Source: Aquibaculum arenosum (lineage in GTDB: Bacteria > Pseudomonadota > Alphaproteobacteria > Kiloniellales > DSM-21159). Taken from it: DNA of 64,000 nt. Location of the stretch: NCBI RefSeq assembly GCF_029222965.1, contig NZ_JARHUD010000001.1, positions 310,001 to 374,000 of the forward strand. Reading direction: 5' to 3'. Below are positions 1 to 64,000 of the stretch, one piece after another. A program made the position numbers and the translations under genes. The notes under the pieces are model-generated. The model was not told the origin of the DNA, ran no database searches, and saw nothing but the letters and a program-made list of their open reading frames with translations. Numbering within the stretch: position 1 is the first letter of the stretch; every line of letters begins with the position of its first letter.

Positions 1-84
1 GGATCGCTTGACCTTTACCGACTGCCTCACGACCATAGCCGCCCACGGGCCGCAAGGCCATGGGACCAAAGCGAGGGAGTGCCA

Positions 85-1731
85 ATGGCTGAAGCCATCA
101 GCAAGTTCGACCAGGATCTGCCGCGTCGGGAAGCCAACCACGTCGCCTTGTCGCCGATTTCCTTCCTGCAGCGCTCCGCGGCGATCTATCCGGAGTCGAC
201 CGCTGTCATTCATGGCCGCCATTACAGTTACCGCGAATTTGCCGAGCGCTGCCGCCGGCTTGCTTCGGCCCTGCGGAAGCGCGGCCTCGGGCAGGGCGAC
301 ACCGTGGCGGTCATGGCACCCAATGTTCCGGCGCTCTTGGAAGCGCATTACGGCGTGCCGATGTTCGGCGGCGTGCTCAACGCCCTCAACATTCGCCTGG
401 ATCCGGCCACCATCGCCTTCATCCTGCAGCACGGCGAGGCCAAGGCGCTGATCGTCGATCGCGAGTTCTCGCCGGTGATCCAGGCCGCCCTGGCCGATCT
501 GGACCGCAAGCCGCTGGTCATCGACTACGACGATGCTATGACGGAGGCCCAGGGCGGAACGCGCGGGCCGCTGATCGGCGAACTGGAGTACGAAGCCCTG
601 CTGGCGGAGGGCGATCCCGATTTCGCCTGGCAGCCGCCGGCCGACGAGTGGCAGGCGCTGGCGCTGAACTACACCTCGGGAACCACCGGTGATCCTAAGG
701 GCGTGGTCTATCATCACCGCGGCGCCTTCCTGAACGCGGTGGGCAACGCAATGGTGTTGGGCATCGACCGGCGCGCCGCCTACCTCTGGACCCTGCCGAT
801 GTTCCACTGCAACGGCTGGACCTACACCTGGGCAGTCACCGCCATGTCCGGGACCCATGTCTGCTTGCGCAAGGTGGACCCGGCGCTGATCTACCCCTTG
901 ATCGAGGAAGCAGGGGTCACGCATCTCTGCGGCGCGCCCATCGTTCTCAACCTGCTGGCGCATTCTCCAGCGGACGTTCGGCGGCCGCTGCCGCGGCGGG
1001 TGCGTGTCGGCACCGGCGGCGCGGCGCCGCCCTCGGCGGTGATCTCGCGCCTGGAGCAGCAGGGCTTCGAGGTCCTGCACCTCTACGGCCTGACCGAATG
1101 CTACGGCCCCTCGACGCTCTGCGCCTGGCAGGACGACTGGAGCAATCTGCCGCTGGAGGAACGTGCCGTAAAAATGGCGCGCCAGGGCGTGGCCTATCCG
1201 ACGCTGCAGGAAGCCAGCGTGCGCGATCCGGAGACCCTGGAGGCTGTGCCGGCCGACGGGGAGACGGTGGGCGAGCTGATGCTGCGCGGCAACACGCTGA
1301 TGAAGGGCTACCTGAAGAACCCCGAGGCCACGCGCAAGGCCTTCGCCGGCGGTTGGTTCCGCACCGGTGACTTGGGCGTGGTCCATCCCGACGGCTATGT
1401 GGAAATCAAGGACCGCTCCAAGGACATCATCATCTCCGGTGGGGAGAACATCTCCTCCCTGGAAGTGGAAGAGGTGCTCTACCGGCACCCCAAGGTCATG
1501 GAAGCAGCAGTTGTCGCCCGGCCCGATCCCAAGTGGGGCGAGAGCCCCTGTGCCTTCGTGACCCTGCAGCAGGGGGAGGAGGCGACGGCGGAGGAGATTC
1601 TCGCCTGGTGCCGCGATCACCTGGCGCGCTTCAAACTGCCCAAGACGGTGGTGTTCGGCGCCCTGCCGAAGACTTCCACCGGCAAGATCCAAAAGTTCGT
1701 TCTGCGCGAGCAGGCCAAGGAGCAGAAATGA
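85..1731 (+). CDS. Acyl-CoA synthetase (AMP-binding, AlkK/DmdB-like), 548 aa
   Basis: It activates a carboxylic acid, probably a medium-chain or modified fatty acid, to its acyl-CoA through an acyl-adenylate in the cytoplasm. The AMP-binding P-loop YTSGTTGDPKG is at about residues 196-206. The ANL hinge and C-terminal lid follow (GGENISSLEVEEV near 450), with the catalytic lysine in PKTSTGKIQKF near the end. Length fits the family (about 540). I use ATG 85, which has a GAGGG Shine-Dalgarno about 7 nt upstream; GTG 79 is also in frame but overlaps that site. Its stop overlaps the next start (ATGA), so translation is coupled to the SDR and APH-DUF6285 genes. The substrate cannot be read from sequence. 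Confidence 0.9.
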   Translation: MAEAISKFDQDLPRREANHVALSPISFLQRSAAIYPESTAVIHGRHYSYREFAERCRRLASALRKRGLGQGDTVAVMAPNVPALLEAHYGVPMFGGVLNALNIRLDPATIAFILQHGEAKALIVDREFSPVIQAALADLDRKPLVIDYDDAMTEAQGGTRGPLIGELEYEALLAEGDPDFAWQPPADEWQALALNYTSGTTGDPKGVVYHHRGAFLNAVGNAMVLGIDRRAAYLWTLPMFHCNGWTYTWAVTAMSGTHVCLRKVDPALIYPLIEEAGVTHLCGAPIVLNLLAHSPADVRRPLPRRVRVGTGGAAPPSAVISRLEQQGFEVLHLYGLTECYGPSTLCAWQDDWSNLPLEERAVKMARQGVAYPTLQEASVRDPETLEAVPADGETVGELMLRGNTLMKGYLKNPEATRKAFAGGWFRTGDLGVVHPDGYVEIKDRSKDIIISGGENISSLEVEEVLYRHPKVMEAAVVARPDPKWGESPCAFVTLQQGEEATAEEILAWCRDHLARFKLPKTVVFGALPKTSTGKIQKFVLREQAKEQK

Positions 1732-2489
1732 TTCACTCTGATCTGAGCGGCCGCGTCGCCTTGGTTACCGGCGCGTCCAGCGGTATTGGCCACCACTTCG
1801 CCCAGACCCTGGCCCGTGCCGGTGCGCGGGTCGCCATCGGCGCACGGCGCAGTGAGAAGCTGGAATCTCTGGCGTCGGAGATCGCCGCGGCCGGTGGGCG
1901 GGCGCTGCCGTTGCGCCTGGACGTGACCGACCGGAACTCTGTTGTCGAGGCCTTCGCCCATGCGGAGACTGAACTGGGCACCCCCGACATCATCGTGAAC
2001 AACGCCGGCGTGACCATCGACCGCCCGAGCCTGGAGCAGGACGAGGAGGAGTGGGACCGGGTGGTGGACACCGATCTGAAGGGCGCCTGGCTGGTGGCCT
2101 GCGAGGGCGCCCGGCGCCTGGTCGCGGCCGAGAAGGGCGGCAGCATCATCAACGTGGCCTCGATTTTGGGGATTCTGGGCACGCCGCGGGTAGCGGCCTA
2201 CACGGCGGCCAAGGCCGGCCTGATCAATCTTTCGCGCAGTCTCGCCATCGAGTGGGCGCGCCACGACATTCGGGTGAACGCGCTCTGCCCCGGCTACATC
2301 ATCACTGATCTCAATCGCGAGTTCCTGGAAGGGCCGGTGGGTGAGAAGCTCGCTCGGCGCATCCCGCAACGCCGTTTCGGCCAGGCAAGCGATCTTGACG
2401 GCCCGCTTCTGCTGCTGGCCTCCGACGCCTCGCGCTGGATGACCGGCAGTGCTTTGGTGGTCGACGGCGGCCAGAGCGCGGCGGCCTGA
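1728..2489 (+). CDS. Short-chain dehydrogenase/reductase, 253 aa
   Basis: This is a classical SDR using NAD(P)H to reduce or oxidise a hydroxy/keto group. The cofactor motif TGASSGIG is at residues 14-21, NNAG at 91-94, the catalytic Ser at 145 and YTAAK at 158-162 (Tyr158, Lys162). The length of about 250 is standard. The ATG at 1728 overlaps the TGA of the acyl-CoA ligase by four bases, so it is translationally coupled; the APH-DUF6285 gene starts 2 bp after its stop. The context suggests a 3-hydroxyacyl-CoA or related acyl substrate, but this is inferred from neighbours only. Confidence 0.9.
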   Translation: MIHSDLSGRVALVTGASSGIGHHFAQTLARAGARVAIGARRSEKLESLASEIAAAGGRALPLRLDVTDRNSVVEAFAHAETELGTPDIIVNNAGVTIDRPSLEQDEEEWDRVVDTDLKGAWLVACEGARRLVAAEKGGSIINVASILGILGTPRVAAYTAAKAGLINLSRSLAIEWARHDIRVNALCPGYIITDLNREFLEGPVGEKLARRIPQRRFGQASDLDGPLLLLASDASRWMTGSALVVDGGQSAAA

Positions 2490-2491
2490 CC

Positions 2492-3871
2492 ATGCTGTTG
2501 GATGATACGAGGCGCGAAGCCCTGGCTGCCTGGATCGCCGAGCGCGCCGGGGTGAAGGACTGCGCAATCCGTGAGGCCCGGCCCCTGTCGGGCGGTGCAA
2601 TTCAGGAGAACTGGCTGCTTGCCGTCGAACTGCTGGACGGTCCCGGCAGCGGCCATGCCGAGTTCGTTCTGCGGGCGGATGCGCCCTCCGGCGTGGCGGT
2701 CAGCCACAGCCGTGCGGAGGAGTTTGCCCTGCTGCAGGCCGCGCGGGCTGCCGGTGTGACCGCGCCGGAGCCCTACTGGCTCGCCGACGCGGAGGGCCCG
2801 CTGGGGCGCCCCTTCTATCTGATGGCCAAGGCCGAGGGTGTGGGACTTGGTGCGAAGGTCGTGAAGGACACCAGCTTGGGCGGCGATCGCGCCGCGCTGG
2901 CCGAGCGGCTGGGGCGCGAACTGGCGCGCATTCACTCCATACGCCCGCCGCGCGACGATCTCGCCTTCCTCGGCAGCCCGCCGGAGGACCCGGCCGCGGC
3001 CTTCGTGGCCTCCTATCGCGCGCATCTCGACGCCCTGGGGCAGCCGCGTCCCGCATTGGAGTGGGCCTTGCGTTGGCTGGAGCGGCAGGCGCCGCAGCCA
3101 CCCATGCAGGTGACGCTGGTCCACAACGATTTCCGGACCGGAAACTATCTGGTGGACTCCCAGGGACTGACCGCGGTGCTGGATTGGGAGTTCGCCGGCT
3201 GGGGCGACCCAGAGTCCGATCTCGGCTGGTTCTGTGCCGCCTGCTGGCGTTTTTCCCGCCCCGAGCTCGAAGCCGGCGGCATTGCGGCGCGCACTGACTT
3301 CTACCGCGGCTACGAGGCGGAGAGCGGGCGAAAGATCGATGATGCGCGCGTGCGCTATTGGGAGGTGGCGGCGCATCTGCGCTGGGCGGTCATTGCGGTG
3401 CAACAGGGCAGGCGCCACTGGAGCGGTGCCGAGCGCTCGCTGGAACTCGCCCTGACGGGGCGAATCGCTGCGGAACTGGAACTGGCTCTGCTGCGCATGA
3501 CGGCGCCGGAGGCCTCCGAGGACGCATCCGAGATCGGTGACGATCTGCCAGGCAACCAGGATCGCCCCACCGGCGCCGAGTTGCTGGCGGAGGCCCGTCG
3601 CCTGCTCCGCGAGGCCATCTCGCCTGCGCTGCAGGGCAACGCGCGCTTCGAGGCGGCGATGATCGGCAACGCCATGGGCATCGCCGAGCGTGAATTGCGC
3701 GCGGCGGCCACGGCGGAGGAAGCTCCTGCGCTCGGCGATCTTGCTGCCAGACTTCGCTCGGGGGATGCGGACGGGGACGGCCGCGTGCACGCGCAGTTAC
3801 TGGCCGATGCCGAGCGGCGCACAGCCATCGCAAATCCCGCCGCGCTGGAGCGTGCTTCCGGGGCTGCCTGA
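2492..3871 (+). CDS. APH-family phosphotransferase fused to a DUF6285 domain, 459 aa
   Basis: The N-terminal two thirds is an aminoglycoside-phosphotransferase/ACAD10-like kinase fold: catalytic loop HNDFRTGN at residues 211-218 and metal-binding DWEF at 231-234. From about residue 355 a separate, mostly alpha-helical segment rich in Ala and Glu resembles DUF6285, which often accompanies such kinases. It follows the SDR by 2 bp and ends the acyl-CoA operon. APH-like domains of this branch (as in ACAD10/11) act on hydroxyacyl-CoA intermediates, so a role in 4-hydroxy fatty-acid or other hydroxyacyl catabolism is plausible; antibiotic resistance is unlikely. The substrate is unknown and the DUF6285 assignment is from memory of the family. 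Confidence 0.8.
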   Translation: MLLDDTRREALAAWIAERAGVKDCAIREARPLSGGAIQENWLLAVELLDGPGSGHAEFVLRADAPSGVAVSHSRAEEFALLQAARAAGVTAPEPYWLADAEGPLGRPFYLMAKAEGVGLGAKVVKDTSLGGDRAALAERLGRELARIHSIRPPRDDLAFLGSPPEDPAAAFVASYRAHLDALGQPRPALEWALRWLERQAPQPPMQVTLVHNDFRTGNYLVDSQGLTAVLDWEFAGWGDPESDLGWFCAACWRFSRPELEAGGIAARTDFYRGYEAESGRKIDDARVRYWEVAAHLRWAVIAVQQGRRHWSGAERSLELALTGRIAAELELALLRMTAPEASEDASEIGDDLPGNQDRPTGAELLAEARRLLREAISPALQGNARFEAAMIGNAMGIAERELRAAATAEEAPALGDLAARLRSGDADGDGRVHAQLLADAERRTAIANPAALERASGAA

Positions 3872-3874
3872 AAG

Positions 3875-3994
3875 CGCGTTGCAATTACCCGGCCCCGGCT
3901 GGGAACCCTCCGCCTGGATCGGGCATTCTTCATTGCAGTACAACAGGTTATTCCCCCTGTGTTGCGATTGCGGGGGTGGTCCTATTGCAACGCG
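3875..3994. repeat. 11-bp inverted repeat bracketing ~98 bp upstream of aasR
   Basis: CGCGTTGCAAT at 3875-3885 is repeated as its exact reverse complement ATTGCAACGCG at 3984-3994. Between and just after the arms lie further ATTGC or TTGCGAT copies. The arms are too far apart for a simple terminator and look more like paired binding sites or a long-range hairpin. This accounts for most of the 297-bp gene-free stretch 3872-4168; no small ORF is convincing there. Confidence 0.5.
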
Positions 3995-4002
3995 AGTTCA
4001 TT

Positions 4003-4030
4003 TTGCTGCATTGCGATCACCGCCTATAAC
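4003..4030 (+). promoter_or_regulatory. Candidate sigma70-type promoter for aasR/sphingolipid operon
   Basis: TTGCTG (4003-4008) and TATAAC (4025-4030) are separated by 16 bp. The predicted start of transcription is near 4037, leaving a leader of about 130 nt before the aasR ATG at 4169. It lies just downstream of the second ATTGCAACGCG arm, so a factor bound there could contact polymerase. Assigned by eye. Confidence 0.4.
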
Positions 4031-4168
4031 TTGATAACGGGTCGAAAGCGTCGAGTCGTGCAGCCAGGCAAGCGCCCGGCGTGCCAACGCACCGCTTCCG
4101 ATCTTGTGATCTGTCTCGTGCTTCCGCCATTCGGCCGAAGCCGGCCGAAGTCCGATTGGAGCCATCGC

Positions 4169-5944
4169 ATGCAGTTAACGACGACCAGCAACGATAACCT
4201 GCCGCTGCGGGTCGGTGCTTTCGAGACGCTCGTCGAAGGCCTCGACTACGCCGCCCGCGGTGCCACCGGCTTCAACTTCTTCTCCGAGCGCGGCAAGCCC
4301 AGCCTCTCCCTGACCTATCGCGAGATCCGCGAGCGGGCACTGGATCTGGCGCTGCGCTTCTCGGCTTCGCGTCTGGGCCGCGGTGCCCGGGTGGCGATGA
4401 TTGCCGAGACCCGGCCAGAATTCATGGTCGCCTTCTTCGCCTGCCAGTATGCCGGCCTGGTGCCCGTGCCCCTGCCGCTCAGCGTCAACCTGGGCGGCCG
4501 CGAGGCCTACGTGACGCGCCTCGCCGCGATGATGAAGCGCGCCCACGTCTCGGCCGCGATCACCTCCGACGATCTCTTCCCCATGCTGGACGAGGCAGCC
4601 GGCCAGGTCGGTGTGGATTGCGTCGGCACCTACGAGGATTTCGCCGCGCTCTCCTACGCCGGCGGCGAGATCCGTCCGCTGGGCAAGGAGGATCCGGCCT
4701 ACATCCAGTTCTCCTCGGGCAGCACCTCGCTGCCACGCGGCGTGATGGTCTCGCAGCGCTCGATCATGGCCAATGCACGCGGCATCGGTCAGCACGGCCT
4801 GCAGCTGCGCGCCGGCGATCGCGCCACCTCCTGGCTGCCGCTCTATCACGACATGGGGCTCGTGGGCTTCTGTCTGACGCCGGCGATGGCCCAGATTTCC
4901 GTTGACTACCTGGCCACCACGACCTTCGCCCGCCGGCCGCTGCTGTGGCTGCAGACGCTCTCCGAGCGCGGCGGCACCATCGCTTTCGCACCGACTTTCG
5001 GCTACGAGCTTTGCCTGCGCCGCGCCGCGAAGGTGGAGCCGGGCCAGTTCGACCTCTCGCGCTGGCGCGTTGCCGGCATCGGCGGGGAGATGGTGCGGGC
5101 CTCCGTGCTCGAAGCCTTCTCCGAGCGTTTTGCCGACTGCGGCTTCGACGGCAAGGCCTTCCTCCCCAGCTACGGGCTTGCGGAGTCAACGCTGGCCATC
5201 AGCTTCAGCCGTCTGGGCGAAGGCGTGAAGACCGACACGGTGGATCTGGAGGCCGCGGCCAAGCGCGATCTCGCTCTGCCGCTGCATGGCCAAGGCACCT
5301 CGCAGCGCGCACGCACTTTCGTGCGTTGCGGCACGCCCTTGCCGGAGCATCGTGTGGAAATCCGCGACACCCAGGGCCGTGTTCTGCCCGAGCGCCGCAT
5401 CGGCCGCGTCTACATCACTGGCCCCAGCCTGATGGAAGGCTATTTCCGCGACACCGCAGCGACCAAGAAGGCCATGCCCGAGGCCGGCTGGCTGGATACC
5501 GGCGATCTCGGCTACATGGCCGAGGGCGAATTGGTCATCACCGGACGCAGCAAGGACCTCATCATCATCGGCGGTCGCAACATCTGGCCGCAGGATCTGG
5601 AGTGGGCGGTCGAAACGCTCGATCGTGTCCGTGCCGGCGACGTGGCGGCCTTCGGTGTTTCCGACGGGGACGAGGGCGAGCGGGTCGTGCTGGTGGTGGA
5701 ATGCCGCCTGAAGGACGCGAGCGAGCGCATGTTGTTGCGCCGGGAGATCGCGGCGATCGTGCAGCGCAGCTCCGGTGTTGCCTGCGACGTGGTGCTGACC
5801 CGTCCGAATACGCTGACCTTCACCTCTTCGGGCAAGCTGAGTCGCGCCGCTGCCAAGGCCGACTATCTCTCCGAGCGCATCAGTGATCTCGACAGCGATG
5901 CCGAGCAGGAAGCCGCCTATGCCCTGGCTGTCGGGGCGGAGTAG
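4169..5944 (+). CDS. aasR: Fatty acyl-AMP ligase / acyl-ACP synthetase of sphingolipid synthesis (AasR type), 591 aa
   Basis: It probably activates a fatty acid and loads it onto the dedicated ACP encoded at 7009, supplying serine palmitoyltransferase. The adenylation core has FSSGSTSLPRG at residues 181-191 and the FAAL-type PLYHDMGLVG, with the C-terminal lid at GRSKDLIIIGGRNIWPQDLE. Length near 590 fits FAAL-type ligases. I start at ATG 4169; the open frame runs back to 3959 but codes there for atypical peptide over the intergenic repeats. In Caulobacter crescentus, aasR, cerR, acpR and spt are clustered and required for ceramide synthesis, and the same four families appear here in this order. 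Calling the substrate a long-chain fatty acid is inference from that precedent. Confidence 0.85.
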   Translation: MQLTTTSNDNLPLRVGAFETLVEGLDYAARGATGFNFFSERGKPSLSLTYREIRERALDLALRFSASRLGRGARVAMIAETRPEFMVAFFACQYAGLVPVPLPLSVNLGGREAYVTRLAAMMKRAHVSAAITSDDLFPMLDEAAGQVGVDCVGTYEDFAALSYAGGEIRPLGKEDPAYIQFSSGSTSLPRGVMVSQRSIMANARGIGQHGLQLRAGDRATSWLPLYHDMGLVGFCLTPAMAQISVDYLATTTFARRPLLWLQTLSERGGTIAFAPTFGYELCLRRAAKVEPGQFDLSRWRVAGIGGEMVRASVLEAFSERFADCGFDGKAFLPSYGLAESTLAISFSRLGEGVKTDTVDLEAAAKRDLALPLHGQGTSQRARTFVRCGTPLPEHRVEIRDTQGRVLPERRIGRVYITGPSLMEGYFRDTAATKKAMPEAGWLDTGDLGYMAEGELVITGRSKDLIIIGGRNIWPQDLEWAVETLDRVRAGDVAAFGVSDGDEGERVVLVVECRLKDASERMLLRREIAAIVQRSSGVACDVVLTRPNTLTFTSSGKLSRAAAKADYLSERISDLDSDAEQEAAYALAVGAE

Positions 5945-6007
5945 AGCGGGACGCTGCCTCCGCCGGGACGGTCTTTTCGCAACCGGATGTGAAAGCCGGC
6001 TGACCCA

Positions 6008-7009
6008 GTGACTTCCGTTTCAGACCCGGCATCCGCCGTCATCGCCGTGACCGGGGCCAGTGGTTTTGTCGGTCGGGCGACGGTGGCCCGTCTGGCGGCC
6101 CATGGGCTGCGGCCCCGCATCTTGCTCCGCCGCCCGGATCCAGATCTGGAAGCCATGGCGGCCGGGGTGGTGCGCGGCGACCTGACGGACAGCAGCGCCC
6201 TGGAACGCCTGGTCGCAGGCGCGGACGCGGTGGTGCACATTGGCGGACTGGTGTCCGCGGTTCGAGCCAGCGACTTTCACCGTATCAACTGCGTGGTGAC
6301 GGAACGCCTGGCGGCGGCCGCTGCTGCTGCGGGTGTGAAGCGCTTCCTCCTCGTCTCCTCCCTTGCGGCGCGCCAACCGGAACTTTCCCCCTATGCGGCA
6401 AGCAAGTCCGCGGCGGAACAGGCGCTGTTGCGCGCGGCCCCGTGGCTGTGCCGTGCCATCGTCAGGCCGCCCGGAGTCTACGGCCCCGGAGACCGCGCCA
6501 CCCTGCCGATTTTCCGCCAGCTTGCCGGCGGCCTGGTGGTGATGCCCGGCAGCGCGCAAGCGCGCTTTTCCCTGATCTACGTCGATGACCTGGCGCGCGC
6601 TCTGGCGTCCCTGGTCGAGCATCCCGATGCCGCGGCCTGGGATGGTGAGCCTGTGCCCCTGGATGATGGGGCGGAAGGGGGGTATGCCTGGAGCGAACTG
6701 GCCGCGCTTGCCGGTCGGGCGCTGGGGCGACGGGTGCGGGTGCTGCAACTGCCGCCTGGTCTCCTGGCGCCGCTGGCCTGGGGCAGTGCGGGTCTGAGCC
6801 GGCTTAGCGGCCGGCCGGCGATGATCTCCCCGGGCAAGCTGCGTGAACTGGCCTGGCCCGACTGGGTGGCCAAGGCGCAACCGGAACGACTGCCACCCGA
6901 GGGGCGACCGCGCGTTGGCTTTACCGAGGGCTTTACCCTGACCCTCCAATGGTATGAAAAGCAGGGGTGGCTTCCCGCGAGCCGCATCCGTCAAGAAGAG
7001 GCAGAATGA
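6008..7009 (+). CDS. cerR: NAD(P)-dependent epimerase-fold reductase (CerR type), 333 aa
   Basis: An extended SDR with the dinucleotide-binding motif GASGFVG near residues 16-22 and an active-site YAASK near 137. In Caulobacter sphingolipid synthesis, CerR of this fold reduces the keto group left by serine palmitoyltransferase, apparently at the oxidised-ceramide stage. It sits between aasR and the ACP gene, 63 bp after aasR, and its TGA touches the ACP start. The start is GTG 6008; no clear ribosome site precedes it, but the Rossmann motif follows closely, so a later start is unlikely. The general family is secure; the ceramide role rests on gene order. Confidence 0.82.
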   Translation: MTSVSDPASAVIAVTGASGFVGRATVARLAAHGLRPRILLRRPDPDLEAMAAGVVRGDLTDSSALERLVAGADAVVHIGGLVSAVRASDFHRINCVVTERLAAAAAAAGVKRFLLVSSLAARQPELSPYAASKSAAEQALLRAAPWLCRAIVRPPGVYGPGDRATLPIFRQLAGGLVVMPGSAQARFSLIYVDDLARALASLVEHPDAAAWDGEPVPLDDGAEGGYAWSELAALAGRALGRRVRVLQLPPGLLAPLAWGSAGLSRLSGRPAMISPGKLRELAWPDWVAKAQPERLPPEGRPRVGFTEGFTLTLQWYEKQGWLPASRIRQEEAE

Positions 7010-7260
7010 TGAGCGATACCGAGCAGACGGTCTACGATACGGTCTGTGAGCTGCTGCAGCGCTACAACCGCGAAGGTCGGGAGCTGCGGCCCGAGACCGA
7101 TCTCAATGCCGAGCTCAATATTGACTCGGTGGCGGCCATGGACCTGATCATGGAGATCGAGGACAAGTTTGACATCGATATCCCGATCAACCTGGTGGGT
7201 GACCTTCGCACCGTGAAGGATCTCGTCGCCACGGTTCGCAGCCAGCAGGAAGGCGCCTGA
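7009..7260 (+). CDS. acpR: Specialised acyl carrier protein (AcpR type), 83 aa
   Basis: A small acidic ACP carrying the phosphopantetheine site in NIDSVAAMDL, with Ser40 as the attachment residue. ATG 7009 gives MSDTEQ; ATG 7006, one codon earlier, is equally possible, and a purine-rich AAGAAGAGG lies upstream. The cerR stop overlaps the start and its own TGA overlaps the spt ATG by one base, so cerR, acp and spt should be translated together. It is not the housekeeping AcpP, which is normally beside fabG/fabF, and probably delivers the acyl chain from AasR to serine palmitoyltransferase. Confidence 0.87.
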   Translation: MSDTEQTVYDTVCELLQRYNREGRELRPETDLNAELNIDSVAAMDLIMEIEDKFDIDIPINLVGDLRTVKDLVATVRSQQEGA

Positions 7261-8474
7261 TGGACATTCTCGCCAAGTACGATGGCCTTGCCGAACGGCG
7301 CGATCTCATGCTCGAGGCCGGGGCCAATCCCTTCGGCCTGCGCATGGAGAAGGTGCTCTCGCCGACCGAAGCGCTGGTGAACGGCCGGCGCACGCTGCTG
7401 GTGGGGACCAACAACTATCTCGGGCTGACCTTCGATCCGCATTGTATCGCCGCCGGCGTGAAGGCGCTGCAGGAGCAGGGCACCGGCACCACGGGCTCGC
7501 GCATTGCCAACGGCAGCTACGCCCTGCATGAGGCCCTCGAAGAGGCGATCGCGCGCTTCCTCAAGCGCAAGTCGGCCATCGTCTGGCCCACGGGCTACCA
7601 GGCAAACCTCGGCATGATCGCCGGGCTGGCCGGGCCCGGGGACACCATTCTGCTCGACGCCGATTCCCACTCCTCGATCTATGACGGCTGCCGTCTGTCC
7701 GGCGCGACACTGGTGCGTTTCCGCCACAATGACCCGGCGGATCTCGACAAGCGCCTGGCCCGGCTGCGGCGCCAGGGTGCGGCGGAGAACGGGGCGCTGC
7801 TGGTGATCGTCGAGGGCATCTATTCCATGCTGGGCGACATCGCCCCACTGCCCGAGTTCGTCGAGGTCAAGGACCGGCATGGCGCCTTCCTCCTGGTGGA
7901 CGAGGCCCACTCCCTGGGCGTGATGGGCGTCTGTGGCCGCGGCGTTGCCGAGGCGCAGGGGATCGAGGCGGGCGTGGATTTCCTGGCCGGCACCTTCTCT
8001 AAGTCTCTGGGTGCCATCGGCGGGTTCGGTGTTTCCGACCACCCGCATTTCGAGCGGCTGCGCTACTGCAGCCGACCCTATATGTTCACCGCCTCCGCCT
8101 CGCCGGCGAGCATCGCCACGGTGATTGCGGCCATCGAGCGGATCGAGCAGGAGCCCGGGCTGATAAAGCAGCTCTGGCGCAACGCCGAAGCGCTGCACAG
8201 CGGCCTTGCGGCCGAGGGCTTCGAGATCGCCGCACCGGTCAGCCCGGTGGTGGCCGTCAAGCTGCCCGACGAGCGACTGGCGGTGGCCTTCTGGAACGCG
8301 CTGCTGCAGGCAGGGATCTATGTGAATCTGGCGGTGCCGCCAGGAACGCCCAACAACAGCTGCCTGATGCGCTGCTCCGTCTCCGCGGCGCACACGCCCG
8401 AGCAGATCCAGGGGGTGGTGCGCACCTTCGTCGAGGTGCGCGAGGCGCTGGACGCGAGCGCTCCGGCAAGCTGA
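7260..8474 (+). CDS. spt: Serine palmitoyltransferase (alpha-oxoamine synthase), 404 aa
   Basis: A PLP enzyme condensing L-serine with an acyl thioester to 3-keto-sphinganine, the committed step of sphingolipid synthesis. The PLP lysine is K248 in GTFSKSLGAIGGF; DEAHS at 214-218 stacks and holds the cofactor; GTGTTGSRIANGS at about 74-86 is characteristic. The fold is shared with BioF, Kbl and HemA, but no biotin, threonine or haem partner is adjacent; ACP, acyl-ACP ligase and reductase genes are. The ATG overlaps the ACP stop by one base. The use of acyl-ACP rather than acyl-CoA is inferred from the upstream ACP. Confidence 0.9.
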   Translation: MDILAKYDGLAERRDLMLEAGANPFGLRMEKVLSPTEALVNGRRTLLVGTNNYLGLTFDPHCIAAGVKALQEQGTGTTGSRIANGSYALHEALEEAIARFLKRKSAIVWPTGYQANLGMIAGLAGPGDTILLDADSHSSIYDGCRLSGATLVRFRHNDPADLDKRLARLRRQGAAENGALLVIVEGIYSMLGDIAPLPEFVEVKDRHGAFLLVDEAHSLGVMGVCGRGVAEAQGIEAGVDFLAGTFSKSLGAIGGFGVSDHPHFERLRYCSRPYMFTASASPASIATVIAAIERIEQEPGLIKQLWRNAEALHSGLAAEGFEIAAPVSPVVAVKLPDERLAVAFWNALLQAGIYVNLAVPPGTPNNSCLMRCSVSAAHTPEQIQGVVRTFVEVREALDASAPAS

Positions 8475-8510
8475 CCCGAAAGTCGGGTGGCGGTGATGGC
8501 TGGCGACAGG

Positions 8511-8924
8511 ATGCAGCATAGGGCGGCATGCCACTGTGGGGCCGTGCAGTTTCAGGTGCGGCTGAGCGACGGCTTCGAGACGCTCCGCCGCTGCTCCTGC
8601 TCTTATTGCCGAATGCGTGGCGCGATCGCGGCGTCGGCGCGCTTGGAGGACATCACCTTCCTCCAGGGCGAAGAGAAGCTCACGCTCTACACCTTCAACA
8701 CAGGCAATGCGAAGCACTACTTCTGCAGCGTCTGTGGCATCTACACCCACCACCAGCGGCGCTCGAACCCGCAGGAGTTCGGCATCAATGTCGCCTGCAT
8801 CGAAGGTGTCAGCCCCTTCGATTTCGCGGAAGTTCCGGTGATGGATGGGGTTCAGCACCCTTCCGACACCGGCGCTGCGGCCCAGGTTGCCGGCACGTTG
8901 CGCTTCATAGCAAAAGCAAAGTGA
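8511..8924 (+). CDS. GFA-family zinc-binding protein, 137 aa
   Basis: A glutathione-dependent formaldehyde-activating enzyme/CENP-V family protein with the three zinc clusters: CHCG near the N-terminus, CSCSYCR near residue 30 and CSVCG near 65. I choose ATG 8511 (MQHRAACHCG); in-frame GTG 8487 and ATG 8496 would add up to eight residues. It ends 12 bp before the converging stop of the TAM41-like gene. Most proteins of this family have no proven enzyme activity, and nothing links it to sphingolipids except position. Confidence 0.85.
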   Translation: MQHRAACHCGAVQFQVRLSDGFETLRRCSCSYCRMRGAIAASARLEDITFLQGEEKLTLYTFNTGNAKHYFCSVCGIYTHHQRRSNPQEFGINVACIEGVSPFDFAEVPVMDGVQHPSDTGAAAQVAGTLRFIAKAK

Positions 8925-8936
8925 TCGACTCTGCTC

Positions 8937-9836
8937 TCAGCGAAAGCCGCCCTTGCGATAGAGACGCCAGGCCAGGAAGGGAGCGGACAGCAGCGGATGG
9001 CGCTGCTCCCAGGGTTTGGGCACGACGCGCACGCCCGAGTGTCGCTCGATCTTCCAGAGCAGATAGCTCTGGCCGCCGGCAAAGGTGAAGGCGGCTTTCG
9101 TTAAGCGCGCCACCGAAAGCAGCTTGCCCCAGAGCCGGCGCAGCGCCCAACGCCGGTTGGCACGACGCTCGCCGTCAGCGCTCGGCGGCGGCAGTTGGGG
9201 CAAAAGGCACGCTCCTAGCGCCTCATAGCGCACGGCGTAGCGCGCGACCAACTCTGCCGCTCGTCCTGGCTGCTCCGCGCGCAGTTCGGTGCGATAGGTC
9301 TCCGCAAAAGCCCGTTCGAACAAGGCGGCCGGGGAGGTGCTTTTCGGCAGCAGCGGGCGCGTCTGGGCGCCGAGCGTGGCGACGGACTGCGCCAGCAGCG
9401 CCACCGACCTCCGTCGCACCGCGGCATCGCTGGACCAGAGCAGACCCGTGGGCTGGGCGAAGCGGGCCCAGAAGTAGGAATGGAAACTGCGCTGCGTCAC
9501 CAGCCGCTCCAGCGCACTAAGGGTTACCAACGCGTACTTCGCGCGCACGATGCGGCCCTCGAACGCGACCTCCTGATAATAGACGTTGGGTGGCAGCACC
9601 CGGTTGCCCAGCGCCGAGAGCGGGTTGCGGTGCGCCTGACGGTAGCTCTCCACCAGGAGGTAGAGATCGACCAGCCCCCCCTCGTCGCTGCCACTGCGCA
9701 GGCAACTGCCATAGAAGAGGATGGCAAGGGTTCCGGGATGGCGCGCGCGGGCGGCCTCCGCTACGGCGTGCACCGCGGTGGAGGCGGGCGCATCGATCTC
9801 GCCTTCGATGATTGCCTGGAGAGGGGACAGGTCCAT
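8937..9836 (-). CDS. TAM41/Mmp37-like nucleotidyltransferase, candidate lipid-phosphate cytidylyltransferase, 299 aa
   Basis: A nucleotidyltransferase-fold protein. FYGSCLRSG (GS at residues 43-44) is followed by VDLYLLVESY with Asp57, then NVYYQEVAFEGRIVRAKYALV (84-104) and a C-terminal helical part with YRTELRAEQPGRAAELV. This order, in particular the Tyr-Gly-Ser, Val-Asp-Leu and Ala-Lys-Tyr-x-Leu-Val elements, matches mitochondrial TAM41, which makes CDP-diacylglycerol from phosphatidate and CTP. It is the last gene of the minus operon, 8 bp after a DAGK-type kinase, suggesting activation of ceramide-1-phosphate to CDP-ceramide before headgroup transfer; that reaction is my inference. The ATG 9836 start removes an implausible Arg-rich extension. 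It could correspond to one of the Caulobacter Cpg proteins. Confidence 0.68.
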   Translation of the reverse strand: MDLSPLQAIIEGEIDAPASTAVHAVAEAARARHPGTLAILFYGSCLRSGSDEGGLVDLYLLVESYRQAHRNPLSALGNRVLPPNVYYQEVAFEGRIVRAKYALVTLSALERLVTQRSFHSYFWARFAQPTGLLWSSDAAVRRRSVALLAQSVATLGAQTRPLLPKSTSPAALFERAFAETYRTELRAEQPGRAAELVARYAVRYEALGACLLPQLPPPSADGERRANRRWALRRLWGKLLSVARLTKAAFTFAGGQSYLLWKIERHSGVRVVPKPWEQRHPLLSAPFLAWRLYRKGGFR

Positions 9837-9844
9837 CGGTCGCC

Positions 9845-10801
9845 TCAAAAGCGCAAGAAGGACAGGCTGTCGTCGGCGGTGATCCGCAGGGGACGGGAGG
9901 GATCGGGCTGATAGAACTGGCCGTCGAGGGTGAAGGGCTCGCGCAGCTCCAGCTCGATGCTGCGCGCGCCGCGGCTGCGGTAGCCCTCGGGCAGGCGGCG
10001 CGTGCGTCCGCCGTAGAGGACACAGGGCGCGTGCCACAAGAGGCGCCGGGGCGGATGGGCGATGGCCGTATAGCGCAAAGGACCCCCGTCCTGATTCCAG
10101 AAGGGACGCGAACCGACCACAAGGCGATCCAGCGTGGTGACCAGGACCAGAAGTTCATGCCGTTCGTTGGGCGATGCGCCGTCGAAGGCAGTGGCGATGG
10201 TCTCGCCGGGCACCGCATCGCGGCTGGTCCCCAGAGCCCAGCCGAGCAGCAGGCCGGCGATGGTCAGGCCTGCGGCCCAGTCGGCCTCGATGCCCAGCGC
10301 GTGCACCCGGCGGCGGCAGATCTCGATGGCCTGATGAATCCCGGCGGCACCAAAGAACATGCCGCGTTGGGGTGGCGCATCGGCCATGCCCTCCAGGCGC
10401 AGGATCGGTCGATGGCGCAGGTGGCGTTCGATTTCGCCGCTGCGCGCCAGGGCCGTGAGTCGCCGGAGGATCCCGCCCGGGCGCCCGCGCAGGCCCACAT
10501 CGGCCGCCGTCATGTTGGTCATGCCGCGCGGCAGCAGGGCGAGCAGGGGCGGTCGCGCGCCATAGGGCCGCTCTTCCAGAAGGCTTGTCATCACCGCCTG
10601 CACCGTGCCGTCGCCCCCGGCCACGGCCAGGATGCCGACCTCGTGCCGCGCGAAGTCACGCAGGACCTGCGGGATCTCCGCCACATCGTCCAGGCGATGA
10701 TGCAAAAGGTCCGGCAAGGCGTCGGCCGCGGCCTGCAGGCGTGGCATGCCGCGCTTGTTCTGCTGGCTGCGCGGGTTGCTGACGAGGCCCACTTTGAGCA
10801 C
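9845..10801 (-). CDS. DAGK-family lipid kinase, candidate ceramide kinase (CpgB type), 318 aa
   Basis: A diacylglycerol/sphingosine-kinase fold protein with the ATP-binding GGDGTV at residues 62-67, preceded by SNPRSQQN at the N-terminus. Members phosphorylate the hydroxyl of a lipid at the cytoplasmic membrane face. Caulobacter CpgB, of this family, is a ceramide kinase required for anionic ceramide phosphoglycerate, and this gene occupies the matching context beside ceramide-synthesis genes. It follows the LptG-like gene by 13 bp and precedes the TAM41-like gene by 8 bp. A general YegS/DagK role cannot be excluded from sequence alone. Confidence 0.8.
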   Translation of the reverse strand: MLKVGLVSNPRSQQNKRGMPRLQAAADALPDLLHHRLDDVAEIPQVLRDFARHEVGILAVAGGDGTVQAVMTSLLEERPYGARPPLLALLPRGMTNMTAADVGLRGRPGGILRRLTALARSGEIERHLRHRPILRLEGMADAPPQRGMFFGAAGIHQAIEICRRRVHALGIEADWAAGLTIAGLLLGWALGTSRDAVPGETIATAFDGASPNERHELLVLVTTLDRLVVGSRPFWNQDGGPLRYTAIAHPPRRLLWHAPCVLYGGRTRRLPEGYRSRGARSIELELREPFTLDGQFYQPDPSRPLRITADDSLSFLRF

Positions 10802-10814
10802 AGGCGCTGCTTTC

Positions 10815-11903
10815 TCAGGAACGTCGGGAGAGGGTGATGGGTGCGGTCGCTTCCGGCTTCAGCAGCAGGTGCGCCACAAGACAGGCGAGCAGTATGGGCG
10901 GCGACCAGGCCGCCAGCAGCGGCGGCAGGAAGCCCACCTCGCCCAGAGCCACCGACATGCCGTCCAGAATGAAGAAGGCAAAGCCGAAGGCCAATCCGCT
11001 CAGTGTCAGGCGAGTCACTTCGCCGGTGCGTCGCCAGCCCTGACCGAGGGCAAAGGCGAGGCAAAGCACCAGCGGCGCGCCGAAGAACTGGGCGAGACGG
11101 GCGTTCACCCAGGTGGCATAGAGCTCGCGGGGTCGCTGGCCATAGCCGTCGCTTTGCAGCAGGTCCCAGAGATCGACCAGCGCCAGTTCGCGCGGCGGTC
11201 GCTCCACCAGACGGAGCTGCGCGACCTCCACGTGGCCTTTCCATGCGAGTTCCGGCACTTCTGTGGTGCGGTAGGGATCGGTGTCGTGCCTGACCACGTC
11301 GCGCAGCAGCCAACCGTCTTCGCGCTTCACGGCAACGGCCGCATCGAGCCGATCGAGCAGCGTGCCATCCTCGCTGCGGCGGAAGAGGGTGACCTGTTCA
11401 AGCTGCTCCTCCTGCAGGTTCTGGGCCGCGATGCGCACGATGTCGTTGCCGCTGCGCAGCCAGATGAACTCCCGGTCCCCGCTCAGCAACCCGCCGCTGC
11501 GAAACTCCCCCACACCCCAGTCACGCAAGGCGTCGGTCGTGTGCGGCACCACCTGGTCGTTGAGCAGGAACTGGAGCAGACCCAGTGACAGCAGGACCGG
11601 CAGCAAGCCGGTGAGCAGGCGGAACTGCGACAGGCCGCTGCCCCAGGTGGCCACCAGTTCCCGCTGCCGCAGCAGTTCCGCCACGGTGAGCAGCGCGGCG
11701 ATCAAGGTCGCGATCGGCAGCAGCTGCGCCATCAATGAGGGCAGGCGCAAGAGCGTATAGCGAAAGACTGTTTCGCTGGTCCACTCGTCGCCGCTGAAGG
11801 CCTCGGTCATCTCGAAGGCCACCACAGCCAGAGAGACGCCGATCAGCACCAGCAGGAAGCGCAGGATGAACAGGCGGGCAAAGTAGCGGTGCAGCGTCGT
11901 CAT
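10815..11903 (-). CDS. LptG/LptF-family permease (second of a pair), 362 aa
   Basis: A YjgP/YjgQ-family inner-membrane protein with three N-terminal membrane segments (about 15-32, 52-78, 98-118), a periplasmic beta-jellyroll region of about 120-260, and three C-terminal segments. In the LPS pathway such proteins pair with LptB2 to extract a lipid and pass it to LptC/LptA. Its ATG overlaps the stop of the LptF-like gene (ATGA). Canonical lptF-lptG normally lie near lptD; here neighbours are lipid kinase, phosphoesterase and ceramide genes, so a role in moving sphingolipids is an attractive inference. It may still be the only LptG of the cell. Confidence 0.8.
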   Translation of the reverse strand: MTTLHRYFARLFILRFLLVLIGVSLAVVAFEMTEAFSGDEWTSETVFRYTLLRLPSLMAQLLPIATLIAALLTVAELLRQRELVATWGSGLSQFRLLTGLLPVLLSLGLLQFLLNDQVVPHTTDALRDWGVGEFRSGGLLSGDREFIWLRSGNDIVRIAAQNLQEEQLEQVTLFRRSEDGTLLDRLDAAVAVKREDGWLLRDVVRHDTDPYRTTEVPELAWKGHVEVAQLRLVERPPRELALVDLWDLLQSDGYGQRPRELYATWVNARLAQFFGAPLVLCLAFALGQGWRRTGEVTRLTLSGLAFGFAFFILDGMSVALGEVGFLPPLLAAWSPPILLACLVAHLLLKPEATAPITLSRRS

Positions 11904-13087
11904 CCGGGCGCCGCTCCCCGACCTTCATCCGGCCGTCGGCGTCTGCGTCGGCGCAGCAGTCCCGAGCCCGGCACACGGAAGGCGGCGCGCAGGAAAAGCG
12001 TGAATGACAGCAGGGCGAAACCCGCCACCGGCAGCCAGATCCCAATCGCCGGCTCGATGTTGCCGCGCCGCACTTCCCTCAGCCCCGACTGCAGCAGTTC
12101 GTTGAAGAGCAGCAGCACCACCACGCCGATGAGCATCCCGTAGTTGCGCGCGCTGCGCCGGCGCCCCATGGCCAGCGGAATGGCGAGGAAGGGCAGAATG
12201 GGAATGGAGACTATGCGCGCCAGGCGCATGTTGAACTCGCCGATCAGGCGCTCGCGGTCGATGCCCACGTCCGGGTCGTCGCGCCGGTTCCAGAGCTCGG
12301 CAAGCGTCAGTTCCCGCTCATCCATGCCCCGGGCGCGAAAGGCCGTGAAGGCGCCGTCCCCGATGGTCGTGCGCAGCTCGTCGAAGCGCAGCACGCCCTC
12401 TGAGGCTTCGGGGCTGTCGCGATCCTCGGCCGGGTTCAACCGCGTCGTCAGCTGAACGCCGTCGAAGAGGCGAACCACCGGCGGGTGGTTGCTGCCGGTT
12501 TCCACGAGAACGCCGTCCTGGGCGGTGATGGCCAGCGCCTGGTCCTCGTCGGTTTCGCGATAGACGAAGACCCGCTCATAGCGCTCCTTGTCACGCGAGG
12601 CGCCCTCCACCATGAAGGTGAAGCCGTCGGCTGAGACGAAAACGCCGGGCTGTAGCAGAGCCTGGAGCGACACGTTGGTCACCGCATAGACCACGGCCCG
12701 GTAGGCATAGCGGCTGTGGGGTTGCAGCGAGTTGAAGATCACGAAAGCGAGCATCGCCAGCAGCAGCGTCGCCGCCAGGGCGGGGCGCAGAAGTTGGTGC
12801 AGGCCGGTGCCCGTCGCCAGCATCACATCCAGTTCGCTGTCGCGCGACAGCTTGCGGAAGGCGAAGTAGACCGCAAGGAACAGCGCCATGGGCAGTGCGA
12901 GGCCCAGGTAGTGCGGAACGAGGTAGGCCAGCAGCTCCACGACCACGCGCACGGGCCCCTTGGCGCCCAGCACGAAGTCCAGCACCCGCAGCATGCGCTC
13001 GACCAGCAGCACCATCAGGGCGATCAGCAGCGTCAGCCCCAGCGGCGGCAGCAGGAGTTTGATGACATAGCGGTTGAAAATGGGCAT
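11900..13087 (-). CDS. LptF-family permease (first of a pair), 395 aa
   Basis: Starts MPIFNRYVIKLLLPPLG, a typical LptF/LptG N-terminus running into the first membrane helix. Helices follow near 50-72 and 92-118, then a periplasmic region of about 120-270 and C-terminal helices beginning near 295 (ARIVSIPILPFLAIPLAMG). The C-terminus ends in an Arg-rich run and the reading frame is coupled to the LptG-like gene by a 4-bp overlap. ATG 13087 is preferred over the in-frame upstream start at 13114 because the conserved N-terminus begins there. It probably forms a heterodimer with its neighbour and needs an ATPase (LptB) encoded elsewhere. Confidence 0.82.
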   Translation of the reverse strand: MPIFNRYVIKLLLPPLGLTLLIALMVLLVERMLRVLDFVLGAKGPVRVVVELLAYLVPHYLGLALPMALFLAVYFAFRKLSRDSELDVMLATGTGLHQLLRPALAATLLLAMLAFVIFNSLQPHSRYAYRAVVYAVTNVSLQALLQPGVFVSADGFTFMVEGASRDKERYERVFVYRETDEDQALAITAQDGVLVETGSNHPPVVRLFDGVQLTTRLNPAEDRDSPEASEGVLRFDELRTTIGDGAFTAFRARGMDERELTLAELWNRRDDPDVGIDRERLIGEFNMRLARIVSIPILPFLAIPLAMGRRRSARNYGMLIGVVVLLLFNELLQSGLREVRRGNIEPAIGIWLPVAGFALLSFTLFLRAAFRVPGSGLLRRRRRRRPDEGRGAAPG

Positions 13088-13137
13088 TGCGTCCCGCTTT
13101 CCGTCCCGGGGCACCGGCCCCGCTCGGCGCGACTGTC

Positions 13138-14079
13138 CTAGCGCAGCCGGCCCGGCAAGGCCAGTGTGCGGCTGTCGCGCTCCAGGAAGCGGCCGGCTTC
13201 GGGATCGTAGCCTCGTCGCTGCAGCCGCAGCCCGCCGTCCTCGGCGAAATGCAGAAGGTGGTAGCCCGCCGCCGGGCGGCCGTGCCAGGCAAGCGCGCTG
13301 CCAGAGGCGACGCCAAGCACCGGGATCGGCCCGTCGGGCCCGGGCAGCTCATCTTGCAGGTAGCGATGGTCGTGGCCGTGCAGCAGGAGGCTGCAGCCGC
13401 GCCGCACCAGGATGTCGCGCAGCGCCGCGGCATCGCTCAGGGCCTTGCGGCGGCTGTTGCGGCCGGCGACCGGGCTGTGATGAATGAGGATGATTACCTG
13501 GACCGCTTCCTGATTCAGTTCCGCCAGCATCTTATCCAGGCGCTCGAGCTGCGCCCGGCCGAGGCGACCGCTTGCCAAGGTCGGCGCGGTGGGGACGGCG
13601 GTAGACAGGCCGACCAGGGCCAGAGGGCCGCGGCGGGTGAGGGTGGGGAAAGGGTCCGCGAAGCTGGGAGCTCCTCGGCCCGCCGGCGTGCCGGGCAGAT
13701 AGGCCTGCCAGTGGCCCCAGGACTGCTCCCAGGTCTGGCGCACAAGATGGTCGTGGTTGCCGGGAACCAGCGTCAGCCGCTCGGGCGGCGCCAGGCGTTC
13801 GAGGAGGCGGGCCGCCGCCGCAAACTCAGCCGGCAGAGAGAGGTTCACCAGGTCACCGGTGAGCGCGATGTGATCAGGTGCCTGCGCCTGAATGTCCTCC
13901 AGAAGCGCCTCCAGCACCTCGGGCCGATGGACCGCCTTGCGCTTGCTGTGCCAGGACAGCCAGCTCAGCAGTCGCTTGCCGAGCAGCTCCCGCGGGCGGG
14001 CGCGGGGCAGGGGCGGCAGGTGCAGGTCGGAGATGTGAGCGAGAACGAAGGTCAAGCGCGGGCATCCAGGCGGTGACAA
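13138..14079 (-). CDS. Calcineurin-like metallophosphoesterase, about 313 aa
   Basis: A binuclear metallophosphoesterase with the full motif set: HISDLH (15-20), GDLVN (74-78), GNHDH (106-110), and later HHSP and HGHDHRY. This resembles the LpxH/Icc branch acting on phosphodiesters or pyrophosphates. It lies between the MobA-like gene (30 bp) and the LptF-like gene (50 bp), so it is probably a member of the sphingolipid operon and may cleave a nucleotide-activated or phosphorylated lipid intermediate; this is inference. The exact start is uncertain: GTG 14079 is used, but an internal TTG just before the conserved FVLAHISDLH is possible. Confidence 0.85.
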   Translation of the reverse strand: MSPPGCPRLTFVLAHISDLHLPPLPRARPRELLGKRLLSWLSWHSKRKAVHRPEVLEALLEDIQAQAPDHIALTGDLVNLSLPAEFAAAARLLERLAPPERLTLVPGNHDHLVRQTWEQSWGHWQAYLPGTPAGRGAPSFADPFPTLTRRGPLALVGLSTAVPTAPTLASGRLGRAQLERLDKMLAELNQEAVQVIILIHHSPVAGRNSRRKALSDAAALRDILVRRGCSLLLHGHDHRYLQDELPGPDGPIPVLGVASGSALAWHGRPAAGYHLLHFAEDGGLRLQRRGYDPEAGRFLERDSRTLALPGRLR

Positions 14080-14109
14080 TAGGCTGGCGGAAAGCCGGGA
14101 AGCTGCAGT

Positions 14110-14928
14110 CTAGGCTTCGGCATTGCGGCTTGCCAGGATGCGCTCGGCCAGGGCCAGATCCTCCGGCTTGTCCACATCCACCGCTGCCCAGGCCTCGGGG
14201 AGGATTACGGTGCGCGCCTGGGCACCGGCAACACGGGACAGCCGGCCCATAGCGTGCTCCAACGTCAGTCGGCGCAGCAAATAGGCGAGCAGCGTGCCCG
14301 GACCGACGCGCCGGGCGATGCGCCAGGGGCGCTTGCGGTCCTGCTCCACCGATTGCCAGAAGGCAATGGCGTCGGCCGCAGCCGGACGTTTGAGCGCAAA
14401 GAGGTTCGCGCCACTGTAGGACTCCTCGCGAAAGCGCAAGAAGGTGCGCCGACTCTCCGGGAAGGCAGCTCGGATCGCGCTGGCCGGCACCAGGGCGGCA
14501 TCGATGTCGCTCTCCTGCGCCAGTGACCGGGCGCAGAAGGCATCGATCAGTGCGGGCGTGAGCAAGGCATGGTCGGCGGTGGTGACCAGGGTGGGGCAGG
14601 GATATCCCAACTGCTTCCAACCTGCGGCGACGCTGCCCGCGGGGCCGGCGCCGGTGGGCAGCATGACGATGCGTCCGGACTCCAAGGCTGGTCTCAAGCC
14701 TTCGATCTCCGAGAGCAGATCGGGTGTCGGCGCTGCCACCGCGATCTTGTCGATGCTCCGGGCCGCCAGCAGCGCGTCGAGCACCCGCTCCACCATCGGC
14801 CGGCCCGCCACCGGCGCCAGGGCCTTCCAGCGCTGTCCGCTGTGGCGTGCCACCGGATCGTCCGGTCCGCGCTGGCCGGCGAGCACGAGCGCGGTGACGG
14901 TGCCCGGCGGTGGTGCGGCGGCGCTCAC
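14110..14928 (-). CDS. MobA-like NTP transferase domain protein, 272 aa
   Basis: An NTP_transf_3 (MobA-like) fold: VLAGQRGPDD near residue 15, KALAPVAGRPMVERVLDAL at about 35-53, and TTADHAL with the metal-binding Asp near 120. Such proteins couple a nucleotide to a phosphorylated sugar, sugar acid or small molecule. The start overlaps the bcerS stop by four bases, so it is translationally coupled to ceramide synthase. A role in preparing the polar headgroup (for example an activated glycerate or sugar) is inferred from context. A molybdenum cofactor role is unlikely because no mob/moa genes are near. Confidence 0.78.
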   Translation of the reverse strand: MSAAAPPPGTVTALVLAGQRGPDDPVARHSGQRWKALAPVAGRPMVERVLDALLAARSIDKIAVAAPTPDLLSEIEGLRPALESGRIVMLPTGAGPAGSVAAGWKQLGYPCPTLVTTADHALLTPALIDAFCARSLAQESDIDAALVPASAIRAAFPESRRTFLRFREESYSGANLFALKRPAAADAIAFWQSVEQDRKRPWRIARRVGPGTLLAYLLRRLTLEHAMGRLSRVAGAQARTVILPEAWAAVDVDKPEDLALAERILASRNAEA

Positions 14929-16067
14929 GTCAGTTCCTTCTGGTAGATCCGATAGGTCTTGTAGGCCTGGGGGGCCAGCCGCTCGATCAGGCGGCGCATG
15001 GGGCGGTTGTTCTCCAGCACCCAGGAGAGCTCCGCGCCGGTCACGCGCCCCCGGGCACGGTGGTACTCATAGGCCCGTTCGATGACGCCGAGCGCGAGCG
15101 CCGCGCCCAGGACGCCGCCCTGGTAGCGCTTGCGCACGCCCATCAAGGGCATGCGGCCGCTGGTGGTGCCGCGCACCTTGATGCGCCAGAGCAGCTTCGC
15201 CAGGCCGAAGGGCAGGAGACGGCCGTTCAGGTCGGCAATGGCCTCGTTGACGTTCGGGAGCGTCACGGCGAAGGCTGCCGGCTCGCCCTCCACCTCGCCG
15301 ATGGTGACCCACTCGGGCTTGATCAGCGGGCGCAGGCTCTTGGCCAGGTGCCGCACCTCGCCCTCGGTCATGGGCACAAAGCCCCAGTTGTCGCGCCAGG
15401 CATCGTTGAAGATGTCGACGATCAGCCTGAGTTCTTCGGTGTAGCGGGAGAAATCCATCGGCCGGAAAGTGACGCGGCTGTCTCCGATCCCCGAGGCGAT
15501 CAGGCGCTTGAGTGAGTCCGGGAAAGGCTGGGTCATATCGACCCAATAGGCCAGAAGGTCGCGCGCCTTTGTGTAGCCCTGCTCCTCCACCCGCGGGCCA
15601 TACCAGGGTCGGACGTGGCCCATCATCATCGACGGCGGGCGATCGAAACCGTCGACCAGCAGCCCGCTTTCATCGTTGATCGAGAGGCTGAAGGGGCCGA
15701 AGACGCGCTGCAGGCCCTTGCTGCGCAGCCAATCCTCCGCGGTCCCGAAGAGCGCCGAAAAGACTTCCTGACGATCGATGGCTTCCAGGAATCCGAAAGT
15801 GCCGGCCTCGTCTTTGTGCTGCTCCAGGCGCAGCCGGTCGACCTGCGCGCTGATGCGGCCGACGGGCACGCCATCGGACCAGGCGATCCACAGCTTGGCC
15901 TCGGCGTGCTCGAACCAGGGATTGTGTTTCGGACTCAGATGTTGGCGCCGCTCCAGGAGCAGCGGCGGTACCCACTGCGGGTCCTCGGCGTAGATTCGCC
16001 AGGGAACCCGCAGGAAGGCATCGAGATCCTTACCGGTCTCGACAGGCGTGACCTGGATGTCGGTCAT
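14925..16067 (-). CDS. bcerS: Bacterial ceramide synthase-type N-acyltransferase (bCerS, CC_1154-like), 380 aa
   Basis: The protein starts MTDIQVTPVETGKDLDAFL and carries VPWRIYAEDPQWVPPL, followed by a long GNAT-like body (FGPFSLSINDESGLLVDGF near 130; a C-terminal acetyltransferase-like half with a final AYKTYRIYQKEL). This architecture is that of the Caulobacter CC_1154/bCerS family, often mis-annotated as dATP pyrophosphohydrolase, which N-acylates the long-chain base. Length of about 380 agrees. It sits 12 bp after the hydroxylase gene and is coupled to the MobA-like gene. Because spt, cerR, acpR and aasR are in the same locus, the full ceramide pathway is encoded here. Acyl donor unknown. 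Confidence 0.85.
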   Translation of the reverse strand: MTDIQVTPVETGKDLDAFLRVPWRIYAEDPQWVPPLLLERRQHLSPKHNPWFEHAEAKLWIAWSDGVPVGRISAQVDRLRLEQHKDEAGTFGFLEAIDRQEVFSALFGTAEDWLRSKGLQRVFGPFSLSINDESGLLVDGFDRPPSMMMGHVRPWYGPRVEEQGYTKARDLLAYWVDMTQPFPDSLKRLIASGIGDSRVTFRPMDFSRYTEELRLIVDIFNDAWRDNWGFVPMTEGEVRHLAKSLRPLIKPEWVTIGEVEGEPAAFAVTLPNVNEAIADLNGRLLPFGLAKLLWRIKVRGTTSGRMPLMGVRKRYQGGVLGAALALGVIERAYEYHRARGRVTGAELSWVLENNRPMRRLIERLAPQAYKTYRIYQKELT

Positions 16068-16079
16068 GCCCGGACGGCG

Positions 16080-16844
16080 TCAGCGGCTGCGGGCCGGCCG
16101 CAAGGCCCCCGTTTGCTGATGCGCAGCATCGGACAGCGCCTCGACCCAGGGGTAGTGCTCGGCCTTCTCGGCCGTGTAGCCGAGGTTGAACACCGTTTCG
16201 CTGCGCGGCACGTCGCGCGGATGGCCGTAGTAGGTGTTCAGCAGCCGGTCCCAGAGGAAGTTGGTGATGCCGAAGTTGCCCTTCTCGCTGTGGAAGTGAT
16301 GGGCAAGGTGTAGCCGCTTCATCTGCTTCAGCCAGTTCCACTTCGGCTTGAAGGGCAAGTGCTGGATGCAGTGGCAGAACTCATAGAAGCAGGTGGTGAG
16401 CAGGCCGGCGGCCGTGGCCGCCGCGGCACCGGCCGACCCGGCGATGACCCAGCCAAGCGGCACCGTGACGATGAGGATCGTCGGCAGTGTGGTGTAGAGC
16501 GCGCCGAAGAGCACCGAGAGATCGTGCGGGTCTTGATGGTGATCGTAGTGGATGCGCTTCCAGACCTTGGCGGTCCAGGGCATGCGATAGAGCCACTGAC
16601 CGTGCAGGACCCAGCGGTGCAGCCCATACCAGACAGCCGGATAGAGCGGCAGAACGATGCCTGCGGCAAGGGCGGGACCGATCCAGCCCTCGGCCCAGTA
16701 CAGGGTCAGCGCAATGGCTCCCGCCGCCAGCAGGAGGTACACCAGAATCGCATAGTAGGTGAAGTAGGCGATCACCAGATCGCGCAAGGTCATCTTGTCG
16801 AGAAAGTACTTGCGCCCGGACCAGGGGCCGATAGCTGGGCTCAC
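16080..16844 (-). CDS. Fatty acid hydroxylase/sterol desaturase family membrane enzyme, 254 aa
   Basis: A di-iron membrane oxygenase with four membrane-spanning stretches and the His boxes HRWVLH (76-81), HYDHH (99-103), HCIQH (158-162) and HLAHHFH (179-185). Family members hydroxylate or desaturate lipid chains using O2. It is the first gene of the minus-strand sphingolipid operon, so hydroxylation of the ceramide long-chain base or N-acyl chain is likely, but carotenoid or other lipid substrates remain possible. Start GTG 16844 has GAGG about 8 nt upstream. The C-terminal tail after about residue 230 is poorly conserved-looking. Confidence 0.82.
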   Translation of the reverse strand: MSPAIGPWSGRKYFLDKMTLRDLVIAYFTYYAILVYLLLAAGAIALTLYWAEGWIGPALAAGIVLPLYPAVWYGLHRWVLHGQWLYRMPWTAKVWKRIHYDHHQDPHDLSVLFGALYTTLPTILIVTVPLGWVIAGSAGAAAATAAGLLTTCFYEFCHCIQHLPFKPKWNWLKQMKRLHLAHHFHSEKGNFGITNFLWDRLLNTYYGHPRDVPRSETVFNLGYTAEKAEHYPWVEALSDAAHQQTGALRPARSR

Positions 16845-17075
16845 GGATCTGCCTCGTTGAACTGTATCAGGGTGGTATCACGCTGCGACGGCGCATCCCA
16901 TGACGCGCCAGGCTGGAAGCTAGTGAGCGCACCGCAAAGGGACAAGGCGCACCGGCAAACGGAAAGTCCGCCGGCGTTGCACGCTCTTGCCTGGGGCCGG
17001 CGGGGGCCATAGCTTTCGCGAGTTTGCGGGATGCGAGCCTGTAACAAGGATTGACGGGCGGAAAGGACCAAAGGC
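16845..17075. other. Divergent intergenic region, no gene seen
   Basis: These 231 bp separate the minus-strand sphingolipid operon from the plus-strand LpxL-like gene and must hold both promoters. No strong -35/-10 pair is evident by eye. A short direct repeat TATCA-GGGTGG-TATCA (about 16865-16880) lies 20 bp upstream of the hydroxylase start and could be a regulator site. Open frames across it are shadows. Confidence 0.35.
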
Positions 17076-18053
17076 GTGGCGGGAGAGCTCTTCGGCAAGA
17101 AGGCGCAGCGATGGGCCGCACGCCTTGCCCCGCTGCGACTCCTGCTGCAAAGCCTGGAAGCGTTGGTTCTCCTGCTCTTTCTGGCGCTCGCAGCGCTGCT
17201 GCCGCCGAAGCGCGCGTCGTCCTTCGGGGCGGCGCTGGCCGGATGGATCGGGCCGCACTTGGCCAAGCATCGCCATGTGGAACGCAACCTCGCTTTCGCT
17301 TTGCCCGAGGGTGCGCCGGGCGAGAGAGAGGCTGCCGCGCTGGGGAGCTGGCGCACGCTGGGCGCCGTGCTCGGGGAGATGCCCCACCTTGGCCGCCTCG
17401 CCGATCTGGAGCGCCGCCCGCCGGCCGTGGAGCTCTGTACGGCAAAAGGGGCGGAGGATATCCCGGACCGCCTGGCGCGGGGCGAGGCCTTCGTGTTCGT
17501 CACCGCCCATCTGGGCAACTGGGAACTCCTGCCCCGCCTGCTGGTGCAACTCGGCGGCAAGGCAGCCGTGATCTACACGCCCCAGGGCAATCCGCTGACC
17601 GATTCCCTGCTGCAGCGGCTGCGCAGGAGCCCCGGCATCGCCTTCATCGGCAAGCAGGGGGGCGTGCGCGCCTTGCTGCAGGCGATGCGCCGCGGGGAGA
17701 GTCTCGGCCTGCTGGTCGACCTGCGCAGCGACGAGGGCGAGGCAATCCCCTTCTTCGGCGTGCCCGCCATGACCAGCACGGCGCCGGCGCGGCTCGCCCT
17801 CATGGCCAAGGCGGAACTGGTGCCGGTGCGCGTTGAGCGGCTGGCCCCGGCGCGCTTTCGCGTAACCGTGGACAGGCCCATCGAACCGCGCGATTCGGTT
17901 GCCTCGGCACAGGCACGCGCTCGGGACATGACGGAACAGGTCAACGCGCGTTTCGCTGCATGGATCCGCCTGCGCCCCGGCGATTGGCTCTGCACCAAGC
18001 GGCGCTTTCCCAAGGAGATCACGCCGCCTTTGGCGCCCGATAGAGGCGCTTGA
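17076..18053 (+). CDS. LpxL/HtrB-type lysophospholipid/lauroyl acyltransferase, 325 aa
   Basis: A membrane-anchored acyltransferase with an N-terminal hydrophobic helix (about 26-43) and the catalytic HLGNWE motif (H145 to E150), then GLLVDLRSDEGEAIPFFG, the typical LpxL/M substrate region. In lipid A synthesis it adds a secondary acyl chain to Kdo-lipid IVA at the inner membrane. Start GTG 17076 follows GGAAAGGA. It is divergent from the sphingolipid operon, an interesting pairing because both control outer-membrane lipid composition. Its exact position specificity (LpxL, LpxM or an MsbB variant) cannot be decided. Confidence 0.85.
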   Translation: MAGELFGKKAQRWAARLAPLRLLLQSLEALVLLLFLALAALLPPKRASSFGAALAGWIGPHLAKHRHVERNLAFALPEGAPGEREAAALGSWRTLGAVLGEMPHLGRLADLERRPPAVELCTAKGAEDIPDRLARGEAFVFVTAHLGNWELLPRLLVQLGGKAAVIYTPQGNPLTDSLLQRLRRSPGIAFIGKQGGVRALLQAMRRGESLGLLVDLRSDEGEAIPFFGVPAMTSTAPARLALMAKAELVPVRVERLAPARFRVTVDRPIEPRDSVASAQARARDMTEQVNARFAAWIRLRPGDWLCTKRRFPKEITPPLAPDRGA

Positions 18054-18078
18054 CCCGCGGGAATGCGCGGAGTACATG
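18050..18078 (+). promoter_or_regulatory. Candidate promoter for tRNA-His
   Basis: TTGACC (18050-18055), 17-bp spacer, TACATG (18073-18078). The -35 overlaps the stop of the acyltransferase gene. A GC-rich imperfect hairpin (CGAGCG...CGCTCG, about 18092-18105) lies between it and the tRNA. Confidence 0.4.
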
Positions 18079-18113
18079 GTGCGCCACTGAACGAGCGCTC
18101 GCTCGCTCATAGT

Positions 18114-18191
18114 GGTGGCTGTAGCTCAGTTGGTTAGAGCGCCAGGTTGTGGTCCTGGAGGCCGTGGGTTCGAATCCCATCAGCCACCCCA
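18114..18191 (+). tRNA. tRNA-His (GTG)
   Basis: A full cloverleaf is readable: acceptor GTGGCTG paired with CAGCCAC, D arm GCTC...GAGC, anticodon stem CCAGG/CCTGG with loop TTGTGGT (anticodon GTG at 18149-18151), and T arm GTGGGTTCGAATCCCAT. The extra 5' G(-1) at 18114 opposite C73, the identity mark of tRNA-His, is encoded, and CCA (18189-18191) is encoded too. Confidence 0.97.
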
Positions 18192-18279
18192 TTCTCCCTA
18201 AAGTGGAAGATCCTGAGAGGGATCCCGCGCAATGTTGCACGCAGCATGCGCGAGCCTATCCGCCGAACAACCGCCTGTC

Positions 18280-18738
18280 CTAGTACACGGGGCGATGCAG
18301 GCTGGCCGTGATCGCGTGACACTCCGGATGAGCCGGATTGATGATCACATTGTTCTCGATCCTTGCGACCACACTGGGCACGAGAAGGACGGCACTGCGG
18401 CGATCCTTGCACCATGCCTCGCCGAACTCCTTGCTCACCGTCGCGGGCATACTGTCCCAACCTGGCAGGGACGGTGATGAGAAGGTCTCGTATGACAGGC
18501 CGCGCGGCAGGGTGATCTCTATATAGTGCTGATTAGGTGGCAAGCGGCCGCTGCCATAGACCAGTTTTTCAAGCAGCGCGGTCGAGTAGTGCTCCGAGAT
18601 ATAGATGACCGGACAGCCTGGCGTGTTCCAACGCCCCGGCGCCAGCGTTGAGCCCGTTGCATCGTAGATTGGATAGGTGCCCAGGGGGTCTCCGATTCGA
18701 TAGCAGGTCAGGGTCCGGTCGAGAACCTGTGCCGTCAC
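18280..18738 (-). CDS. RES-domain toxin, 152 aa
   Basis: A RES-family protein: YRIGDP near residue 13, GRWN at 35-38, YISEHYSTALLE at 46-57 and a Pro/Ser-rich stretch near 90. RES toxins of type II RES-Xre systems degrade or modify NAD+ in the cytoplasm and stop growth. Its ATG overlaps the stop of the antitoxin gene (ATGA), the usual order for this family being antitoxin first. The region has lower GC than the surrounding genes (33 of 60 bases G or C at 18301-18360), which fits horizontal acquisition beside tRNA-His. Confidence 0.85.
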   Translation of the reverse strand: MTAQVLDRTLTCYRIGDPLGTYPIYDATGSTLAPGRWNTPGCPVIYISEHYSTALLEKLVYGSGRLPPNQHYIEITLPRGLSYETFSSPSLPGWDSMPATVSKEFGEAWCKDRRSAVLLVPSVVARIENNVIINPAHPECHAITASLHRPVY

Positions 18739-19163
18739 GCAGCGCTGCCGTACTTCAGGCCACGCAAGATGTCTGACACCATTTCAGCGCCGAACTCACT
18801 CTGGATCACCACGTCGATCGGTCGCTTGTCCTCCAGCATGGCATGGGGACGGAACAGGAAATCCCGTGCTTCCGCCTCAGTCCCCCAGACATCCACGGCC
18901 TGGCCCCATACGCGAGCGACACGCGTTAGCCGCGTCCCTTCCTCGGCAGAAAGCACCTTCTTGCCCTTGCGGCGCTCATAGGTTGCGCGCGGCACCAAGC
19001 GATACTTGAACTGGGTGTCTCCCGGGGCGACCATTGCGGCAACGCGGTCAAGCGCGGCGAGCGGCAGCCCATCTTCGATCCGGGCCACGAGCGCCATTGG
19101 AGAGTCTGGCACGAGTTTGTCAGGCAAGCCGAGCACATCCGCTACACGCGCCATCGTCAGCAT
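18735..19163 (-). CDS. Xre/MbcA/ParS-type antitoxin, 142 aa
   Basis: The antitoxin of the RES pair. The N-terminal half is helical, compatible with an Xre-like DNA-binding fold (VPRATYERRKGKKVLSAEEG near 55-74). The C-terminal half has the toxin-binding DUF2384 signature: VWGTEAEARDFLFRPHAML and a final region with ABC-like helices. The start at ATG 19163 has a strong AAGGAGG ribosome site 6 nt upstream; a longer frame to 19289 would run through the promoter. It should neutralise the RES toxin and repress its own promoter, which contains matching palindromes. Confidence 0.85.
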   Translation of the reverse strand: MLTMARVADVLGLPDKLVPDSPMALVARIEDGLPLAALDRVAAMVAPGDTQFKYRLVPRATYERRKGKKVLSAEEGTRLTRVARVWGQAVDVWGTEAEARDFLFRPHAMLEDKRPIDVVIQSEFGAEMVSDILRGLKYGSAA

Positions 19164-19174
19164 AGGTGCCTCCT

Positions 19175-19218
19175 TCTCATGTGAGAGGAAATATAGTCTC
19201 ATTTGAGACGGGCGGCAA
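19175..19218 (-). promoter_or_regulatory. Toxin-antitoxin promoter with two embedded operator palindromes
   Basis: Read on the minus strand: -35 TTGCCG (19213-19218), 17-bp spacer, -10 TATATT (19190-19195), expected start near 19183. The spacer holds the palindrome GTCTCAAATGAGAC (19196-19209). A second copy of the core, TCTCA-N2-TGAGA, is at 19175-19186 across the expected start site. The two centres are 22 bp apart, about two helical turns. An autorepressing antitoxin bound here would block polymerase. Confidence 0.75.
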
Positions 19219-19366
19219 TACGGCGCGCTCCCGGCGTTTGGCGCTTCGGCCTTTGGCAATCGCGCCGCGAAGCCATCCCTTCCCACCACCGGCTCAAGGC
19301 ACTAGGCTGCCTCGGAGGCGTTGTGCCCAAGGCAGAAGCATGCCGGCTCAAGAAATGGGGGAGGAC

Positions 19367-22300
19367 ATGGCAAAGCGGGCGCGCAAGCAGTGCAATGAAC
19401 TGGTGGAGACGGCGCTGGAAGCGGTGCTGAGTCGCGGCGCTGCCGATAACTGCCCGGCCTTGGAGGTCTTTGCGCGCGCCTTCCTGGCCGACGCCCCGCC
19501 GGAGGATGTCCGGCATGAGACGCCCGACAACCTGGCCGGCATGGCGTTGGATCTCTTCCGCTTTGCGCGTCAGCGCGACGAAGCGAGCCAGGCCAAGATC
19601 AAGGTCTATGATCCCACCCCGGAGCAGGAAGGCTGGAGCAGCGCGCACAGCGCGGTTGCCATCGTCAACAACGACATGCCCTTCCTGGTGGACTCGGTGA
19701 CGGCCGAACTGAATCGGCTTGGGGCCGAGGTCTTCCTGGTGGTGCATCCCATCCTGCTGGTGCGCCGTGACGCGGAGGGCCGGCTGGACTCCCTGGCCGA
19801 AGCGACCGATCCGGACGCGGATGGCCGGCCGGAATCCCACATGCTGCTGCTGATCAGCGAGCAGCCGCGCGAGCGCCATGCCGAGATTGCCGCCGGCCTG
19901 GAAGCCGTACTCGCTGACGTGCGCAACGCCGTCGAGGACTGGCGTCTGATGCGCCAGCGCTGCCGCGAGCTGCTGCGCGAACTCGAGCGCGACCCGCCGA
20001 GCCTGCCGCGTGAGGAAATCATCGAGGGCATAGACTTTTTGGAGTGGCTGGACGACGACCACTTCACCTATCTCGGCTATCGGGAATATGCCTTCCGCGG
20101 CAAGGGCGCCGAGGCGGTGGCCGACATCGATGCCGAGAGCGGCTTGGGCATCCTGCGCGACCCTGATTACTCGATCTTTGCCGGCCTGCGGAGCCTGGGA
20201 AAGCTTCCTTCGGATGTGCGGGCCTGGGTCAAGTCGCCCCAGCTCGTGCGCATCACCAAGGCAAACCGCCGTGCCACGGTGCATCGACGCGTGCCCATGG
20301 ACACCATTGCAGTCAAGCGCTTCGACCGGGCCGGTCACGTGATTGGCGAGCGCGTGTTCGTCGGCCTCTTCACCTCCACGGCCTACAGCCGCAGCCCGCG
20401 GCAGATCCCGCTGCTGCGGCGCAAGGTGGATGACACCATCGCCGCTGCCGGCTTTGTGCCCGGCAGTCACAACGGCAAGGCGCTGCTGCACATCTTGGAG
20501 ACCTACCCGCGCGACGAGCTGTTCCAGATCGATGCGGCGGAGCTGCACCAGATCGCTGAGGGCATCCTGCATCTACAGGAGCGTCAGCGCACCGCGCTGT
20601 TCGTGCGGCGGGATCCCTTCGAGCGCTTCGTATCCGCCATGATCTTCGTGCCGCGCGACCGCTTCGACACCAACCTGCGCTTGAAGCTCCAGAACAAGGT
20701 GGCTGAAGCCTATGCCGGGCGCGTGGAGAGCTTCGGAACGCAGATTGGTGAGTCACCGCTGGCACGGCTGCACGTCATCGTCCGCACGGAACGAGGACGG
20801 GTGCCCAAGGTCGATGTGGAAGCGCTTGAGAGCGAACTGGCCGAAGTGGCGCGCTCATGGATCGACCTGCTGGAGCAGGGCCTAGTGCAGGCACATGGTG
20901 AAGAACAGGGATTGCGCCGCTTTGCCCAGTGGCAGCGTGCCTTTCCGGCCAGCTACCAGGAGGATTTCAAGGAAAGCGACGCCGTCGCCGACATCGCCAA
21001 GATCGAGCGCCTCATGGAAGGCAGCGACTTGGAGGTGGACCTCTATCGGCCGCAGGCTGCCCCGCGCAGTGTCCTGCGCTTCAAGGTCTATATCCGCGGC
21101 CGCCAGCTCGCGCTCTCCGACATGCTGCCGATGCTGGAGAACATGGGGCTGCGCGTGCTGGGGGAGGTGCCCTACGCGGTGCGCCCGGGCGACGGCGAGG
21201 AAGAGTACTGGATCCATGACTTCGATCTTGAGCGCCCCGCCGGAGAGGCTGATCTCGAAGCAGTACGCGATGCCTTCCATGAAGTCTTCTCTCACGTCTG
21301 GTTCGACCGCATGGAGAACGACGGCTTCAACCGCCTGGTGCTGGCAGCCGGCCTGCGAGCGCGGGAGATCCAGATCCTGCGTGCTTACTGCAAGTATCTG
21401 CGTCAGGCCCAGATCCCTTTCAGTCAGGCCTATATGGAAGCGACGCTGGCGGCCAATCCCGATCTGACGCGCAAGCTGGCGGAGCTCTTCATGCAGCGCT
21501 TCGACCCGGAGCTGCAGGAAAGCGGTGGCGCGGCGGCGCAGGGACTGGTTGATGCGGTTCAGGCTGGCCTGGAGGAGGTGGCCAACCTGGACGAAGACCG
21601 GATCATCCGGCGCTACCTCAACCTGATTCTCTCCACCTTGCGCACCAACTATTTCCAGCAGGCGGAGGATGGCAGCGCAAAGCCGACCATTGCCTTCAAG
21701 CTGGATGCCGGGGCGATCGAGGAACTGCCGGCGCCGCGGCCCTATCGGGAGATCTTTGTTTACTCGCCGCGGGTGGAAGGCGTCCACCTGCGCTTCGGCT
21801 CGGTGGCCCGTGGCGGCCTGCGATGGTCGGACCGCAAGGAGGACTTCCGCACTGAGGTGCTTGGTCTGGTCAAGGCGCAGCAGGTGAAGAATGCAGTCAT
21901 CGTGCCGGTGGGCGCGAAGGGCGGTTTCGTCGCCAAGCGTCTGCCGCCACCTGAAGCTGGCCGTGATGCCTGGATGGCCGAAGGGGTCGAGGCCTACAAG
22001 GCCTTCATCCGGGCCTTGCTGGACGTGACGGACAACCTCGACGGCGACCGCGTGGTGCCGCCCGAGCGCGTGGTGCGCTACGACGCTGATGATCCCTACA
22101 TGGTGGTGGCGGCTGACAAGGGCACGGCCACCTTCTCGGACATCGCCAATGGGGTGGCAGTCGACTACGGCTTCTGGCTCGACGATGCTTTCGCCTCGGG
22201 CGGCTCGGCCGGCTACGATCACAAGGCCATGGGCATCACCGCGCGCGGGGCCTGGGAGTCGGTCAAACGGCATTTCCGCGAACTCGGTCGCGATATCCAG

Positions 22301-24202
22301 ACGGAGGATTTCACCGTCATCGGCTGTGGCGACATGTCGGGTGACGTCTTCGGCAACGGTATGCTGCTGTCCCGCCACATCAAGCTGGTCGGGGCCTTCA
22401 ATCACCTGCACATCTTCGTCGACCCCGATCCCGATCCGGCGGCCTCCTGGGTCGAACGCAAGCGACTCTTCGAACTGCCGCGCAGTGCCTGGACGGACTA
22501 CGACGCCAAGCTGATCTCCAAGGGCGGCGGCATTTTTGACCGCAAGGCCAAGTCCGTCCCCGTCTCCGAAGAAATGCGCCGCTGCTTCGGCCTGGAGGCA
22601 GACAGCGTAACGCCGAACCAGTTGATCAGCGCCATGCTGAAGGCCGAGGTGGACCTGCTCTGGTTTGGCGGCATCGGCACCTACGTAAAGGCGCGCGACG
22701 AAAGCCATCCAGAGGTGGGCGACCGCGCAAACGACTCGATCCGGGTGAACGGCAACGACCTGCGGGCCAGGGTCATCGGCGAGGGCGCCAACCTCGGCAT
22801 GACCCAGCGCGGGCGCATCGAGTATGCTCTGGCCGGCGGACGGCTGAACACCGATGCCATCGATAACTCGGCCGGCGTCGACTGCTCCGACCACGAGGTG
22901 AACATCAAGGTGCTGCTGGGCGCGGCCGCCAAGCGCGGCCGGCTGGCACGCAAGCGTCGGGATGCCTTGCTGGAGCGGATGACCGACGAGGTGGCGTCAC
23001 TGGTGCTGCGCGACAACTACCTGCAGAGCCAGACCATCTCGGTGACCAATATGCTGGGCACCCGTCTGCTGGACCGATTGGGCCGCTTCATGCGGGCGTT
23101 GGAGCGTGCGGGCCAGCTCAACCGCGCGCTGGAGTTCCTGCCGGACGAGGAGACCTTGGCCGAGCGCGTCGCTAATGGCGTCGGACTGACCCGGCCCGAG
23201 ATCGCCGTGCTGCTCGCCTATGCCAAGCTCGACCTCTATCAGCAGCTCCTCGCGTCCGACATGCCGGACGATCCCTGGCTGGAGCGCGATCTCTTCGCCT
23301 ACTTCCCGGAGCCTCTGCAACAGGATTTCGCGGCCGATATCCGCCGCCATCGGCTGCGCCGGGAACTGGTGGCCACCCAGGTGAGCAACGAGTTGGTCAA
23401 TCGCCTGGGCATCACCTTCATCCATGAGGCGCGGGAGAAGACCGGTCTGCCGTCCTCGGCCGTGGCGCGGGCCTTCGTGGCGACCCGCGATCTGCTGAAC
23501 CTGCCGGCGCTCTGGCACGACATTGAGGCTCTGGACAACCGGGTGCCGGCGCGCGCGCAGATCGCCATGCTACTGACCTGCGGCCGGGCAACCGAGCACC
23601 TGACCTCCTGGTTGTTGCGCTCGGCGTCCCAGGTGGCGGATATCCAGAGCTGCGTTGAACGCTATGCCGCCGGCCTGACGCGCCTGAGCGAAGCCCTGCC
23701 GGGCTTGCTGGCGGATCATCGCCGCCATCTGCTGGAGAGCGAGGCTGCAGGCTTCAGCGAACAGGGGGTCCCCGAGCCATTGGCCACCCGGGTTGCCACC
23801 GTGGCCCAGGTTGCCACGGCGGCCGATGTGGTTCGCTTGGCCGACGAGTGCGGCCGGGATCTCGACGTGGTGGCAGCGGCCTACTTCCGCGTGGGCACGC
23901 GCTTCGGCTTCGACTGGCTGCGTGAGGCCGCGGCCCAGTTGCCGCGGGATCTGGCCTGGAACCGCCTGGCGATCACGGCGCTGATCGACGACCTCTATGA
24001 GTCCCAGGCCCGGATTGCGGCAGCCATTCTTGCCAAGGCGGGTGACTACGAGGACAGGATGGCCGAATGGCTGGAGCCGCGTGCGCTGGTGGCAGCGCGC
24101 AGCGATCAGTTGATCGGCGAACTCCAGGCCATGGCCGCACCTAACCTGGCAATGCTCACCGTCGCCAACCGCCAGCTCAAGACGCTGACGGAGTCGAGCT
24201 GA
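19367..24202 (+). CDS. gdhB: NAD-specific glutamate dehydrogenase, large (about 180 kDa) type, 1611 aa
   Basis: It deaminates L-glutamate to 2-oxoglutarate with NAD+ in the cytoplasm, feeding amino-acid carbon to the TCA cycle. The long N-terminal ACT-like regulatory part spans roughly residues 1-720. The catalytic GDH part contains RFGSVARGGLRWSDRKEDF, QVKNAVIVPVGAKGGF and the nucleotide-binding VIGCGDMSGDVFGNG; a helical C-terminal domain follows. Length near 1600 is the family norm. I choose ATG 19367 with GGGGGAGGA just upstream; the frame opens at 19166 but that part overlaps the divergent toxin-antitoxin promoter. ATG 19341 is another option. Confidence 0.93.
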   Translation: MAKRARKQCNELVETALEAVLSRGAADNCPALEVFARAFLADAPPEDVRHETPDNLAGMALDLFRFARQRDEASQAKIKVYDPTPEQEGWSSAHSAVAIVNNDMPFLVDSVTAELNRLGAEVFLVVHPILLVRRDAEGRLDSLAEATDPDADGRPESHMLLLISEQPRERHAEIAAGLEAVLADVRNAVEDWRLMRQRCRELLRELERDPPSLPREEIIEGIDFLEWLDDDHFTYLGYREYAFRGKGAEAVADIDAESGLGILRDPDYSIFAGLRSLGKLPSDVRAWVKSPQLVRITKANRRATVHRRVPMDTIAVKRFDRAGHVIGERVFVGLFTSTAYSRSPRQIPLLRRKVDDTIAAAGFVPGSHNGKALLHILETYPRDELFQIDAAELHQIAEGILHLQERQRTALFVRRDPFERFVSAMIFVPRDRFDTNLRLKLQNKVAEAYAGRVESFGTQIGESPLARLHVIVRTERGRVPKVDVEALESELAEVARSWIDLLEQGLVQAHGEEQGLRRFAQWQRAFPASYQEDFKESDAVADIAKIERLMEGSDLEVDLYRPQAAPRSVLRFKVYIRGRQLALSDMLPMLENMGLRVLGEVPYAVRPGDGEEEYWIHDFDLERPAGEADLEAVRDAFHEVFSHVWFDRMENDGFNRLVLAAGLRAREIQILRAYCKYLRQAQIPFSQAYMEATLAANPDLTRKLAELFMQRFDPELQESGGAAAQGLVDAVQAGLEEVANLDEDRIIRRYLNLILSTLRTNYFQQAEDGSAKPTIAFKLDAGAIEELPAPRPYREIFVYSPRVEGVHLRFGSVARGGLRWSDRKEDFRTEVLGLVKAQQVKNAVIVPVGAKGGFVAKRLPPPEAGRDAWMAEGVEAYKAFIRALLDVTDNLDGDRVVPPERVVRYDADDPYMVVAADKGTATFSDIANGVAVDYGFWLDDAFASGGSAGYDHKAMGITARGAWESVKRHFRELGRDIQTEDFTVIGCGDMSGDVFGNGMLLSRHIKLVGAFNHLHIFVDPDPDPAASWVERKRLFELPRSAWTDYDAKLISKGGGIFDRKAKSVPVSEEMRRCFGLEADSVTPNQLISAMLKAEVDLLWFGGIGTYVKARDESHPEVGDRANDSIRVNGNDLRARVIGEGANLGMTQRGRIEYALAGGRLNTDAIDNSAGVDCSDHEVNIKVLLGAAAKRGRLARKRRDALLERMTDEVASLVLRDNYLQSQTISVTNMLGTRLLDRLGRFMRALERAGQLNRALEFLPDEETLAERVANGVGLTRPEIAVLLAYAKLDLYQQLLASDMPDDPWLERDLFAYFPEPLQQDFAADIRRHRLRRELVATQVSNELVNRLGITFIHEAREKTGLPSSAVARAFVATRDLLNLPALWHDIEALDNRVPARAQIAMLLTCGRATEHLTSWLLRSASQVADIQSCVERYAAGLTRLSEALPGLLADHRRHLLESEAAGFSEQGVPEPLATRVATVAQVATAADVVRLADECGRDLDVVAAAYFRVGTRFGFDWLREAAAQLPRDLAWNRLAITALIDDLYESQARIAAAILAKAGDYEDRMAEWLEPRALVAARSDQLIGELQAMAAPNLAMLTVANRQLKTLTESS

Positions 24203-24236
24203 GGCTGGGTTGGCCCCGTTTGTCGATTGAGGAGTC

Positions 24237-24638
24237 GTGGGAGCCTTGAGCGTATCAGACGAGCGATCTGTGCCACGCCGGAATCAGCATACCGCTCGGC
24301 GCGTCGCAAACGAGGCCTACGCGTTCCGTTGCTGCATGGTCTGCGGATTGCAGATCCCCACCTGTCTGACCATTGCCCATCTGGATCAGGATGCAGGCAA
24401 CAATGAGCCAGACAACTTGGCTTTCTTGTGCCAGACGCACCACTGGATGTACGACGCTGGCCTCTATCCTATTGAAGCCATAAAGCTTCTGCGGGTCCAT
24501 TGGCAGCAGACGCAGGGCGTGGCGTCGCACTCTGCGAGGATGAAGGATGCCGGTGCGAAGGCCGCACGATCCAGAAAGCGGGCAGAAGCGGCACGCAAAG
24601 CATGGGTTACTCGTCGTTCAGGGACAGGCGCTCAGTAG
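24237..24638 (+). CDS. Small HNH-like zinc protein, 133 aa
   Basis: A compact HNH-type arrangement: CMVCG near residue 33, TIAHLDQDAGNNEPDNLAFLC at about 44-64 and THHWMYD after it, i.e. Cys pair, His, Asn and a CxxHH pair as in HNH endonucleases. A basic Lys/Arg/Ala tail follows (KAARSRKRAEAARKAW). The GTG start at 24237 is only 2 nt from GAGGAG, so a later TTG start is possible. Base composition is lower in GC than neighbours (65 of 120 bases at 24361-24480). Function and partners are unknown; it may be a solitary acquired endonuclease-like gene. Confidence 0.65.
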   Translation: MGALSVSDERSVPRRNQHTARRVANEAYAFRCCMVCGLQIPTCLTIAHLDQDAGNNEPDNLAFLCQTHHWMYDAGLYPIEAIKLLRVHWQQTQGVASHSARMKDAGAKAARSRKRAEAARKAWVTRRSGTGAQ

Positions 24639-24694
24639 CGCCTTCCAGCACGGCAAGTGTTGGCGTCACGCAGCCCATTCTACGTGGTGAACAG

Positions 24695-24728
24695 AAAAAG
24701 GCGGCATCCCACTGCAAGGGATGCCGCC
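24695..24728 (-). terminator. Rho-independent terminator of the sdhCDAB operon
   Basis: Perfect 11-bp arms GGCGGCATCCC (24700-24710) and GGGATGCCGCC (24718-24728) with a 7-nt loop. Read on the minus strand the stem is followed by TTTTTCTG, so it terminates transcripts coming from sdhB, whose stop is 36 bp away. Confidence 0.85.
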
Positions 24729-24763
24729 TGAACCTGCGTGCTGGTCTGTGACAGACAGCCGGA

Positions 24764-25543
24764 TTAGGTCTTCCGCTCAACCATCAGCTTCTTGATCTCG
24801 GCGATGGCCTTGGCCGGGTTGAGGCCCTTGGGGCAGGTTTTGGTGCAGTTCATGATGGTGTGGCAGCGATAGAGCCGGAAGGGGTCCTCCAGCTGGTCCA
24901 GGCGCTCGCCGGTGAATTCATCGCGGGTGTCGGCGATCCAGCGATAGGCCTGCAGTAGAACCGCCGGGCCCAGGTAGCGATCGCCGTTCCACCAGTAGCT
25001 GGGACACGCGGTGGTGCAGCAGAAGCAGAGGATGCACTCCCAGAGGCCGTCCAACTGGGCGCGTTCCTCCGGGCTTTGCAGGCGCTCGCGCTCCGGTGCT
25101 GGGGTCGTAGTCTTCAGCCAGGGTTCGATCGAGGCAAGCTGGGCATAGGCCTGGTTTAGATCGGGCACCAGATCCTTGACCACGGGCTGGTGCGGCAGGG
25201 GATAGACCTTCACCTCGCCTTCCACATCGTCCATGTTCTTTGTGCAGGCCAGCGTGTTGGTCCCGTCGATGTTCATGGCGCAGGAGCCGCAGACACCCTC
25301 GCGGCAGGAGCGGCGGAATGTCAGCGTCGGATCGATCTCATTCTTGATCTTGATCAGCGCGTCCAGAACCATGGGCCCGCAGTCGTCGAGATCGATCTGA
25401 TAGGTATCGACCCGGGGCGTCGCACCGGAATCAGGATCCCAGCGATAGATCTTGTAGGTCTTGGTCCGCTTTGCCCCGGAGGGGGCGGGCCAGGACTTTC
25501 CGTCGGTGATCTTCGAATTGGCGGGCAGCGTAAAAGCGACCAT
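24764..25543 (-). CDS. sdhB: Succinate dehydrogenase iron-sulfur subunit, 259 aa
   Basis: It carries electrons from the flavin of SdhA to quinone in complex II, at the inner membrane. Cysteine clusters: CREGVCGSC with a later Cys (2Fe-2S), [12 protein letters not shown] (4Fe-4S) and [14 protein letters not shown] (3Fe-4S). The length of 259 matches alphaproteobacterial SdhB. It is the last gene of sdhC-D-A-B, 31 bp after sdhA, followed by a strong terminator. Confidence 0.97.
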
Positions 25544-25574
25544 CGGACTTCGCGCCTTTCCTGGGTCTCGCTAT

Positions 25575-27362
25575 TCAGTAGGAGCGTACCTGCGGGGGGA
25601 ACGCCTGCACCTCGTTGGTCAGGGGCTGCAGCATGACCGCGCGCGACCCCAGCGTCACTGAGCCGGCATCGTCGACCCAGGCAACCGAGTGTTTCATCCA
25701 GTTATCATCATCACGATTTGGGAAGTCTTCGCGTGCGTGGGCGCCGCGGCTTTCCTCGCGGGCGGCGGCCGCTTCCAGGGTGGCCGCGGCCTGGTAGCTG
25801 AGGTTGTCGTACTCCAGGGTTTCCACCAGATCGGAGTTCCAGATCATCGAGCGGTCGCTGACCGACAGGTCGGCCTTCATGGCCCAGACTTCGGCCAGCT
25901 TGCGCTTGCCTTCCGCCAGGCTCTCGCCGGTGCGGAAGACGGCAGCATGGCTTTGCATCACCCGCTGCATGGCCAGGCGCTGCTGGGCCGTGCGGGTGTC
26001 CCCCTTCGCGTGACGCATGCGATCGAGCCGCTCCATGGCGCGCTCGTCTGCGTCAGCCGGCAGGGGCCGGTGGCTTTCGCCGGACCGGAGCGTCTCGGCG
26101 CAGCGCTTGCCGGCTGCACGGCCGAAGACCACCAGATCGAGCAGGGAGTTCGAGCCAAGCCGGTTGGCACCGTGTACGGACACGCAGGCGGCCTCACCGG
26201 CGGCCAGCAATCCCGGCACCACTGCATCCTTCTTGCCGTCCACCACAGTCAGCACCTCGCCGTGCACGTTGGTGGGGATGCCGCCCATGTTGTAGTGGCA
26301 GGTGGGGATGACGGGGATCGGCTCCTTGGTCACGTCGACGCCGGCGAAGATCTTGGCTGTCTCGGAGATGCCCGGCAGGCGTTCGTGCAGGATCTTCGGG
26401 TCGAGGTGCTCGAGATGCAGGTGGATGTGGTCTTTCTCGGGGCCCACACCGCGGCCCTCGTTGATCTCAATGGTCATGGAGCGGCTGACCACGTCGCGGC
26501 TGGCCAAGTCCTTGGCGTTAGGCGCGTAGCGCTCCATGAAGCGCTCGCCCTCGGAGTTGGTGAGGTAGCCGCCTTCGCCGCGCGAGCCCTCAGTGATGAG
26601 ACAGCCGGCGCCGTAGATGCCGGTGGGATGGAACTGCACGAACTCCATGTCCTGCAGCGGCAGGCCGGCGCGGGCCACCATGCCGCCACCGTCGCCGGTG
26701 CAGGTGTGGGCCGAGGTGCAGGAGAAGTAGGCCCGTCCATAGCCGCCGGTGGCCAGAATGGTCTTATGAGCGCGGAAGCGGTGGATGGTGCCATCGTCCA
26801 GATTCCACGCGACGACGCCCCGGCACTCGCCATCCTCCATCATCAGATCGAGGGCGAAGTACTCGATGAAGAACTCGGCGTTGTTGCGCAGGGACTGCTG
26901 ATAGAGCGTGTGCAGCATGGCGTGCCCGGTTCGGTCGGCGGCCGCGCAGGTGCGCTGGGCCGTGCCCTTGCCGAACTCCGTGGTCATGCCGCCGAAGGGG
27001 CGTTGGTAGATCTTGCCGTCCTGGGTGCGGCTGAAGGGCACCCCGAAGTGCTCCAGCTCGATGATGGCGGGAATCGCCTCCTTGGTCATGTACTCGATGG
27101 CATCCTGGTCGCCCAGCCAGTCGGAGCCCTTGACGGTGTCGTACATGTGCCAGCGCCAGTCGTCCTCGCCCATGTTCGCGAGCGCCGCGGAGATTCCGCC
27201 CTGGGCGGCCACGGTGTGGCTGCGCGTCGGGAAGACCTTGGAGATGCAGGCGGTCTTCAGGCCGGAGCGGGCCAGTTCCAGCGTGGCGCGCAGTCCGGCG
27301 CCGCCGGCGCCGACGACGACAACGTCATAGGTATGGTCGATCTTGGTATAGGCTTCCGGCAT
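25575..27362 (-). CDS. sdhA: Succinate dehydrogenase flavoprotein subunit, 595 aa
   Basis: The catalytic subunit oxidising succinate to fumarate. The N-terminal FAD-binding [20 protein letters not shown], the covalent flavin His in [14 protein letters not shown] (near residue 48), and the substrate loops [21 protein letters not shown] and [19 protein letters not shown] are all present. Length is the usual 590-600. It lies in the standard order after sdhC and sdhD. Confidence 0.98.
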
Positions 27363-27415
27363 GAGATCGTGCCTTCGTGTTATCGTGGGGCCGACGGGTG
27401 GGTCGGATGCAAACG

Positions 27416-27790
27416 CTAGAACAGCAGGGACAGAACCGAGATGACGCCGACAGTGGCGAGCAGAAAGCCCAGCCCCTGCACCAGCAGCAGCACCGCCATG
27501 CGCGCCACCCGGTCATGCATGTAGTCCTCGATGACCACCTGCAGGCCGAGCACGGCATGGTAGAAGGTGGCGATGATCAGAAGGATTAGCAATGCGGCCG
27601 TGACCGGGTTGCTCACCCAGTCGACCATGCTGCGATGATCTGCCCCCAGCATGCCGATCACTGAAATGACGAACCAGAGCAGCAGGGGCACGAGGGCCAG
27701 CGCGGTCACGCGCTGCAGCCACCAGTGATGGGTGCCGTCCTTGGCGGAGCCGAGGTGACGGACGCGGGCGAGGGGCGTTCTAAGGCTCAT
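27416..27790 (-). CDS. sdhD: Succinate dehydrogenase membrane anchor SdhD, 124 aa
   Basis: A three-helix membrane anchor that with SdhC binds haem b and the quinone. Hydrophobic segments lie at about 25-47, 59-80 and 97-122. [15 protein letters not shown] holds the likely haem-ligand His and the conserved quinone-site region. It begins 12 bp after the sdhC stop. A run of 53 bp separates it from sdhA. Confidence 0.95.
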
Positions 27791-27802
27791 GGTGTCGCTC
27801 CC

Positions 27803-28189
27803 TCAAATCACGATCAGGCCGATGACCCAGGCCAGCACTGTCAGCGTGCCGGTGCCGATCACCACAGCCCAACCGGAGGTGTAGGCCTGGGGCAGTTCGA
27901 AGCCATAACCGGCATCCCAGAAGAGGTGCCGAATGCCATTGCAGAGGTGGTAGAAAAGCGCCACCGACCAGCCGAACAGCAGCAGCACGCCCAGCCAGGA
28001 GCCCATGAAGCTCTGCGCCCCGTGGAAGGCATCCGGTCCGGCCGCGGCTGCAGCCAACCAGTAGACCAGGAGCAGGGTGCCGACAGCCAGCGCGATACCG
28101 GTCAGGCGGTGCAGAATGGAGAGCGTCGAGGTGAGCTGCGGTCGATAGATTTGCAGGTGCGGCGATAGCGGCCGCCGATCAGCGGACAT
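27803..28189 (-). CDS. sdhC: Succinate dehydrogenase cytochrome b556 subunit SdhC, 128 aa
   Basis: First gene of the operon. The conserved N-terminal SPHLQIYRPQLTSTLSILHR is present, with the Ser/Arg of the quinone pocket, followed by three membrane helices; HLCNGIRHLFWD contains the haem-ligand His. Length is typical. Confidence 0.96.
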   Translation of the reverse strand: MSADRRPLSPHLQIYRPQLTSTLSILHRLTGIALAVGTLLLVYWLAAAAAGPDAFHGAQSFMGSWLGVLLLFGWSVALFYHLCNGIRHLFWDAGYGFELPQAYTSGWAVVIGTGTLTVLAWVIGLIVI

Positions 28190-28243
28190 TGGCTCAATCC
28201 CCTCGTCTGTTCGGGCCTTTGGCTGCCCGGCCCTTGGTGGGTT

Positions 28244-28272
28244 GGTTTAGTGCGCTGCGGCATTCAAGTCAA
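28244..28272 (-). promoter_or_regulatory. Candidate promoter of sdhCDAB
   Basis: On the minus strand TTGACT (28267-28272) and TAAACC (28244-28249) are 17 bp apart. The predicted start near 28237 gives a leader of about 48 nt before sdhC. The -35 is strong, the -10 weak. Confidence 0.45.
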
Positions 28273-28346
28273 CGAAACGACCTTTTCCAAGCTTTTCCTG
28301 CCATCGCACGTCGCTGCGCCAGAGTGCGATATGAAGCTGCTCGTAA

Positions 28347-30053
28347 TCATGTGCGGGCTTCCTGCTCCCAGGGCTCGTCCTCCTCGCCCAGTTCCCCGGC
28401 AATCCTTTCCACCGCGCGAATCGAGGCATCGTGGAAGGGATTCAGCACCAGATCGGCGCCGGCCTTATAGAGGGTGCGGGCATCGAGGAGATCGGTGCTG
28501 GGCAGGGCGAACCTGCCCCTGAAACCCGCCTCGCGGAAGGCCTGCATCATGGCCAGGCGCGGATCGCTCTGCCCCGGCGGCACGCGATGGGGCGGGGTCG
28601 CCAGTACGATCCACGAGACGCCTTCAAGGCGCAGGCTGGCGGGAAACTCCGGATCTCCGGCATCGCCATAGGTCCCGGGGAGACCGCGGGCGGTCCAGCG
28701 CCTAAGGGCCTCGGGATCGAAGTCGACTCCGAGCACGGTCTGCCCGCGATCGTGCAGCCCGCGCGCGATGCCGCGACCATAGCGGCCGAGTCCGAAGAGG
28801 ATCGTGTCGAAGTTGGTGGGACCCTGAAAGGCTTCGGCCGCGTCCTCGCGGAAGGGATGGCGTCGCTCGAATGGCTTAATCACGGGGTCGATCAGGGCGT
28901 AGAGCCTTTGACTGTGCACGATCATGTAGGTCGAGAGCGTGATCGTCACGAGACCGACCAGCGTGACAAGCCCCATGGCTGATGGGCCGACGTGGCCAAG
29001 GGCCAGCCCCATGGCCATGAAGATAAGGGAGAATTCGCTGATCTGGGCCACGGTCAAGCCGGCCAGCAGGCCGGTGCGGCGCCGGTAGCCCATGTAGCCC
29101 ATGATCGCGAGCACGATCAGCGGATTACCGATCAGGACGAAGAGGGAGAGAATAAGGGCGGCCGGCAGTTCGTTACCCAGCATGCCCAGATCCAGTCGCG
29201 CGCCCAGTCCGACGAAGAAAAAGAGCAGCAGGAAGTCGCGCAGGCTGGACAGGCGCGCAGCAATGGCCTCGCGAAAGGGCGAAGAGGCGAGACTGACGCC
29301 GGCGAGAAGGCCGCCCAACTCCTTGCCGAAGCCAAGCAGGTCCCCCACGGCGGCAAGCACCACCGCCCAGGCGATGGCAAAGGTCACCAGCAGTTCCGGG
29401 CTGCGGGCCAGGCGGCGCAGCAGCGGGTCGGCGCCATAGGTGATGAAGAGCACGATTCCGGCGACCATCGCCACACCGCCGAGCAGCACCCGCAGCAGGG
29501 CCAGGCCCCCGCCGTCGCCGGCTGCGGCCCCGATGCCGACAGCGGAGAGGATCACCATCGCCAGCACCACGGCGATGTCCTGGACGATGAGGAAGCCAAG
29601 TGCGATCCGCCCGTGCAGGGAATCGATCTCGCGTTTGTCGGACAGCAGCTTCACGACGATGATTGTGCTGGAAAAGGTGAGGGCCACGGCGACGTAGCTG
29701 CTGGTCACCCAATCCATGCCCAGGGCCAGACAGATCAGGAATCCAATGCCCACCGTAAAGGCCACCTGGCCCAGTCCAGTGGCGACGGCGACGGCACCAA
29801 GGGTGCGCACCAGACCGACGTCCAGCTTGAGGCCGACGAGAAAGAGCAGTAGCGCCACGCCGATCTCGGCCAGCAGCTCAATGTGATCGGCAGACTGGGC
29901 GAGACCGAGCACATCCGGTCCAGCGATGATCCCGGCAGCGATAAAGGCGACGATCAGGGGTTGCCGCAGCAGCAGGGCCGTGAAGCCGACCACGGCCGCC
30001 AAGGCGAGCAAACCAGCCACCTCGATGAAAACCGATGTGATTTCGTGCTCCAA
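28347..30053 (-). CDS. KefB-type monovalent cation:proton antiporter (CPA2) with TrkA-N domain, 568 aa
   Basis: Residues 1 to about 385 form a CPA2 exchanger with around twelve membrane helices (LLRQPLIVAFIAAGIIAGP near 28-46; ELLAEIGVALLLFLVGLKLD near 59-78). From about residue 410 a RCK/TrkA-N Rossmann domain begins (ILFGLGRYGRGIARGL), which senses nucleotides and gates K+ efflux. It probably exchanges K+ or Na+ for H+ across the inner membrane. The start is TTG 30053 after a G-rich stretch. A 13-bp inverted repeat sits about 50 bp upstream of the start and could control it. Confidence 0.88.
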   Translation of the reverse strand: MEHEITSVFIEVAGLLALAAVVGFTALLLRQPLIVAFIAAGIIAGPDVLGLAQSADHIELLAEIGVALLLFLVGLKLDVGLVRTLGAVAVATGLGQVAFTVGIGFLICLALGMDWVTSSYVAVALTFSSTIIVVKLLSDKREIDSLHGRIALGFLIVQDIAVVLAMVILSAVGIGAAAGDGGGLALLRVLLGGVAMVAGIVLFITYGADPLLRRLARSPELLVTFAIAWAVVLAAVGDLLGFGKELGGLLAGVSLASSPFREAIAARLSSLRDFLLLFFFVGLGARLDLGMLGNELPAALILSLFVLIGNPLIVLAIMGYMGYRRRTGLLAGLTVAQISEFSLIFMAMGLALGHVGPSAMGLVTLVGLVTITLSTYMIVHSQRLYALIDPVIKPFERRHPFREDAAEAFQGPTNFDTILFGLGRYGRGIARGLHDRGQTVLGVDFDPEALRRWTARGLPGTYGDAGDPEFPASLRLEGVSWIVLATPPHRVPPGQSDPRLAMMQAFREAGFRGRFALPSTDLLDARTLYKAGADLVLNPFHDASIRAVERIAGELGEEDEPWEQEART

Positions 30054-30101
30054 GTCGATGCCCCCACTGCGATCGATGCCTACCGAGGCTGCCCTAATGA
30101 G

Positions 30102-30142
30102 GCTTTTATCCCGGGCGTTGGATACTCAGCCGGGATAAAAGC
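30102..30142. repeat. 13-bp perfect inverted repeat between the antiporter and cmk
   Basis: GCTTTTATCCCGG (30102-30114) and CCGGGATAAAAGC (30130-30142), separated by 15 nt. It lies 49-89 bp upstream of the antiporter start, between divergent genes, so it is not an end-of-gene terminator. It may be an operator or a leader hairpin. Nothing else is visible in 30143-30308. Confidence 0.7.
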
Positions 30143-30308
30143 TACATGAGGGATTGCCGGTTTGCATGAGCGATATCAAAGCAACTTTGCAGAGCTGCTC
30201 CCTGCCCGTTGCGTGGCGTTATGCGCAGTTTCCATCAGAGATGCCCGCTAAGAGACTTTGATCGTGCGCCGTTGCACTCTTTCGCGTCAGGCGCTATCCA
30301 CCGCGCTC

Positions 30309-30998
30309 ATGTCACACTTCGTCATAGCTGTCGATGGACCGGCCGCCGCGGGCAAGGGTACGCTGTCCCGACGTCTGGCTGCTGCGCTCGACCTGGCCTA
30401 CCTCGACACCGGCTGCTTGTATCGCGCCGTGGCGGCCCGATTGCTGGAAGCGGGCGGCGATCCTGCGGATGCCGAGCAAGCAGCCGCCATCGCTGCGCAA
30501 TTGGATCCGGCCGACTTGGACCGCGACGATCTGCGCAGCGAGGCCGCTGGCGCGGCGGCCTCCCGCGTTTCTGCGCATCCGGCCGTGCGAACGGCTCTCT
30601 TGGATTTCCAGCACCGTTTTGCAGACAACCCGCCGGGCGGGCGTGCGGGAGCGGTGCTTGACGGCCGTGACATCGGCACCGTGGTCTGCCCCGATGCAAG
30701 CGTGAAGCTCTTCGTCACCGCCAGCGCCGAGGCACGGGCGCGGCGGCGCTATGAGGAGTTGCTCGCGCGCGGGGACAAGGTTATATACGCCGAGGTTCAG
30801 GCCGAGATGAAGGCGCGCGACGCCCGGGATCGGGATCGCGACGTCGCGCCTTTGCGTGCGGCAGATGATGCCGTCACCTTGGACAGCACCGACCTGAGCG
30901 CCGAGGCAGTCTTTCAGGCTGCCTTGGAGATCATTGCCGAAAAGACGGGGCGTTCGCTTGCCGCCATCGGCAAACCGGTGCCAGGCGAACCGAACTAA
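30309..30998 (+). CDS. cmk: Cytidylate kinase, 229 aa
   Basis: Phosphorylates CMP/dCMP to the diphosphate with ATP. The P-loop GPAAAGKGTLSRRLA is at about 9-23, LDTGCLYRA follows, and DGRDIGTVVCPDA carries the CMP-binding Arg/Asp. ATG 30309 gives the family length (about 225); the frame opens 51 bp earlier but lacks similarity. Followed 81 bp later by rpsA, the conserved bacterial order. Confidence 0.95.
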   Translation: MSHFVIAVDGPAAAGKGTLSRRLAAALDLAYLDTGCLYRAVAARLLEAGGDPADAEQAAAIAAQLDPADLDRDDLRSEAAGAAASRVSAHPAVRTALLDFQHRFADNPPGGRAGAVLDGRDIGTVVCPDASVKLFVTASAEARARRRYEELLARGDKVIYAEVQAEMKARDARDRDRDVAPLRAADDAVTLDSTDLSAEAVFQAALEIIAEKTGRSLAAIGKPVPGEPN

Positions 30999-31079
30999 GG
31001 ATAAGCCCGGGCCACATCCGGGAAGACCGCCGGAGACAACCGGCAGGCCCGAAACCGAGTGTTTGAAAGGACAGACTGA

Positions 31080-32810
31080 ATGACCACCGAGACTGCGGTT
31101 GAACCGCAAATGAAAGAATCTTTTGCCGCCCTGCTCGAAGAGAGCCTGGGCACTGAGGACGGCCTTGAAGGCAACGTTCTGCGCGGGCGCGTCGTCGCCA
31201 TCGACAACGATGCCGTCGTCGTCGACGTCGGCCTGAAGTCTGAAGGCCGCATCCCGCTGCGTGAGTTTTCGAAGGCCGGGGAAGACGCCGAGCTGAAGGC
31301 TGGCGATTTCGTCGAGGTCTTCCTGGAGCGCATGGAAGACAAGAACGGCGAAGCGATGCTGAGCCGCGAGAAGGCTCGCCGCGAGGAAGCCTGGAACCAG
31401 CTCGAGAAGGCCTTTGGCGAGAGCCGTCGCGTTACGGGTCAGATCTTCGGCCGCGTCAAGGGCGGCTTCACGGTCGACCTTTCCGGCGCCGTGGCCTTCC
31501 TGCCGGGCAGCCAGGTCGACATTCGCCCGGTGCGCGACGTCACCCCGCTGATGCACACGCCGCAGCCCTTCCAGATCCTCAAGATGGACCGTTCGCGCGG
31601 CAACATCGTTGTCTCCCGCCGCGCTGTGCTCGAGGAAGATCGTGCCGAGCAGCGCAGTGAGCTGATCGCCAACCTGAAGGAAGGCCAGATCCTCACCGGC
31701 GTGGTGAAGAACATCACCGATTACGGTGCTTTCGTGGACCTGGGTGGCGTTGACGGCCTGCTGCACGTCACCGACATTTCCTGGCGTCGCATCAACCACC
31801 CGACCGAGGCCCTGTCCATCGGTCAGCAGGTTCAGGTGCAGATCATCCGCTTCAATCCGGAGACCCAGCGCATCAGCCTCGGCATGAAGCAGCTGGAGGC
31901 CGATCCCTGGGAGGGTGTGGCCGCCAAGTATCCGGTCGGCGCCAAGTTCCTGGGCCGCGTGACCAACATCACCGACTACGGCGCCTTCGTGGAGCTGGAG
32001 CCGGGCATCGAGGGTCTGGTCCACGTCTCCGAGATGAGCTGGACCAAGAAGAACGTCCACCCGGGCAAGATCGTCTCCACCTCTCAGCAGGTCGAGGTCA
32101 TGGTGCTGGATGTGGACGAAGAGAAGCGGCGCATCTCGCTTGGCCTCAAGCAGACCATGGCGAACCCCTGGGAAGACTTGGTGGAGAAGTACCCGCAGGG
32201 CTCCGTGCTCGAGGGCGAGGTCAAGAACATCACCGAGTTCGGTCTCTTCGTCGGCCTGCCTGGCGAGATCGACGGCATGGTTCACCTCTCCGACCTCGAT
32301 TGGGAGCGTTCTGGCGAGGAAGCCGTGCAGGACTATGCCAAGGGCATGGTCGTGAAGGTGAAGCTCCTCGAAGTCGACGTGGAGAAGGAGCGGATCAGCC
32401 TGGGCATCAAGCAGCTCGAGTCCGATCCCTTCGAAGCGGCTGCCGACGGCATCAAGAAGGGCGATGTGGTCACCTGCACCGTGCGTGAGGTTCAGGACAA
32501 TGGCATCGAGGTCGAATTGGCCGACGGCGCCACGGGCTTCATCCGCAAGGCCGAACTGTCGCGCGAGCGCAGCGAGCAGCGTCCTGACCGCTATGCAACC
32601 GGCGAGAAGCTGGATGCCAAGGTGACCGCGGTCGATCGCAAGACCCGCCGCATCACCCTGTCGATCAAGCAGCTGCAGATCCAGGAAGAGAAGCAGGCCA
32701 TGGCCGAGTACGGTTCCACGGAGTCGGGTGCCAGCCTGGGCGACATCCTGGGGGCGGCCATCGCCAAGCAGCGCCAGGAGCAGAAGAAGGACGACTCGGC
32801 CGAGAGCTGA
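31080..32810 (+). CDS. rpsA: 30S ribosomal protein S1, 576 aa
   Basis: Binds mRNA leaders on the small ribosomal subunit. Six S1/OB-fold repeats are readable, at roughly 30-98, 113-179, 200-268, 285-355, 372-442 and 459-527, with recurring GxVxxITDYGAFVxL cores in repeats 3 and 4. The ATG follows GAAAGGACAG. The C-terminus ends in a short charged tail (QRQEQKKDDSAES). A UUCG-loop terminator follows. Confidence 0.97.
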   Translation: MTTETAVEPQMKESFAALLEESLGTEDGLEGNVLRGRVVAIDNDAVVVDVGLKSEGRIPLREFSKAGEDAELKAGDFVEVFLERMEDKNGEAMLSREKARREEAWNQLEKAFGESRRVTGQIFGRVKGGFTVDLSGAVAFLPGSQVDIRPVRDVTPLMHTPQPFQILKMDRSRGNIVVSRRAVLEEDRAEQRSELIANLKEGQILTGVVKNITDYGAFVDLGGVDGLLHVTDISWRRINHPTEALSIGQQVQVQIIRFNPETQRISLGMKQLEADPWEGVAAKYPVGAKFLGRVTNITDYGAFVELEPGIEGLVHVSEMSWTKKNVHPGKIVSTSQQVEVMVLDVDEEKRRISLGLKQTMANPWEDLVEKYPQGSVLEGEVKNITEFGLFVGLPGEIDGMVHLSDLDWERSGEEAVQDYAKGMVVKVKLLEVDVEKERISLGIKQLESDPFEAAADGIKKGDVVTCTVREVQDNGIEVELADGATGFIRKAELSRERSEQRPDRYATGEKLDAKVTAVDRKTRRITLSIKQLQIQEEKQAMAEYGSTESGASLGDILGAAIAKQRQEQKKDDSAES

Positions 32811-32840
32811 GGCCTCGTCAATCTCCTGCCACGACAAGAG

Positions 32841-32873
32841 GGCGTCGATCTTCGGATCGGCGCCTTTCTTGTA
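32841..32873 (+). terminator. Rho-independent terminator after rpsA
   Basis: GGCGTCGATC (32841-32850), TTCG tetraloop, GATCGGCGCC (32855-32864) with one G-U pair, then TTTCTTGT. It is 30 bp past the rpsA stop. Confidence 0.85.
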
Positions 32874-32939
32874 TCTTCTTGTTCTGAAAGGCATCGTTGA
32901 CCGCTTAGCGGGCCTCTGGCAGGTTAAGGCTTCGCACAT

Positions 32940-32962
32940 CGGACCGGGACTCCTCCGGTCCG
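32940..32962 (+). promoter_or_regulatory. 8-bp hairpin in the ihfB leader
   Basis: CGGACCGG (32940-32947), loop GACTCCT, CCGGTCCG (32955-32962), ending 48 nt before the ihfB start. There is no U-run, so it is not a plain terminator; a leader structure is possible. A TTGACC sequence (32898-32903) lies upstream but has no clear -10 at the right distance. Confidence 0.4.
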
Positions 32963-33010
32963 TCATTGCCATCCTTGTCGAACGCGGCAAGGCCTTGTCG
33001 GGAACACGGC

Positions 33011-33292
33011 ATGACGAAGTCCGAGCTGATCCAGCGTATTGCCGAGCGCAATCCGCATCTCTATCAGCGCGATGTTGCGCGCATCGTGAACACCATCTTC
33101 GATGAGATAGGCAGCGCATTGGAGCGGGGCGATCGCGTGGAATTGCGCGGTTTCGGCGCCTTCTCCACCAAGCAGCGGGATGCGCGGACCGGACGGAACC
33201 CCCGCACAGGCGACACGGTTGACGTCGATGCCAAGGCCGTTCCCTACTTCAAGACCGGCAAGCAGCTCCGTGAGCGGCTGAACGGTGGCTAG
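33011..33292 (+). CDS. ihfB: Integration host factor beta subunit, 93 aa
   Basis: A DNA-bending histone-like protein. [17 protein letters not shown] opens the helical body; [18 protein letters not shown] and [15 protein letters not shown] form the DNA-binding arm with its conserved GRNPx[17 protein letters not shown] closes it. Position after rpsA and before lapA is the conserved proteobacterial order and favours IhfB over HU. Confidence 0.95.
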
Positions 33293-33322
33293 GAAACTCA
33301 CCAAGAGGAAGGGCGCCGAACC

Positions 33323-33637
33323 GTGCGACGGTTGAGCTGGATTATTACCATTCCCTTGTTGGTGATTGCGGTGGTCTTCGCGGTCGTCAACCGGCAGCCC
33401 GTGGCCGTGCAACTCTGGCCCTTTGAGATCACGCTGCAGGCGCCGCTGTTCCTAGTGGTGCTGCTGGCGATTTTCGTTGGCTTCGTGCTGGGCGGCATCG
33501 CGAGCTGGCTTGCGGCCGGACGCAAGCGGCGCGCGCAGCGCGACGAGCGTGAGCGTCTGCGGCGTCTGGAGCACGAGGTGGAAACGCTCCGCCGCAGCCG
33601 CGGCCAGCCGGCTCTTCCGGCGAGCACCGGCCACTGA
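33323..33637 (+). CDS. LapA-domain (DUF1049) membrane protein, 104 aa
   Basis: Two N-terminal hydrophobic helices (about 6-22 and 40-64) separated by NRQPVAVQLWPFEI, the LapA signature, followed by a basic coiled-coil tail (KRRAQRDERERLRRLEHEVETLRR). In enterobacteria, LapA works with LapB in assembling LPS; here the role is unproven. Starts GTG 33323, 30 bp after ihfB. Confidence 0.88.
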   Translation: MRRLSWIITIPLLVIAVVFAVVNRQPVAVQLWPFEITLQAPLFLVVLLAIFVGFVLGGIASWLAAGRKRRAQRDERERLRRLEHEVETLRRSRGQPALPASTGH

Positions 33638-33681
33638 TTCGATCCGCCCTGTCCTGCAACGGTTAAGCGTAACGGTGCCCC

Positions 33682-34623
33682 ATGCGTAATTTTTCCGCCG
33701 AGGAAACCCACAAGGCCTTGGATTTCCCCTCCCTGGTGGAGGCGCTGCGCGAGGCGTTTCGCAGCGACATCGAGGTGCCCGTGCGCCATCACCACACCAT
33801 GGCGCGGGCCGAGGAGCCGGATGCCACGCTGCTGCTGATGCCGGCCTGGCAGGGCGAGCGCTATGTCGGCATCAAGATCGTCACCGTTACTCCCGGCAAT
33901 TCAAATCGCTCTTTGCCCGCAATCCTCGGGGTCTATCTGCTCAATGACGGGCGAACCGGTGCGCCCCTGGCCCTGATCGACGGCCCCATGCTGACTCTTC
34001 GGCGCACGGCAGCGGCCTCCGCCCTGGCGGCAGACTACCTCGCCCGGCCGGACAGCGAGCGTCTTCTGATGGTGGGTACGGGAGCCCTCTCGACCCATCT
34101 GATCGAAGCCCACGCCGCGGTACGGCCGATCCGATCGGTCTCCGTCTGGGGGCGCAATCCGGAAAAGGCCAGGGCGGTGGCGGCGTCGGTCGACCTGCCG
34201 GGTATCGAGGTCACGGCGGTTGAGTCGCTGGAGACTGCGGTGCCGGAGGCTGATGTCATCTCCTGCGCCACTCTATCGACGGAGCCTCTGGTCAAGGGCG
34301 CCTGGCTGCGGCCGGGCCAGCACCTGGATCTGGTGGGCGCCTTCACTCCGGGGATGCGCGAAAGCGACGACGAGGCTGTCCGGCGCGCGGACATCTATGT
34401 GGACACGCGCGCCGGCTGCCTGAAGGAAGGCGGCGACATCGTCCAGCCCCTGTCCGATGGCGTGATGAGCGAAGGCGACGTGGTGGCCGATCTGCTGGAC
34501 ATGACCGCCGGGCGCCATGCGGGACGCAGCAGTGCCGAGGCGATCACGCTCTTCAAGTCCGTCGGCACGGCCGTTGAGGACTTCGCCGCCGCCCAGCTGG
34601 TGGTGGAGCGGACGGCAGACTGA
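33682..34623 (+). CDS. Ornithine cyclodeaminase/mu-crystallin family enzyme, 313 aa
   Basis: An NAD(P)-dependent enzyme of the OCD family, whose members are ornithine cyclodeaminases, alanine dehydrogenases or ketimine (pyrroline-2-carboxylate) reductases. VGIKIVTVTPGNSNRSLP near 63-80 contains the substrate Lys; RRTAAASALAADYLA and the Rossmann MVGTGALSTHLIEAH are typical. It lies between lapA and pyrF and its TGA overlaps the pyrF ATG by one base. Which reaction it performs cannot be told from sequence. Confidence 0.88.
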   Translation: MRNFSAEETHKALDFPSLVEALREAFRSDIEVPVRHHHTMARAEEPDATLLLMPAWQGERYVGIKIVTVTPGNSNRSLPAILGVYLLNDGRTGAPLALIDGPMLTLRRTAAASALAADYLARPDSERLLMVGTGALSTHLIEAHAAVRPIRSVSVWGRNPEKARAVAASVDLPGIEVTAVESLETAVPEADVISCATLSTEPLVKGAWLRPGQHLDLVGAFTPGMRESDDEAVRRADIYVDTRAGCLKEGGDIVQPLSDGVMSEGDVVADLLDMTAGRHAGRSSAEAITLFKSVGTAVEDFAAAQLVVERTAD

Positions 34624-35372
34624 TGTCCGAGTCCTGCCCGCCGGGCATGGAGCGGGTCTTTGTCGGTCTGGACACTCCGGACTATGCCCGCGCCCAAGAT
34701 CTCGTAGAGCGGCTTTCCGGGCTGGTGGGCGGCTTCAAGCTGGGCAAGGAGTTCTTGGCAGCACAGGGACCCAAGGTGGCGCGTGAAGTGGTCGGCGCGG
34801 CGCCGCTTTTCCTTGATGTAAAGTTCCACGACATCCCGAACACCGTGGCATCCGCTCTGCGCGCTCTGGCGCCGCAAGCGCCGGCCATCGTCAATGTCCA
34901 TGCTAGTGGTGGTCCGGCCATGCTGCGCGCGGCCGCTGAGGCGGTCGAGCGCGCTGCCGAGGAGCAGGATAGGCCGCGGCCCTGGCTGATCGCCGTGACG
35001 GTGCTCACCAGCTTGGACGATACTGATCTGGTCGCTGTTGGCCAAAGCGGTCCGGTGGCGGATCAGGTGGTGCGCCTGGCCCGATTGGCACAGGACTGTG
35101 GGCTGGACGGCGTGGTCTGCTCGCCGCGGGAAATCACGGCCCTGCGGGCTGCCTGTGGGGCTGACTTCAAGCTGGTGGTGCCGGGGATTCGTCCCGCCTG
35201 GGCAGCGGCGGGAGACCAGAAGCGGATCATGACGCCGGCCGAAGCCGTGGCAGCGGGCGCGGATCGACTTGTGATCGGACGGCCCATCACTGCTGCGTCG
35301 GATCCTGCCGACGCCGCGCGACGTATCGCCGCCGAAATCGGCGCCGAAATCGACGCTGCGTCGAGCAGCTAG
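34623..35372 (+). CDS. pyrF: Orotidine 5'-phosphate decarboxylase, 249 aa
   Basis: Last step of UMP synthesis. The N-terminal VFVGLDTPDY, the catalytic FLDVKFHDIPNT (Asp-Lys-His-Asp) near 60-71, and the C-terminal VVPGIRPAW and RLVIGRPIT phosphate-binding segments identify group I OMPDC. Coupled by one base to the preceding gene. Confidence 0.96.
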   Translation: MSESCPPGMERVFVGLDTPDYARAQDLVERLSGLVGGFKLGKEFLAAQGPKVAREVVGAAPLFLDVKFHDIPNTVASALRALAPQAPAIVNVHASGGPAMLRAAAEAVERAAEEQDRPRPWLIAVTVLTSLDDTDLVAVGQSGPVADQVVRLARLAQDCGLDGVVCSPREITALRAACGADFKLVVPGIRPAWAAAGDQKRIMTPAEAVAAGADRLVIGRPITAASDPADAARRIAAEIGAEIDAASSS

Positions 35373-35436
35373 TTCCGAGTCTGCTTGCTCCGGGGCACGC
35401 CGACCACTAGATCAGGTCCAGGACAAGAGAAAGAGA

Positions 35437-36267
35437 GTGGCCGTGCCGAGCGAGAACGAACTGGATTTTTCCCGCTTGCCGGATGCGCGCCCACTGGCCC
35501 CTATCTCTCCGCGTGAAACGGCGCGCGAAATCTTCGCTCTGCTTTACCATTATGCCGGCGCGATGGCGCGGCTGGCGCTGCTGCCCGTGTCCATCGCCTT
35601 TGGGCTGACCGCAGTTGCGCTCTATTTCTCCCTGGGAGCCGGCTTTCACTTCTTTGTCGTCGGGGCCAAACTCTATCTTCTGGTCTGGTTCGCGGGCTCG
35701 GTCTTTCGGCTGTTGCTGTTGGGCCCCGGCCCGGAGCTGGCGCGCCCCTTGCCCAACTGGCGGCCGGCAGACGGGCGTTTGGCCCTGCGCGGCCTGGGCG
35801 TGATTGCCATCGCCATGCTGGTGACCCTGCCGGCGAGCTTCATCTTCGGGTCGCTGGGCGGCGGTTTGGGGCCGAATGGGCCGCAACCCGGACCCTGGAT
35901 TATCGCTCCGCTCGTCGTGGCCGCCATCACCACGCTCGGGCTCAGCTTCACTCTGCCGGCGGCGGCGCTTGGTCGTGGCTACGGTTACAAGCGCGCCTGG
36001 CGCGAATCACGTGGTGCGCTGGCTCCCCTGTTCGGGCTGTTTGTGGTCATCGTGCTGCCCGTGGATCTGGCGATTGCCCTGATCGACCTGCTGCTGTTGC
36101 AGCTTCAACTTGCCACCAATCTCGTGATCCCGCGCGCGGCCGTCGGCACGGCGGCCAACTATCTCTCGGTCGCGCTGGCGTCCACCGTGCTCGCGGTGGC
36201 CTTTGCCAAGCGTACCGGCTGGCAGCGGCCGGGTGGGCAACAGCCGCTCATGAGGATGCAGGCATGA
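35437..36267 (+). CDS. Integral membrane protein of unknown function, 276 aa
   Basis: I do not recognise a family. The first 38 residues are soluble, then about six hydrophobic segments are visible (about 44-66, 71-92, 122-142, 153-175, 190-218 and 230-250). It starts at GTG 35437 and its stop overlaps the trpF ATG by four bases, so it is translated with trpF. Its last residues are polar (RPGGQQPLMRMQA). Its place between pyrF and trpF is not usual. Confidence 0.7.
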   Translation: MAVPSENELDFSRLPDARPLAPISPRETAREIFALLYHYAGAMARLALLPVSIAFGLTAVALYFSLGAGFHFFVVGAKLYLLVWFAGSVFRLLLLGPGPELARPLPNWRPADGRLALRGLGVIAIAMLVTLPASFIFGSLGGGLGPNGPQPGPWIIAPLVVAAITTLGLSFTLPAAALGRGYGYKRAWRESRGALAPLFGLFVVIVLPVDLAIALIDLLLLQLQLATNLVIPRAAVGTAANYLSVALASTVLAVAFAKRTGWQRPGGQQPLMRMQA

Positions 36268-36911
36268 CGGTTGACTGCAAGATCTGCGGCATCAGGGACC
36301 CCGAAGCGTTGCGGGCTGCCGTGCAGGGCAGGGCACGCTGGGTCGGCTTCGTCTTCTTTCCGCGCTCCCCGCGTTCGCTGACGCCCGAGCAGGCTGCCGT
36401 CCTGTCTGCAGAGGCGGCAGGCCGGGTGGAGCGGGTCGGCCTCTTCGTCGACCCCGACGATGCTCTGCTGGACGCCACGCTCGGCCGGGTTGATCTCGAT
36501 ATGCTGCAGCTGCACGGCAGCGAAACGCCGCGCCGCGTGGCCGAGATCCGCGCGCGCTGGGGCCTGCCGGTGATGAAGGCGATCAAGATCGCCAGGGCCG
36601 AGGACCTTGCGGTGGTCCCGGACTATGCCGAGGTGGTCGACTGCATCCTTTTCGATGCCAAGGCGCCCAAGGAGATGGTGGATGCCCTGCCGGGCGGCAA
36701 TGCGCTCAGTTTCGATTGGCGCCTGCTCGCCGGGCGGAGCTGGCCCAAGCCCTGGATGCTCTCTGGTGGCCTCAATCCGGAGAACCTCACCGAGGCCGTG
36801 AACCTTACGGGCGCCGATGCCGTCGATGTCTCATCGGGTGTGGAGGTGCGGCCGGGTGTCAAGGATCCCGCACGCATAGCGGCCTTTCTGTCCGCAGCCG
36901 GGGAACTCTAG
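36264..36911 (+). CDS. trpF: Phosphoribosylanthranilate isomerase, 215 aa
   Basis: Third step of tryptophan synthesis. The N-terminal CKICGIRDPEAL with catalytic Cys, GFVFFPRSPRSL, the LQLHGSETP strand and C-terminal DVSSGVEVRPGVKD are all characteristic. It overlaps the membrane-protein gene by four bases. In many alphaproteobacteria trpB and trpA follow; here cobT does. Confidence 0.95.
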   Translation: MTVDCKICGIRDPEALRAAVQGRARWVGFVFFPRSPRSLTPEQAAVLSAEAAGRVERVGLFVDPDDALLDATLGRVDLDMLQLHGSETPRRVAEIRARWGLPVMKAIKIARAEDLAVVPDYAEVVDCILFDAKAPKEMVDALPGGNALSFDWRLLAGRSWPKPWMLSGGLNPENLTEAVNLTGADAVDVSSGVEVRPGVKDPARIAAFLSAAGEL

Positions 36912-36959
36912 CCCCGGGGGATTGGCCCTTCGGGGCGTAACGCTTATGTTTCGCTCTAT

Positions 36960-38849
36960 ATGACCCAGCACGAATCCGATATCGAACGCTTCAAGCGCGT
37001 CACCGAGGCGACCATGCGGGCCCTGGCGGAGCGTGACGACCTGACCGTGGCCTTCTCGCCCGGCGGCCATGGCCTGTCCGGGACGGAAGCGCGTCTGCCG
37101 ATGCCGGCGCGCGATCTGCCGGCGGAAGAAGTGGCCCTGGTGCGGGGCTCGGCCGACTCGCTTGGTTTCAAGCTGCGCCACCATGATGCCGGGCTGCATG
37201 CGGAGCAGCAGCCCCAAGCGGGCGAGGCGCGCGAGATCTTCGATGCGGTGGAACAGGCCCGCTGCGAAGCCCTGGGCATGCGCCGCTTCGGTGGAAGCGC
37301 GGCGAACCTGGATGCCGCACTGCAGGAGAACCTGCGCAACCGCGGGCTCAATCGGGCGCAGAGCCATGAAGAAGTCCCACTGAGCGAGGTCCTTCGGTTA
37401 CTGGCCCGCGAGCGACTGAGTGGGCGCCCCTTGCCTCGAGAGGCCCAGCGCCTGGTTGAGGTCTGGAAGCCGCATCTGGACCCGCAGGCTCTGGAGGATT
37501 TCGCCCAGCTGCCGGATCTGGCGGAGGATCAGCAGGGTTACGCCAAAGCCATTCGGCGCATGCTGCAGCATCTGTCGCTCGATAGCCTCGACGACCAGGA
37601 GCCCCTGGAGGACGAGGCGGAGAGCGAGGGCGAGAATCAGCCCGACGACTCCATGCAGAGCCGCGGCGAGAGTGGCGAGCAGGATTCCTCCGAGGCGAGC
37701 GCTTCCGAAGAGGGCGAAAGCGCCGAGATGGAGGACGCCGGCGAGGCGGAAGACGGCGGTGAGGTCGATCCCGAGGGCGACATGATGGCCGCCGAGGGAG
37801 ATGACAAGCCGGGCAGTCAGGCCCGTCGACCGAACTGGGATGGCCAGAACGAAAAGGCCAATGACAGCTACCGAGCCTATCTCACCGAGTTCGACGAGGA
37901 GGTGGGTGCAGCTGATCTGTGCGATTCCGAAGAGTTGGTGCGCCTGCGCCATCTGCTGGACCAGCAGTTGAACACTCTCCAGGGCGTGGTGGCCCGTTTG
38001 GCCAATCGCTTGCAGCGCCGCCTGATGGCGAAGCAGACCCGGGCCTGGGAGTTCAACATCGAGGAAGGGATCCTGGACACCGCTCGTTTGGCGCGGGTCG
38101 TGGTCGATCCCACTCACGCGCTCAGCTTTAAGCGCGAGTTGGACACGGACTTCCGCGACACGGTCGTCACTCTGCTGATCGACAACTCCGGCTCAATGCG
38201 CGGACGGCCGATCTCCGTGGCGGCGCTGAGCGCGGATATTCTGGCGCGCACATTGGAGCGCTGCGGCGTGAAGGTGGAGATTCTGGGCTTCACCACGCGC
38301 ATGTGGAAGGGGGGGCACAGTCGCGAGCGCTGGATCGCTGCCGGCAAGCCGCCGCTCCCGGGGCGTCTCAACGACCTGCGGCATATCGTCTACAAGGACG
38401 CCGACATGCCCTGGCGCCGGGCGCGCAAGAACCTGGGTCTGATGCTGCGTGAAGGCATCCTCAAGGAGAACATCGACGGTGAGGCGATCCTCTGGGCGCA
38501 CAGCCGCCTGCTGGCCCGCGCCGAGCAGCGCCGCATCCTGATGGTAATTTCCGATGGCGCGCCGGTGGACGATTCCACCCTGTCAGTCAATCCGGGCAAT
38601 TACCTGGAACGCCACCTCCGCGAGGTGATTCATTACATCGAGACCCGCAGCCCGGTGGAACTGATCGCCATTGGCATCGGCCACGATGTCACCCGCTACT
38701 ATCGCCGGGCCGTGACCATCGTCGATGCCGAACAGCTCGGCGGCACCATGCTGGAGAAGCTGGCCGAACTCTTTGATGAGGAGGGCGCCCAAATGGCAGC
38801 ACGCGGCGGCGCCCGGCGCGGAGGAACCACGCGGGCCGCCGCTCGCTGA
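36960..38849 (+). CDS. cobT: Cobaltochelatase subunit CobT, 629 aa
   Basis: CobT with CobS forms the AAA+/VWA motor that, with CobN, inserts Co2+ into hydrogenobyrinic acid diamide in aerobic B12 synthesis. The N-terminal helical region is about 1-205; an acidic Glu/Asp/Ser-rich linker is about 206-280; the C-terminal VWA domain has the [13 protein letters not shown] near 407. Length is as expected. No cobS or cobN is in the window, unusual since cobS is often adjacent. The start at 36960 is the first ATG after trpF, 48 bp downstream. Confidence 0.94.
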
Positions 38850-38889
38850 ATCTGTTCCCTTGAGATGAGTCCGGGACTCTGACGCCGGT

Positions 38890-39351
38890 TCAGCTTTTGC
38901 CCATCAGGGCCTTCTTCCGCGTCGCCATCTTGTCGCCCAGCTCCTGGAGCGCGTCTTTGCTCAGGCTCTCGCGCGCCATCTTGAACATCATCTCCTCTTC
39001 CTCCTCCACATGGTGCTCCACCAGTTCCTTGAGCACCTTCGCCCGGCCGGAGAATTGGACGCTCTGCGCGTCGGTTTTCTGGAGGTCCGGTATGATCATC
39101 TCCTCGACCGCGCGGTGCTCCTCCAGCGCCTCGTGGTAGAGCTTGAGATGCTCCTTGCCGTCGGCATCGCGGAAGGCCGGATAGAAGATTTCCTCCTCCA
39201 GGGCGGTGTGGACCTTCAACTCCGTTGCGATCTGCTCCAGCAGGTCCTGGCGGGTCTTCCCGGCGCGGTCGGTGGTGCTGGTCAGCTTGGCGAGAAGATC
39301 GCGCACCTTGGAGTGATCTTCTTCGAGCAGCGCAATTGCGTCCTTGGCCAT
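38890..39351 (-). CDS. Hemerythrin/HHE cation-binding protein, 153 aa
   Basis: Two HHE repeats: EEDHSKVRDLL near 10-20 with HTALEEEIFYP near 48-58, and HEALEEHRAVEEMI near 73-86 with VEHHVEEEEEMMF near 112-124. The His/Glu pattern binds a di-iron centre and may sense or store O2 or NO, or buffer iron. It is a single gene, convergent with cobT. The start has a GGAGG-like site upstream. Confidence 0.9.
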   Translation of the reverse strand: MAKDAIALLEEDHSKVRDLLAKLTSTTDRAGKTRQDLLEQIATELKVHTALEEEIFYPAFRDADGKEHLKLYHEALEEHRAVEEMIIPDLQKTDAQSVQFSGRAKVLKELVEHHVEEEEEMMFKMARESLSKDALQELGDKMATRKKALMGKS

Positions 39352-39440
39352 GGCGGGCCTCCCTGCTGGTGTGAAACACTGTGGGAGGTAACCCGACGCG
39401 GCGTGGCGGGTTCCGAGACCGGTCCGATACTGGGGGTGCG

Positions 39441-39725
39441 TCAGGCTTTGGGGAATACCTGGCGTGTGGGAAGGATGCTCACTTCGCGGAAGAGACCGGC
39501 GCGCGCATAGGGGTCGCCGCTGGCAAAAGCTTCTGCCGATCCCCGGTCGGGCACGTCGAGCACCAGCAGACTGCCGGCCGGTGCGCTCTCGTCCTCGTCG
39601 AGCAGTGGACCGGCGTAGACCAGCTGATCGGCGTGAGCCTCCAGGTAGGCAAGATGATCCGGGCGGTGTTGCATGCGCAACTCCAACTGGTTCGGCTTGT
39701 CGTGGCAGATCAATGCGAACAGCAT
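39441..39725 (-). CDS. YciI-family protein, 94 aa
   Basis: A small ferredoxin-like-fold protein. MLFALICHDKPNQLELR, RPDHLAYLEAH and AGPLLDEDESAPAGSLLVLD match YciI-like proteins, including the active-site-like His-Asp pair. Function unknown. Located upstream of tsaD on the same strand order but separated by 78 bp. Confidence 0.88.
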   Translation of the reverse strand: MLFALICHDKPNQLELRMQHRPDHLAYLEAHADQLVYAGPLLDEDESAPAGSLLVLDVPDRGSAEAFASGDPYARAGLFREVSILPTRQVFPKA

Positions 39726-39803
39726 TTCCCGGGGCTCCCTACGCGTTCAGATGAAAAGCCTAACCCGATTTGCGGTGAGGCGCCAAGCGGCCTGTTCGGC
39801 AGC

Positions 39804-40883
39804 TCAGGACGCAAGTTCGCTTGCGGTTGCTGCTGGCGTCGATGCCGTGGGCGCGCTCAGGCTGTCCAGCGGCCAGCGCGGCCGGGCCGGGAAGTCCAGG
39901 CCGTCGACGGCACCCAGGCGGAATCGCTCCAGCCCCGCCCAGGCAATCATGGCGCCGTTGTCCGTGCAAAGCGCCATTGGGGGCGCGATCAGTTCGGTGC
40001 CCTGGGCTTGCGCCACATCAGAGAGGCGCGCGCGCAAGGTGGCATTGGCCGCAACCCCGCCGGCCACCACCAACGGCCCGCTCTGGCCGGTTTCCGCCTG
40101 GAAGCGGGCCAGCGCCCGGGCGGAACGGTCAGCGAGCACGTCCGCTACTGCCGCCTGGAAGGCTGCGGCCAAATCGGCCCTGTCCTGCGGGGTGACGGAT
40201 TCCAGCTTGCCAAGGGCGTGCCGCACGGCGGTCTTCAAGCCGGAGAAGGAGAAGTCGCAGCCCGGGCGCCCCACCATGGGCCGGGGCAGCGCGATGCGCC
40301 GCGGATCACCGCTGCGCGCGCGGCGTTCCACGGCGGGGCCGCCGGGATAGCCCAGTTCAAGCAGCTTCGCCGTTTTGTCGAAGGCTTCGCCCACCGCGTC
40401 GTCTATGGTCCCGCCATAGCGGCGATAGCGTCCCACGCCCTCGACCGCCAGCAGCTGACAATGCCCGCCCGAGACCAGTAGCAGCAGGTAAGGGAAGGGC
40501 AGGTCGTGGGTGAGGCGGGCGGTCAGGGCATGGCCCTCCAGATGATTGACTGCCACGAAGGGCTTGCCGTGAACCGCGGCGATCGCCTTGGCGGTCATCA
40601 TGCCAACCATGACCCCGCCAATAAGACCGGGACCGGTGGTTGCGGCAATGGCATCCAGATCGGCAAAGTCCACGCCGGCCTCGCGCAGGGCCTCGGCCAC
40701 CAGGGCATCGATCCGCTCAAGATGACTGCGCGCGGCGATTTCCGGCACGACGCCGCCGTAGAGGCGGTGCTCTTCCAATTGCGTGAAGACCAGGTTCGCG
40801 CGCAGGCGTGCGCCGACATCCGCGTCGGAAACGACAGCGGCGGCGGTTTCGTCGCAGGAGGTTTCGATACCAAGGATCAGCAT
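39804..40883 (-). CDS. tsaD: tRNA N6-threonylcarbamoyladenosine transferase TsaD, 359 aa
   Basis: Transfers threonylcarbamoyl to A37 of ANN-reading tRNAs. [18 protein letters not shown] starts the ASKHA fold; [12 protein letters not shown] has the metal-binding His pair near 111 and 115; SGGHCQLL and [10 protein letters not shown] are conserved. I start at ATG 40883; the frame runs on to 41264 antisense to hemC. A Ser/Thr/Ala-rich tail follows the conserved part. Divergent from hemC. Confidence 0.96.
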
Positions 40884-40952
40884 GATGCTTTGTGTAACAT
40901 GGGGGCGGGCAGGAGACATGGCAAAAGCCGGCGAGGTCGGCATCGCCGCGGT

Positions 40953-40981
40953 TTGTGCATGGCAGGCAGTCGGCCTATAAG
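40953..40981 (+). promoter_or_regulatory. Candidate promoter of hemC
   Basis: TTGTGC (40953-40958), 17-bp spacer, TATAAG (40976-40981). The start would be near 40988, 31 nt before the hemC ATG. Good -10, weak -35. Confidence 0.45.
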
Positions 40982-41018
40982 GGCGGCCTGTTTGACCGCT
41001 GTTTTTCCGGAGGCCTTC

Positions 41019-41957
41019 ATGCCCCTGCTTCGTCTCGGTTCCCGCGGCAGTCCTCTGGCCTTGGCCCAGACGGAAGAGACCAAACGCCGCCTGGCGGAAG
41101 CGCACCCGGAACTTGCGGCGCCTGACGCCGTTGAGATCGTCGTGATCAAGACCACCGGTGACCGGGTTCAAGACCGTCCCCTGTCGGAGATTGGTGGCAA
41201 GGGGCTTTTCACCAAGGAGATCGAGGAGGCTCTGTTCGACTCGCGGATCGATGTGGCCGTGCATTCGATGAAGGACATGCCCACCTGGCCGCCGGAGTCA
41301 CTGGAACTGGCCGCTTATCTCCCGCGTGAAGATCCGCGTGACGCTTTCTTCTCGCCGCACGGCCATCGAATTGTGGATCTGCCGCAGGGCGCGGTGGTTG
41401 GAACGTCGAGCCTCCGGCGGCAGAGCCAGGTCCTGGCACTGCGGCCGGATCTGCGCGTCGTCTCCCTGCGCGGCAATGTTGACACCCGGCTGCGCAAGCT
41501 GGCGGCGAAAGATATCGATGCAACGCTCCTGGCCCTGGCGGGCTTGCGTCGGCTGGGGCGGGACGACCGACCGCACAGTGTGCTGGAAACGGATGAAATG
41601 CTGCCGGCTGTCGGACAGGGCGCGATCGGCCTGCAATGTCGCAAGGCGGACGAGCGTACGCAGGCGTGGCTGCGCACTATTGACGACGAGCTAACGCGCC
41701 AGCGCGTCGAAGCGGAACGTGCCTGCCTTGCCGTGTTGGATGGTTCCTGCCGTACGCCTATCGCTGCCTTGGCGGAGTGTACGCAGGAGGGGGGTATGCG
41801 CCTGCGTGCACTGGTGGCCACACCCGACGGCGCCCGCGTCTGGCAGGGCGAGGAGACCGGATCGCAGCGAGACTTTCTGCGACTGGGTCAGAGCCTTGGG
41901 CAAAGGCTGCGCCTGGACGCGGGCGAAGAGTTCTTCGCCTCTTTGGCTTCCCACTGA
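41019..41957 (+). CDS. hemC: Porphobilinogen deaminase (hydroxymethylbilane synthase), 312 aa
   Basis: Polymerises four porphobilinogens. [14 protein letters not shown] at the N-terminus, HSMKDMPTW with catalytic Asp, [13 protein letters not shown], and the dipyrromethane-carrying Cys in [12 protein letters not shown] (about 243). The ATG has GGAGG six bases upstream. The TGA overlaps the hemD ATG by one base. Confidence 0.97.
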
Positions 41958-42685
41958 TGCGACTCTTGGTCACACGACCACGCGAGGATGCCGGCGAGAC
42001 CTTGGCTGCCCTTGAGCGGCGTGGCCATCAGGGGCTGAGCGAGCCGCTGCTGCACCTGCACCGCCTCGCGGTGGAATGGCCGCCGCGTGCCGAGCTGCAG
42101 GCTCTCGTGATCACAAGCCGCAACGGGCTGCGGGGTTATCTGGCCGAGGTGCCCGACCGCAGTCTTCCGGTCTATGCCGTGGGGCCGGGCAGTGCCGAGG
42201 AGGCGCGCCGCGCCGGCTTTGCCGAGGTGCACGATGCCGACGGCGATGCCCACGCGCTCGCAGACCTGATCCGTCGCTCCTTGGATCCGCGAGACGGGGC
42301 GCTGTTGCACCCCTCGGGGCGCGATGTTGCGGACGGCTTGAGCGATCCTCTGCGCGCTAACGGTTTCGATCTGCGCCGCTGCGTTGTTTACGCAGCCGAT
42401 GCTGTCGAAGCGCTATCGCATGATTGTGTCAGCGCCCTGGAAAGGGGTACGCTTGACGGCGCGTTGTTCTTTTCCCCTCGTACAGGTGCAACTTTTGCCG
42501 CCTTGATCGAGGGGGCGGGATTGCAGCAGGCTTGCAGTGCAATGACGGCGTACTGTTTGAGCGACGCTGTTGCGCAGACGGTGGTTTCAATGCCGTGGCA
42601 CGCTATTCGTACAGCCGCGGCGCCGAACCAGGCGGCGTTGTTGAGTTTGCTGCCGGCACAGACAGAAGCGGAAGGGCGATCATGA
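41957..42685 (+). CDS. hemD: Uroporphyrinogen-III synthase, 242 aa
   Basis: A two-domain protein beginning [19 protein letters not shown], with VITSRNGLRGYL, VGPGSAEEARRAGF and FSPRTGATFAALIEGAG. Sequence conservation in HemD is always low, but the N-terminal signature and location between hemC and the mitofilin gene make the call firm. It overlaps both neighbours (1 bp and 4 bp). Confidence 0.9.
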   Translation: MRLLVTRPREDAGETLAALERRGHQGLSEPLLHLHRLAVEWPPRAELQALVITSRNGLRGYLAEVPDRSLPVYAVGPGSAEEARRAGFAEVHDADGDAHALADLIRRSLDPRDGALLHPSGRDVADGLSDPLRANGFDLRRCVVYAADAVEALSHDCVSALERGTLDGALFFSPRTGATFAALIEGAGLQQACSAMTAYCLSDAVAQTVVSMPWHAIRTAAAPNQAALLSLLPAQTEAEGRS

Positions 42686-44229
42686 GTGACGACCGGGACG
42701 AGACCGCAGGTGGCGAAGAGGGCGGCGGAAGCGCTGCGGAGCGGATAATCGCGCGCTTTGGCGGTATTCGTCCCATGGCGGCAAAGCTGGGTGTGGCCGT
42801 GTCCACCGTTCAGGGTTGGAAGATCCGCGGTCACATCCCGCCCGCCCGTCGATCTCAGATCGAGCAGGCGGCGGAAGATCAGGGGCTGGAACTGGAGGAA
42901 AGCGACCTCGAAGCAGCCTTCTCTTCCGGCGGTGATGCCGGTGACGAGGCGGAAGCGGATGCTGTCGCCCGGGAGTCCGACGCGGAAGCCGGCCACGGCG
43001 GCACCTCCCTGGAAACGGAACAGTCCGATGCCACGCCCTGGCGCAGTGTCGGAGAGGAGGCCGACAAGGCCTCGGAGCCTGGCGGAGCGACTGGAACCGC
43101 GGACGCACCGCCGGCGCGGACCAGCCCGCTTCCGGCCATGCTGTTGGGCGGGGTTCTGGTGGCTGCCGGCGCGGTGATTGTCATCCTGCTGAGCGATCTC
43201 TGGATGCCGCGGGATGAGCCGCCGGCGGCGGCAGCAGTCGAGGCACTGGAGCGGCGCATGGAGCGCCTCGAGGACCAGCGGGTCGAGGGTGAGGGCGCCA
43301 GCGAACTACAGCGCGCCATCGAGCAGGCGCGCAGTCGCCTGGAAGAGATGGACGGCCGCCTGGCCAATATCGAGGGCAGCGCCGGTGAGGGATCCGGCGA
43401 ACTTGAGTCCCTGCGCACGGTGACCGAGCGCCTGTCGGAGCGTCTTGAAGGTGTGGAAACCACGCTCGGCGCCAATGACGAGGAGTCGCGGGTGGGCGCC
43501 CTGGAAGCACGGGTGCAGGAGTTGGCCGGTCGGATCGAGGAGGTGGCTGAGACGCCTACCGAGGCGGACGAGATCACCCAATCGCGATTGGACGCTCTCG
43601 ACGGTCGCATCGAAGGGGCTGCCGGCCGGATTGAGGCACTCGAGGCACGCTTGCGCGATGCGCTCGACGAAGTGGCTGCCGCACGTGCGCGCGTCGGTGA
43701 GGAAACGGTGATCGCCCTGGCGGCGGGTCAGCTCCGCGAGGCCTTCCGCACCGGCCGGCCCTATTCCGAGGAGCTCGACGGTCTGCGCCGGCTTGCCGGC
43801 CAGGATGAAGACATTAAGGCCGTACTGGGACGCCTCGAGCAGCAGGCAGAGGCCGGTGTGCCCACCCTTGCTGCACTCCAGGCCAGCTATGCGGAGGCCG
43901 CCCGGCGCGCGGTCACCGCAGAGCGGGCGGAGGGGGCCGACAGCGAATGGCAGGGAATGCTCTGGGAGCGGGTTTCGGATCTCGTCTCCGTGCGCTCCGT
44001 GGGCGAGCCCGAAGGCAACGACGCGGAAGCCATTCTGGCCCGCGCCGAAAGCCGCCTGGAAGGTGGAGACGTTGCCGCAGCCCTGGGGGAGCTCGACGCC
44101 CTGGAGGGCGCGCCTGCCGAAGCGATGAGTGCCTGGCGCGCACGCGCCGAACGTCGTCTGGAGGCCGAGGCGGCCCTGGGGGAACTGGGGCGCGTCTCCC
44201 TGAATCGCCTGAGCGGCGGGGAGGGCTGA
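42682..44229 (+). CDS. Mitofilin (Mic60-like) inner-membrane protein with N-terminal HTH-like domain, 515 aa
   Basis: Domain order: an N-terminal segment of about 21-62 (IIARFGGIRPMAAKLGVAVS and a following TVQGWKIRGHIPPARR) that reads like a YdaS/phage-repressor helix-turn-helix; an acidic linker 63-148; one membrane helix about 151-174; a long coiled coil about 180-360; and a C-terminal mitofilin-like helical region from about 395. Alphaproteobacterial Mic60 homologs shape inner-membrane folds and lie beside hemC, hemD and hemY, exactly as here. The ATG overlaps hemD. The HTH-like part is the odd element: it would sit on the cytoplasmic side and could be only a structural fold. Confidence 0.83.
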   Translation: MSDDRDETAGGEEGGGSAAERIIARFGGIRPMAAKLGVAVSTVQGWKIRGHIPPARRSQIEQAAEDQGLELEESDLEAAFSSGGDAGDEAEADAVARESDAEAGHGGTSLETEQSDATPWRSVGEEADKASEPGGATGTADAPPARTSPLPAMLLGGVLVAAGAVIVILLSDLWMPRDEPPAAAAVEALERRMERLEDQRVEGEGASELQRAIEQARSRLEEMDGRLANIEGSAGEGSGELESLRTVTERLSERLEGVETTLGANDEESRVGALEARVQELAGRIEEVAETPTEADEITQSRLDALDGRIEGAAGRIEALEARLRDALDEVAAARARVGEETVIALAAGQLREAFRTGRPYSEELDGLRRLAGQDEDIKAVLGRLEQQAEAGVPTLAALQASYAEAARRAVTAERAEGADSEWQGMLWERVSDLVSVRSVGEPEGNDAEAILARAESRLEGGDVAAALGELDALEGAPAEAMSAWRARAERRLEAEAALGELGRVSLNRLSGGEG

Positions 44230-44233
44230 GGCC

Positions 44234-45616
44234 ATGTGGCGCGGCATCTTCTTCTTCATCAAGCTGGCGATCCTGGTCGCCATTGCCGTCTGGCTCGCGA
44301 ACAACCCCGGTCAAGTCGCCTTCGAATGGCTTGGATACCGAATCGACACCAGCATGGCGCTGCTCGTCCTGGCTTTGGCCGTGCTGGCAGTGGTGGTCAT
44401 CCTGCTCTATCGCCTGTTCCGGGGCATTTTCGGGGCACCGGGCGGCGTGCGGCGCGGCTTTGGTCGCCGCCGGCAGCGCCGCGGCCAGGAGGCTCTGACT
44501 CAGGGTCTGGTCGCTGTGCATGTCGGCGACACCAAGGGAGCGGAGCGCTGGTCACGCAAGGCCGCGGACCTACTGGAGCCGCAGCCGGTCCTGAAGCTTC
44601 TCCAAGCTCAGACTGCGCAGCTTTCTGGTGACGAGAGCACGGCGCGCAAACACTACACAGAGATGCTCCAGGCCGAAGAGACGCGGGTTCTGGGCTTGCG
44701 AGGCTTGACCATGCTGGCCCTGCGCGAGGGTAACGAAGCCGAGGCGCGGGAGCATCTGGATCGGGCGCGCGCCCTGCAGCCCGATGCGCCCTGGGTTCTG
44801 GGCAACCTCTTCGAACTCAGCGAGAAGAGCGGCGACCTGCCGACGGCGGAAGCGGTCATGCTGGAGAGCGAGCGCCAGGGTGTGCTGCCCAAGCCGGAGG
44901 CTCAGCGCAAGCGTGCCGTGGTGATCTACGAGCGCGCGGAAGCCGCGCTGGTGGAAGGCGACAAGGAGACGGCCGAGAGCAAGGCCCGTGCCGCGGCCAA
45001 GCTGGAGCCGAGCCTGGTTGCTGCGACGCTGCTTCAGGTGCGCCTGCTTGCGGAGCGCGGTCGTAAGCGCAAGGCTGAGAAGCTGCTTGAGGAAGCCTGG
45101 CAGCGTGCGCCTCATCCGGACCTGGCGGATGCCTGGCTGGAGCTCAATGGCGATGTCGCACCCCTGGATCTGGCAAAGCGGGCCGCTGCCTTCGTGCAGG
45201 GGCGCAGCGAGGAGCGCGAAAGCCGGATCCTGCTGGCACGGGTCGATCTGCGTGCCGAGCTTTGGGGTGAAGCGCGTCGCCATCTGACTGCCTTGAGTGC
45301 GGAATCCCCTCCCGAACAGCGGGTCTGCCGCTTGATGGCGGAGATCGAGGAGGGGGAACATGACGAGGCGGCGGGCAAGGAGTGGCTGCGGCGCGCAACT
45401 GTGGCGGTTCCAGATCCGGCTTGGCTCTGCGAGACCTGCGGTGCCATTTCCCCCAGCTGGACGCCCCACTGCGGCGCCTGCGGCAGCCTGGATAGCCTGC
45501 GCTGGCGCACGCCGCCGCATCTGGCGCCTTCGGTCCCGGCCGTTGTGGAGGCGGTCGAGGCAGAGACCGTCGACCTGGACGAAGAGGAAAGCTCTCCCAG
45601 TCCGGCTGCTGCCTGA
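44234..45616 (+). CDS. hemY: HemY-type TPR membrane protein with C-terminal zinc-ribbon, 460 aa
   Basis: Two N-terminal membrane helices (about 5-22 and 38-62) with WLANNPGQVAFEWLGY between them are the HemY_N signature; then TPR-like helices from about 85 to 385. A rubredoxin-like CxxC...CxxC (WLCETCGAIS, then HCGACG) follows near 399-417, like the one in LapB. It starts 4 bp after the mitofilin stop and closes the haem cluster. The name reflects family, not a proven haem enzyme activity. Confidence 0.9.
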   Translation: MWRGIFFFIKLAILVAIAVWLANNPGQVAFEWLGYRIDTSMALLVLALAVLAVVVILLYRLFRGIFGAPGGVRRGFGRRRQRRGQEALTQGLVAVHVGDTKGAERWSRKAADLLEPQPVLKLLQAQTAQLSGDESTARKHYTEMLQAEETRVLGLRGLTMLALREGNEAEAREHLDRARALQPDAPWVLGNLFELSEKSGDLPTAEAVMLESERQGVLPKPEAQRKRAVVIYERAEAALVEGDKETAESKARAAAKLEPSLVAATLLQVRLLAERGRKRKAEKLLEEAWQRAPHPDLADAWLELNGDVAPLDLAKRAAAFVQGRSEERESRILLARVDLRAELWGEARRHLTALSAESPPEQRVCRLMAEIEEGEHDEAAGKEWLRRATVAVPDPAWLCETCGAISPSWTPHCGACGSLDSLRWRTPPHLAPSVPAVVEAVEAETVDLDEEESSPSPAAA

Positions 45617-45628
45617 CCGGAGCTCGGG

Positions 45629-45662
45629 AGCGTCTCAGGCGGGGTGCCCACCCTGAGACGCT
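45629..45662. terminator. Inverted repeat between convergent hemY and rrf2
   Basis: AGCGTCTCAGG (45629-45639) and CCTGAGACGCT (45652-45662) are perfect 11-bp arms with a 12-nt GC-rich loop. It overlaps the last codons of the Rrf2 gene and starts 12 bp after hemY. There is no U-run, so intrinsic termination is uncertain; it may instead protect 3' ends. Confidence 0.5.
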
Positions 45663-46117
45663 GCCGGCACGGCGAGGGACGTCGGTGCCTCTTGATCCCT
45701 CGCAGGATTGTCGAGCAGCGTTGCCAGGGTGGTGCTGTCCAGAACCGCTGTCGTGGCAGCGTGGGCCTTGGCGAAGACCCGGCGCATTCCGCAGCGCGCC
45801 TCATCGGGGCAGTCGCTGCAGCGGCGATAGGCGGTGCGGCTGAGGCAGGGCAGGGGCGCCATTGGCCCGTCGATTCCCCGCACCACCTGACCGAAGGTGA
45901 TCTCCTCCGGGCGTTTTAGCAGGCCGTAGCCGCCACCGCGGCCGCGCCGACTGTAAACAAGACCTTGGTGCTTGAGGTCGAGCAGGATCTGCTCAAGGAA
46001 CTTATGCGGAATGCGTTCGCCGGCCGCGATCTCCGAGATCATCACTGTCTGCTGCGCGGGCAGGCGCGCCAGCGCCATAAGGGCACGCAAGGCATAGCGC
46101 GCCTTCTGCGACATCAT
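45635..46117 (-). CDS. Rrf2-family transcriptional regulator with four-Cys cluster, 160 aa
   Basis: A winged-helix regulator starting MMSQKARYALRALMALA, with the wing RRGRGGGYGLLKRPEEITF near 58-76. Cysteines in PCLSRTAYRRCSDCPDEARC are spaced C-x8-C-x2-C-x5-C, able to hold an iron-sulfur cluster as in IscR/RirA/NsrR, though the spacing is not exactly IscR. It probably senses iron, cluster status or redox. Position beside haem genes is suggestive only. The C-terminal 30 residues are low in conservation. Confidence 0.9.
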   Translation of the reverse strand: MMSQKARYALRALMALARLPAQQTVMISEIAAGERIPHKFLEQILLDLKHQGLVYSRRGRGGGYGLLKRPEEITFGQVVRGIDGPMAPLPCLSRTAYRRCSDCPDEARCGMRRVFAKAHAATTAVLDSTTLATLLDNPARDQEAPTSLAVPAASQGGHPA

Positions 46118-46190
46118 TCCGCGTCAATCCGATCCATCTTCAGAGTGTTGGGGGCAGAGCCTAACATCTATGCCGTGAAGGTCACCCTTT

Positions 46191-46826
46191 TTAACGCGAG
46201 CTATCCGCCGCGAGTTCGGCCTGCCTGGCCCGCCAGCGGCGCCAAAGCAAATAGCCGCCCCAGACCAGCAGCGCCTCCACCAGCACGACGCCGAGCAGCA
46301 CCGGCAGGGCCAAGCCATCTTCGCCCAGCGGACTGGCTTCCAACAGATAGCCAGCCAAAACGAAAGCCCCGTTCCAGCCGAGGATTCCGATGACGGTGGG
46401 CAACAGCACGCCCTTGGCCGGCACGCGAAGCACGCCGGCGGGGAAGGTGGCAAAGATACGCACAGTGGGCACAAGCTGCGTCAGCGCCAGCAGCAGCCGG
46501 CTGTGTCTACGGTATCCGCGGGCAGCTTGATCGTAGGCCCGTGGCGTCAAGCCCAGCCAGCGACCGCGTCGTGCGATGAAGTTGTCCACGCGATCCGGCC
46601 CGACGGCGTGGCCCAGAGCATACCAGCCCAGGCTTCCGAGGAAGGAGCCGAGCACGCTGGCAAAAATAGCGGCCTCAACGCCATAGGCACCTTCCGCGGC
46701 GGCGATGCCGCCCAGTGCGAGAACCGCGTAGGATGGCAGGATAGGCAGGAAGCGCTCACTCGCCATCACGGCGACCAGGGCAATCAGGCCGCCTACCTCC
46801 AGCCAGTGTATGAGAAAGGCTTCCAA
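46191..46826 (-). CDS. DedA/SNARE-associated (VTT-domain) membrane protein, 211 aa
   Basis: A DedA-family protein: MEAFLIHWLEVGGLIALVAVMASERFLPILPSYAVLALGG at the N-terminus, GSFLGSLGWYALGHAVG, and the amphipathic RRHSRLLLALTQLVPTVRIFATFPAGV with conserved Arg/Pro pattern. These proteins move or flip lipids such as undecaprenyl phosphate or phosphatidylethanolamine. Its ligand cannot be told. Small gaps isolate it from its neighbours. Confidence 0.88.
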   Translation of the reverse strand: MEAFLIHWLEVGGLIALVAVMASERFLPILPSYAVLALGGIAAAEGAYGVEAAIFASVLGSFLGSLGWYALGHAVGPDRVDNFIARRGRWLGLTPRAYDQAARGYRRHSRLLLALTQLVPTVRIFATFPAGVLRVPAKGVLLPTVIGILGWNGAFVLAGYLLEASPLGEDGLALPVLLGVVLVEALLVWGGYLLWRRWRARQAELAADSSR

Positions 46827-46917
46827 GGTCGGGATTCCGCGCAGCGGCCGCTTGCGGCCTTTGAAGTTGATTCTTTAAGCCAAAGGCGCAGGGCCGGACA
46901 ACGCACCCAGGCGCAGA

Positions 46918-47472
46918 TCAGCCTTGCGCTTCCTCCATCTTGCGGGCAGCCAGGCGTTGTACCATCGCCCGCTTCGGCTCCCACACTTCGCCCTGCTCGT
47001 AGGCCACGACCTGGAGCTGTTGGCGCACAGCCTCCAGCAGCTCGCCCGGCGCCAGCAGGAAATTAGGGTTGCTGGGGCGCCCGAACCGCTCGTTGCCCTG
47101 GGCGAAGGTCTCGTAGAGCAGGAGCCCGCCGGATGAGAGCAGGTCCGGCAGCCGCGGCAACAAAGGCCGATGCAGATAGTTCGTGACGATGACGCAGTCG
47201 AAACGCCGCCCCTCAAGCGGGAAAGGCGAACCATTTTCCAGATCGGCCTCGATCATCTCGACATCGGGCAGATGCGCCAGATCGGCAAGCGGACTGATAT
47301 CCCGGTCCACGCCGGTCACGGGATGGCCCATGGCGCGCAGCAGTCGCAGATGTCGACCGCTGCCGCAGGCGAGATCGAGCACGGCCCCGCCCGGCGGAAT
47401 CAGCGGGGCAAAGCGACAGACCCAGGCGGAAGGCCGGGGCAAACCCGGGGCGTGATCTTTACTTGTTGCCAT
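46918..47472 (-). CDS. SAM-dependent methyltransferase, TehB-like, 184 aa
   Basis: Class I methyltransferase: motif I AVLDLACGSGRHLRLL near 30-45, VTGVDRDISPLADL with the acidic residue at strand 2, FDCVIVTNYLHRPLL near 90-104. It is small and lacks a long substrate domain. Divergent from the DUF1178 gene by 47 bp. Substrate unknown. Confidence 0.85.
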   Translation of the reverse strand: MATSKDHAPGLPRPSAWVCRFAPLIPPGGAVLDLACGSGRHLRLLRAMGHPVTGVDRDISPLADLAHLPDVEMIEADLENGSPFPLEGRRFDCVIVTNYLHRPLLPRLPDLLSSGGLLLYETFAQGNERFGRPSNPNFLLAPGELLEAVRQQLQVVAYEQGEVWEPKRAMVQRLAARKMEEAQG

Positions 47473-47519
47473 GGCAATGCCATTTAGCAGTCAGTGCAAC
47501 CTCTTACGCAACACCTGTG

Positions 47520-48005
47520 ATGATCCGCTACGCCCTCTCCTGTGACAACGATCATGGCTTTGATTCCTGGTTTCGCAATTCCGAAGCCTTCGACACGCTT
47601 TCAGCCAGCGGCAACATTGCCTGTCCGCACTGTGGTTCGACCGCGGTGAGCAAGGCTCTGATGGCGCCGCGCGTGGGCAAGGAGGTGGTCGAACTGCAGC
47701 AACCGCTAGCCAACGCGCCCCAGGCGCCGGATGAGGCGCAGGTCGAGCAAGCGTCGCCGAACAGCCAAGCCGTCATGGCGCAGGCGGAGCAGTTGCGCCG
47801 GATGCTGCAGGCCATGCGCCGCAAGGTGGAAGAAAGCTGTGATTATGTCGGCGGCGAGTTTGCCGAGGAGGCCCGGCGCATCCACTACGGTGAGAGCGCG
47901 CAGCGCGGCATCTACGGCGAAACCTCCAGAGAGGAAGCCGAGGCCCTGGCGGACGAAGGCATCGACTTCGCACGCATCCCCTGGGTGCCGCGTGAGGACG
48001 CCTGA
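47520..48005 (+). CDS. DUF1178 family protein with zinc-finger, 161 aa
   Basis: MIRYALSCDNDHGFDSWFRNS is the DUF1178 N-terminus, and CPHCGS near 38 with the earlier Cys could bind zinc. The C-terminus IDFARIPWVPREDA is also typical. Function not known in any organism that I can name. It converges on topA with 12 bp between stops. Confidence 0.88.
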   Translation: MIRYALSCDNDHGFDSWFRNSEAFDTLSASGNIACPHCGSTAVSKALMAPRVGKEVVELQQPLANAPQAPDEAQVEQASPNSQAVMAQAEQLRRMLQAMRRKVEESCDYVGGEFAEEARRIHYGESAQRGIYGETSREEAEALADEGIDFARIPWVPREDA

Positions 48006-48017
48006 GCCCGTCTCGCG

Positions 48018-50642
48018 CTAGGCGGTCTTTTTCGCGGCCGGTGCCTTCTTCTTCGCCGTGGTCTTGGTCGCGGCAGTCTTTTTGGCTGGTGCCTTTTTGG
48101 CCGGCGCTTTCTTTGCGGTGCTTGCTGTGCGTTTGCCTGCGGGAGCCTTGGCCGCCTTTGCGGCGATCAGGGGCAGGGCTTCCTCCAGCGTGACCGCTTG
48201 CGGATCGCTGTCCTTGGGCAGGGTGGCGTTGATCTTGCCGTGCTTCACATAGGGGCCGTAGCGTCCCGAGTGGACAGTCACCTCGCCCCCATCGGGGTGA
48301 TCGCCCAGCGTCTTGAGCGCACCGCCACCGCGTTCCACCTTCTGTGCCAGAAGGTCCACCGCCCGATTGAGCCCGATATTGAGCACGTCCTCGTCGGCCG
48401 GGATCGATTTGTAGGTCTTGCCCTTGCGCACATAGGGGCCGAAGCGTCCGATGCCGGCGGTGACCTCCTCGCCCTCGTGCTGGCCCAGTGTGCGTGGCAG
48501 GGAGAGCAACGCCAGGGCGCGTTCCAGGTCGACCTGGTCCGGCGGCAGGGTCTTGGGCAGCGAGGAGCGCTTGGGCTTCTCGCCCTTTGCCGCGGCTTCG
48601 CCCAGTTGCACGTACAGTCCATAAGGGCCCTTGCGCAGGGTCACTTCGAGGCCGCTTTCGGGGTCGAGGCCCAGCTTGCGCGGTTCGGCGGCAAGATCAC
48701 CGCCTTCGCCATCGGCTTGCGCCAGCGGCCGAGTGTAGCGGCAATCGGGGTAGTTCGAGCAGCCGATGAAGCCGCCGGTCTTGCCGATGCGCAGACCCAG
48801 GCGCCCCTCGTTGCAGGAAGGGCAGAGCCTCGGGTCCTTGTCCGGGTTCTCCGCATCGACCGGGAAGAAGTGCGGGCCGAGGTCCCGGTCCAGCGCATCA
48901 ATCACTTCGGCGATGCGCAGCCCCTTTGTCTCCTCGACCGCAGTGGAGAAGGCGCTCCAGAAGCGGCGCAGCACCTCTTTCCAGTCTTCGCGGCCGCCCG
49001 AAATGTCGTCGAGCTGGTCCTCGAGCTGGGCAGTAAAATCGTATTCCACGTAGCGCTGGAAGAAGGCCTGCAGGAAGGCAGTGACCATGCGGCCGCGGTC
49101 TTCCGGAATGAAGCGCTTCTTTTCCAGGCGCACGTAGTCGCGATCCTGCAGCACCTGGAGGATCGAGGCATAGGTGGAGGGCCGGCCGATGCCGAGCTCT
49201 TCCAGCTTCTTCACCAGGCTCGCCTCGGAATAGCGCGGCGGCGGCTGGGTGAAATGCTGCTCGGTCAGCACGTCGCGCAGATGCAGGTCCTGACCTTCCT
49301 CGAGCTTGGGCAGGCGCGCCTGGTTCTCGTCCTCGCTGTCCTCATCGCGGCCTTCCTGATAGAGCTTCAGGAAGCCGTCGAAGAGCGGGATCTGACCGGT
49401 GGCGCGCAGGCGGGTGCGGCCATCGCCGACAGCGATATCCACGGACACCTGCTCGAAGCGGGCGCTTTCCATCTGGCTCGCCAAGGCGCGCAGGTAGATG
49501 AGTTCATAGAGCCGGGCCTCGTCCTGAGGCAGGAACCGTCGCATTTGCTCGGGCGTGCGGCGGAAATCCGTCGGGCGTACGGGCTCGTGGGCCTCCTGCG
49601 CGTTCTTGGCCTTCGACTTGTAGTGGCGTGGCGCGCTGGGAAGATAGGTGTCGCCGTACTGCTCGCTCACCATCTGCCGGGCCAGGGAAATGGCCTCGTT
49701 GGACATGGCGACGCCGTCGGTCCGCATATAGGTGATGAGCCCGACCGTCTCGCCGTTGATCTCGTGCCCCTCGTAGAGCTGCTGTGCCAGGCGCATGGTG
49801 CGGGTGGCACCCAGCCCCAGCTTGCGCGAGGCTTCCTGCTGCAGGGTCGAGGTGGTGAAGGGGGGCTGCGGATGGCGGCGGACCTGCTTGCGGTCCACCG
49901 AGGCCACACGATAGGTGCCGGCAGCGCGCACCACCTCCTCCGCATGGCGAGCGGCACCCTCGTTGCCCAGGGACAGCCGCTCGATCTTCTCGCCCTCGAG
50001 CTGTGCCAGGCGCGCCTTGAAGCGACCCTGTCCGACGGCTTCCAGCTCCGCCGCAAGCGACCAATACTCCTGCGGCCGGAAGATCTCGATCTCCGACTCC
50101 CGCTCGCAGATCAGGCGCAGCGCCACGGACTGCACGCGGCCGGCAGAGCGGCTGCCCGGCAGCTTGCGCCAGAGCACGGGCGACAGCGTGAAGCCAACCA
50201 GGTAGTCCAGCGCGCGGCGGGCCAGATAGGCGTCGATCAGCTCGCGGTTCAACTCGCGTGGATGCTTGAAGGCCTCGATCACCGCGGATTTTGTGATCTC
50301 GTTGAAAACGACGCGCTTGACCGGCGTGCCCTTCTTTAGCGCCTTGCGTCGCTGCAGTTCCTCGACGATGTGCCAAGAAATCGCTTCGCCTTCGCGATCC
50401 GGGTCAGTGGCGAGATAGAGCTGGTCGGCCTGCTTTACGGCACGGGCGATGTCGCGCAGGCGCTTCTCGCCGCGCTCATCGACGCTCCAGGCCATGTCGA
50501 AATCCGCCTCGGGATTGACCGAGCCATCCTTCGAGGGCAGGTCGCGGACGTGACCATAGCTGGCCAGGACCTCGAAGTCCTTGCCCAGGTACTTGTTGAT
50601 GGTCTTGGCCTTGGCGGGGGATTCGACAACGACGACGTGCAT
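48018..50642 (-). CDS. topA: DNA topoisomerase I, 874 aa
   Basis: Relaxes negative supercoils. The Toprim domain starts at the N-terminus (VVVESPAKAKTINKYLG, TDPDREGEAISWH near 120), and the active-site Tyr is in LITYMRTDGVAMS near 304. A C4 zinc finger near 600 (CPSCNEGRLG...CSNYPDC) is followed by several Topo_C repeats. The final 45 residues are almost pure Ala, Lys, Pro and Thr. Length fits alphaproteobacterial TopA (850-900). Runs in the same direction as dprA, 57 bp downstream. Confidence 0.97.
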   Translation of the reverse strand: MHVVVVESPAKAKTINKYLGKDFEVLASYGHVRDLPSKDGSVNPEADFDMAWSVDERGEKRLRDIARAVKQADQLYLATDPDREGEAISWHIVEELQRRKALKKGTPVKRVVFNEITKSAVIEAFKHPRELNRELIDAYLARRALDYLVGFTLSPVLWRKLPGSRSAGRVQSVALRLICERESEIEIFRPQEYWSLAAELEAVGQGRFKARLAQLEGEKIERLSLGNEGAARHAEEVVRAAGTYRVASVDRKQVRRHPQPPFTTSTLQQEASRKLGLGATRTMRLAQQLYEGHEINGETVGLITYMRTDGVAMSNEAISLARQMVSEQYGDTYLPSAPRHYKSKAKNAQEAHEPVRPTDFRRTPEQMRRFLPQDEARLYELIYLRALASQMESARFEQVSVDIAVGDGRTRLRATGQIPLFDGFLKLYQEGRDEDSEDENQARLPKLEEGQDLHLRDVLTEQHFTQPPPRYSEASLVKKLEELGIGRPSTYASILQVLQDRDYVRLEKKRFIPEDRGRMVTAFLQAFFQRYVEYDFTAQLEDQLDDISGGREDWKEVLRRFWSAFSTAVEETKGLRIAEVIDALDRDLGPHFFPVDAENPDKDPRLCPSCNEGRLGLRIGKTGGFIGCSNYPDCRYTRPLAQADGEGGDLAAEPRKLGLDPESGLEVTLRKGPYGLYVQLGEAAAKGEKPKRSSLPKTLPPDQVDLERALALLSLPRTLGQHEGEEVTAGIGRFGPYVRKGKTYKSIPADEDVLNIGLNRAVDLLAQKVERGGGALKTLGDHPDGGEVTVHSGRYGPYVKHGKINATLPKDSDPQAVTLEEALPLIAAKAAKAPAGKRTASTAKKAPAKKAPAKKTAATKTTAKKKAPAAKKTA

Positions 50643-50699
50643 GCGGTTTTACTGCGCTATCCAGAAGCAGGGGCGTCCGGATTGCGCGCCGGACGGCCG

Positions 50700-51836
50700 T
50701 TAGCCAGGCTCGGCGGCCAATGCCACACGGTTGCCCGGACGACGTTCGATCAAGCCGGCAAGCTCCATCTCCAAGAGCGCAAGGCTGACCGTCGGTCCGG
50801 AGAATTGGCACTGGCGAAGGAGTTCGTCAACCGATACCGCGGTGGGAGACAGCAGCTCACGCAGCTCCCGGTGTGCTGCATCGGCTGCATTCTTGTCGGT
50901 CTCTTCGAGCTCCGGCAGCTCGAAGTTGACCGGCGGGGCTTCACGCAGCGGTGTGAGTGGGCCGGCCAGCGCCTGGAGCACGTCGTCTGCAGTTTCGACC
51001 AAAGTGGCCCCCTGGCGCAGCAGGTCATTGCAGCCGCGGGCGCGGGGATCGAGCGGAGAACCGGGCACCGCAAGGACCTCGCGACCCTGCTCGGCGGCCA
51101 GGCGGGCGGTGATCAGGGAGCCGGAGCGAGGGGCCGCCTCCACTACGAGCACGCCACGGCTCAGCCCGGAGATGATGCGATTGCGCCGCGGAAAGTGACG
51201 GGCCTGTGGCTCGGTGCCGGGGGCCAGCTCCGCCAGAAGAAGCCCCTGATCGGCAATGGCCTGATGCAGCGCCTCGTTCTGCGGCGGATAGATGCAGTCG
51301 ATGCCGCCGGCGAGGACGGCAGCGGTGCCATCATCAAGCGCACCTTCATGCGCGGCCGCGTCGATGCCACGCGCCAACCCCGATATGATCAGCAGCCCTT
51401 CTGCTGCCAGATCTCGAGCAAGGTGCCGCGCTAGGCTGCGCCCGCTGCTGGAGGCATTGCGGGCGCCCACAACGGCCAGTGCCGGACGGTCCAGCAGATC
51501 GCGCCGGCCTTGCAGTGAAAGTGTCGGCGGTGCGTCGCTCACGGCAGCAAGCGGCGGTGGAAAGTCGCCATCGCCGTAGATCAAGAGCTGCGCCCCGATC
51601 TCGGCCAGTCGCTCCATCTCTCGTGTTGCTGCCTCGCGGCGGCAGAGCCGAACCGGTCGCCGCCGGCCGCCGCGCCGTGCCAGTTCTGGCAGCGCCTCCA
51701 GCGCGGCGTCGGCGCTGCCATAGCGCTGGAGCAACTGCCGGAAGGTCACCGGGCCCACATTCTCCGTACGCGCCAGCTGCAGGCGCGCCAGGCGCTCCGC
51801 CTCGGAGAGGCCGCATGCCGTTGTAATCGCCATCAT
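50700..51836 (-). CDS. dprA: DNA-processing protein DprA, 378 aa
   Basis: Loads RecA on incoming single-stranded DNA during transformation. The N-terminal SAM-like part (LQLARTENVGPVTFRQLLQRYG) precedes the Rossmann core with VVGARNASSSGRSLARHLARDL and ISGLARGIDAAAHEGAL, and EVLAVPGSPLDPRARGCNDLLRQGA. A C-terminal winged-helix region of about 65 residues is present. Adjacent to topA as in many alphaproteobacteria, but plsY is displaced by two genes. Confidence 0.95.
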   Translation of the reverse strand: MMAITTACGLSEAERLARLQLARTENVGPVTFRQLLQRYGSADAALEALPELARRGGRRRPVRLCRREAATREMERLAEIGAQLLIYGDGDFPPPLAAVSDAPPTLSLQGRRDLLDRPALAVVGARNASSSGRSLARHLARDLAAEGLLIISGLARGIDAAAHEGALDDGTAAVLAGGIDCIYPPQNEALHQAIADQGLLLAELAPGTEPQARHFPRRNRIISGLSRGVLVVEAAPRSGSLITARLAAEQGREVLAVPGSPLDPRARGCNDLLRQGATLVETADDVLQALAGPLTPLREAPPVNFELPELEETDKNAADAAHRELRELLSPTAVSVDELLRQCQFSGPTVSLALLEMELAGLIERRPGNRVALAAEPG

Positions 51837-51893
51837 GCAACTCTTAACAGAAAATGCAACTCGGTCAAGTCGCTCTGGGAGAACGTGGGTTGC

Positions 51894-53324
51894 CTAGAGG
51901 TCCAGAGGCTCGGTCCAGCCGGTTTCTTCGAGAAACCAGACCGCGTGCCACCTGCCGGCCTCGTTGCAGTTCAGCAGAAGGAAGTTGCGCTGGGCGGCGT
52001 AGATTTTGCTTCGCCCCGGCAAGGGATGCAGCGAGATCGGGCGACCTGGCAATGGCGTTTCGCCGAAGCTGGCCAGCAGTCCCAGCGCGCGCGCATAGGC
52101 TTTTGGCGGTGGCGGATGAGCGATGCCAGAAGCGACCAACTGGTGCAGCGCGCCATGCTCCAAGCGCATCTCGGCCCGGGTTGCCAGATGGATCTCCCCC
52201 GAAAGGAGGGTTATGTGCTGTCGGCGCAGGTTGATCTGCTGCTCCAGAAACGAGAGGAAACGGATCCATTCGCTGCGATGATGGCGGCTTTGCCACTGGT
52301 CGCGCAGGTCGTCCTCGTACTGGCGCAACTTCGGAACGAAGCCAATGCAGGCCTCGACCCAGGAGAGGCGCGGGCCCAGGGCGGGAACGCTGGAAAGCAT
52401 CAAAATGCGCCGGTCGTCCGGCTCGGCTTCCAGGGCGTTGCGGAAGCCCTGCCACCCGGGTGCGCCCATCACCTGATTGGGGCGCCTTTCGGAGCGCAGG
52501 TCGGGCGCAATGACCGTGAAGTCCGGGTAACGGAAAACCCAACCCAGAGAAGCGCCACTGGGGTCGAGGGCGCCTGGCGGTTCATCCTCGGGCCGCATGC
52601 CCAGCTGCAACAGGCAATAGGCCTGCCGAGCCGCCTGGAAAACGCCGGCGCCCACGGGGCAGTCGAGCACCTCCTCGGGGTGGCTGCCCCAGCCGTCGAA
52701 GATGTCGTGATCGTCCCAGATCATCAGCGAGGGCACCCGCGCCAGCAACCAGGCTGTGGGCGGCTGCGCGTAGACCTGGCAATAGCGCTCAATGTAGAAC
52801 TCGCAGGCGGCCGCACGCATTTCTTCGGTGAAGTCCATGCCGAGCTGTTCGCGCCGGCCCGCTTCCGTCCAGCGCTTGAGCGCAGCATGCGCTTCCCACA
52901 CAGGATCGGCGTAGAGCTGATCGCCACCGTGCAGCATGAGGTGGAAGGGCGCGGCTTCGTGCTCTTCGCGCAGCCGATACCAGAGCGCGTTTCTCTCGCC
53001 CTCGGGGCGCAGCAGGTCGCCGTCCTCCTGACCGTTGCAGGATACGAATGCCACCCGGGTTTGGGGCGTGTCCGTCACGGCCACCTCAAAAGTCTCGGGT
53101 CCCAACTGGTAGTGCGACTGCTGCGGTGACAGCGCGAAATCGTAACGCCAGATCGTGCGCTGCCGGCTGTCTGAAAGGCGAAGCGGCTCTACCGCCTGGC
53201 CGCTGGCAGGGGTCAGAGGCAGGGGGGCTTGATCACGTGCGGTGATCAGCAGTGCGGAGAGGCGGTGCTTGCCCTCCTCGAAGCCGCGGGCCAGCAGAAT
53301 GGGACCGACGATTTCCTGCGTCAT
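51894..53324 (-). CDS. PhoD-like alkaline phosphatase family metallophosphatase, 476 aa
   Basis: A PhoD-superfamily phosphatase: VAFVSCNGQEDGDLL near 92, HLMLHGGDQLYADPVWEA near 127-144, SLMIWDDHDIFDGWG near 211-225, and a later LLSGEIHLATR, giving the Asp/His metal ligands. There is no signal peptide, unlike classical secreted PhoD, so it is probably cytoplasmic. It lies between dprA and DUF3008, interrupting the common plsY-dprA neighbourhood. The substrate may be phosphodiesters or polyphosphate-like compounds; not determinable. Confidence 0.85.
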   Translation of the reverse strand: MTQEIVGPILLARGFEEGKHRLSALLITARDQAPLPLTPASGQAVEPLRLSDSRQRTIWRYDFALSPQQSHYQLGPETFEVAVTDTPQTRVAFVSCNGQEDGDLLRPEGERNALWYRLREEHEAAPFHLMLHGGDQLYADPVWEAHAALKRWTEAGRREQLGMDFTEEMRAAACEFYIERYCQVYAQPPTAWLLARVPSLMIWDDHDIFDGWGSHPEEVLDCPVGAGVFQAARQAYCLLQLGMRPEDEPPGALDPSGASLGWVFRYPDFTVIAPDLRSERRPNQVMGAPGWQGFRNALEAEPDDRRILMLSSVPALGPRLSWVEACIGFVPKLRQYEDDLRDQWQSRHHRSEWIRFLSFLEQQINLRRQHITLLSGEIHLATRAEMRLEHGALHQLVASGIAHPPPPKAYARALGLLASFGETPLPGRPISLHPLPGRSKIYAAQRNFLLLNCNEAGRWHAVWFLEETGWTEPLDL

Positions 53325-53360
53325 TCGGCAAGCCTTGTGCCGTGAAGGGGGAGGGGAACT

Positions 53361-53408
53361 TGACCGCGGTCAGGAGAATTGGTCTGGGAGAGCTTCAAAA
53401 GGAGGTGA
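53361..53408 (+). promoter_or_regulatory. Palindrome and consensus Shine-Dalgarno upstream of DUF3008 gene
   Basis: TGACCGCGGTCA (53361-53372) is a perfect 12-bp palindrome between divergent genes, fit for an operator. AAGGAGGTGA (53399-53408) is a full match to the 16S anti-Shine-Dalgarno and lies 6 nt before ATG 53415. This ribosome site is the strongest in the window and settles the start. Confidence 0.7.
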
Positions 53409-53414
53409 GTGTTC

Positions 53415-53603
53415 ATGCCGGCAAAATCAAAGGCTCAACAGAAGGCGGCGGGTGCGGCCCTGGCGGCGAAGCGAGGGGAGCAAAACCCAAAGGACCTGCA
53501 AGGCGCTTCCAAAGAGATGTATGACTCGATGAGCGAGAAGGAACTCGACGACATGGCGTCCACCAAGCGCAAGGGCAAGCCGGAGCACGCGTCGAAAGAG
53601 TGA
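53415..53603 (+). CDS. DUF3008 small basic protein, 62 aa
   Basis: MPAKSKAQQKAAGAALAAKR is the DUF3008 signature; then DLQGASKEMYDSMSEKELDD and a Lys-rich end (STKRKGKPEHASKE). The protein is short, highly charged and probably disordered. Family members are widespread in alphaproteobacteria, often induced in stress or stationary phase, but no function is established. The optimal ribosome site implies high production. Confidence 0.85.
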   Translation: MPAKSKAQQKAAGAALAAKRGEQNPKDLQGASKEMYDSMSEKELDDMASTKRKGKPEHASKE

Positions 53604-53638
53604 CTTTTTCAGACTGAAGCCTTGCGACCCGAGGTGGC

Positions 53639-54271
53639 TCAGGGTTTCTGCTCCGGTTTCCGCTGCCCGATGCGTGGTTCATCGCCCCGCAGCAGCCGGC
53701 GGATGTTGTCGGCGTGGCGCAGCCAAGCGAGGATCGCCAGGATCCCTGCGAACTCCACCAGTTGCAGATCGCCCAGCAGCCACCAAGCCAATGCTGGGGC
53801 TGCGGCCAGAGAGAGCAGAGCGGCGAGCGAGGAATAACGCGTCACCGCGGCCACCAGCAGCCAGGCACCGCAGGTGGCGAGGCCCAATGGCCAGGCGATG
53901 GCGAGCAGGGTGCCGAGTGTTGTGGCAACGCCCTTTCCCCCCTTGAAGCGCAGCCAGATCGGGAAGAGGTGCCCCACCACAGCCGCCAGACCGGCGCTGA
54001 GCGCCATGTCCGGGCCCCAGCAGCCGGCGACCAGCACCGCCAGCGCTCCTTTGCCACCATCGAGCAGCAAGGTGGCGGCCGCCAGGTCCTTGCGGCCGGT
54101 GCGCAGAACGTTGGTGGCGCCGATGTTGCCGGAACCGATGCGGCGCAGATCCCCGGCGCCGGTGAGGCGGGTCAGAAGCAGCCCAAAGGGGATGGCGCCA
54201 AGCAGATAGCCGGCCACCGCGGCGGTCAGGAGATAGGGCCAGGAGAAGGCCCAGGAAATGGGGTCCGGCAT
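53639..54271 (-). CDS. plsY: Acyl-phosphate:glycerol-3-phosphate acyltransferase PlsY, 210 aa
   Basis: Makes lysophosphatidate from acyl-phosphate at the inner membrane. Signature segments: [13 protein letters not shown] near 21-33, [18 protein letters not shown] near 44-61, [13 protein letters not shown], and [21 protein letters not shown]. Five hydrophobic segments are seen. ATG 54271. Converges on the DUF3008 gene. Confidence 0.95.
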
Positions 54272-54374
54272 CGCGCGTCGCTTTGCTGCCTTTGGTCAGG
54301 CCTGTGATGGCGCTTGCCGGGCCCCGGCGTCAAGGTGCGGAAGTCGCTCTCCTACTCCGTGAGGCTGACCGCCG

Positions 54375-55184
54375 TCAGTTCCGGATCAAGACTTCGCGGA
54401 TCTCCGCGGGCAAAGCACCGACGGGTTCGCCGATCAGCCGGGGCTTCTCGCCGCTGGACTTGAGCGCACCCAGCAGGCTGCCGGTCTGACGGTGGATGGC
54501 AAAGGCGCCGTAATCTGTGTTGCACATGTGCGGCCTGCAGCCCGATCCCACGATCCAGTCACCATCCGCTTCCATTCCCCCGCTCCCCACGATGGTCGAG
54601 TTGCGCAACTGATCCAGGTCGTCCCAGCCAAAGGCGGCGATGAGATCGGCTTCCGTTTCGGCCGCGGTCAGGAACTCGTGCATGCTTTCGCCGATCCAGG
54701 CATCAGGATTGCCGGCGGCTGCCTTCGCGATGTCGGACTCTTCAAGTCCCAGGACGCGGCGCGTGATGGTCTTCCCATCGTAGTCGAAGGCGACATTGCC
54801 CTCGCTTGCGTTGTAGGAGTTCATGGTCACGGTGAGGATGCCATCGGCGTGGGTGACCTCGCCACCTTCCGCACAGGTGCCGAAAGTCTCGCTGAGACGG
54901 ACGTTTCCTGCCGAGGTGTCCAGCCAGGCGAAAGTCGTCGGGCAAGCGACCCCGCCGCTGGAGATGGACACAAGGATGTAGTTGCCGACGCGGGTCGAAA
55001 GATACGACCTGGAGTAAGTATTTAAGGGAATGACCTGGTTGCCGATGGCGACCATATAACCTTCGCCCTCAAGTTCGATGATCTGCGCCCGGCCCGATGG
55101 CGTGTCGTAGGCCTGGAACGCCCAGGCGCTTGGCATGGCGAGCAAAGCCGCGAACAGCGAGAGGGCGAAGAGAGTAGGGCGCAT
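54375..55184 (-). CDS. Secreted/periplasmic protein of unknown function, 269 aa
   Basis: A signal peptide is clear: MRPTLFALSLFAALLAMPSAWA, with probable cleavage after AWA. The mature part has many beta-strand-like stretches, two Cys pairs (VACPTTF...FGTC; GSGCRPHMC) that could form disulfides, and HMCNTDYGAFAIHRQTGS near 220. Alternative start ATG 55202 would add six residues. I recognise no family; lysozyme-inhibitor-like architecture is a guess. It is a monocistronic gene upstream of a divergent pccA. Confidence 0.65.
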   Translation of the reverse strand: MRPTLFALSLFAALLAMPSAWAFQAYDTPSGRAQIIELEGEGYMVAIGNQVIPLNTYSRSYLSTRVGNYILVSISSGGVACPTTFAWLDTSAGNVRLSETFGTCAEGGEVTHADGILTVTMNSYNASEGNVAFDYDGKTITRRVLGLEESDIAKAAAGNPDAWIGESMHEFLTAAETEADLIAAFGWDDLDQLRNSTIVGSGGMEADGDWIVGSGCRPHMCNTDYGAFAIHRQTGSLLGALKSSGEKPRLIGEPVGALPAEIREVLIRN

Positions 55185-55368
55185 GGGTCCGCTCCGGGGC
55201 ATGGTTCGTTCAAGAGGCGAACAGGAGGCCCTATCATTCCGCATATCTAGAGGCGACACAACCCTGAGAAGTATCCTGTGAAACGGAATCGCCAATGTCT
55301 GTGGGACAGGGGGGTGGGCGGGGGACCAGAGTGCCGGCCAGGCCCCCTGGACAGGCCTTGCCTGGACG

Positions 55369-55397
55369 TTGACAGGTCCAGCGCCCTCCGTTCTAAC
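55369..55397 (+). promoter_or_regulatory. Candidate promoter of pccA
   Basis: Perfect -35 TTGACA (55369-55374), 17-bp spacer, TCTAAC (55392-55397), giving a start near 55404. An AGGAGG ribosome site (55414-55419) is 7 nt before GTG 55427, so the leader is very short. Confidence 0.6.
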
Positions 55398-55426
55398 CCT
55401 TAGGGCCGTTTCCAGGAGGGGCGAGA

Positions 55427-57385
55427 GTGTTCGACAAGATACTGATTGCCAACCGAGGCGAGATCGCCTGTCGTATCATCAAGACCTGCCGCCGGCTCGG
55501 GATCAAGACGGTGGCGGTCTATTCCGAGGCTGACGCTGACACGCTGCATGTGCGCCAGGCCGACGAGGCCGTGCACATCGGCGGTGCTGCGGCCTCCGAA
55601 AGTTATCTGCAGGCTGATCGGATCATAGAGGCGGCCAAGCGCAGCGGCGCCCAGGCGATCCACCCGGGCTTCGGCTTTCTGTCCGAGCGCGCCAGCTTTG
55701 TGGAAGCGGTGGAAGCGGCTGGGCTGGTGTTCATTGGACCGCCGGCCAATGCCATCGCTGCCATGGGCGACAAGATCGAGTCCAAGCGCCTGGCCGACAA
55801 GGCGGGTGTCAACACTGTCCCCGGCTATATCGGTGAGATCGACAGCGCGGAAGATGCCGTGCGCATCGCCGAGGAGGTCGGCCTGCCGGTCATGATCAAG
55901 GCCTCGGCCGGTGGGGGCGGCAAGGGTATGCGCATCGCGCGCAGCGCCGAAGAGGTGCGCGACGGCTTCCGCTCGGCTCAAAACGAGGCACGCGGCAGCT
56001 TCGGTGACGAGCGGGTCTTCATCGAACGCTATGTAGAGCAGCCGCGCCACATCGAGATTCAGATTCTGGCCGACGGGCAGGGGCGCTGCCTCTACCTCTG
56101 GGAGCGCGAATGCTCCATCCAGCGCCGGCATCAGAAGGTGGTGGAGGAAGCACCCTCTCCCTTTCTCGACGAGGAAACGCGCAAGGCCATGGGCGAGCAG
56201 GCCGTGGCCCTGTCCGAGGCCGTCGGCTACCGCTCAGCCGGGACGGTGGAGTTCATCGTCGATCAGAACCGCAATTTCTTCTTCCTGGAAATGAACACCC
56301 GCCTGCAGGTCGAGCACCCGGTGACCGAAATGATCACCGGCCTCGATCTGGTGGAGTGGATGATCCGGATCGCGGCCGGTGAGCGTTTGAGTTTCGGCCA
56401 GGACGAGGTCCGACGCGACGGCTGGGCCGTGGAGACCCGCGTATACGCCGAAGATCCGGCCCGCGGCTTTCTGCCGTCCATCGGCCGCCTGCGCCGCTAC
56501 CAGGAGCCCAAGGAGGAAGAGGGCGTGCGCGTGGATAGCGGCGTGCAGGAAGGCGCCGAGATTTCCATGTACTATGACCCCATGATTGCCAAGCTGGTGA
56601 CCTGGGGGCCGGATCGTGAGGCGGCGATCGACCGCCATCGCACGGCGCTGGACGCCTACTACGTCCGCGGTGTCGACCACAACATGGCCTTCCTTTCGGC
56701 GGTGATGGCGCACCCACGCTTTCGCGAGGGCCGACTTTCCACCGATTTCATCGCCGAGGAGTTTCCTGACGGCTTCACCGGCCGGGCACTGTCTGAGGCC
56801 GAGCGGGACGAACTCTCGGCCGTGGCGGCCTATCTGGAGCTGCTGCGCCAGGCACGCGGGGAGCCCTTAAAGGCCCGTGAACTGGTGGTGGAGATGGATC
56901 GCGAGCAGAAGCAGCTTCGCGTCGAGCCCAGTGAAGGCGGCATCCTGGCGCACAGTGGCGAGCGGGCTATCCGCGTCGAGGGCGATGATTGGTGGCCGGG
57001 ACAGCCGCTGCTGCGCTGCCGGGTCGATGGTCGCCCCATGACGCTGCAGGTGGATGCCCTGGGACCGCGGCTGCTGCTGCGCCACGACGGCACGATGGTC
57101 TCCGCCCTGGTGCTGCGCCGCTCGGTCGGAAAACTAGCGGCGCTGATGCCGGTCAAGGAGCCGCCGGACCTCTCCAAGTTCGTGCTCTCGCCCATGCCGG
57201 GCCTGCTGGTCACCCTCAAGGTCGAGGTGGGCATGAGCGTGAAGGCCGGCGAAGAGGTAGCGGTGGTCGAGGCCATGAAGATGGAGAACGTGCTGCGCGC
57301 CCTGGCTGATGGCATGGTCAAGGAGATCCACGCCCAGCCCGGCGACAGTCTCTCGGTGGACCAGAAGATCGTCGAGTTCGAGTAG
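55427..57385 (+). CDS. pccA: Propionyl-CoA carboxylase alpha (biotin carboxylase/carrier) subunit, 652 aa
   Basis: Biotin carboxylase (residues about 1-445): MFDKILIANRGEIACRIIKTC, the ATP-grasp GGGGKGMRIARS near 163-174, EMNTRLQVEHPVTE near 287. A BT-linker follows, and a biotinyl domain at the end carries the biotin Lys in VEAMKMEN (about 617). Domain order and length fit PccA/MccA; the acyl substrate (propionyl-CoA) is the common alphaproteobacterial one. pccB is not nearby. Starts at GTG. Confidence 0.87.
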   Translation: MFDKILIANRGEIACRIIKTCRRLGIKTVAVYSEADADTLHVRQADEAVHIGGAAASESYLQADRIIEAAKRSGAQAIHPGFGFLSERASFVEAVEAAGLVFIGPPANAIAAMGDKIESKRLADKAGVNTVPGYIGEIDSAEDAVRIAEEVGLPVMIKASAGGGGKGMRIARSAEEVRDGFRSAQNEARGSFGDERVFIERYVEQPRHIEIQILADGQGRCLYLWERECSIQRRHQKVVEEAPSPFLDEETRKAMGEQAVALSEAVGYRSAGTVEFIVDQNRNFFFLEMNTRLQVEHPVTEMITGLDLVEWMIRIAAGERLSFGQDEVRRDGWAVETRVYAEDPARGFLPSIGRLRRYQEPKEEEGVRVDSGVQEGAEISMYYDPMIAKLVTWGPDREAAIDRHRTALDAYYVRGVDHNMAFLSAVMAHPRFREGRLSTDFIAEEFPDGFTGRALSEAERDELSAVAAYLELLRQARGEPLKARELVVEMDREQKQLRVEPSEGGILAHSGERAIRVEGDDWWPGQPLLRCRVDGRPMTLQVDALGPRLLLRHDGTMVSALVLRRSVGKLAALMPVKEPPDLSKFVLSPMPGLLVTLKVEVGMSVKAGEEVAVVEAMKMENVLRALADGMVKEIHAQPGDSLSVDQKIVEFE

Positions 57386-57476
57386 GCCTGCGCGGTCCTG
57401 TCGGCTGCTGTGTCTTTTCCGGGGCCGGCGCATCCGCTAAAGCCTGAGCAGTCGTCCACTGCGTGAGGCCCGAGTC

Positions 57477-58361
57477 GTGTCGATTGCGCCAAATCCATCG
57501 ATTGCCCCGGCCGGCCGTTCCCAGCCGCCGGCCCGCGTGATCGTGCTCGGCAATGAGAAGGGCGGTTCCGGCAAGTCGACCACCGCCATGCACCTGGTGG
57601 TCGCTCTGCTTCGCACGGGACGCAGCGTCGGTGTGATCGACCTCGACGCCCGCCAGGGCACGCTCTCGCGCTATGTGGAGAACCGGCGCAGCTTCTGCGA
57701 GCGTGAAGGCCTGTCGCTGCCGCAACCCGAATTGCGTAAGGTGGAGCGCTCTCAGGCCGCTGACCGCGACGCTGCCGAGGCCGAGGAAGCAGGAGCGCTC
57801 GAGCAGGCGCGCATGGACCTGGCGGACTGCGACTATTTGGTCATCGACACGCCGGGCTCGGACTCTCATCTCTCGCGCCTCGGGCACACGCTGGCAGATA
57901 TCCTGATCAGCCCGATGAACGATTCCTTTGTCGATCTCGACCTCCTGGCCCGGATCGATCCCGACGGCCAGAAGATCCTCGGGCCCAGCGTCTATGCCCA
58001 GATGGTCTGGGAGCAACGGCTGAGGCGCGCCAAGGCCGGCGGCCGACCCATCGACTGGGTGGTGATGCGCAACCGGCTCTCGCACCTGGACGCCCGCAAC
58101 AAGCAGCGTGTCGGCGCGCTGCTCACCCAACTGGCCAAACGCATCAACTTCCGGCTTGCGCCCGGCTTTGGCGAGCGGGTGATTTTCCGCGAGCTCTTCC
58201 CCAAGGGGCTGACGCTGCTCGACCTGAAGGAGAGCGGCGAGGGCCTGACCATGAGCCACATCGCCGCCCGCCAGGAAGTGCGCGAGCTGCTGCGCACCAT
58301 CGGGTTGGGCAGCGAGGAAACCGGTGCCGAGGAGGCCTTTGCCCGGGCTGCGGTGCTCTGA
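57477..58361 (+). CDS. mipZ: MipZ-type ParA ATPase, cell division regulator, 294 aa
   Basis: A ParA/MinD-fold ATPase with the deviant Walker A KGGSGKST at 28-35, IDLDARQGTLSRY near 62-74 and VIDTPGSD. In alphaproteobacteria MipZ binds ParB at the cell poles and blocks FtsZ polymerisation there, placing the septum at midcell. The MipZ-specific ARQGTLSRY(V)ENR segment is present. GTG start 57477. It replaces the Min system. Confidence 0.9.
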   Translation: MSIAPNPSIAPAGRSQPPARVIVLGNEKGGSGKSTTAMHLVVALLRTGRSVGVIDLDARQGTLSRYVENRRSFCEREGLSLPQPELRKVERSQAADRDAAEAEEAGALEQARMDLADCDYLVIDTPGSDSHLSRLGHTLADILISPMNDSFVDLDLLARIDPDGQKILGPSVYAQMVWEQRLRRAKAGGRPIDWVVMRNRLSHLDARNKQRVGALLTQLAKRINFRLAPGFGERVIFRELFPKGLTLLDLKESGEGLTMSHIAARQEVRELLRTIGLGSEETGAEEAFARAAVL

Positions 58362-58448
58362 TCCGCTGACGTCCCCGGCCTTTCGTTACCGCCGTGAAGG
58401 CTCCAAGTCTGGCGCCCGGGCGCTGACGTGCCTACCTTAAGCCTTGTG

Positions 58449-59192
58449 ATGAGCAGGGACAGCAAGCTTCCAAACAAGACCGGGACGGCGCCGTCGCAGC
58501 CGGACCGCAGCGGTGGGAAACGCAGTGAGGTAGACGCCTTTTTGCGTCAGGTCGCCGCCACGCCGCCTCCGCGGAAGCAGGGAAGCGGACGCGGGCGCCT
58601 GATCTTCGCCCTGGACGCCACCGCCAGCCGCCAGCCCACCTGGGACCGGGCGATGAACACCCAGGCGGAGATGTTCGAGGCGGCCGCCGGGCTGGGCGGT
58701 CTCGATATCCAACTTCTCTTCTATCGCGGTTTCGGTGAGTGCAAGGCAAGCAAGTGGCACGCCGATGCCGGCGGCCTGCTGCGTGCCATGACCGCGGTGA
58801 AGTGTCTCGCCGGACGCACTCAGATCGCCCGTGTGCTGCGTCACGCCGCGAAGGAAAGTCGCAAGCGGAAGGTCAACGCCCTGGTCTTCGTCGGTGATTG
58901 TGTCGAGGAGAACGTTGACGAACTGGGTCATCTTGCCGGTGAACTGGGGTTGCTGGGCGTGCCCTGCTTCCTGTTTCAGGAAGGCCACGATCCCGCGGCG
59001 CGCCAGGCCTTTCAACAGATCGCACGATTGACCGGCGGCGCATGCTGCCGCTTCGATAGCAATTCGGTTCAGGAACTGCGCGATCTTCTGGCTGCCGTGG
59101 CGGTCTTCGCCGCTGGAGGCAGGCAGGCGCTGGCCGATTTTTCGCAAGCGCGGGGCGGCGCCGCCTTGCAGCTCACCCACCAGCTGCTCTGA
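58449..59192 (+). CDS. VWA-domain protein, 247 aa
   Basis: After a Pro/Ser/Arg-rich N-terminus of about 50 residues, a von Willebrand A-like domain begins: RLIFALDATASRQPTWDRA has the DxTxS metal-site pattern, and LVFVGDCVEENVDELG near 155 is a second strand. I use ATG 58449; GTG 58428 is also possible. It is 18 bp upstream of a J-domain protein, a recurrent alphaproteobacterial pairing, suggesting a common function in protein assembly or stress; no substrate known. Confidence 0.75.
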   Translation: MSRDSKLPNKTGTAPSQPDRSGGKRSEVDAFLRQVAATPPPRKQGSGRGRLIFALDATASRQPTWDRAMNTQAEMFEAAAGLGGLDIQLLFYRGFGECKASKWHADAGGLLRAMTAVKCLAGRTQIARVLRHAAKESRKRKVNALVFVGDCVEENVDELGHLAGELGLLGVPCFLFQEGHDPAARQAFQQIARLTGGACCRFDSNSVQELRDLLAAVAVFAAGGRQALADFSQARGGAALQLTHQLL

Positions 59193-59210
59193 AGCGGAGA
59201 CAAGGCGCCC

Positions 59211-59936
59211 ATGCTCCTCTGGCTCCTGGTCGGTGTCGCGCTGCTTGTGGCGGTCGTGGCCGGCCTGCGCTGGTTCGCCAACGCCCAGCCGGGAGAGGTG
59301 CTGCGGGCGCTGCGTTGGGTGGCCGCGGTGGCCGGTGGCGCACTGCTGCTGCTGGTCGTCCTGGGTGCGGCACGCCAGCTTCTCGCCGTGGCCCTGCCGC
59401 TGTTGCTTCCGTTGCTTGCTCAGGCCATCGGGCGCTTGCGCAGCTGGAGTCCGCCTTCCGGCAGCGACAGCGGGCAGATCTCGGAGATCGTTACCCGCTT
59501 CCTGCGCATGCGCCTCGATCACGACAGCGGCGCCATGGAGGGAACGGTGCTGGAGGGGCCCTTTCGCGGCCGGCACTTGTCGGAACTGACGGCGGCGGAA
59601 CTCTTGGCCCTGCTGCGCGATTGCCGTGCCGAGGACGAGGAATCGGCGTCGGTGCTGGAAGCCTACCTGGATCGCACCCAGGGCGCGGAGTGGCGCGGTT
59701 CGGGCGAGGACGAGGCCAGCGCCGATCAGGGGGCGGGCAACGCCGGGCCCTCGATGGGCGGTACGATGAGCGTGGAGGAGGCCCGCGCCGTGCTGGGCAT
59801 TGGACCGGACGCCGACGAAGCGGCGATCAAGGCGGCGCACCGACGCTTGATGCAGCAGCTTCATCCCGATCTCGGCGGCAGCGACTATCTGGCGGCCAAG
59901 ATCAACCAGGCTAAGCAGGTGCTTCTGGGTCGATGA
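59211..59936 (+). CDS. Membrane J-domain protein, TIM14/Pam18-like, 241 aa
   Basis: Two N-terminal hydrophobic helices (about 2-20 and 36-76), a soluble middle, and a C-terminal truncated J-domain: EEARAVLGIGPDADEAAIKA, then LHPDLGGSDYLAAKINQAK with HPD at 218-220. This anchor-then-J layout is that of Pam18/TIM14, the import-motor co-chaperone in mitochondria. It would stimulate DnaK at the inner membrane. Follows the VWA gene by 18 bp. Confidence 0.8.
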   Translation: MLLWLLVGVALLVAVVAGLRWFANAQPGEVLRALRWVAAVAGGALLLLVVLGAARQLLAVALPLLLPLLAQAIGRLRSWSPPSGSDSGQISEIVTRFLRMRLDHDSGAMEGTVLEGPFRGRHLSELTAAELLALLRDCRAEDEESASVLEAYLDRTQGAEWRGSGEDEASADQGAGNAGPSMGGTMSVEEARAVLGIGPDADEAAIKAAHRRLMQQLHPDLGGSDYLAAKINQAKQVLLGR

Positions 59937-59979
59937 TGCGGCGGCCTGAAACCTTTAGCGGCCGCGGGGGAGGCCTCGG

Positions 59980-60008
59980 TTGCCGCGCTCGCCGCTGGCG
60001 CCTATAGA
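59980..60008 (+). promoter_or_regulatory. Candidate promoter of galU
   Basis: TTGCCG (59980-59985), 17-bp spacer, TATAGA (60003-60008), with an expected start near 60015 and the galU ATG at 60056. A second TATACAAT sits at 60021 but has no -35 at the right distance. Confidence 0.45.
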
Positions 60009-60055
60009 TAGATCGAATGCTATACAATTCGGGTCAAAGTGAACAGGGAACGGAC

Positions 60056-60925
60056 ATGAGCAAAGCCATCCGGAAAGCAGTCTTCCCCGTTGCGGGGCTG
60101 GGCACGCGCTTTCTCCCGGCCACCAAGTCGATGCCGAAGGAGATGCTGCCGGTCGTCGATAAGCCCTTGATCCAGTACGCGCTGGAGGAGGCCAAGGCCG
60201 CGGGAATCGAAGAGTTCATCCTGGTCACCGGCCGCGGCAAGAGCGCGATGGAAGACCACTTCGACCATGCCTTCGAACTGGAAGCCACCCTGCAGCAGCG
60301 CGGCAAGCAGGAGGCGCTGGAAAGCCTTTCCGACACCATGTTCGAGGCCGGGCAGATCGCTTACGTCCGGCAGCAGCAGCCTCTGGGTCTGGGGCACGCG
60401 GTCTGGTGCGCGCGCCACCTCATCGGCGACGAGCCCTTTGCGGTCCTGCTGCCCGATGATCTGGTGCTGGCTCAGACCCCCTGCCTGGCGCAGATGGTGG
60501 AGGTGCATGGCAGCGTGGGCGGCAATGTCGTTGCTGTCATGGACGTACCGCGCGAGCACACCAAGCGATACGGCATCCTCGACGTGGTGGAGGACGACGG
60601 GCGGGTGGCCAAGGCCAAGGGGTTGGTCGAGAAGCCGGACCCCTCGGAAGCGCCCTCAACCCTCTCGATCATCGGCCGCTACATCCTGGACCCGCAGGTG
60701 CTGCGCGCGCTGGACCGCAAGGAGACGGGGGCCGGCGGGGAGATTCAGCTCACCGACGCCATGGCTCGCACGATCACTGATGTGCCCTTCCATGGCCTGC
60801 GGTTCGAGGGCACCCGCTTTGATTGCGGCAGCAAGGAAGGCTTCCTCGAAGCCAATGTGGCCTATGCACTCGCACGCGACGACCTGCGCGAAGCGATGCA
60901 GGGCATTTTGAAGACCTACGCGTGA
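60056..60925 (+). CDS. galU: UTP-glucose-1-phosphate uridylyltransferase, 289 aa
   Basis: Makes UDP-glucose. [19 protein letters not shown] at the N-terminus is the nucleotide-binding signature; [30 protein letters not shown] and [15 protein letters not shown] are all typical. ATG 60056 gives the family length. It is 17 bp before a phosphohexomutase gene, forming a sugar-nucleotide pair for envelope polysaccharide. Confidence 0.95.
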
Positions 60926-60942
60926 TTCGAGGAGCCTCGATA

Positions 60943-62322
60943 ATGCCAGCCCATACCTTCGATCCGACCCTGCTGCGCGAGTACGATGTGCGCGGGGTGG
61001 TTGGAAAGACCCTGCATGAAGCCGATGCCCGGGCCCTGGGTCGTGCCGTGGGAACTGCCGTTCGTCGGCGTGGCGGGTCACGCGTCGCCGTCTGCTATGA
61101 CGGTCGCCTGTCCTCGCCGGACATGGAAGCGGCGGTGGTCGAGGGTCTTTCGGCCGCCGGGGTGACTGCCCTCAAGATCGGGCTTGGGCCGACGCCGCAG
61201 CTTTATTTCGCGGTGCATCATCTCGATGCCGACGGCGGCATCATGATCACCGGCTCGCACAATCCGCCGGAGTACAACGGCTTCAAGCTGGTTCTGGGCA
61301 AGAAGGCCGTCTTCGGGGAGGATATCCAGGCCCTGGGGCGGATGGCCGCGGCCGGTGATTTTGAGAGCGGCTCGGCTGAGCCGGAAACGCACGATGTTTT
61401 CGAGGCTTATGTCGACCGCCTCGTGCAGGACTTCCACGGGCCGGAAAGCCTGAAGATCGCCTGGGACGCGGGCAACGGCGCCGCCGGCCCGGCCATGCGC
61501 CGCCTGACCGAGCGTCTTCCCGGCGAGCATATTCTGCTCTTTGATGAGGTCGATGGCACCTTCCCCAACCACCATCCCGACCCGACGGTGCCGCGCTACC
61601 TCGAAACCCTCAAGGAGACGGTGCTGCGCGAAGGCTGCGACCTGGGCATCGCCTTCGACGGCGACGGCGACCGCATCGGCGCGCTGGACGGGCAGGGGCG
61701 GCCGCTCTGGGGCGACCAGATGATGCTGCTGCTGGCGCGCGATGTGCTGAAGGAGCGCCCGGGCGCCACCATCATCGCCGACGTGAAGGCCAGCCAGATC
61801 CTCTTCGACGGCATTGCCGAATTGGGCGGCACGCCGCTGATGTGGAAGACGGGCCATTCCCTGATCAAGGCCAAGATGCAGGAGGTGGATTCGCCCTTTG
61901 CCGGGGAGATGAGCGCACACCTCTTCTTCGCCGACCACTTCTATGGCCATGATGACGGGCTTTATGCGGCAGTGCGCCTGCTCAACGCCCTGGGAAGCTG
62001 GGGCAAGAGCCTGGCCGAGTTCCGGGACAGCCTGCCACAAGTGATGAACACGCCGGAGCTGCGCTTTCCCTGTCCCGAGGAACGCAAGAAGCCGGTGATC
62101 GAAGAGGTGCGGTCGCGCCTGCAGGAGGCCGGCGCGGAGGTCGATGCCACTGATGGCGTGCGGGTGCGCGATGGAAGCGGCTGGTGGCTGCTGCGGGCCT
62201 CCAATACCCAGGATGTGCTGGTGGCACGCTGCGAAGCCCAGGATGAAGCGGCCCTCGAGCGGCTGCGTCGGACCCTCAATGAACAGCTTGCGGCCAGCGG
62301 CATCGAGGCGCAGGAGAACTGA
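60943..62322 (+). CDS. Phosphomannomutase/phosphoglucomutase, 459 aa
   Basis: Alpha-D-phosphohexomutase: the phosphoserine loop [13 protein letters not shown] near 103-115, the metal loop [11 protein letters not shown] near 238-248, sugar loop GEMSAHLFF and the C-terminal phosphate loop RASNTQD. The EMSAH variant is that of the bifunctional PMM/PGM (AlgC/ManB) group, so it may serve both glucose and mannose phosphates. GAGGAG lies before ATG 60943. Confidence 0.92.
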
Positions 62323-62416
62323 TCTTCGATATCGGCATCGAATCCCGACGCGGGCCATTGCGCCGCATCACGGGATTCGTTAGGCATCGGCCCTTTCCAA
62401 CGCTGGGGCTGGGCCG

Positions 62417-62947
62417 ATGCAGTTCTTTTTCTATGGGACCCTTCTCGATCCCGAAGTGCGCGCGGCGGTCATGCCGCACATCGCTGAGTCGCTGGAACTG
62501 CAACCGGCGCGCCTGCGCGGCTATCGCCGGGTTCGCGCCCGGCATGGCACCTATCCGGTTCTGGTTTCCGATGCACGCAGCCGGGTAGACGGGTTGTTGG
62601 TCTCCGGTCTGGATGCCCGCGCGCTCTATCGCATGGCCCACTTCGAGGGTGACCTCTACCTGCCGCAGCAACGCCGGGTGCGCGCAACCGATGGGGCGGC
62701 CGCTCAGGCCTGGATCTTCATGGCAGTGCACCCCGGGCTTGCGGCCCAGCGCAGTTGGAGCCTGCAGCGCTGGCGCATGCAGCACAAGCGCCGGCTCCTG
62801 GCCGACACCAGCCGTTGGATGCGTGAGTTTGGTGTCGATAACGGACAGGCCCACGACATGAACTGGCCCTTCCGCCGCACAATCCAGGCGCTCGCGGCAG
62901 ATCTGGAAATGCCGGAGGATACGCTCTCCTGGCAGGAGGCGGCCTGA
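62417..62947 (+). CDS. Gamma-glutamylcyclotransferase-fold (AIG2-like) protein, 176 aa
   Basis: [20 protein letters not shown] is the typical start of a GGCT/AIG2 protein (FFYGTL loop); [17 protein letters not shown] and MAHFEGDLY supply the conserved Glu-containing strand. The enzyme class turns gamma-glutamyl amides into 5-oxoproline, but many family members are unassigned. It ends just before a shared terminator. Confidence 0.85.
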
Positions 62948-62983
62948 CTTCGGTGGGGCCTGGCCCACAGAGGTGAGAAAGCA

Positions 62984-63011
62984 AAACGCCCGCCATTTCA
63001 GGCGGGCGTTT
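62984..63011. terminator. Bidirectional Rho-independent terminator
   Basis: AAACGCCCGCC (62984-62994), loop ATTTCA, GGCGGGCGTTT (63001-63011): perfect 11-bp stem flanked by A on the left and T on the right. It can end both the GGCT gene (plus) and tRNA-Pro (minus, reading GGCGGGCGTTTTGC). Confidence 0.9.
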
Positions 63012-63026
63012 CTTGGCTTTGCCGGT

Positions 63027-63103
63027 TGGTCGGGGAGAGAGGATTCGAACCTCCGGCCCCTACGTCCCGAACGTAGTGCTCTACCAGGCTGAGCTACTCC
63101 CCG
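63027..63103 (-). tRNA. tRNA-Pro (CGG)
   Basis: Read on the minus strand: acceptor CGGGGAG paired with CTCCCCG, D arm GCTC...GAGC, anticodon stem CTACG/CGTAG around loop TTCGGGA (anticodon CGG, 63067-63069), T arm with GGTTCGAATCC, discriminator A and an encoded CCA (63027-63029). Confidence 0.97.
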
Positions 63104-63144
63104 GCGAAGCGGAGCGCGCCGCTAAAGCGTGCGATCCGGGCGGC

Positions 63145-63173
63145 TATATAGCCGCTCCCAGGGGGGCTTGCAA
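63145..63173 (-). promoter_or_regulatory. Promoter of tRNA-Pro inside a 16-bp palindrome
   Basis: On the minus strand TTGCAA (63168-63173), 17-bp spacer, TATATA (63145-63150), with start near 63138. The -10 forms the centre of the perfect palindrome GCGGCTATATAGCCGC (63140-63155). Confidence 0.7.
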
Positions 63174-63235
63174 CGATGAAGCGCAAGCCTCGGACGATTG
63201 ATTTTCGAACCGCTTGGTCTTCGGGTCGCTCGGCC

Positions 63236-63664
63236 TCAATCGCGCACCACAATCACCGAGGCTTTGGCGTGGCGTACCACGCGGGCGGCGTTGGGGCCCA
63301 GGAGATAATCCTCCAGTTCCGGGCGATGCGAGGCCATGACGATGAGGTCGCAGCCGGTCTTGTCGGCGTAGTGCAGGATTTCACGGTAGATGGTTCCGTG
63401 GCCGACAATGTGCTGCACGGAGATATCGTCAGGGATTTTCTCTGCGACATAGGCGTGAAGCGCTTTGTTGGCTTGGGCCAGAGCGTCGCGCTCATAGTTC
63501 TTGGGAAAGAAACCGGCAACCATCGACATGCCGAAATCTGGCACGACCGAGATCACGTGTAGCCTCGCCCCGAAGGAGCGGGCGCAGGAGATTGCGGTTG
63601 CAACCGCCTTTTCCTGCGTCTCCGGGTTCGATAGATCGACAGCCAAGAGTATGTCGCGATACAT
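63236..63664 (-). CDS. Universal stress protein (UspA family), 142 aa
   Basis: MYRDILLAVDLSNPETQEKA starts the Usp fold; VVPDFGM and the nucleotide-loop segments VGHGTIYREIL and LGPNAARVVRHAKASVIVV (G-2x-G-9x-G type) are near 85-140. It probably binds ATP. Immediately downstream, with 17 bp between, of a TRAP-type permease gene on the same strand; Usp proteins such as TeaD are known to accompany TRAP transporters. Confidence 0.9.
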   Translation of the reverse strand: MYRDILLAVDLSNPETQEKAVATAISCARSFGARLHVISVVPDFGMSMVAGFFPKNYERDALAQANKALHAYVAEKIPDDISVQHIVGHGTIYREILHYADKTGCDLIVMASHRPELEDYLLGPNAARVVRHAKASVIVVRD

Positions 63665-63681
63665 GGCAGCCTCCCTAGGGT

Positions 63682-64000
63682 TCAGGCCTTGGCGCGGCGG
63701 GGGGAGCCGCTGGTAGCACCGGCCCGACGTTTCTGCAGCAGATAGACCAACCCCAGCAGCAGCAGGGCGGGGATGAACATCAGCTCCTTCGGCGGTCTTT
63801 CGGGATTGGGCACCAGCACCTGATTGATGTCCCAGCCCATGCCGATGCCGTAGCGCCCGGCGTCGCCACGCTCAATCACCTGCGTGATCGACACGGCATC
63901 ACCCATTGGCGCGACCATCAGGCCGGCATGCATCAGGCGTTCCTGTGCTGCGGCCTTGGGACCGACGTTGAGCATAACCGTCTTCTCGATATCGTCGAAG
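63682..64000 (-). CDS. C-terminal end of a probable TRAP transporter fused permease (DUF3394-like), partial
   Basis: The frame is open to the window edge and has no start inside: the visible 105 residues read FDDIEKTVMLNVGPKAAAQE, then VMVAP-like LMVAPMGDAVSITQVIERGD, YGIGMGWDINQVLVPNPERP, one hydrophobic helix (FIPALLLLGLVYLL) and a short basic tail. This resembles the DUF3394 C-terminal extension of fused TRAP permeases. Adjacent Usp gene supports it. Only the tail is seen, so the assignment is provisional. Confidence 0.55.
   Translation of the reverse strand, partial: FDDIEKTVMLNVGPKAAAQERLMHAGLMVAPMGDAVSITQVIERGDAGRYGIGMGWDINQVLVPNPERPPKELMFIPALLLLGLVYLLQKRRAGATSGSPRRAKA

Follow-up and report, generated by a model that had tools for sequence, protein, structure and literature searches.

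A single LptF/LptG-type pair in the sphingolipid operon as a probable replacement for the LPS exporter in a Kiloniellales-like bacterium

The genome of Aquibaculum arenosum (GCF_029222965.1) seems to lack the genes for making lipopolysaccharide (LPS), yet it keeps the machine which normally carries LPS to the cell surface, and the only LptF/LptG permease genes found for that machine sit inside its sphingolipid operon; therefore, the machine probably carries sphingolipids instead. The most likely reading, with a probability of roughly 0.7, is that a complex of the LptB2F2G2-C-A-D type exports phosphosphingolipid in place of LPS. The sequence itself establishes the sole LptF/G pair and its place in the sphingolipid run, the failure to find LpxC and LpxB beside retained LptB, LptA, LptC and LptD, the absence of lptFG between pepA and lptD in LPS-less relatives, the conserved LptB-coupling residues and an acidic residue in the lipid pocket where Escherichia coli needs a non-acidic one, while transport itself, the exact lipid and LptD as the outer-membrane gate are inferences, as no experiment was made and neither mutants nor lipids were analysed.

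The analysed window, a stretch of 64,000 nucleotides (contig C1, positions 310001-374000) of a 3.49-Mb, 29-contig genome given as 100% complete, holds a compact sphingolipid locus in which eight minus-strand genes run with gaps of -4 to 50 bases. The run starts with a fatty acid hydroxylase-type gene at 16080-16844 (-) (PF04116, 1.6e-19), followed by a GNAT-fold gene at 14925-16067 (-) (PF00583, 5.8e-7) taken as the bacterial ceramide synthase (CerS), which recurs beside SPT and the permease pair in other genomes, a MobA-like nucleotidyltransferase at 14110-14928 (-) (PF12804, 2.6e-14), CpgD-like by family and place, and a metallophosphoesterase at 13138-14079 (-) (PF00149, 1.9e-17). The two permeases come next, and downstream of them are a DAGK_cat lipid kinase at 9845-10801 (-) (PF00781, 3.2e-10), ceramide-kinase-like by place, and a last gene of 299 aa at 8937-9836 (-), which recurs at this place in relatives but gave no Pfam match and, for its longer ORF, no NCBIfam match. 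A plus-strand group converges on this run and consists of an AMP-binding acyl-activating enzyme (AasR-type) at 3959-5944 (+) with an uncertain start codon (PF00501, 1.4e-57), a NAD-dependent epimerase-type reductase (CerR-type) at 6008-7009 (+) (PF01370, 1.7e-31), an acyl carrier protein (AcpR-type) at 6967-7260 (+) (PF00550, 2.8e-11) and a serine palmitoyltransferase (SPT) at 7260-8474 (+), which passes its NCBIfam cut-off (NF047599, 606.4 bits against 500). The names AasR, CerR, AcpR, CerS and CpgD rest on family, gene order and the Caulobacter pathway; the Caulobacter proteins were not aligned. In addition, an LpxL-type acyltransferase gene at 17076-18053 (+) is divergent from the run (PF03279 Lip_A_acyltrans, 8.2e-41; best NCBIfam model 144 bits, cut-off 273).

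The permease pair described in the first-pass annotation is confirmed. Both ORFs match Pfam LptF_LptG (PF03739) over the whole profile (6.2e-56 for the LptG-type and 1.2e-65 for the LptF-type gene; 190 and 222 bits, cut-off 27.9). The upstream gene, 11900-13087 (-), encodes 395 aa from the ATG at 13087 (longest ORF 11900-13114) and is LptF-type (TIGR04407, 229.3 bits against a cut-off of 230), while the downstream gene, 10815-11903 (-), encodes 362 aa and is LptG-type (TIGR04408, 214.4 bits against 240), an assignment settled by NCBIfam and by profile scores against E. coli. Both thus fall under the cut-offs for the LPS exporters, the first only marginally. The ATGA overlap at 11903-11900 is present in the sequence, the metallophosphoesterase, lipid kinase and divergent LpxL-type neighbours are as annotated, and the pair is not beside lptD, which lies on another contig (C25). 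The arrangement is not due to chance, since the same neighbours recur in relatives and in many named Proteobacteria. AF2 models of LptG2 and LptF2 are confident (mean pLDDT 92.1 and 89.4), and their helix-strand-helix order fits six transmembrane helices around a periplasmic beta domain. In a Foldseek search with the LptG2 model the first seven PDB matches are all LptG chains (best 6mjp_G, E 3.9e-18, TM 0.78 by query length); the LptF model was not searched, and no joint fold with LptB was made.

The first-pass annotation proposed that, if the genome has a second, canonical lptFG, the pair is likely a paralogous one that feeds phosphorylated ceramides into a bridge to the outer membrane, and named a sole pair, or clustering within the canonical LPS-export proteins, as grounds for rejecting the idea. 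This interpretation is partly supported. Its core idea, an Lpt-type permease pair that moves phosphorylated ceramides toward the outer membrane, is well supported by genome evidence, although transport itself is not shown. Only two PF03739 genes were found in the genome, and the first of these conditions is literally fulfilled; however, it does not refute the idea, because neither LpxC nor LpxB, both needed for lipid A, was found, while E. coli and Caulobacter controls were in both searches, so that the pair does not work beside an LPS exporter here but seems to have replaced it. The second condition is not fulfilled, as the pair falls in a clade apart from the lptD-adjacent proteins of its own order, for LptG (branch value 97) as well as LptF (83; 99 in the larger tree). 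That missing LpxC merely reflects a draft gap was rejected with LpxB as the second marker, which left the own genome without a match. LpxC and LpxB were the only lipid A genes sought (LpxA, LpxD, LpxK, WaaA and MsbA or other flippases were not searched) and lipid A was not assayed, which leaves the question of LPS as the cargo undecided. The LpxL-type gene, which the annotation took as part of an outer-membrane-lipid theme, would then need a target other than lipid A. The rest of the bridge is kept: LptD is present with SurA- and KsgA-like genes behind it, and LptC, LptA and LptB lie together before an rpoN-like gene, with LptB over its cut-off (367 against 240) and LptC and LptA diverged but over their Pfam cut-offs. 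The presence of this machinery and of a single pair could also mean that these are simply the ordinary LptF and LptG, carrying LPS from another operon, but this is very unlikely given the missing LpxC and LpxB, the separate CerS-linked clade, the occurrence of both types in 13 of 13 LPS makers with CerS in the order, and the acidic residue at LptG position 34 described below.

A comparison within the order (Kiloniellales-like Alphaproteobacteria) amounts to a natural experiment. In the LptF tree, proteins of three sampled relatives were identical to those of deposited MAGs (G009 with JARFRB010000029.1, named Pelagibius litoralis and in the window's family; G043 with WHTV01000015.1, Kiloniellaceae; G023 with CAMYKD010000050.1, Kiloniellales). 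Among 50 genomes of the order (48 of them at least 90% complete and at most 5% contaminated), LpxC was found in 38, and LpxB returned the sampled genomes G014 and G045 to the LPS makers, leaving ten as LPS-less (G000, the genome of the window, G005-G009, G020, G021, G026 and G047). Each of the ten has one full LptF/G pair, that of G005 being split over two contigs and G047 having a further weak partial hit under the cut-off, and all ten pairs fall in one clade with the CerS-linked pairs (LptFG2). The 40 LPS makers have the canonical type, of which 29 have a row in the canonical LptG clade, while the 11 not put into the trees have their pair next to LptD by coordinates. LpxB was searched in 43 genomes only, of this and the wider sample described below, and the other LPS makers rest on LpxC. 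LptFG2 is present in 21 of 21 genomes with a strong CerS match and in 2 of 29 others; the weak CerS hits of G028 and G029 (23-25% identity) were counted as absent, and the third PF03739 gene of G019 was not classed. LptD and LptC are each kept in 10 of 10 LPS-less genomes, which implies a cargo for the bridge.

The lost pair seems to have left a scar. In three LPS makers examined gene by gene (G001, G016, G028) the order is pepA, lptF, lptG, lptD, surA, whereas in 8 of 10 LPS-less genomes pepA stands beside lptD with no lptFG match between; in the own genome and G005, tmk, holB and metG stand there (pepA, tmk, holB, metG and ksgA being labels given by eye). In the LPS makers of the window's own family (G003, G004, G010, G011) only lptG is next to lptD and lptF lies elsewhere, so the loss in this family need not have been one deletion. 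The LPS-less state needs 5 changes on the LptD tree (4 forced by supported branches), 5 on the SurA tree (3) and 4 on the PepA tree (2), which were read as repeated losses.

Beyond the order, a CerS scan was restricted to the best 80 of more than 580 loci, and the named sample therefore leans to close relatives of this CerS. Both permease genes lie in 51 of these 80 loci, and in 33 of the 37 with full flanks, in Hyphomicrobiales, Burkholderiales, Nevskia, Salinisphaera, Geobacter and Geothrix among others. In the LptF tree, 39 of 50 named rows fall in the window's clade (99, with 22 of 22 from the order), a separate clade of 10 holds gamma- and deltaproteobacteria, Geothrix and Acidocella, and Carnimonas stands alone. 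Whole genomes were searched for 50 of the 80 loci, chosen by hand and leaving out mostly short contigs and near copies. Two PF03739 genes were found in 15 of 17 LPS-less genomes and in 4 of 33 LPS makers (Fisher test, p 1.9e-7; 14 of 17 against 5 of 33, p 5.5e-6, with LpxC alone, before LpxB returned G097 to the LPS makers); these values treat related genomes as independent and overstate the evidence. The 17 include, by judgement, G056, which has a partial LpxC hit (5.1e-54, positions 1-244) and no LpxB. In 15 of 16 LPS-less loci (G056 not counted) both permease genes are in the CerS locus. Some genomes stand against the rule: G054 (four copies) and G063 (three) are LPS-less, and their extra copies, like those of G091 and G092, were not examined; G085 has LpxC and LpxB but only two PF03739 genes, at the CerS-linked place by coordinates; and G080, G081 and G084 have CerS and LPS genes but no LptFG2 in the CerS locus. 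Draft gaps may explain some of these, although this was not tested.

The pocket residues also differ between the two types. In the LPS-bound structure, LptG Lys34 and others bind a lipid A phosphate, and K34E has been reported to be lethal while K34A is normal (PMC6744409; the double mutant K34E/R136E in PMC5548808). Counted without gaps from the conserved tyrosine of TM1 (Y10 in E. coli, Y7 here), sphingolipid-type LptG has Asp or Glu at this position in 65 of 71 sequences, while canonical LptG of the order has Thr, Ser, Gly or Asn in 28 of 28; by multiple alignment the acidic counts are 66 of 72 and 0 of 29. The window has Glu31. A phmmer pairwise alignment opens a gap in TM1 and would pair Lys34 with Ala29, but the gapless count and the multiple alignment were preferred because TM1 is one continuous helix in the model. 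As canonical LptG of this order also lacks Lys34, the residue marks a difference and does not prove LPS incompetence. In sphingolipid-type LptF, position 29 is acidic in 60 of 72 and position 30 is Arg in 61 of 72, while canonical ones have neither in 23. The coupling-helix glutamates facing LptB (E94 of LptF2 and E82 of LptG2; contacts from PMC5548808) are invariant in all groups compared, and this fits a changed cargo with the same motor.

In the favoured mechanism, ceramide would be made and phosphorylated by the enzymes of the locus, an unknown flippase would bring the lipid to the outer leaflet of the inner membrane, and LptB2F2G2 would lift it to LptC, LptA and LptD. Alternatively, LptFG2 might act within the inner membrane or in lipid modification, for example by presenting ceramide to the enzymes of its own run. 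The tight linkage with the kinase, phosphoesterase and nucleotidyltransferase would agree with this, and no flippase or transporter of these lipids had been identified (PMC11087976), but it is improbable in view of the retained LptD and LptC and the match of the LptG2 model to LPS-extracting LptG.

LptFG2 is not tied strictly to sphingolipids, as G008 and G026 are LPS-less and also lack a CerS match and a true SPT (best 30% and 34% identity), yet their only pair is of the LptFG2 type, and the cargo may be broader. Both have an ELM1-family gene divergent from LptF (PF06258, 3.5e-59 and 1.4e-61), and G008 also has a sulfotransferase-type gene and a 319-aa gene without Pfam match, whose relatives, at 64-67% identity, flank the loci of G003, G009, G020 and G021. 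ELM1 relatives flank sphingolipid loci of 13 other genomes in the order sample. LptFG2 might therefore export another surface lipid, such as a glycolipid made with ELM1-family enzymes, and sit with sphingolipid genes because such lipids are usually built on ceramide, the anchor being replaceable. As the main account of the window this is unlikely, since a search of the window for ELM1 and for the 319-aa neighbour gene gave no match, and the pair sits between phosphosphingolipid-type enzymes with gaps of at most 50 bases. A bolder and only tentative reading is that the Lpt bridge is a re-assignable lipid conveyor, which in this order lost LPS and the LPS-type LptFG about four or five times and was handed over whole to a pre-existing sphingolipid LptFG2; in the two lines of G008 and G026 the sphingolipid genes would have been lost as well, with the same pump now serving a third, unknown surface lipid linked to ELM1-family enzymes, and the distinct CerS-linked LptF clade in gamma- and deltaproteobacteria, Geothrix and Acidocella would be a separate recruitment of the same machine.

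How bacterial sphingolipids reach the outer membrane is an open question. PMC11324152 states that it is not known and proposes LptC2, LptF2 and LptG2 without a test, and a term search of PMC12275187 found nothing on transport. Among the open-licence papers searched, PMC11324152 was the only one seen to speak of LptF/G with sphingolipids, so the idea of a sphingolipid Lpt pair is a published proposal, while the LPS-less, sole-pair case and the repeated loss of canonical lptFG are what is added here. A group of bacteria without LPS genes, with a kept Lpt bridge and one LptFG pair, would be a natural knockout, in that anything the bridge carries there could not be LPS. It also gives a simple charge marker (LptG position 34) for telling the two exporters apart in genome data, and suggests that an outer-membrane lipid system can be swapped by losing one permease pair.

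The closest known system is that of Caulobacter crescentus, in which CC_1168, CC_1156 and CC_1155 were named LptC2, LptF2 and LptG2 and probably move phosphosphingolipids (PMC11324152). As in the window, these second-version LptF and LptG genes lie with those for ceramide and phosphosphingolipid synthesis, with the same proposed cargo and route, but Caulobacter also makes LPS and has a canonical pair, whereas here the pair is the only one and no LptC2 was found in the cluster, the one LptC match of the genome lying on contig C24 beside lptA-lptB-rpoN. A flippase like CC_1166 was not searched for, and a Maricaulaceae relative (Euryhalocaulis) falls in the same LptF clade. The canonical LPS exporter LptB2FGC-A-D of E. 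coli and relatives shares the family, fold, coupling glutamates and the partners LptB, LptC, LptA and LptD, and differs in that neither LpxC nor LpxB, the only lipid A genes sought, was found here, in the separate clade, and in the acidic residue instead of Lys34 in LptG and the acidic-Arg pair in TM1 of LptF. Sphingomonads, LPS-less bacteria with surface sphingolipids (PMC11165598; PMC11324152), have an outer membrane with sphingolipid in place of LPS, as is inferred here; they were not examined in this analysis, but orthologs of much of the Caulobacter cluster have been listed in Sphingomonas wittichii and Zymomonas mobilis, among others (PMC11324152). In sphingomonads the genes are reported as scattered over the genome, while here they form one compact locus.

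In addition to the sphingolipid locus itself, an LpxL-type acyltransferase (window 17076-18053, plus strand) accompanies this locus in LPS-less genomes (the window and the genomes G006, G007 and G009 of the order) and in some others, and it was found at loci L037, L044, L045, L047, L103, L115, L132, L153 and L159. Without lipid A, this enzyme might add a secondary acyl chain to the hydroxylated ceramide, although this is only a guess. Moreover, the LPS-less genomes G008 (locus L046, 902-9183) and G026 (locus L068, 5926-9649) contain neither CerS nor true SPT, while their only LptF/G pair is of the sphingolipid type and lies beside ELM1-family genes (and, in G008, a sulfotransferase), suggesting a possible third Lpt cargo.

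The window's own genome also carries, on contig C6 (locus L093, 440-12891), a 2536-aa polyketide synthase followed by an SPT/BioF-like enzyme (34% to SPT), a second CerS-like gene (39%) and a capsule synthesis gene, which may be involved in making a second sphingoid-type lipid. As well, a KpsF/KdsD-family sugar-phosphate isomerase, an enzyme type of Kdo synthesis, is kept just upstream of lptC on contig C24 (locus L185, 7264-8289) although LPS genes are missing, and the capsule-type gene on C6 may use Kdo.

A third PF03739 gene (1.7e-49) is present in genome G019 of the order (locus L057, contig C57, 1383-2537), and it showed no BLAST match to the window pair at 1e-8. Seven and six PF03739 genes were found in the single genomes of Euryhalocaulis (G091, locus L164) and Acidisoma cellulosilyticum (G092, locus L165), respectively, representing further Lpt-type permease pairs with unknown cargo. 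In contrast to the window's LptF clade, the CerS-linked LptF of gamma- and deltaproteobacteria, Geothrix and Acidocella (loci L123, L119, L130, L132, L134, L144, L145, L147, L157, L160 and L174) fall outside it, with 10 in one clade and Carnimonas alone, which perhaps reflects a separate recruitment of Lpt permeases for sphingolipids.
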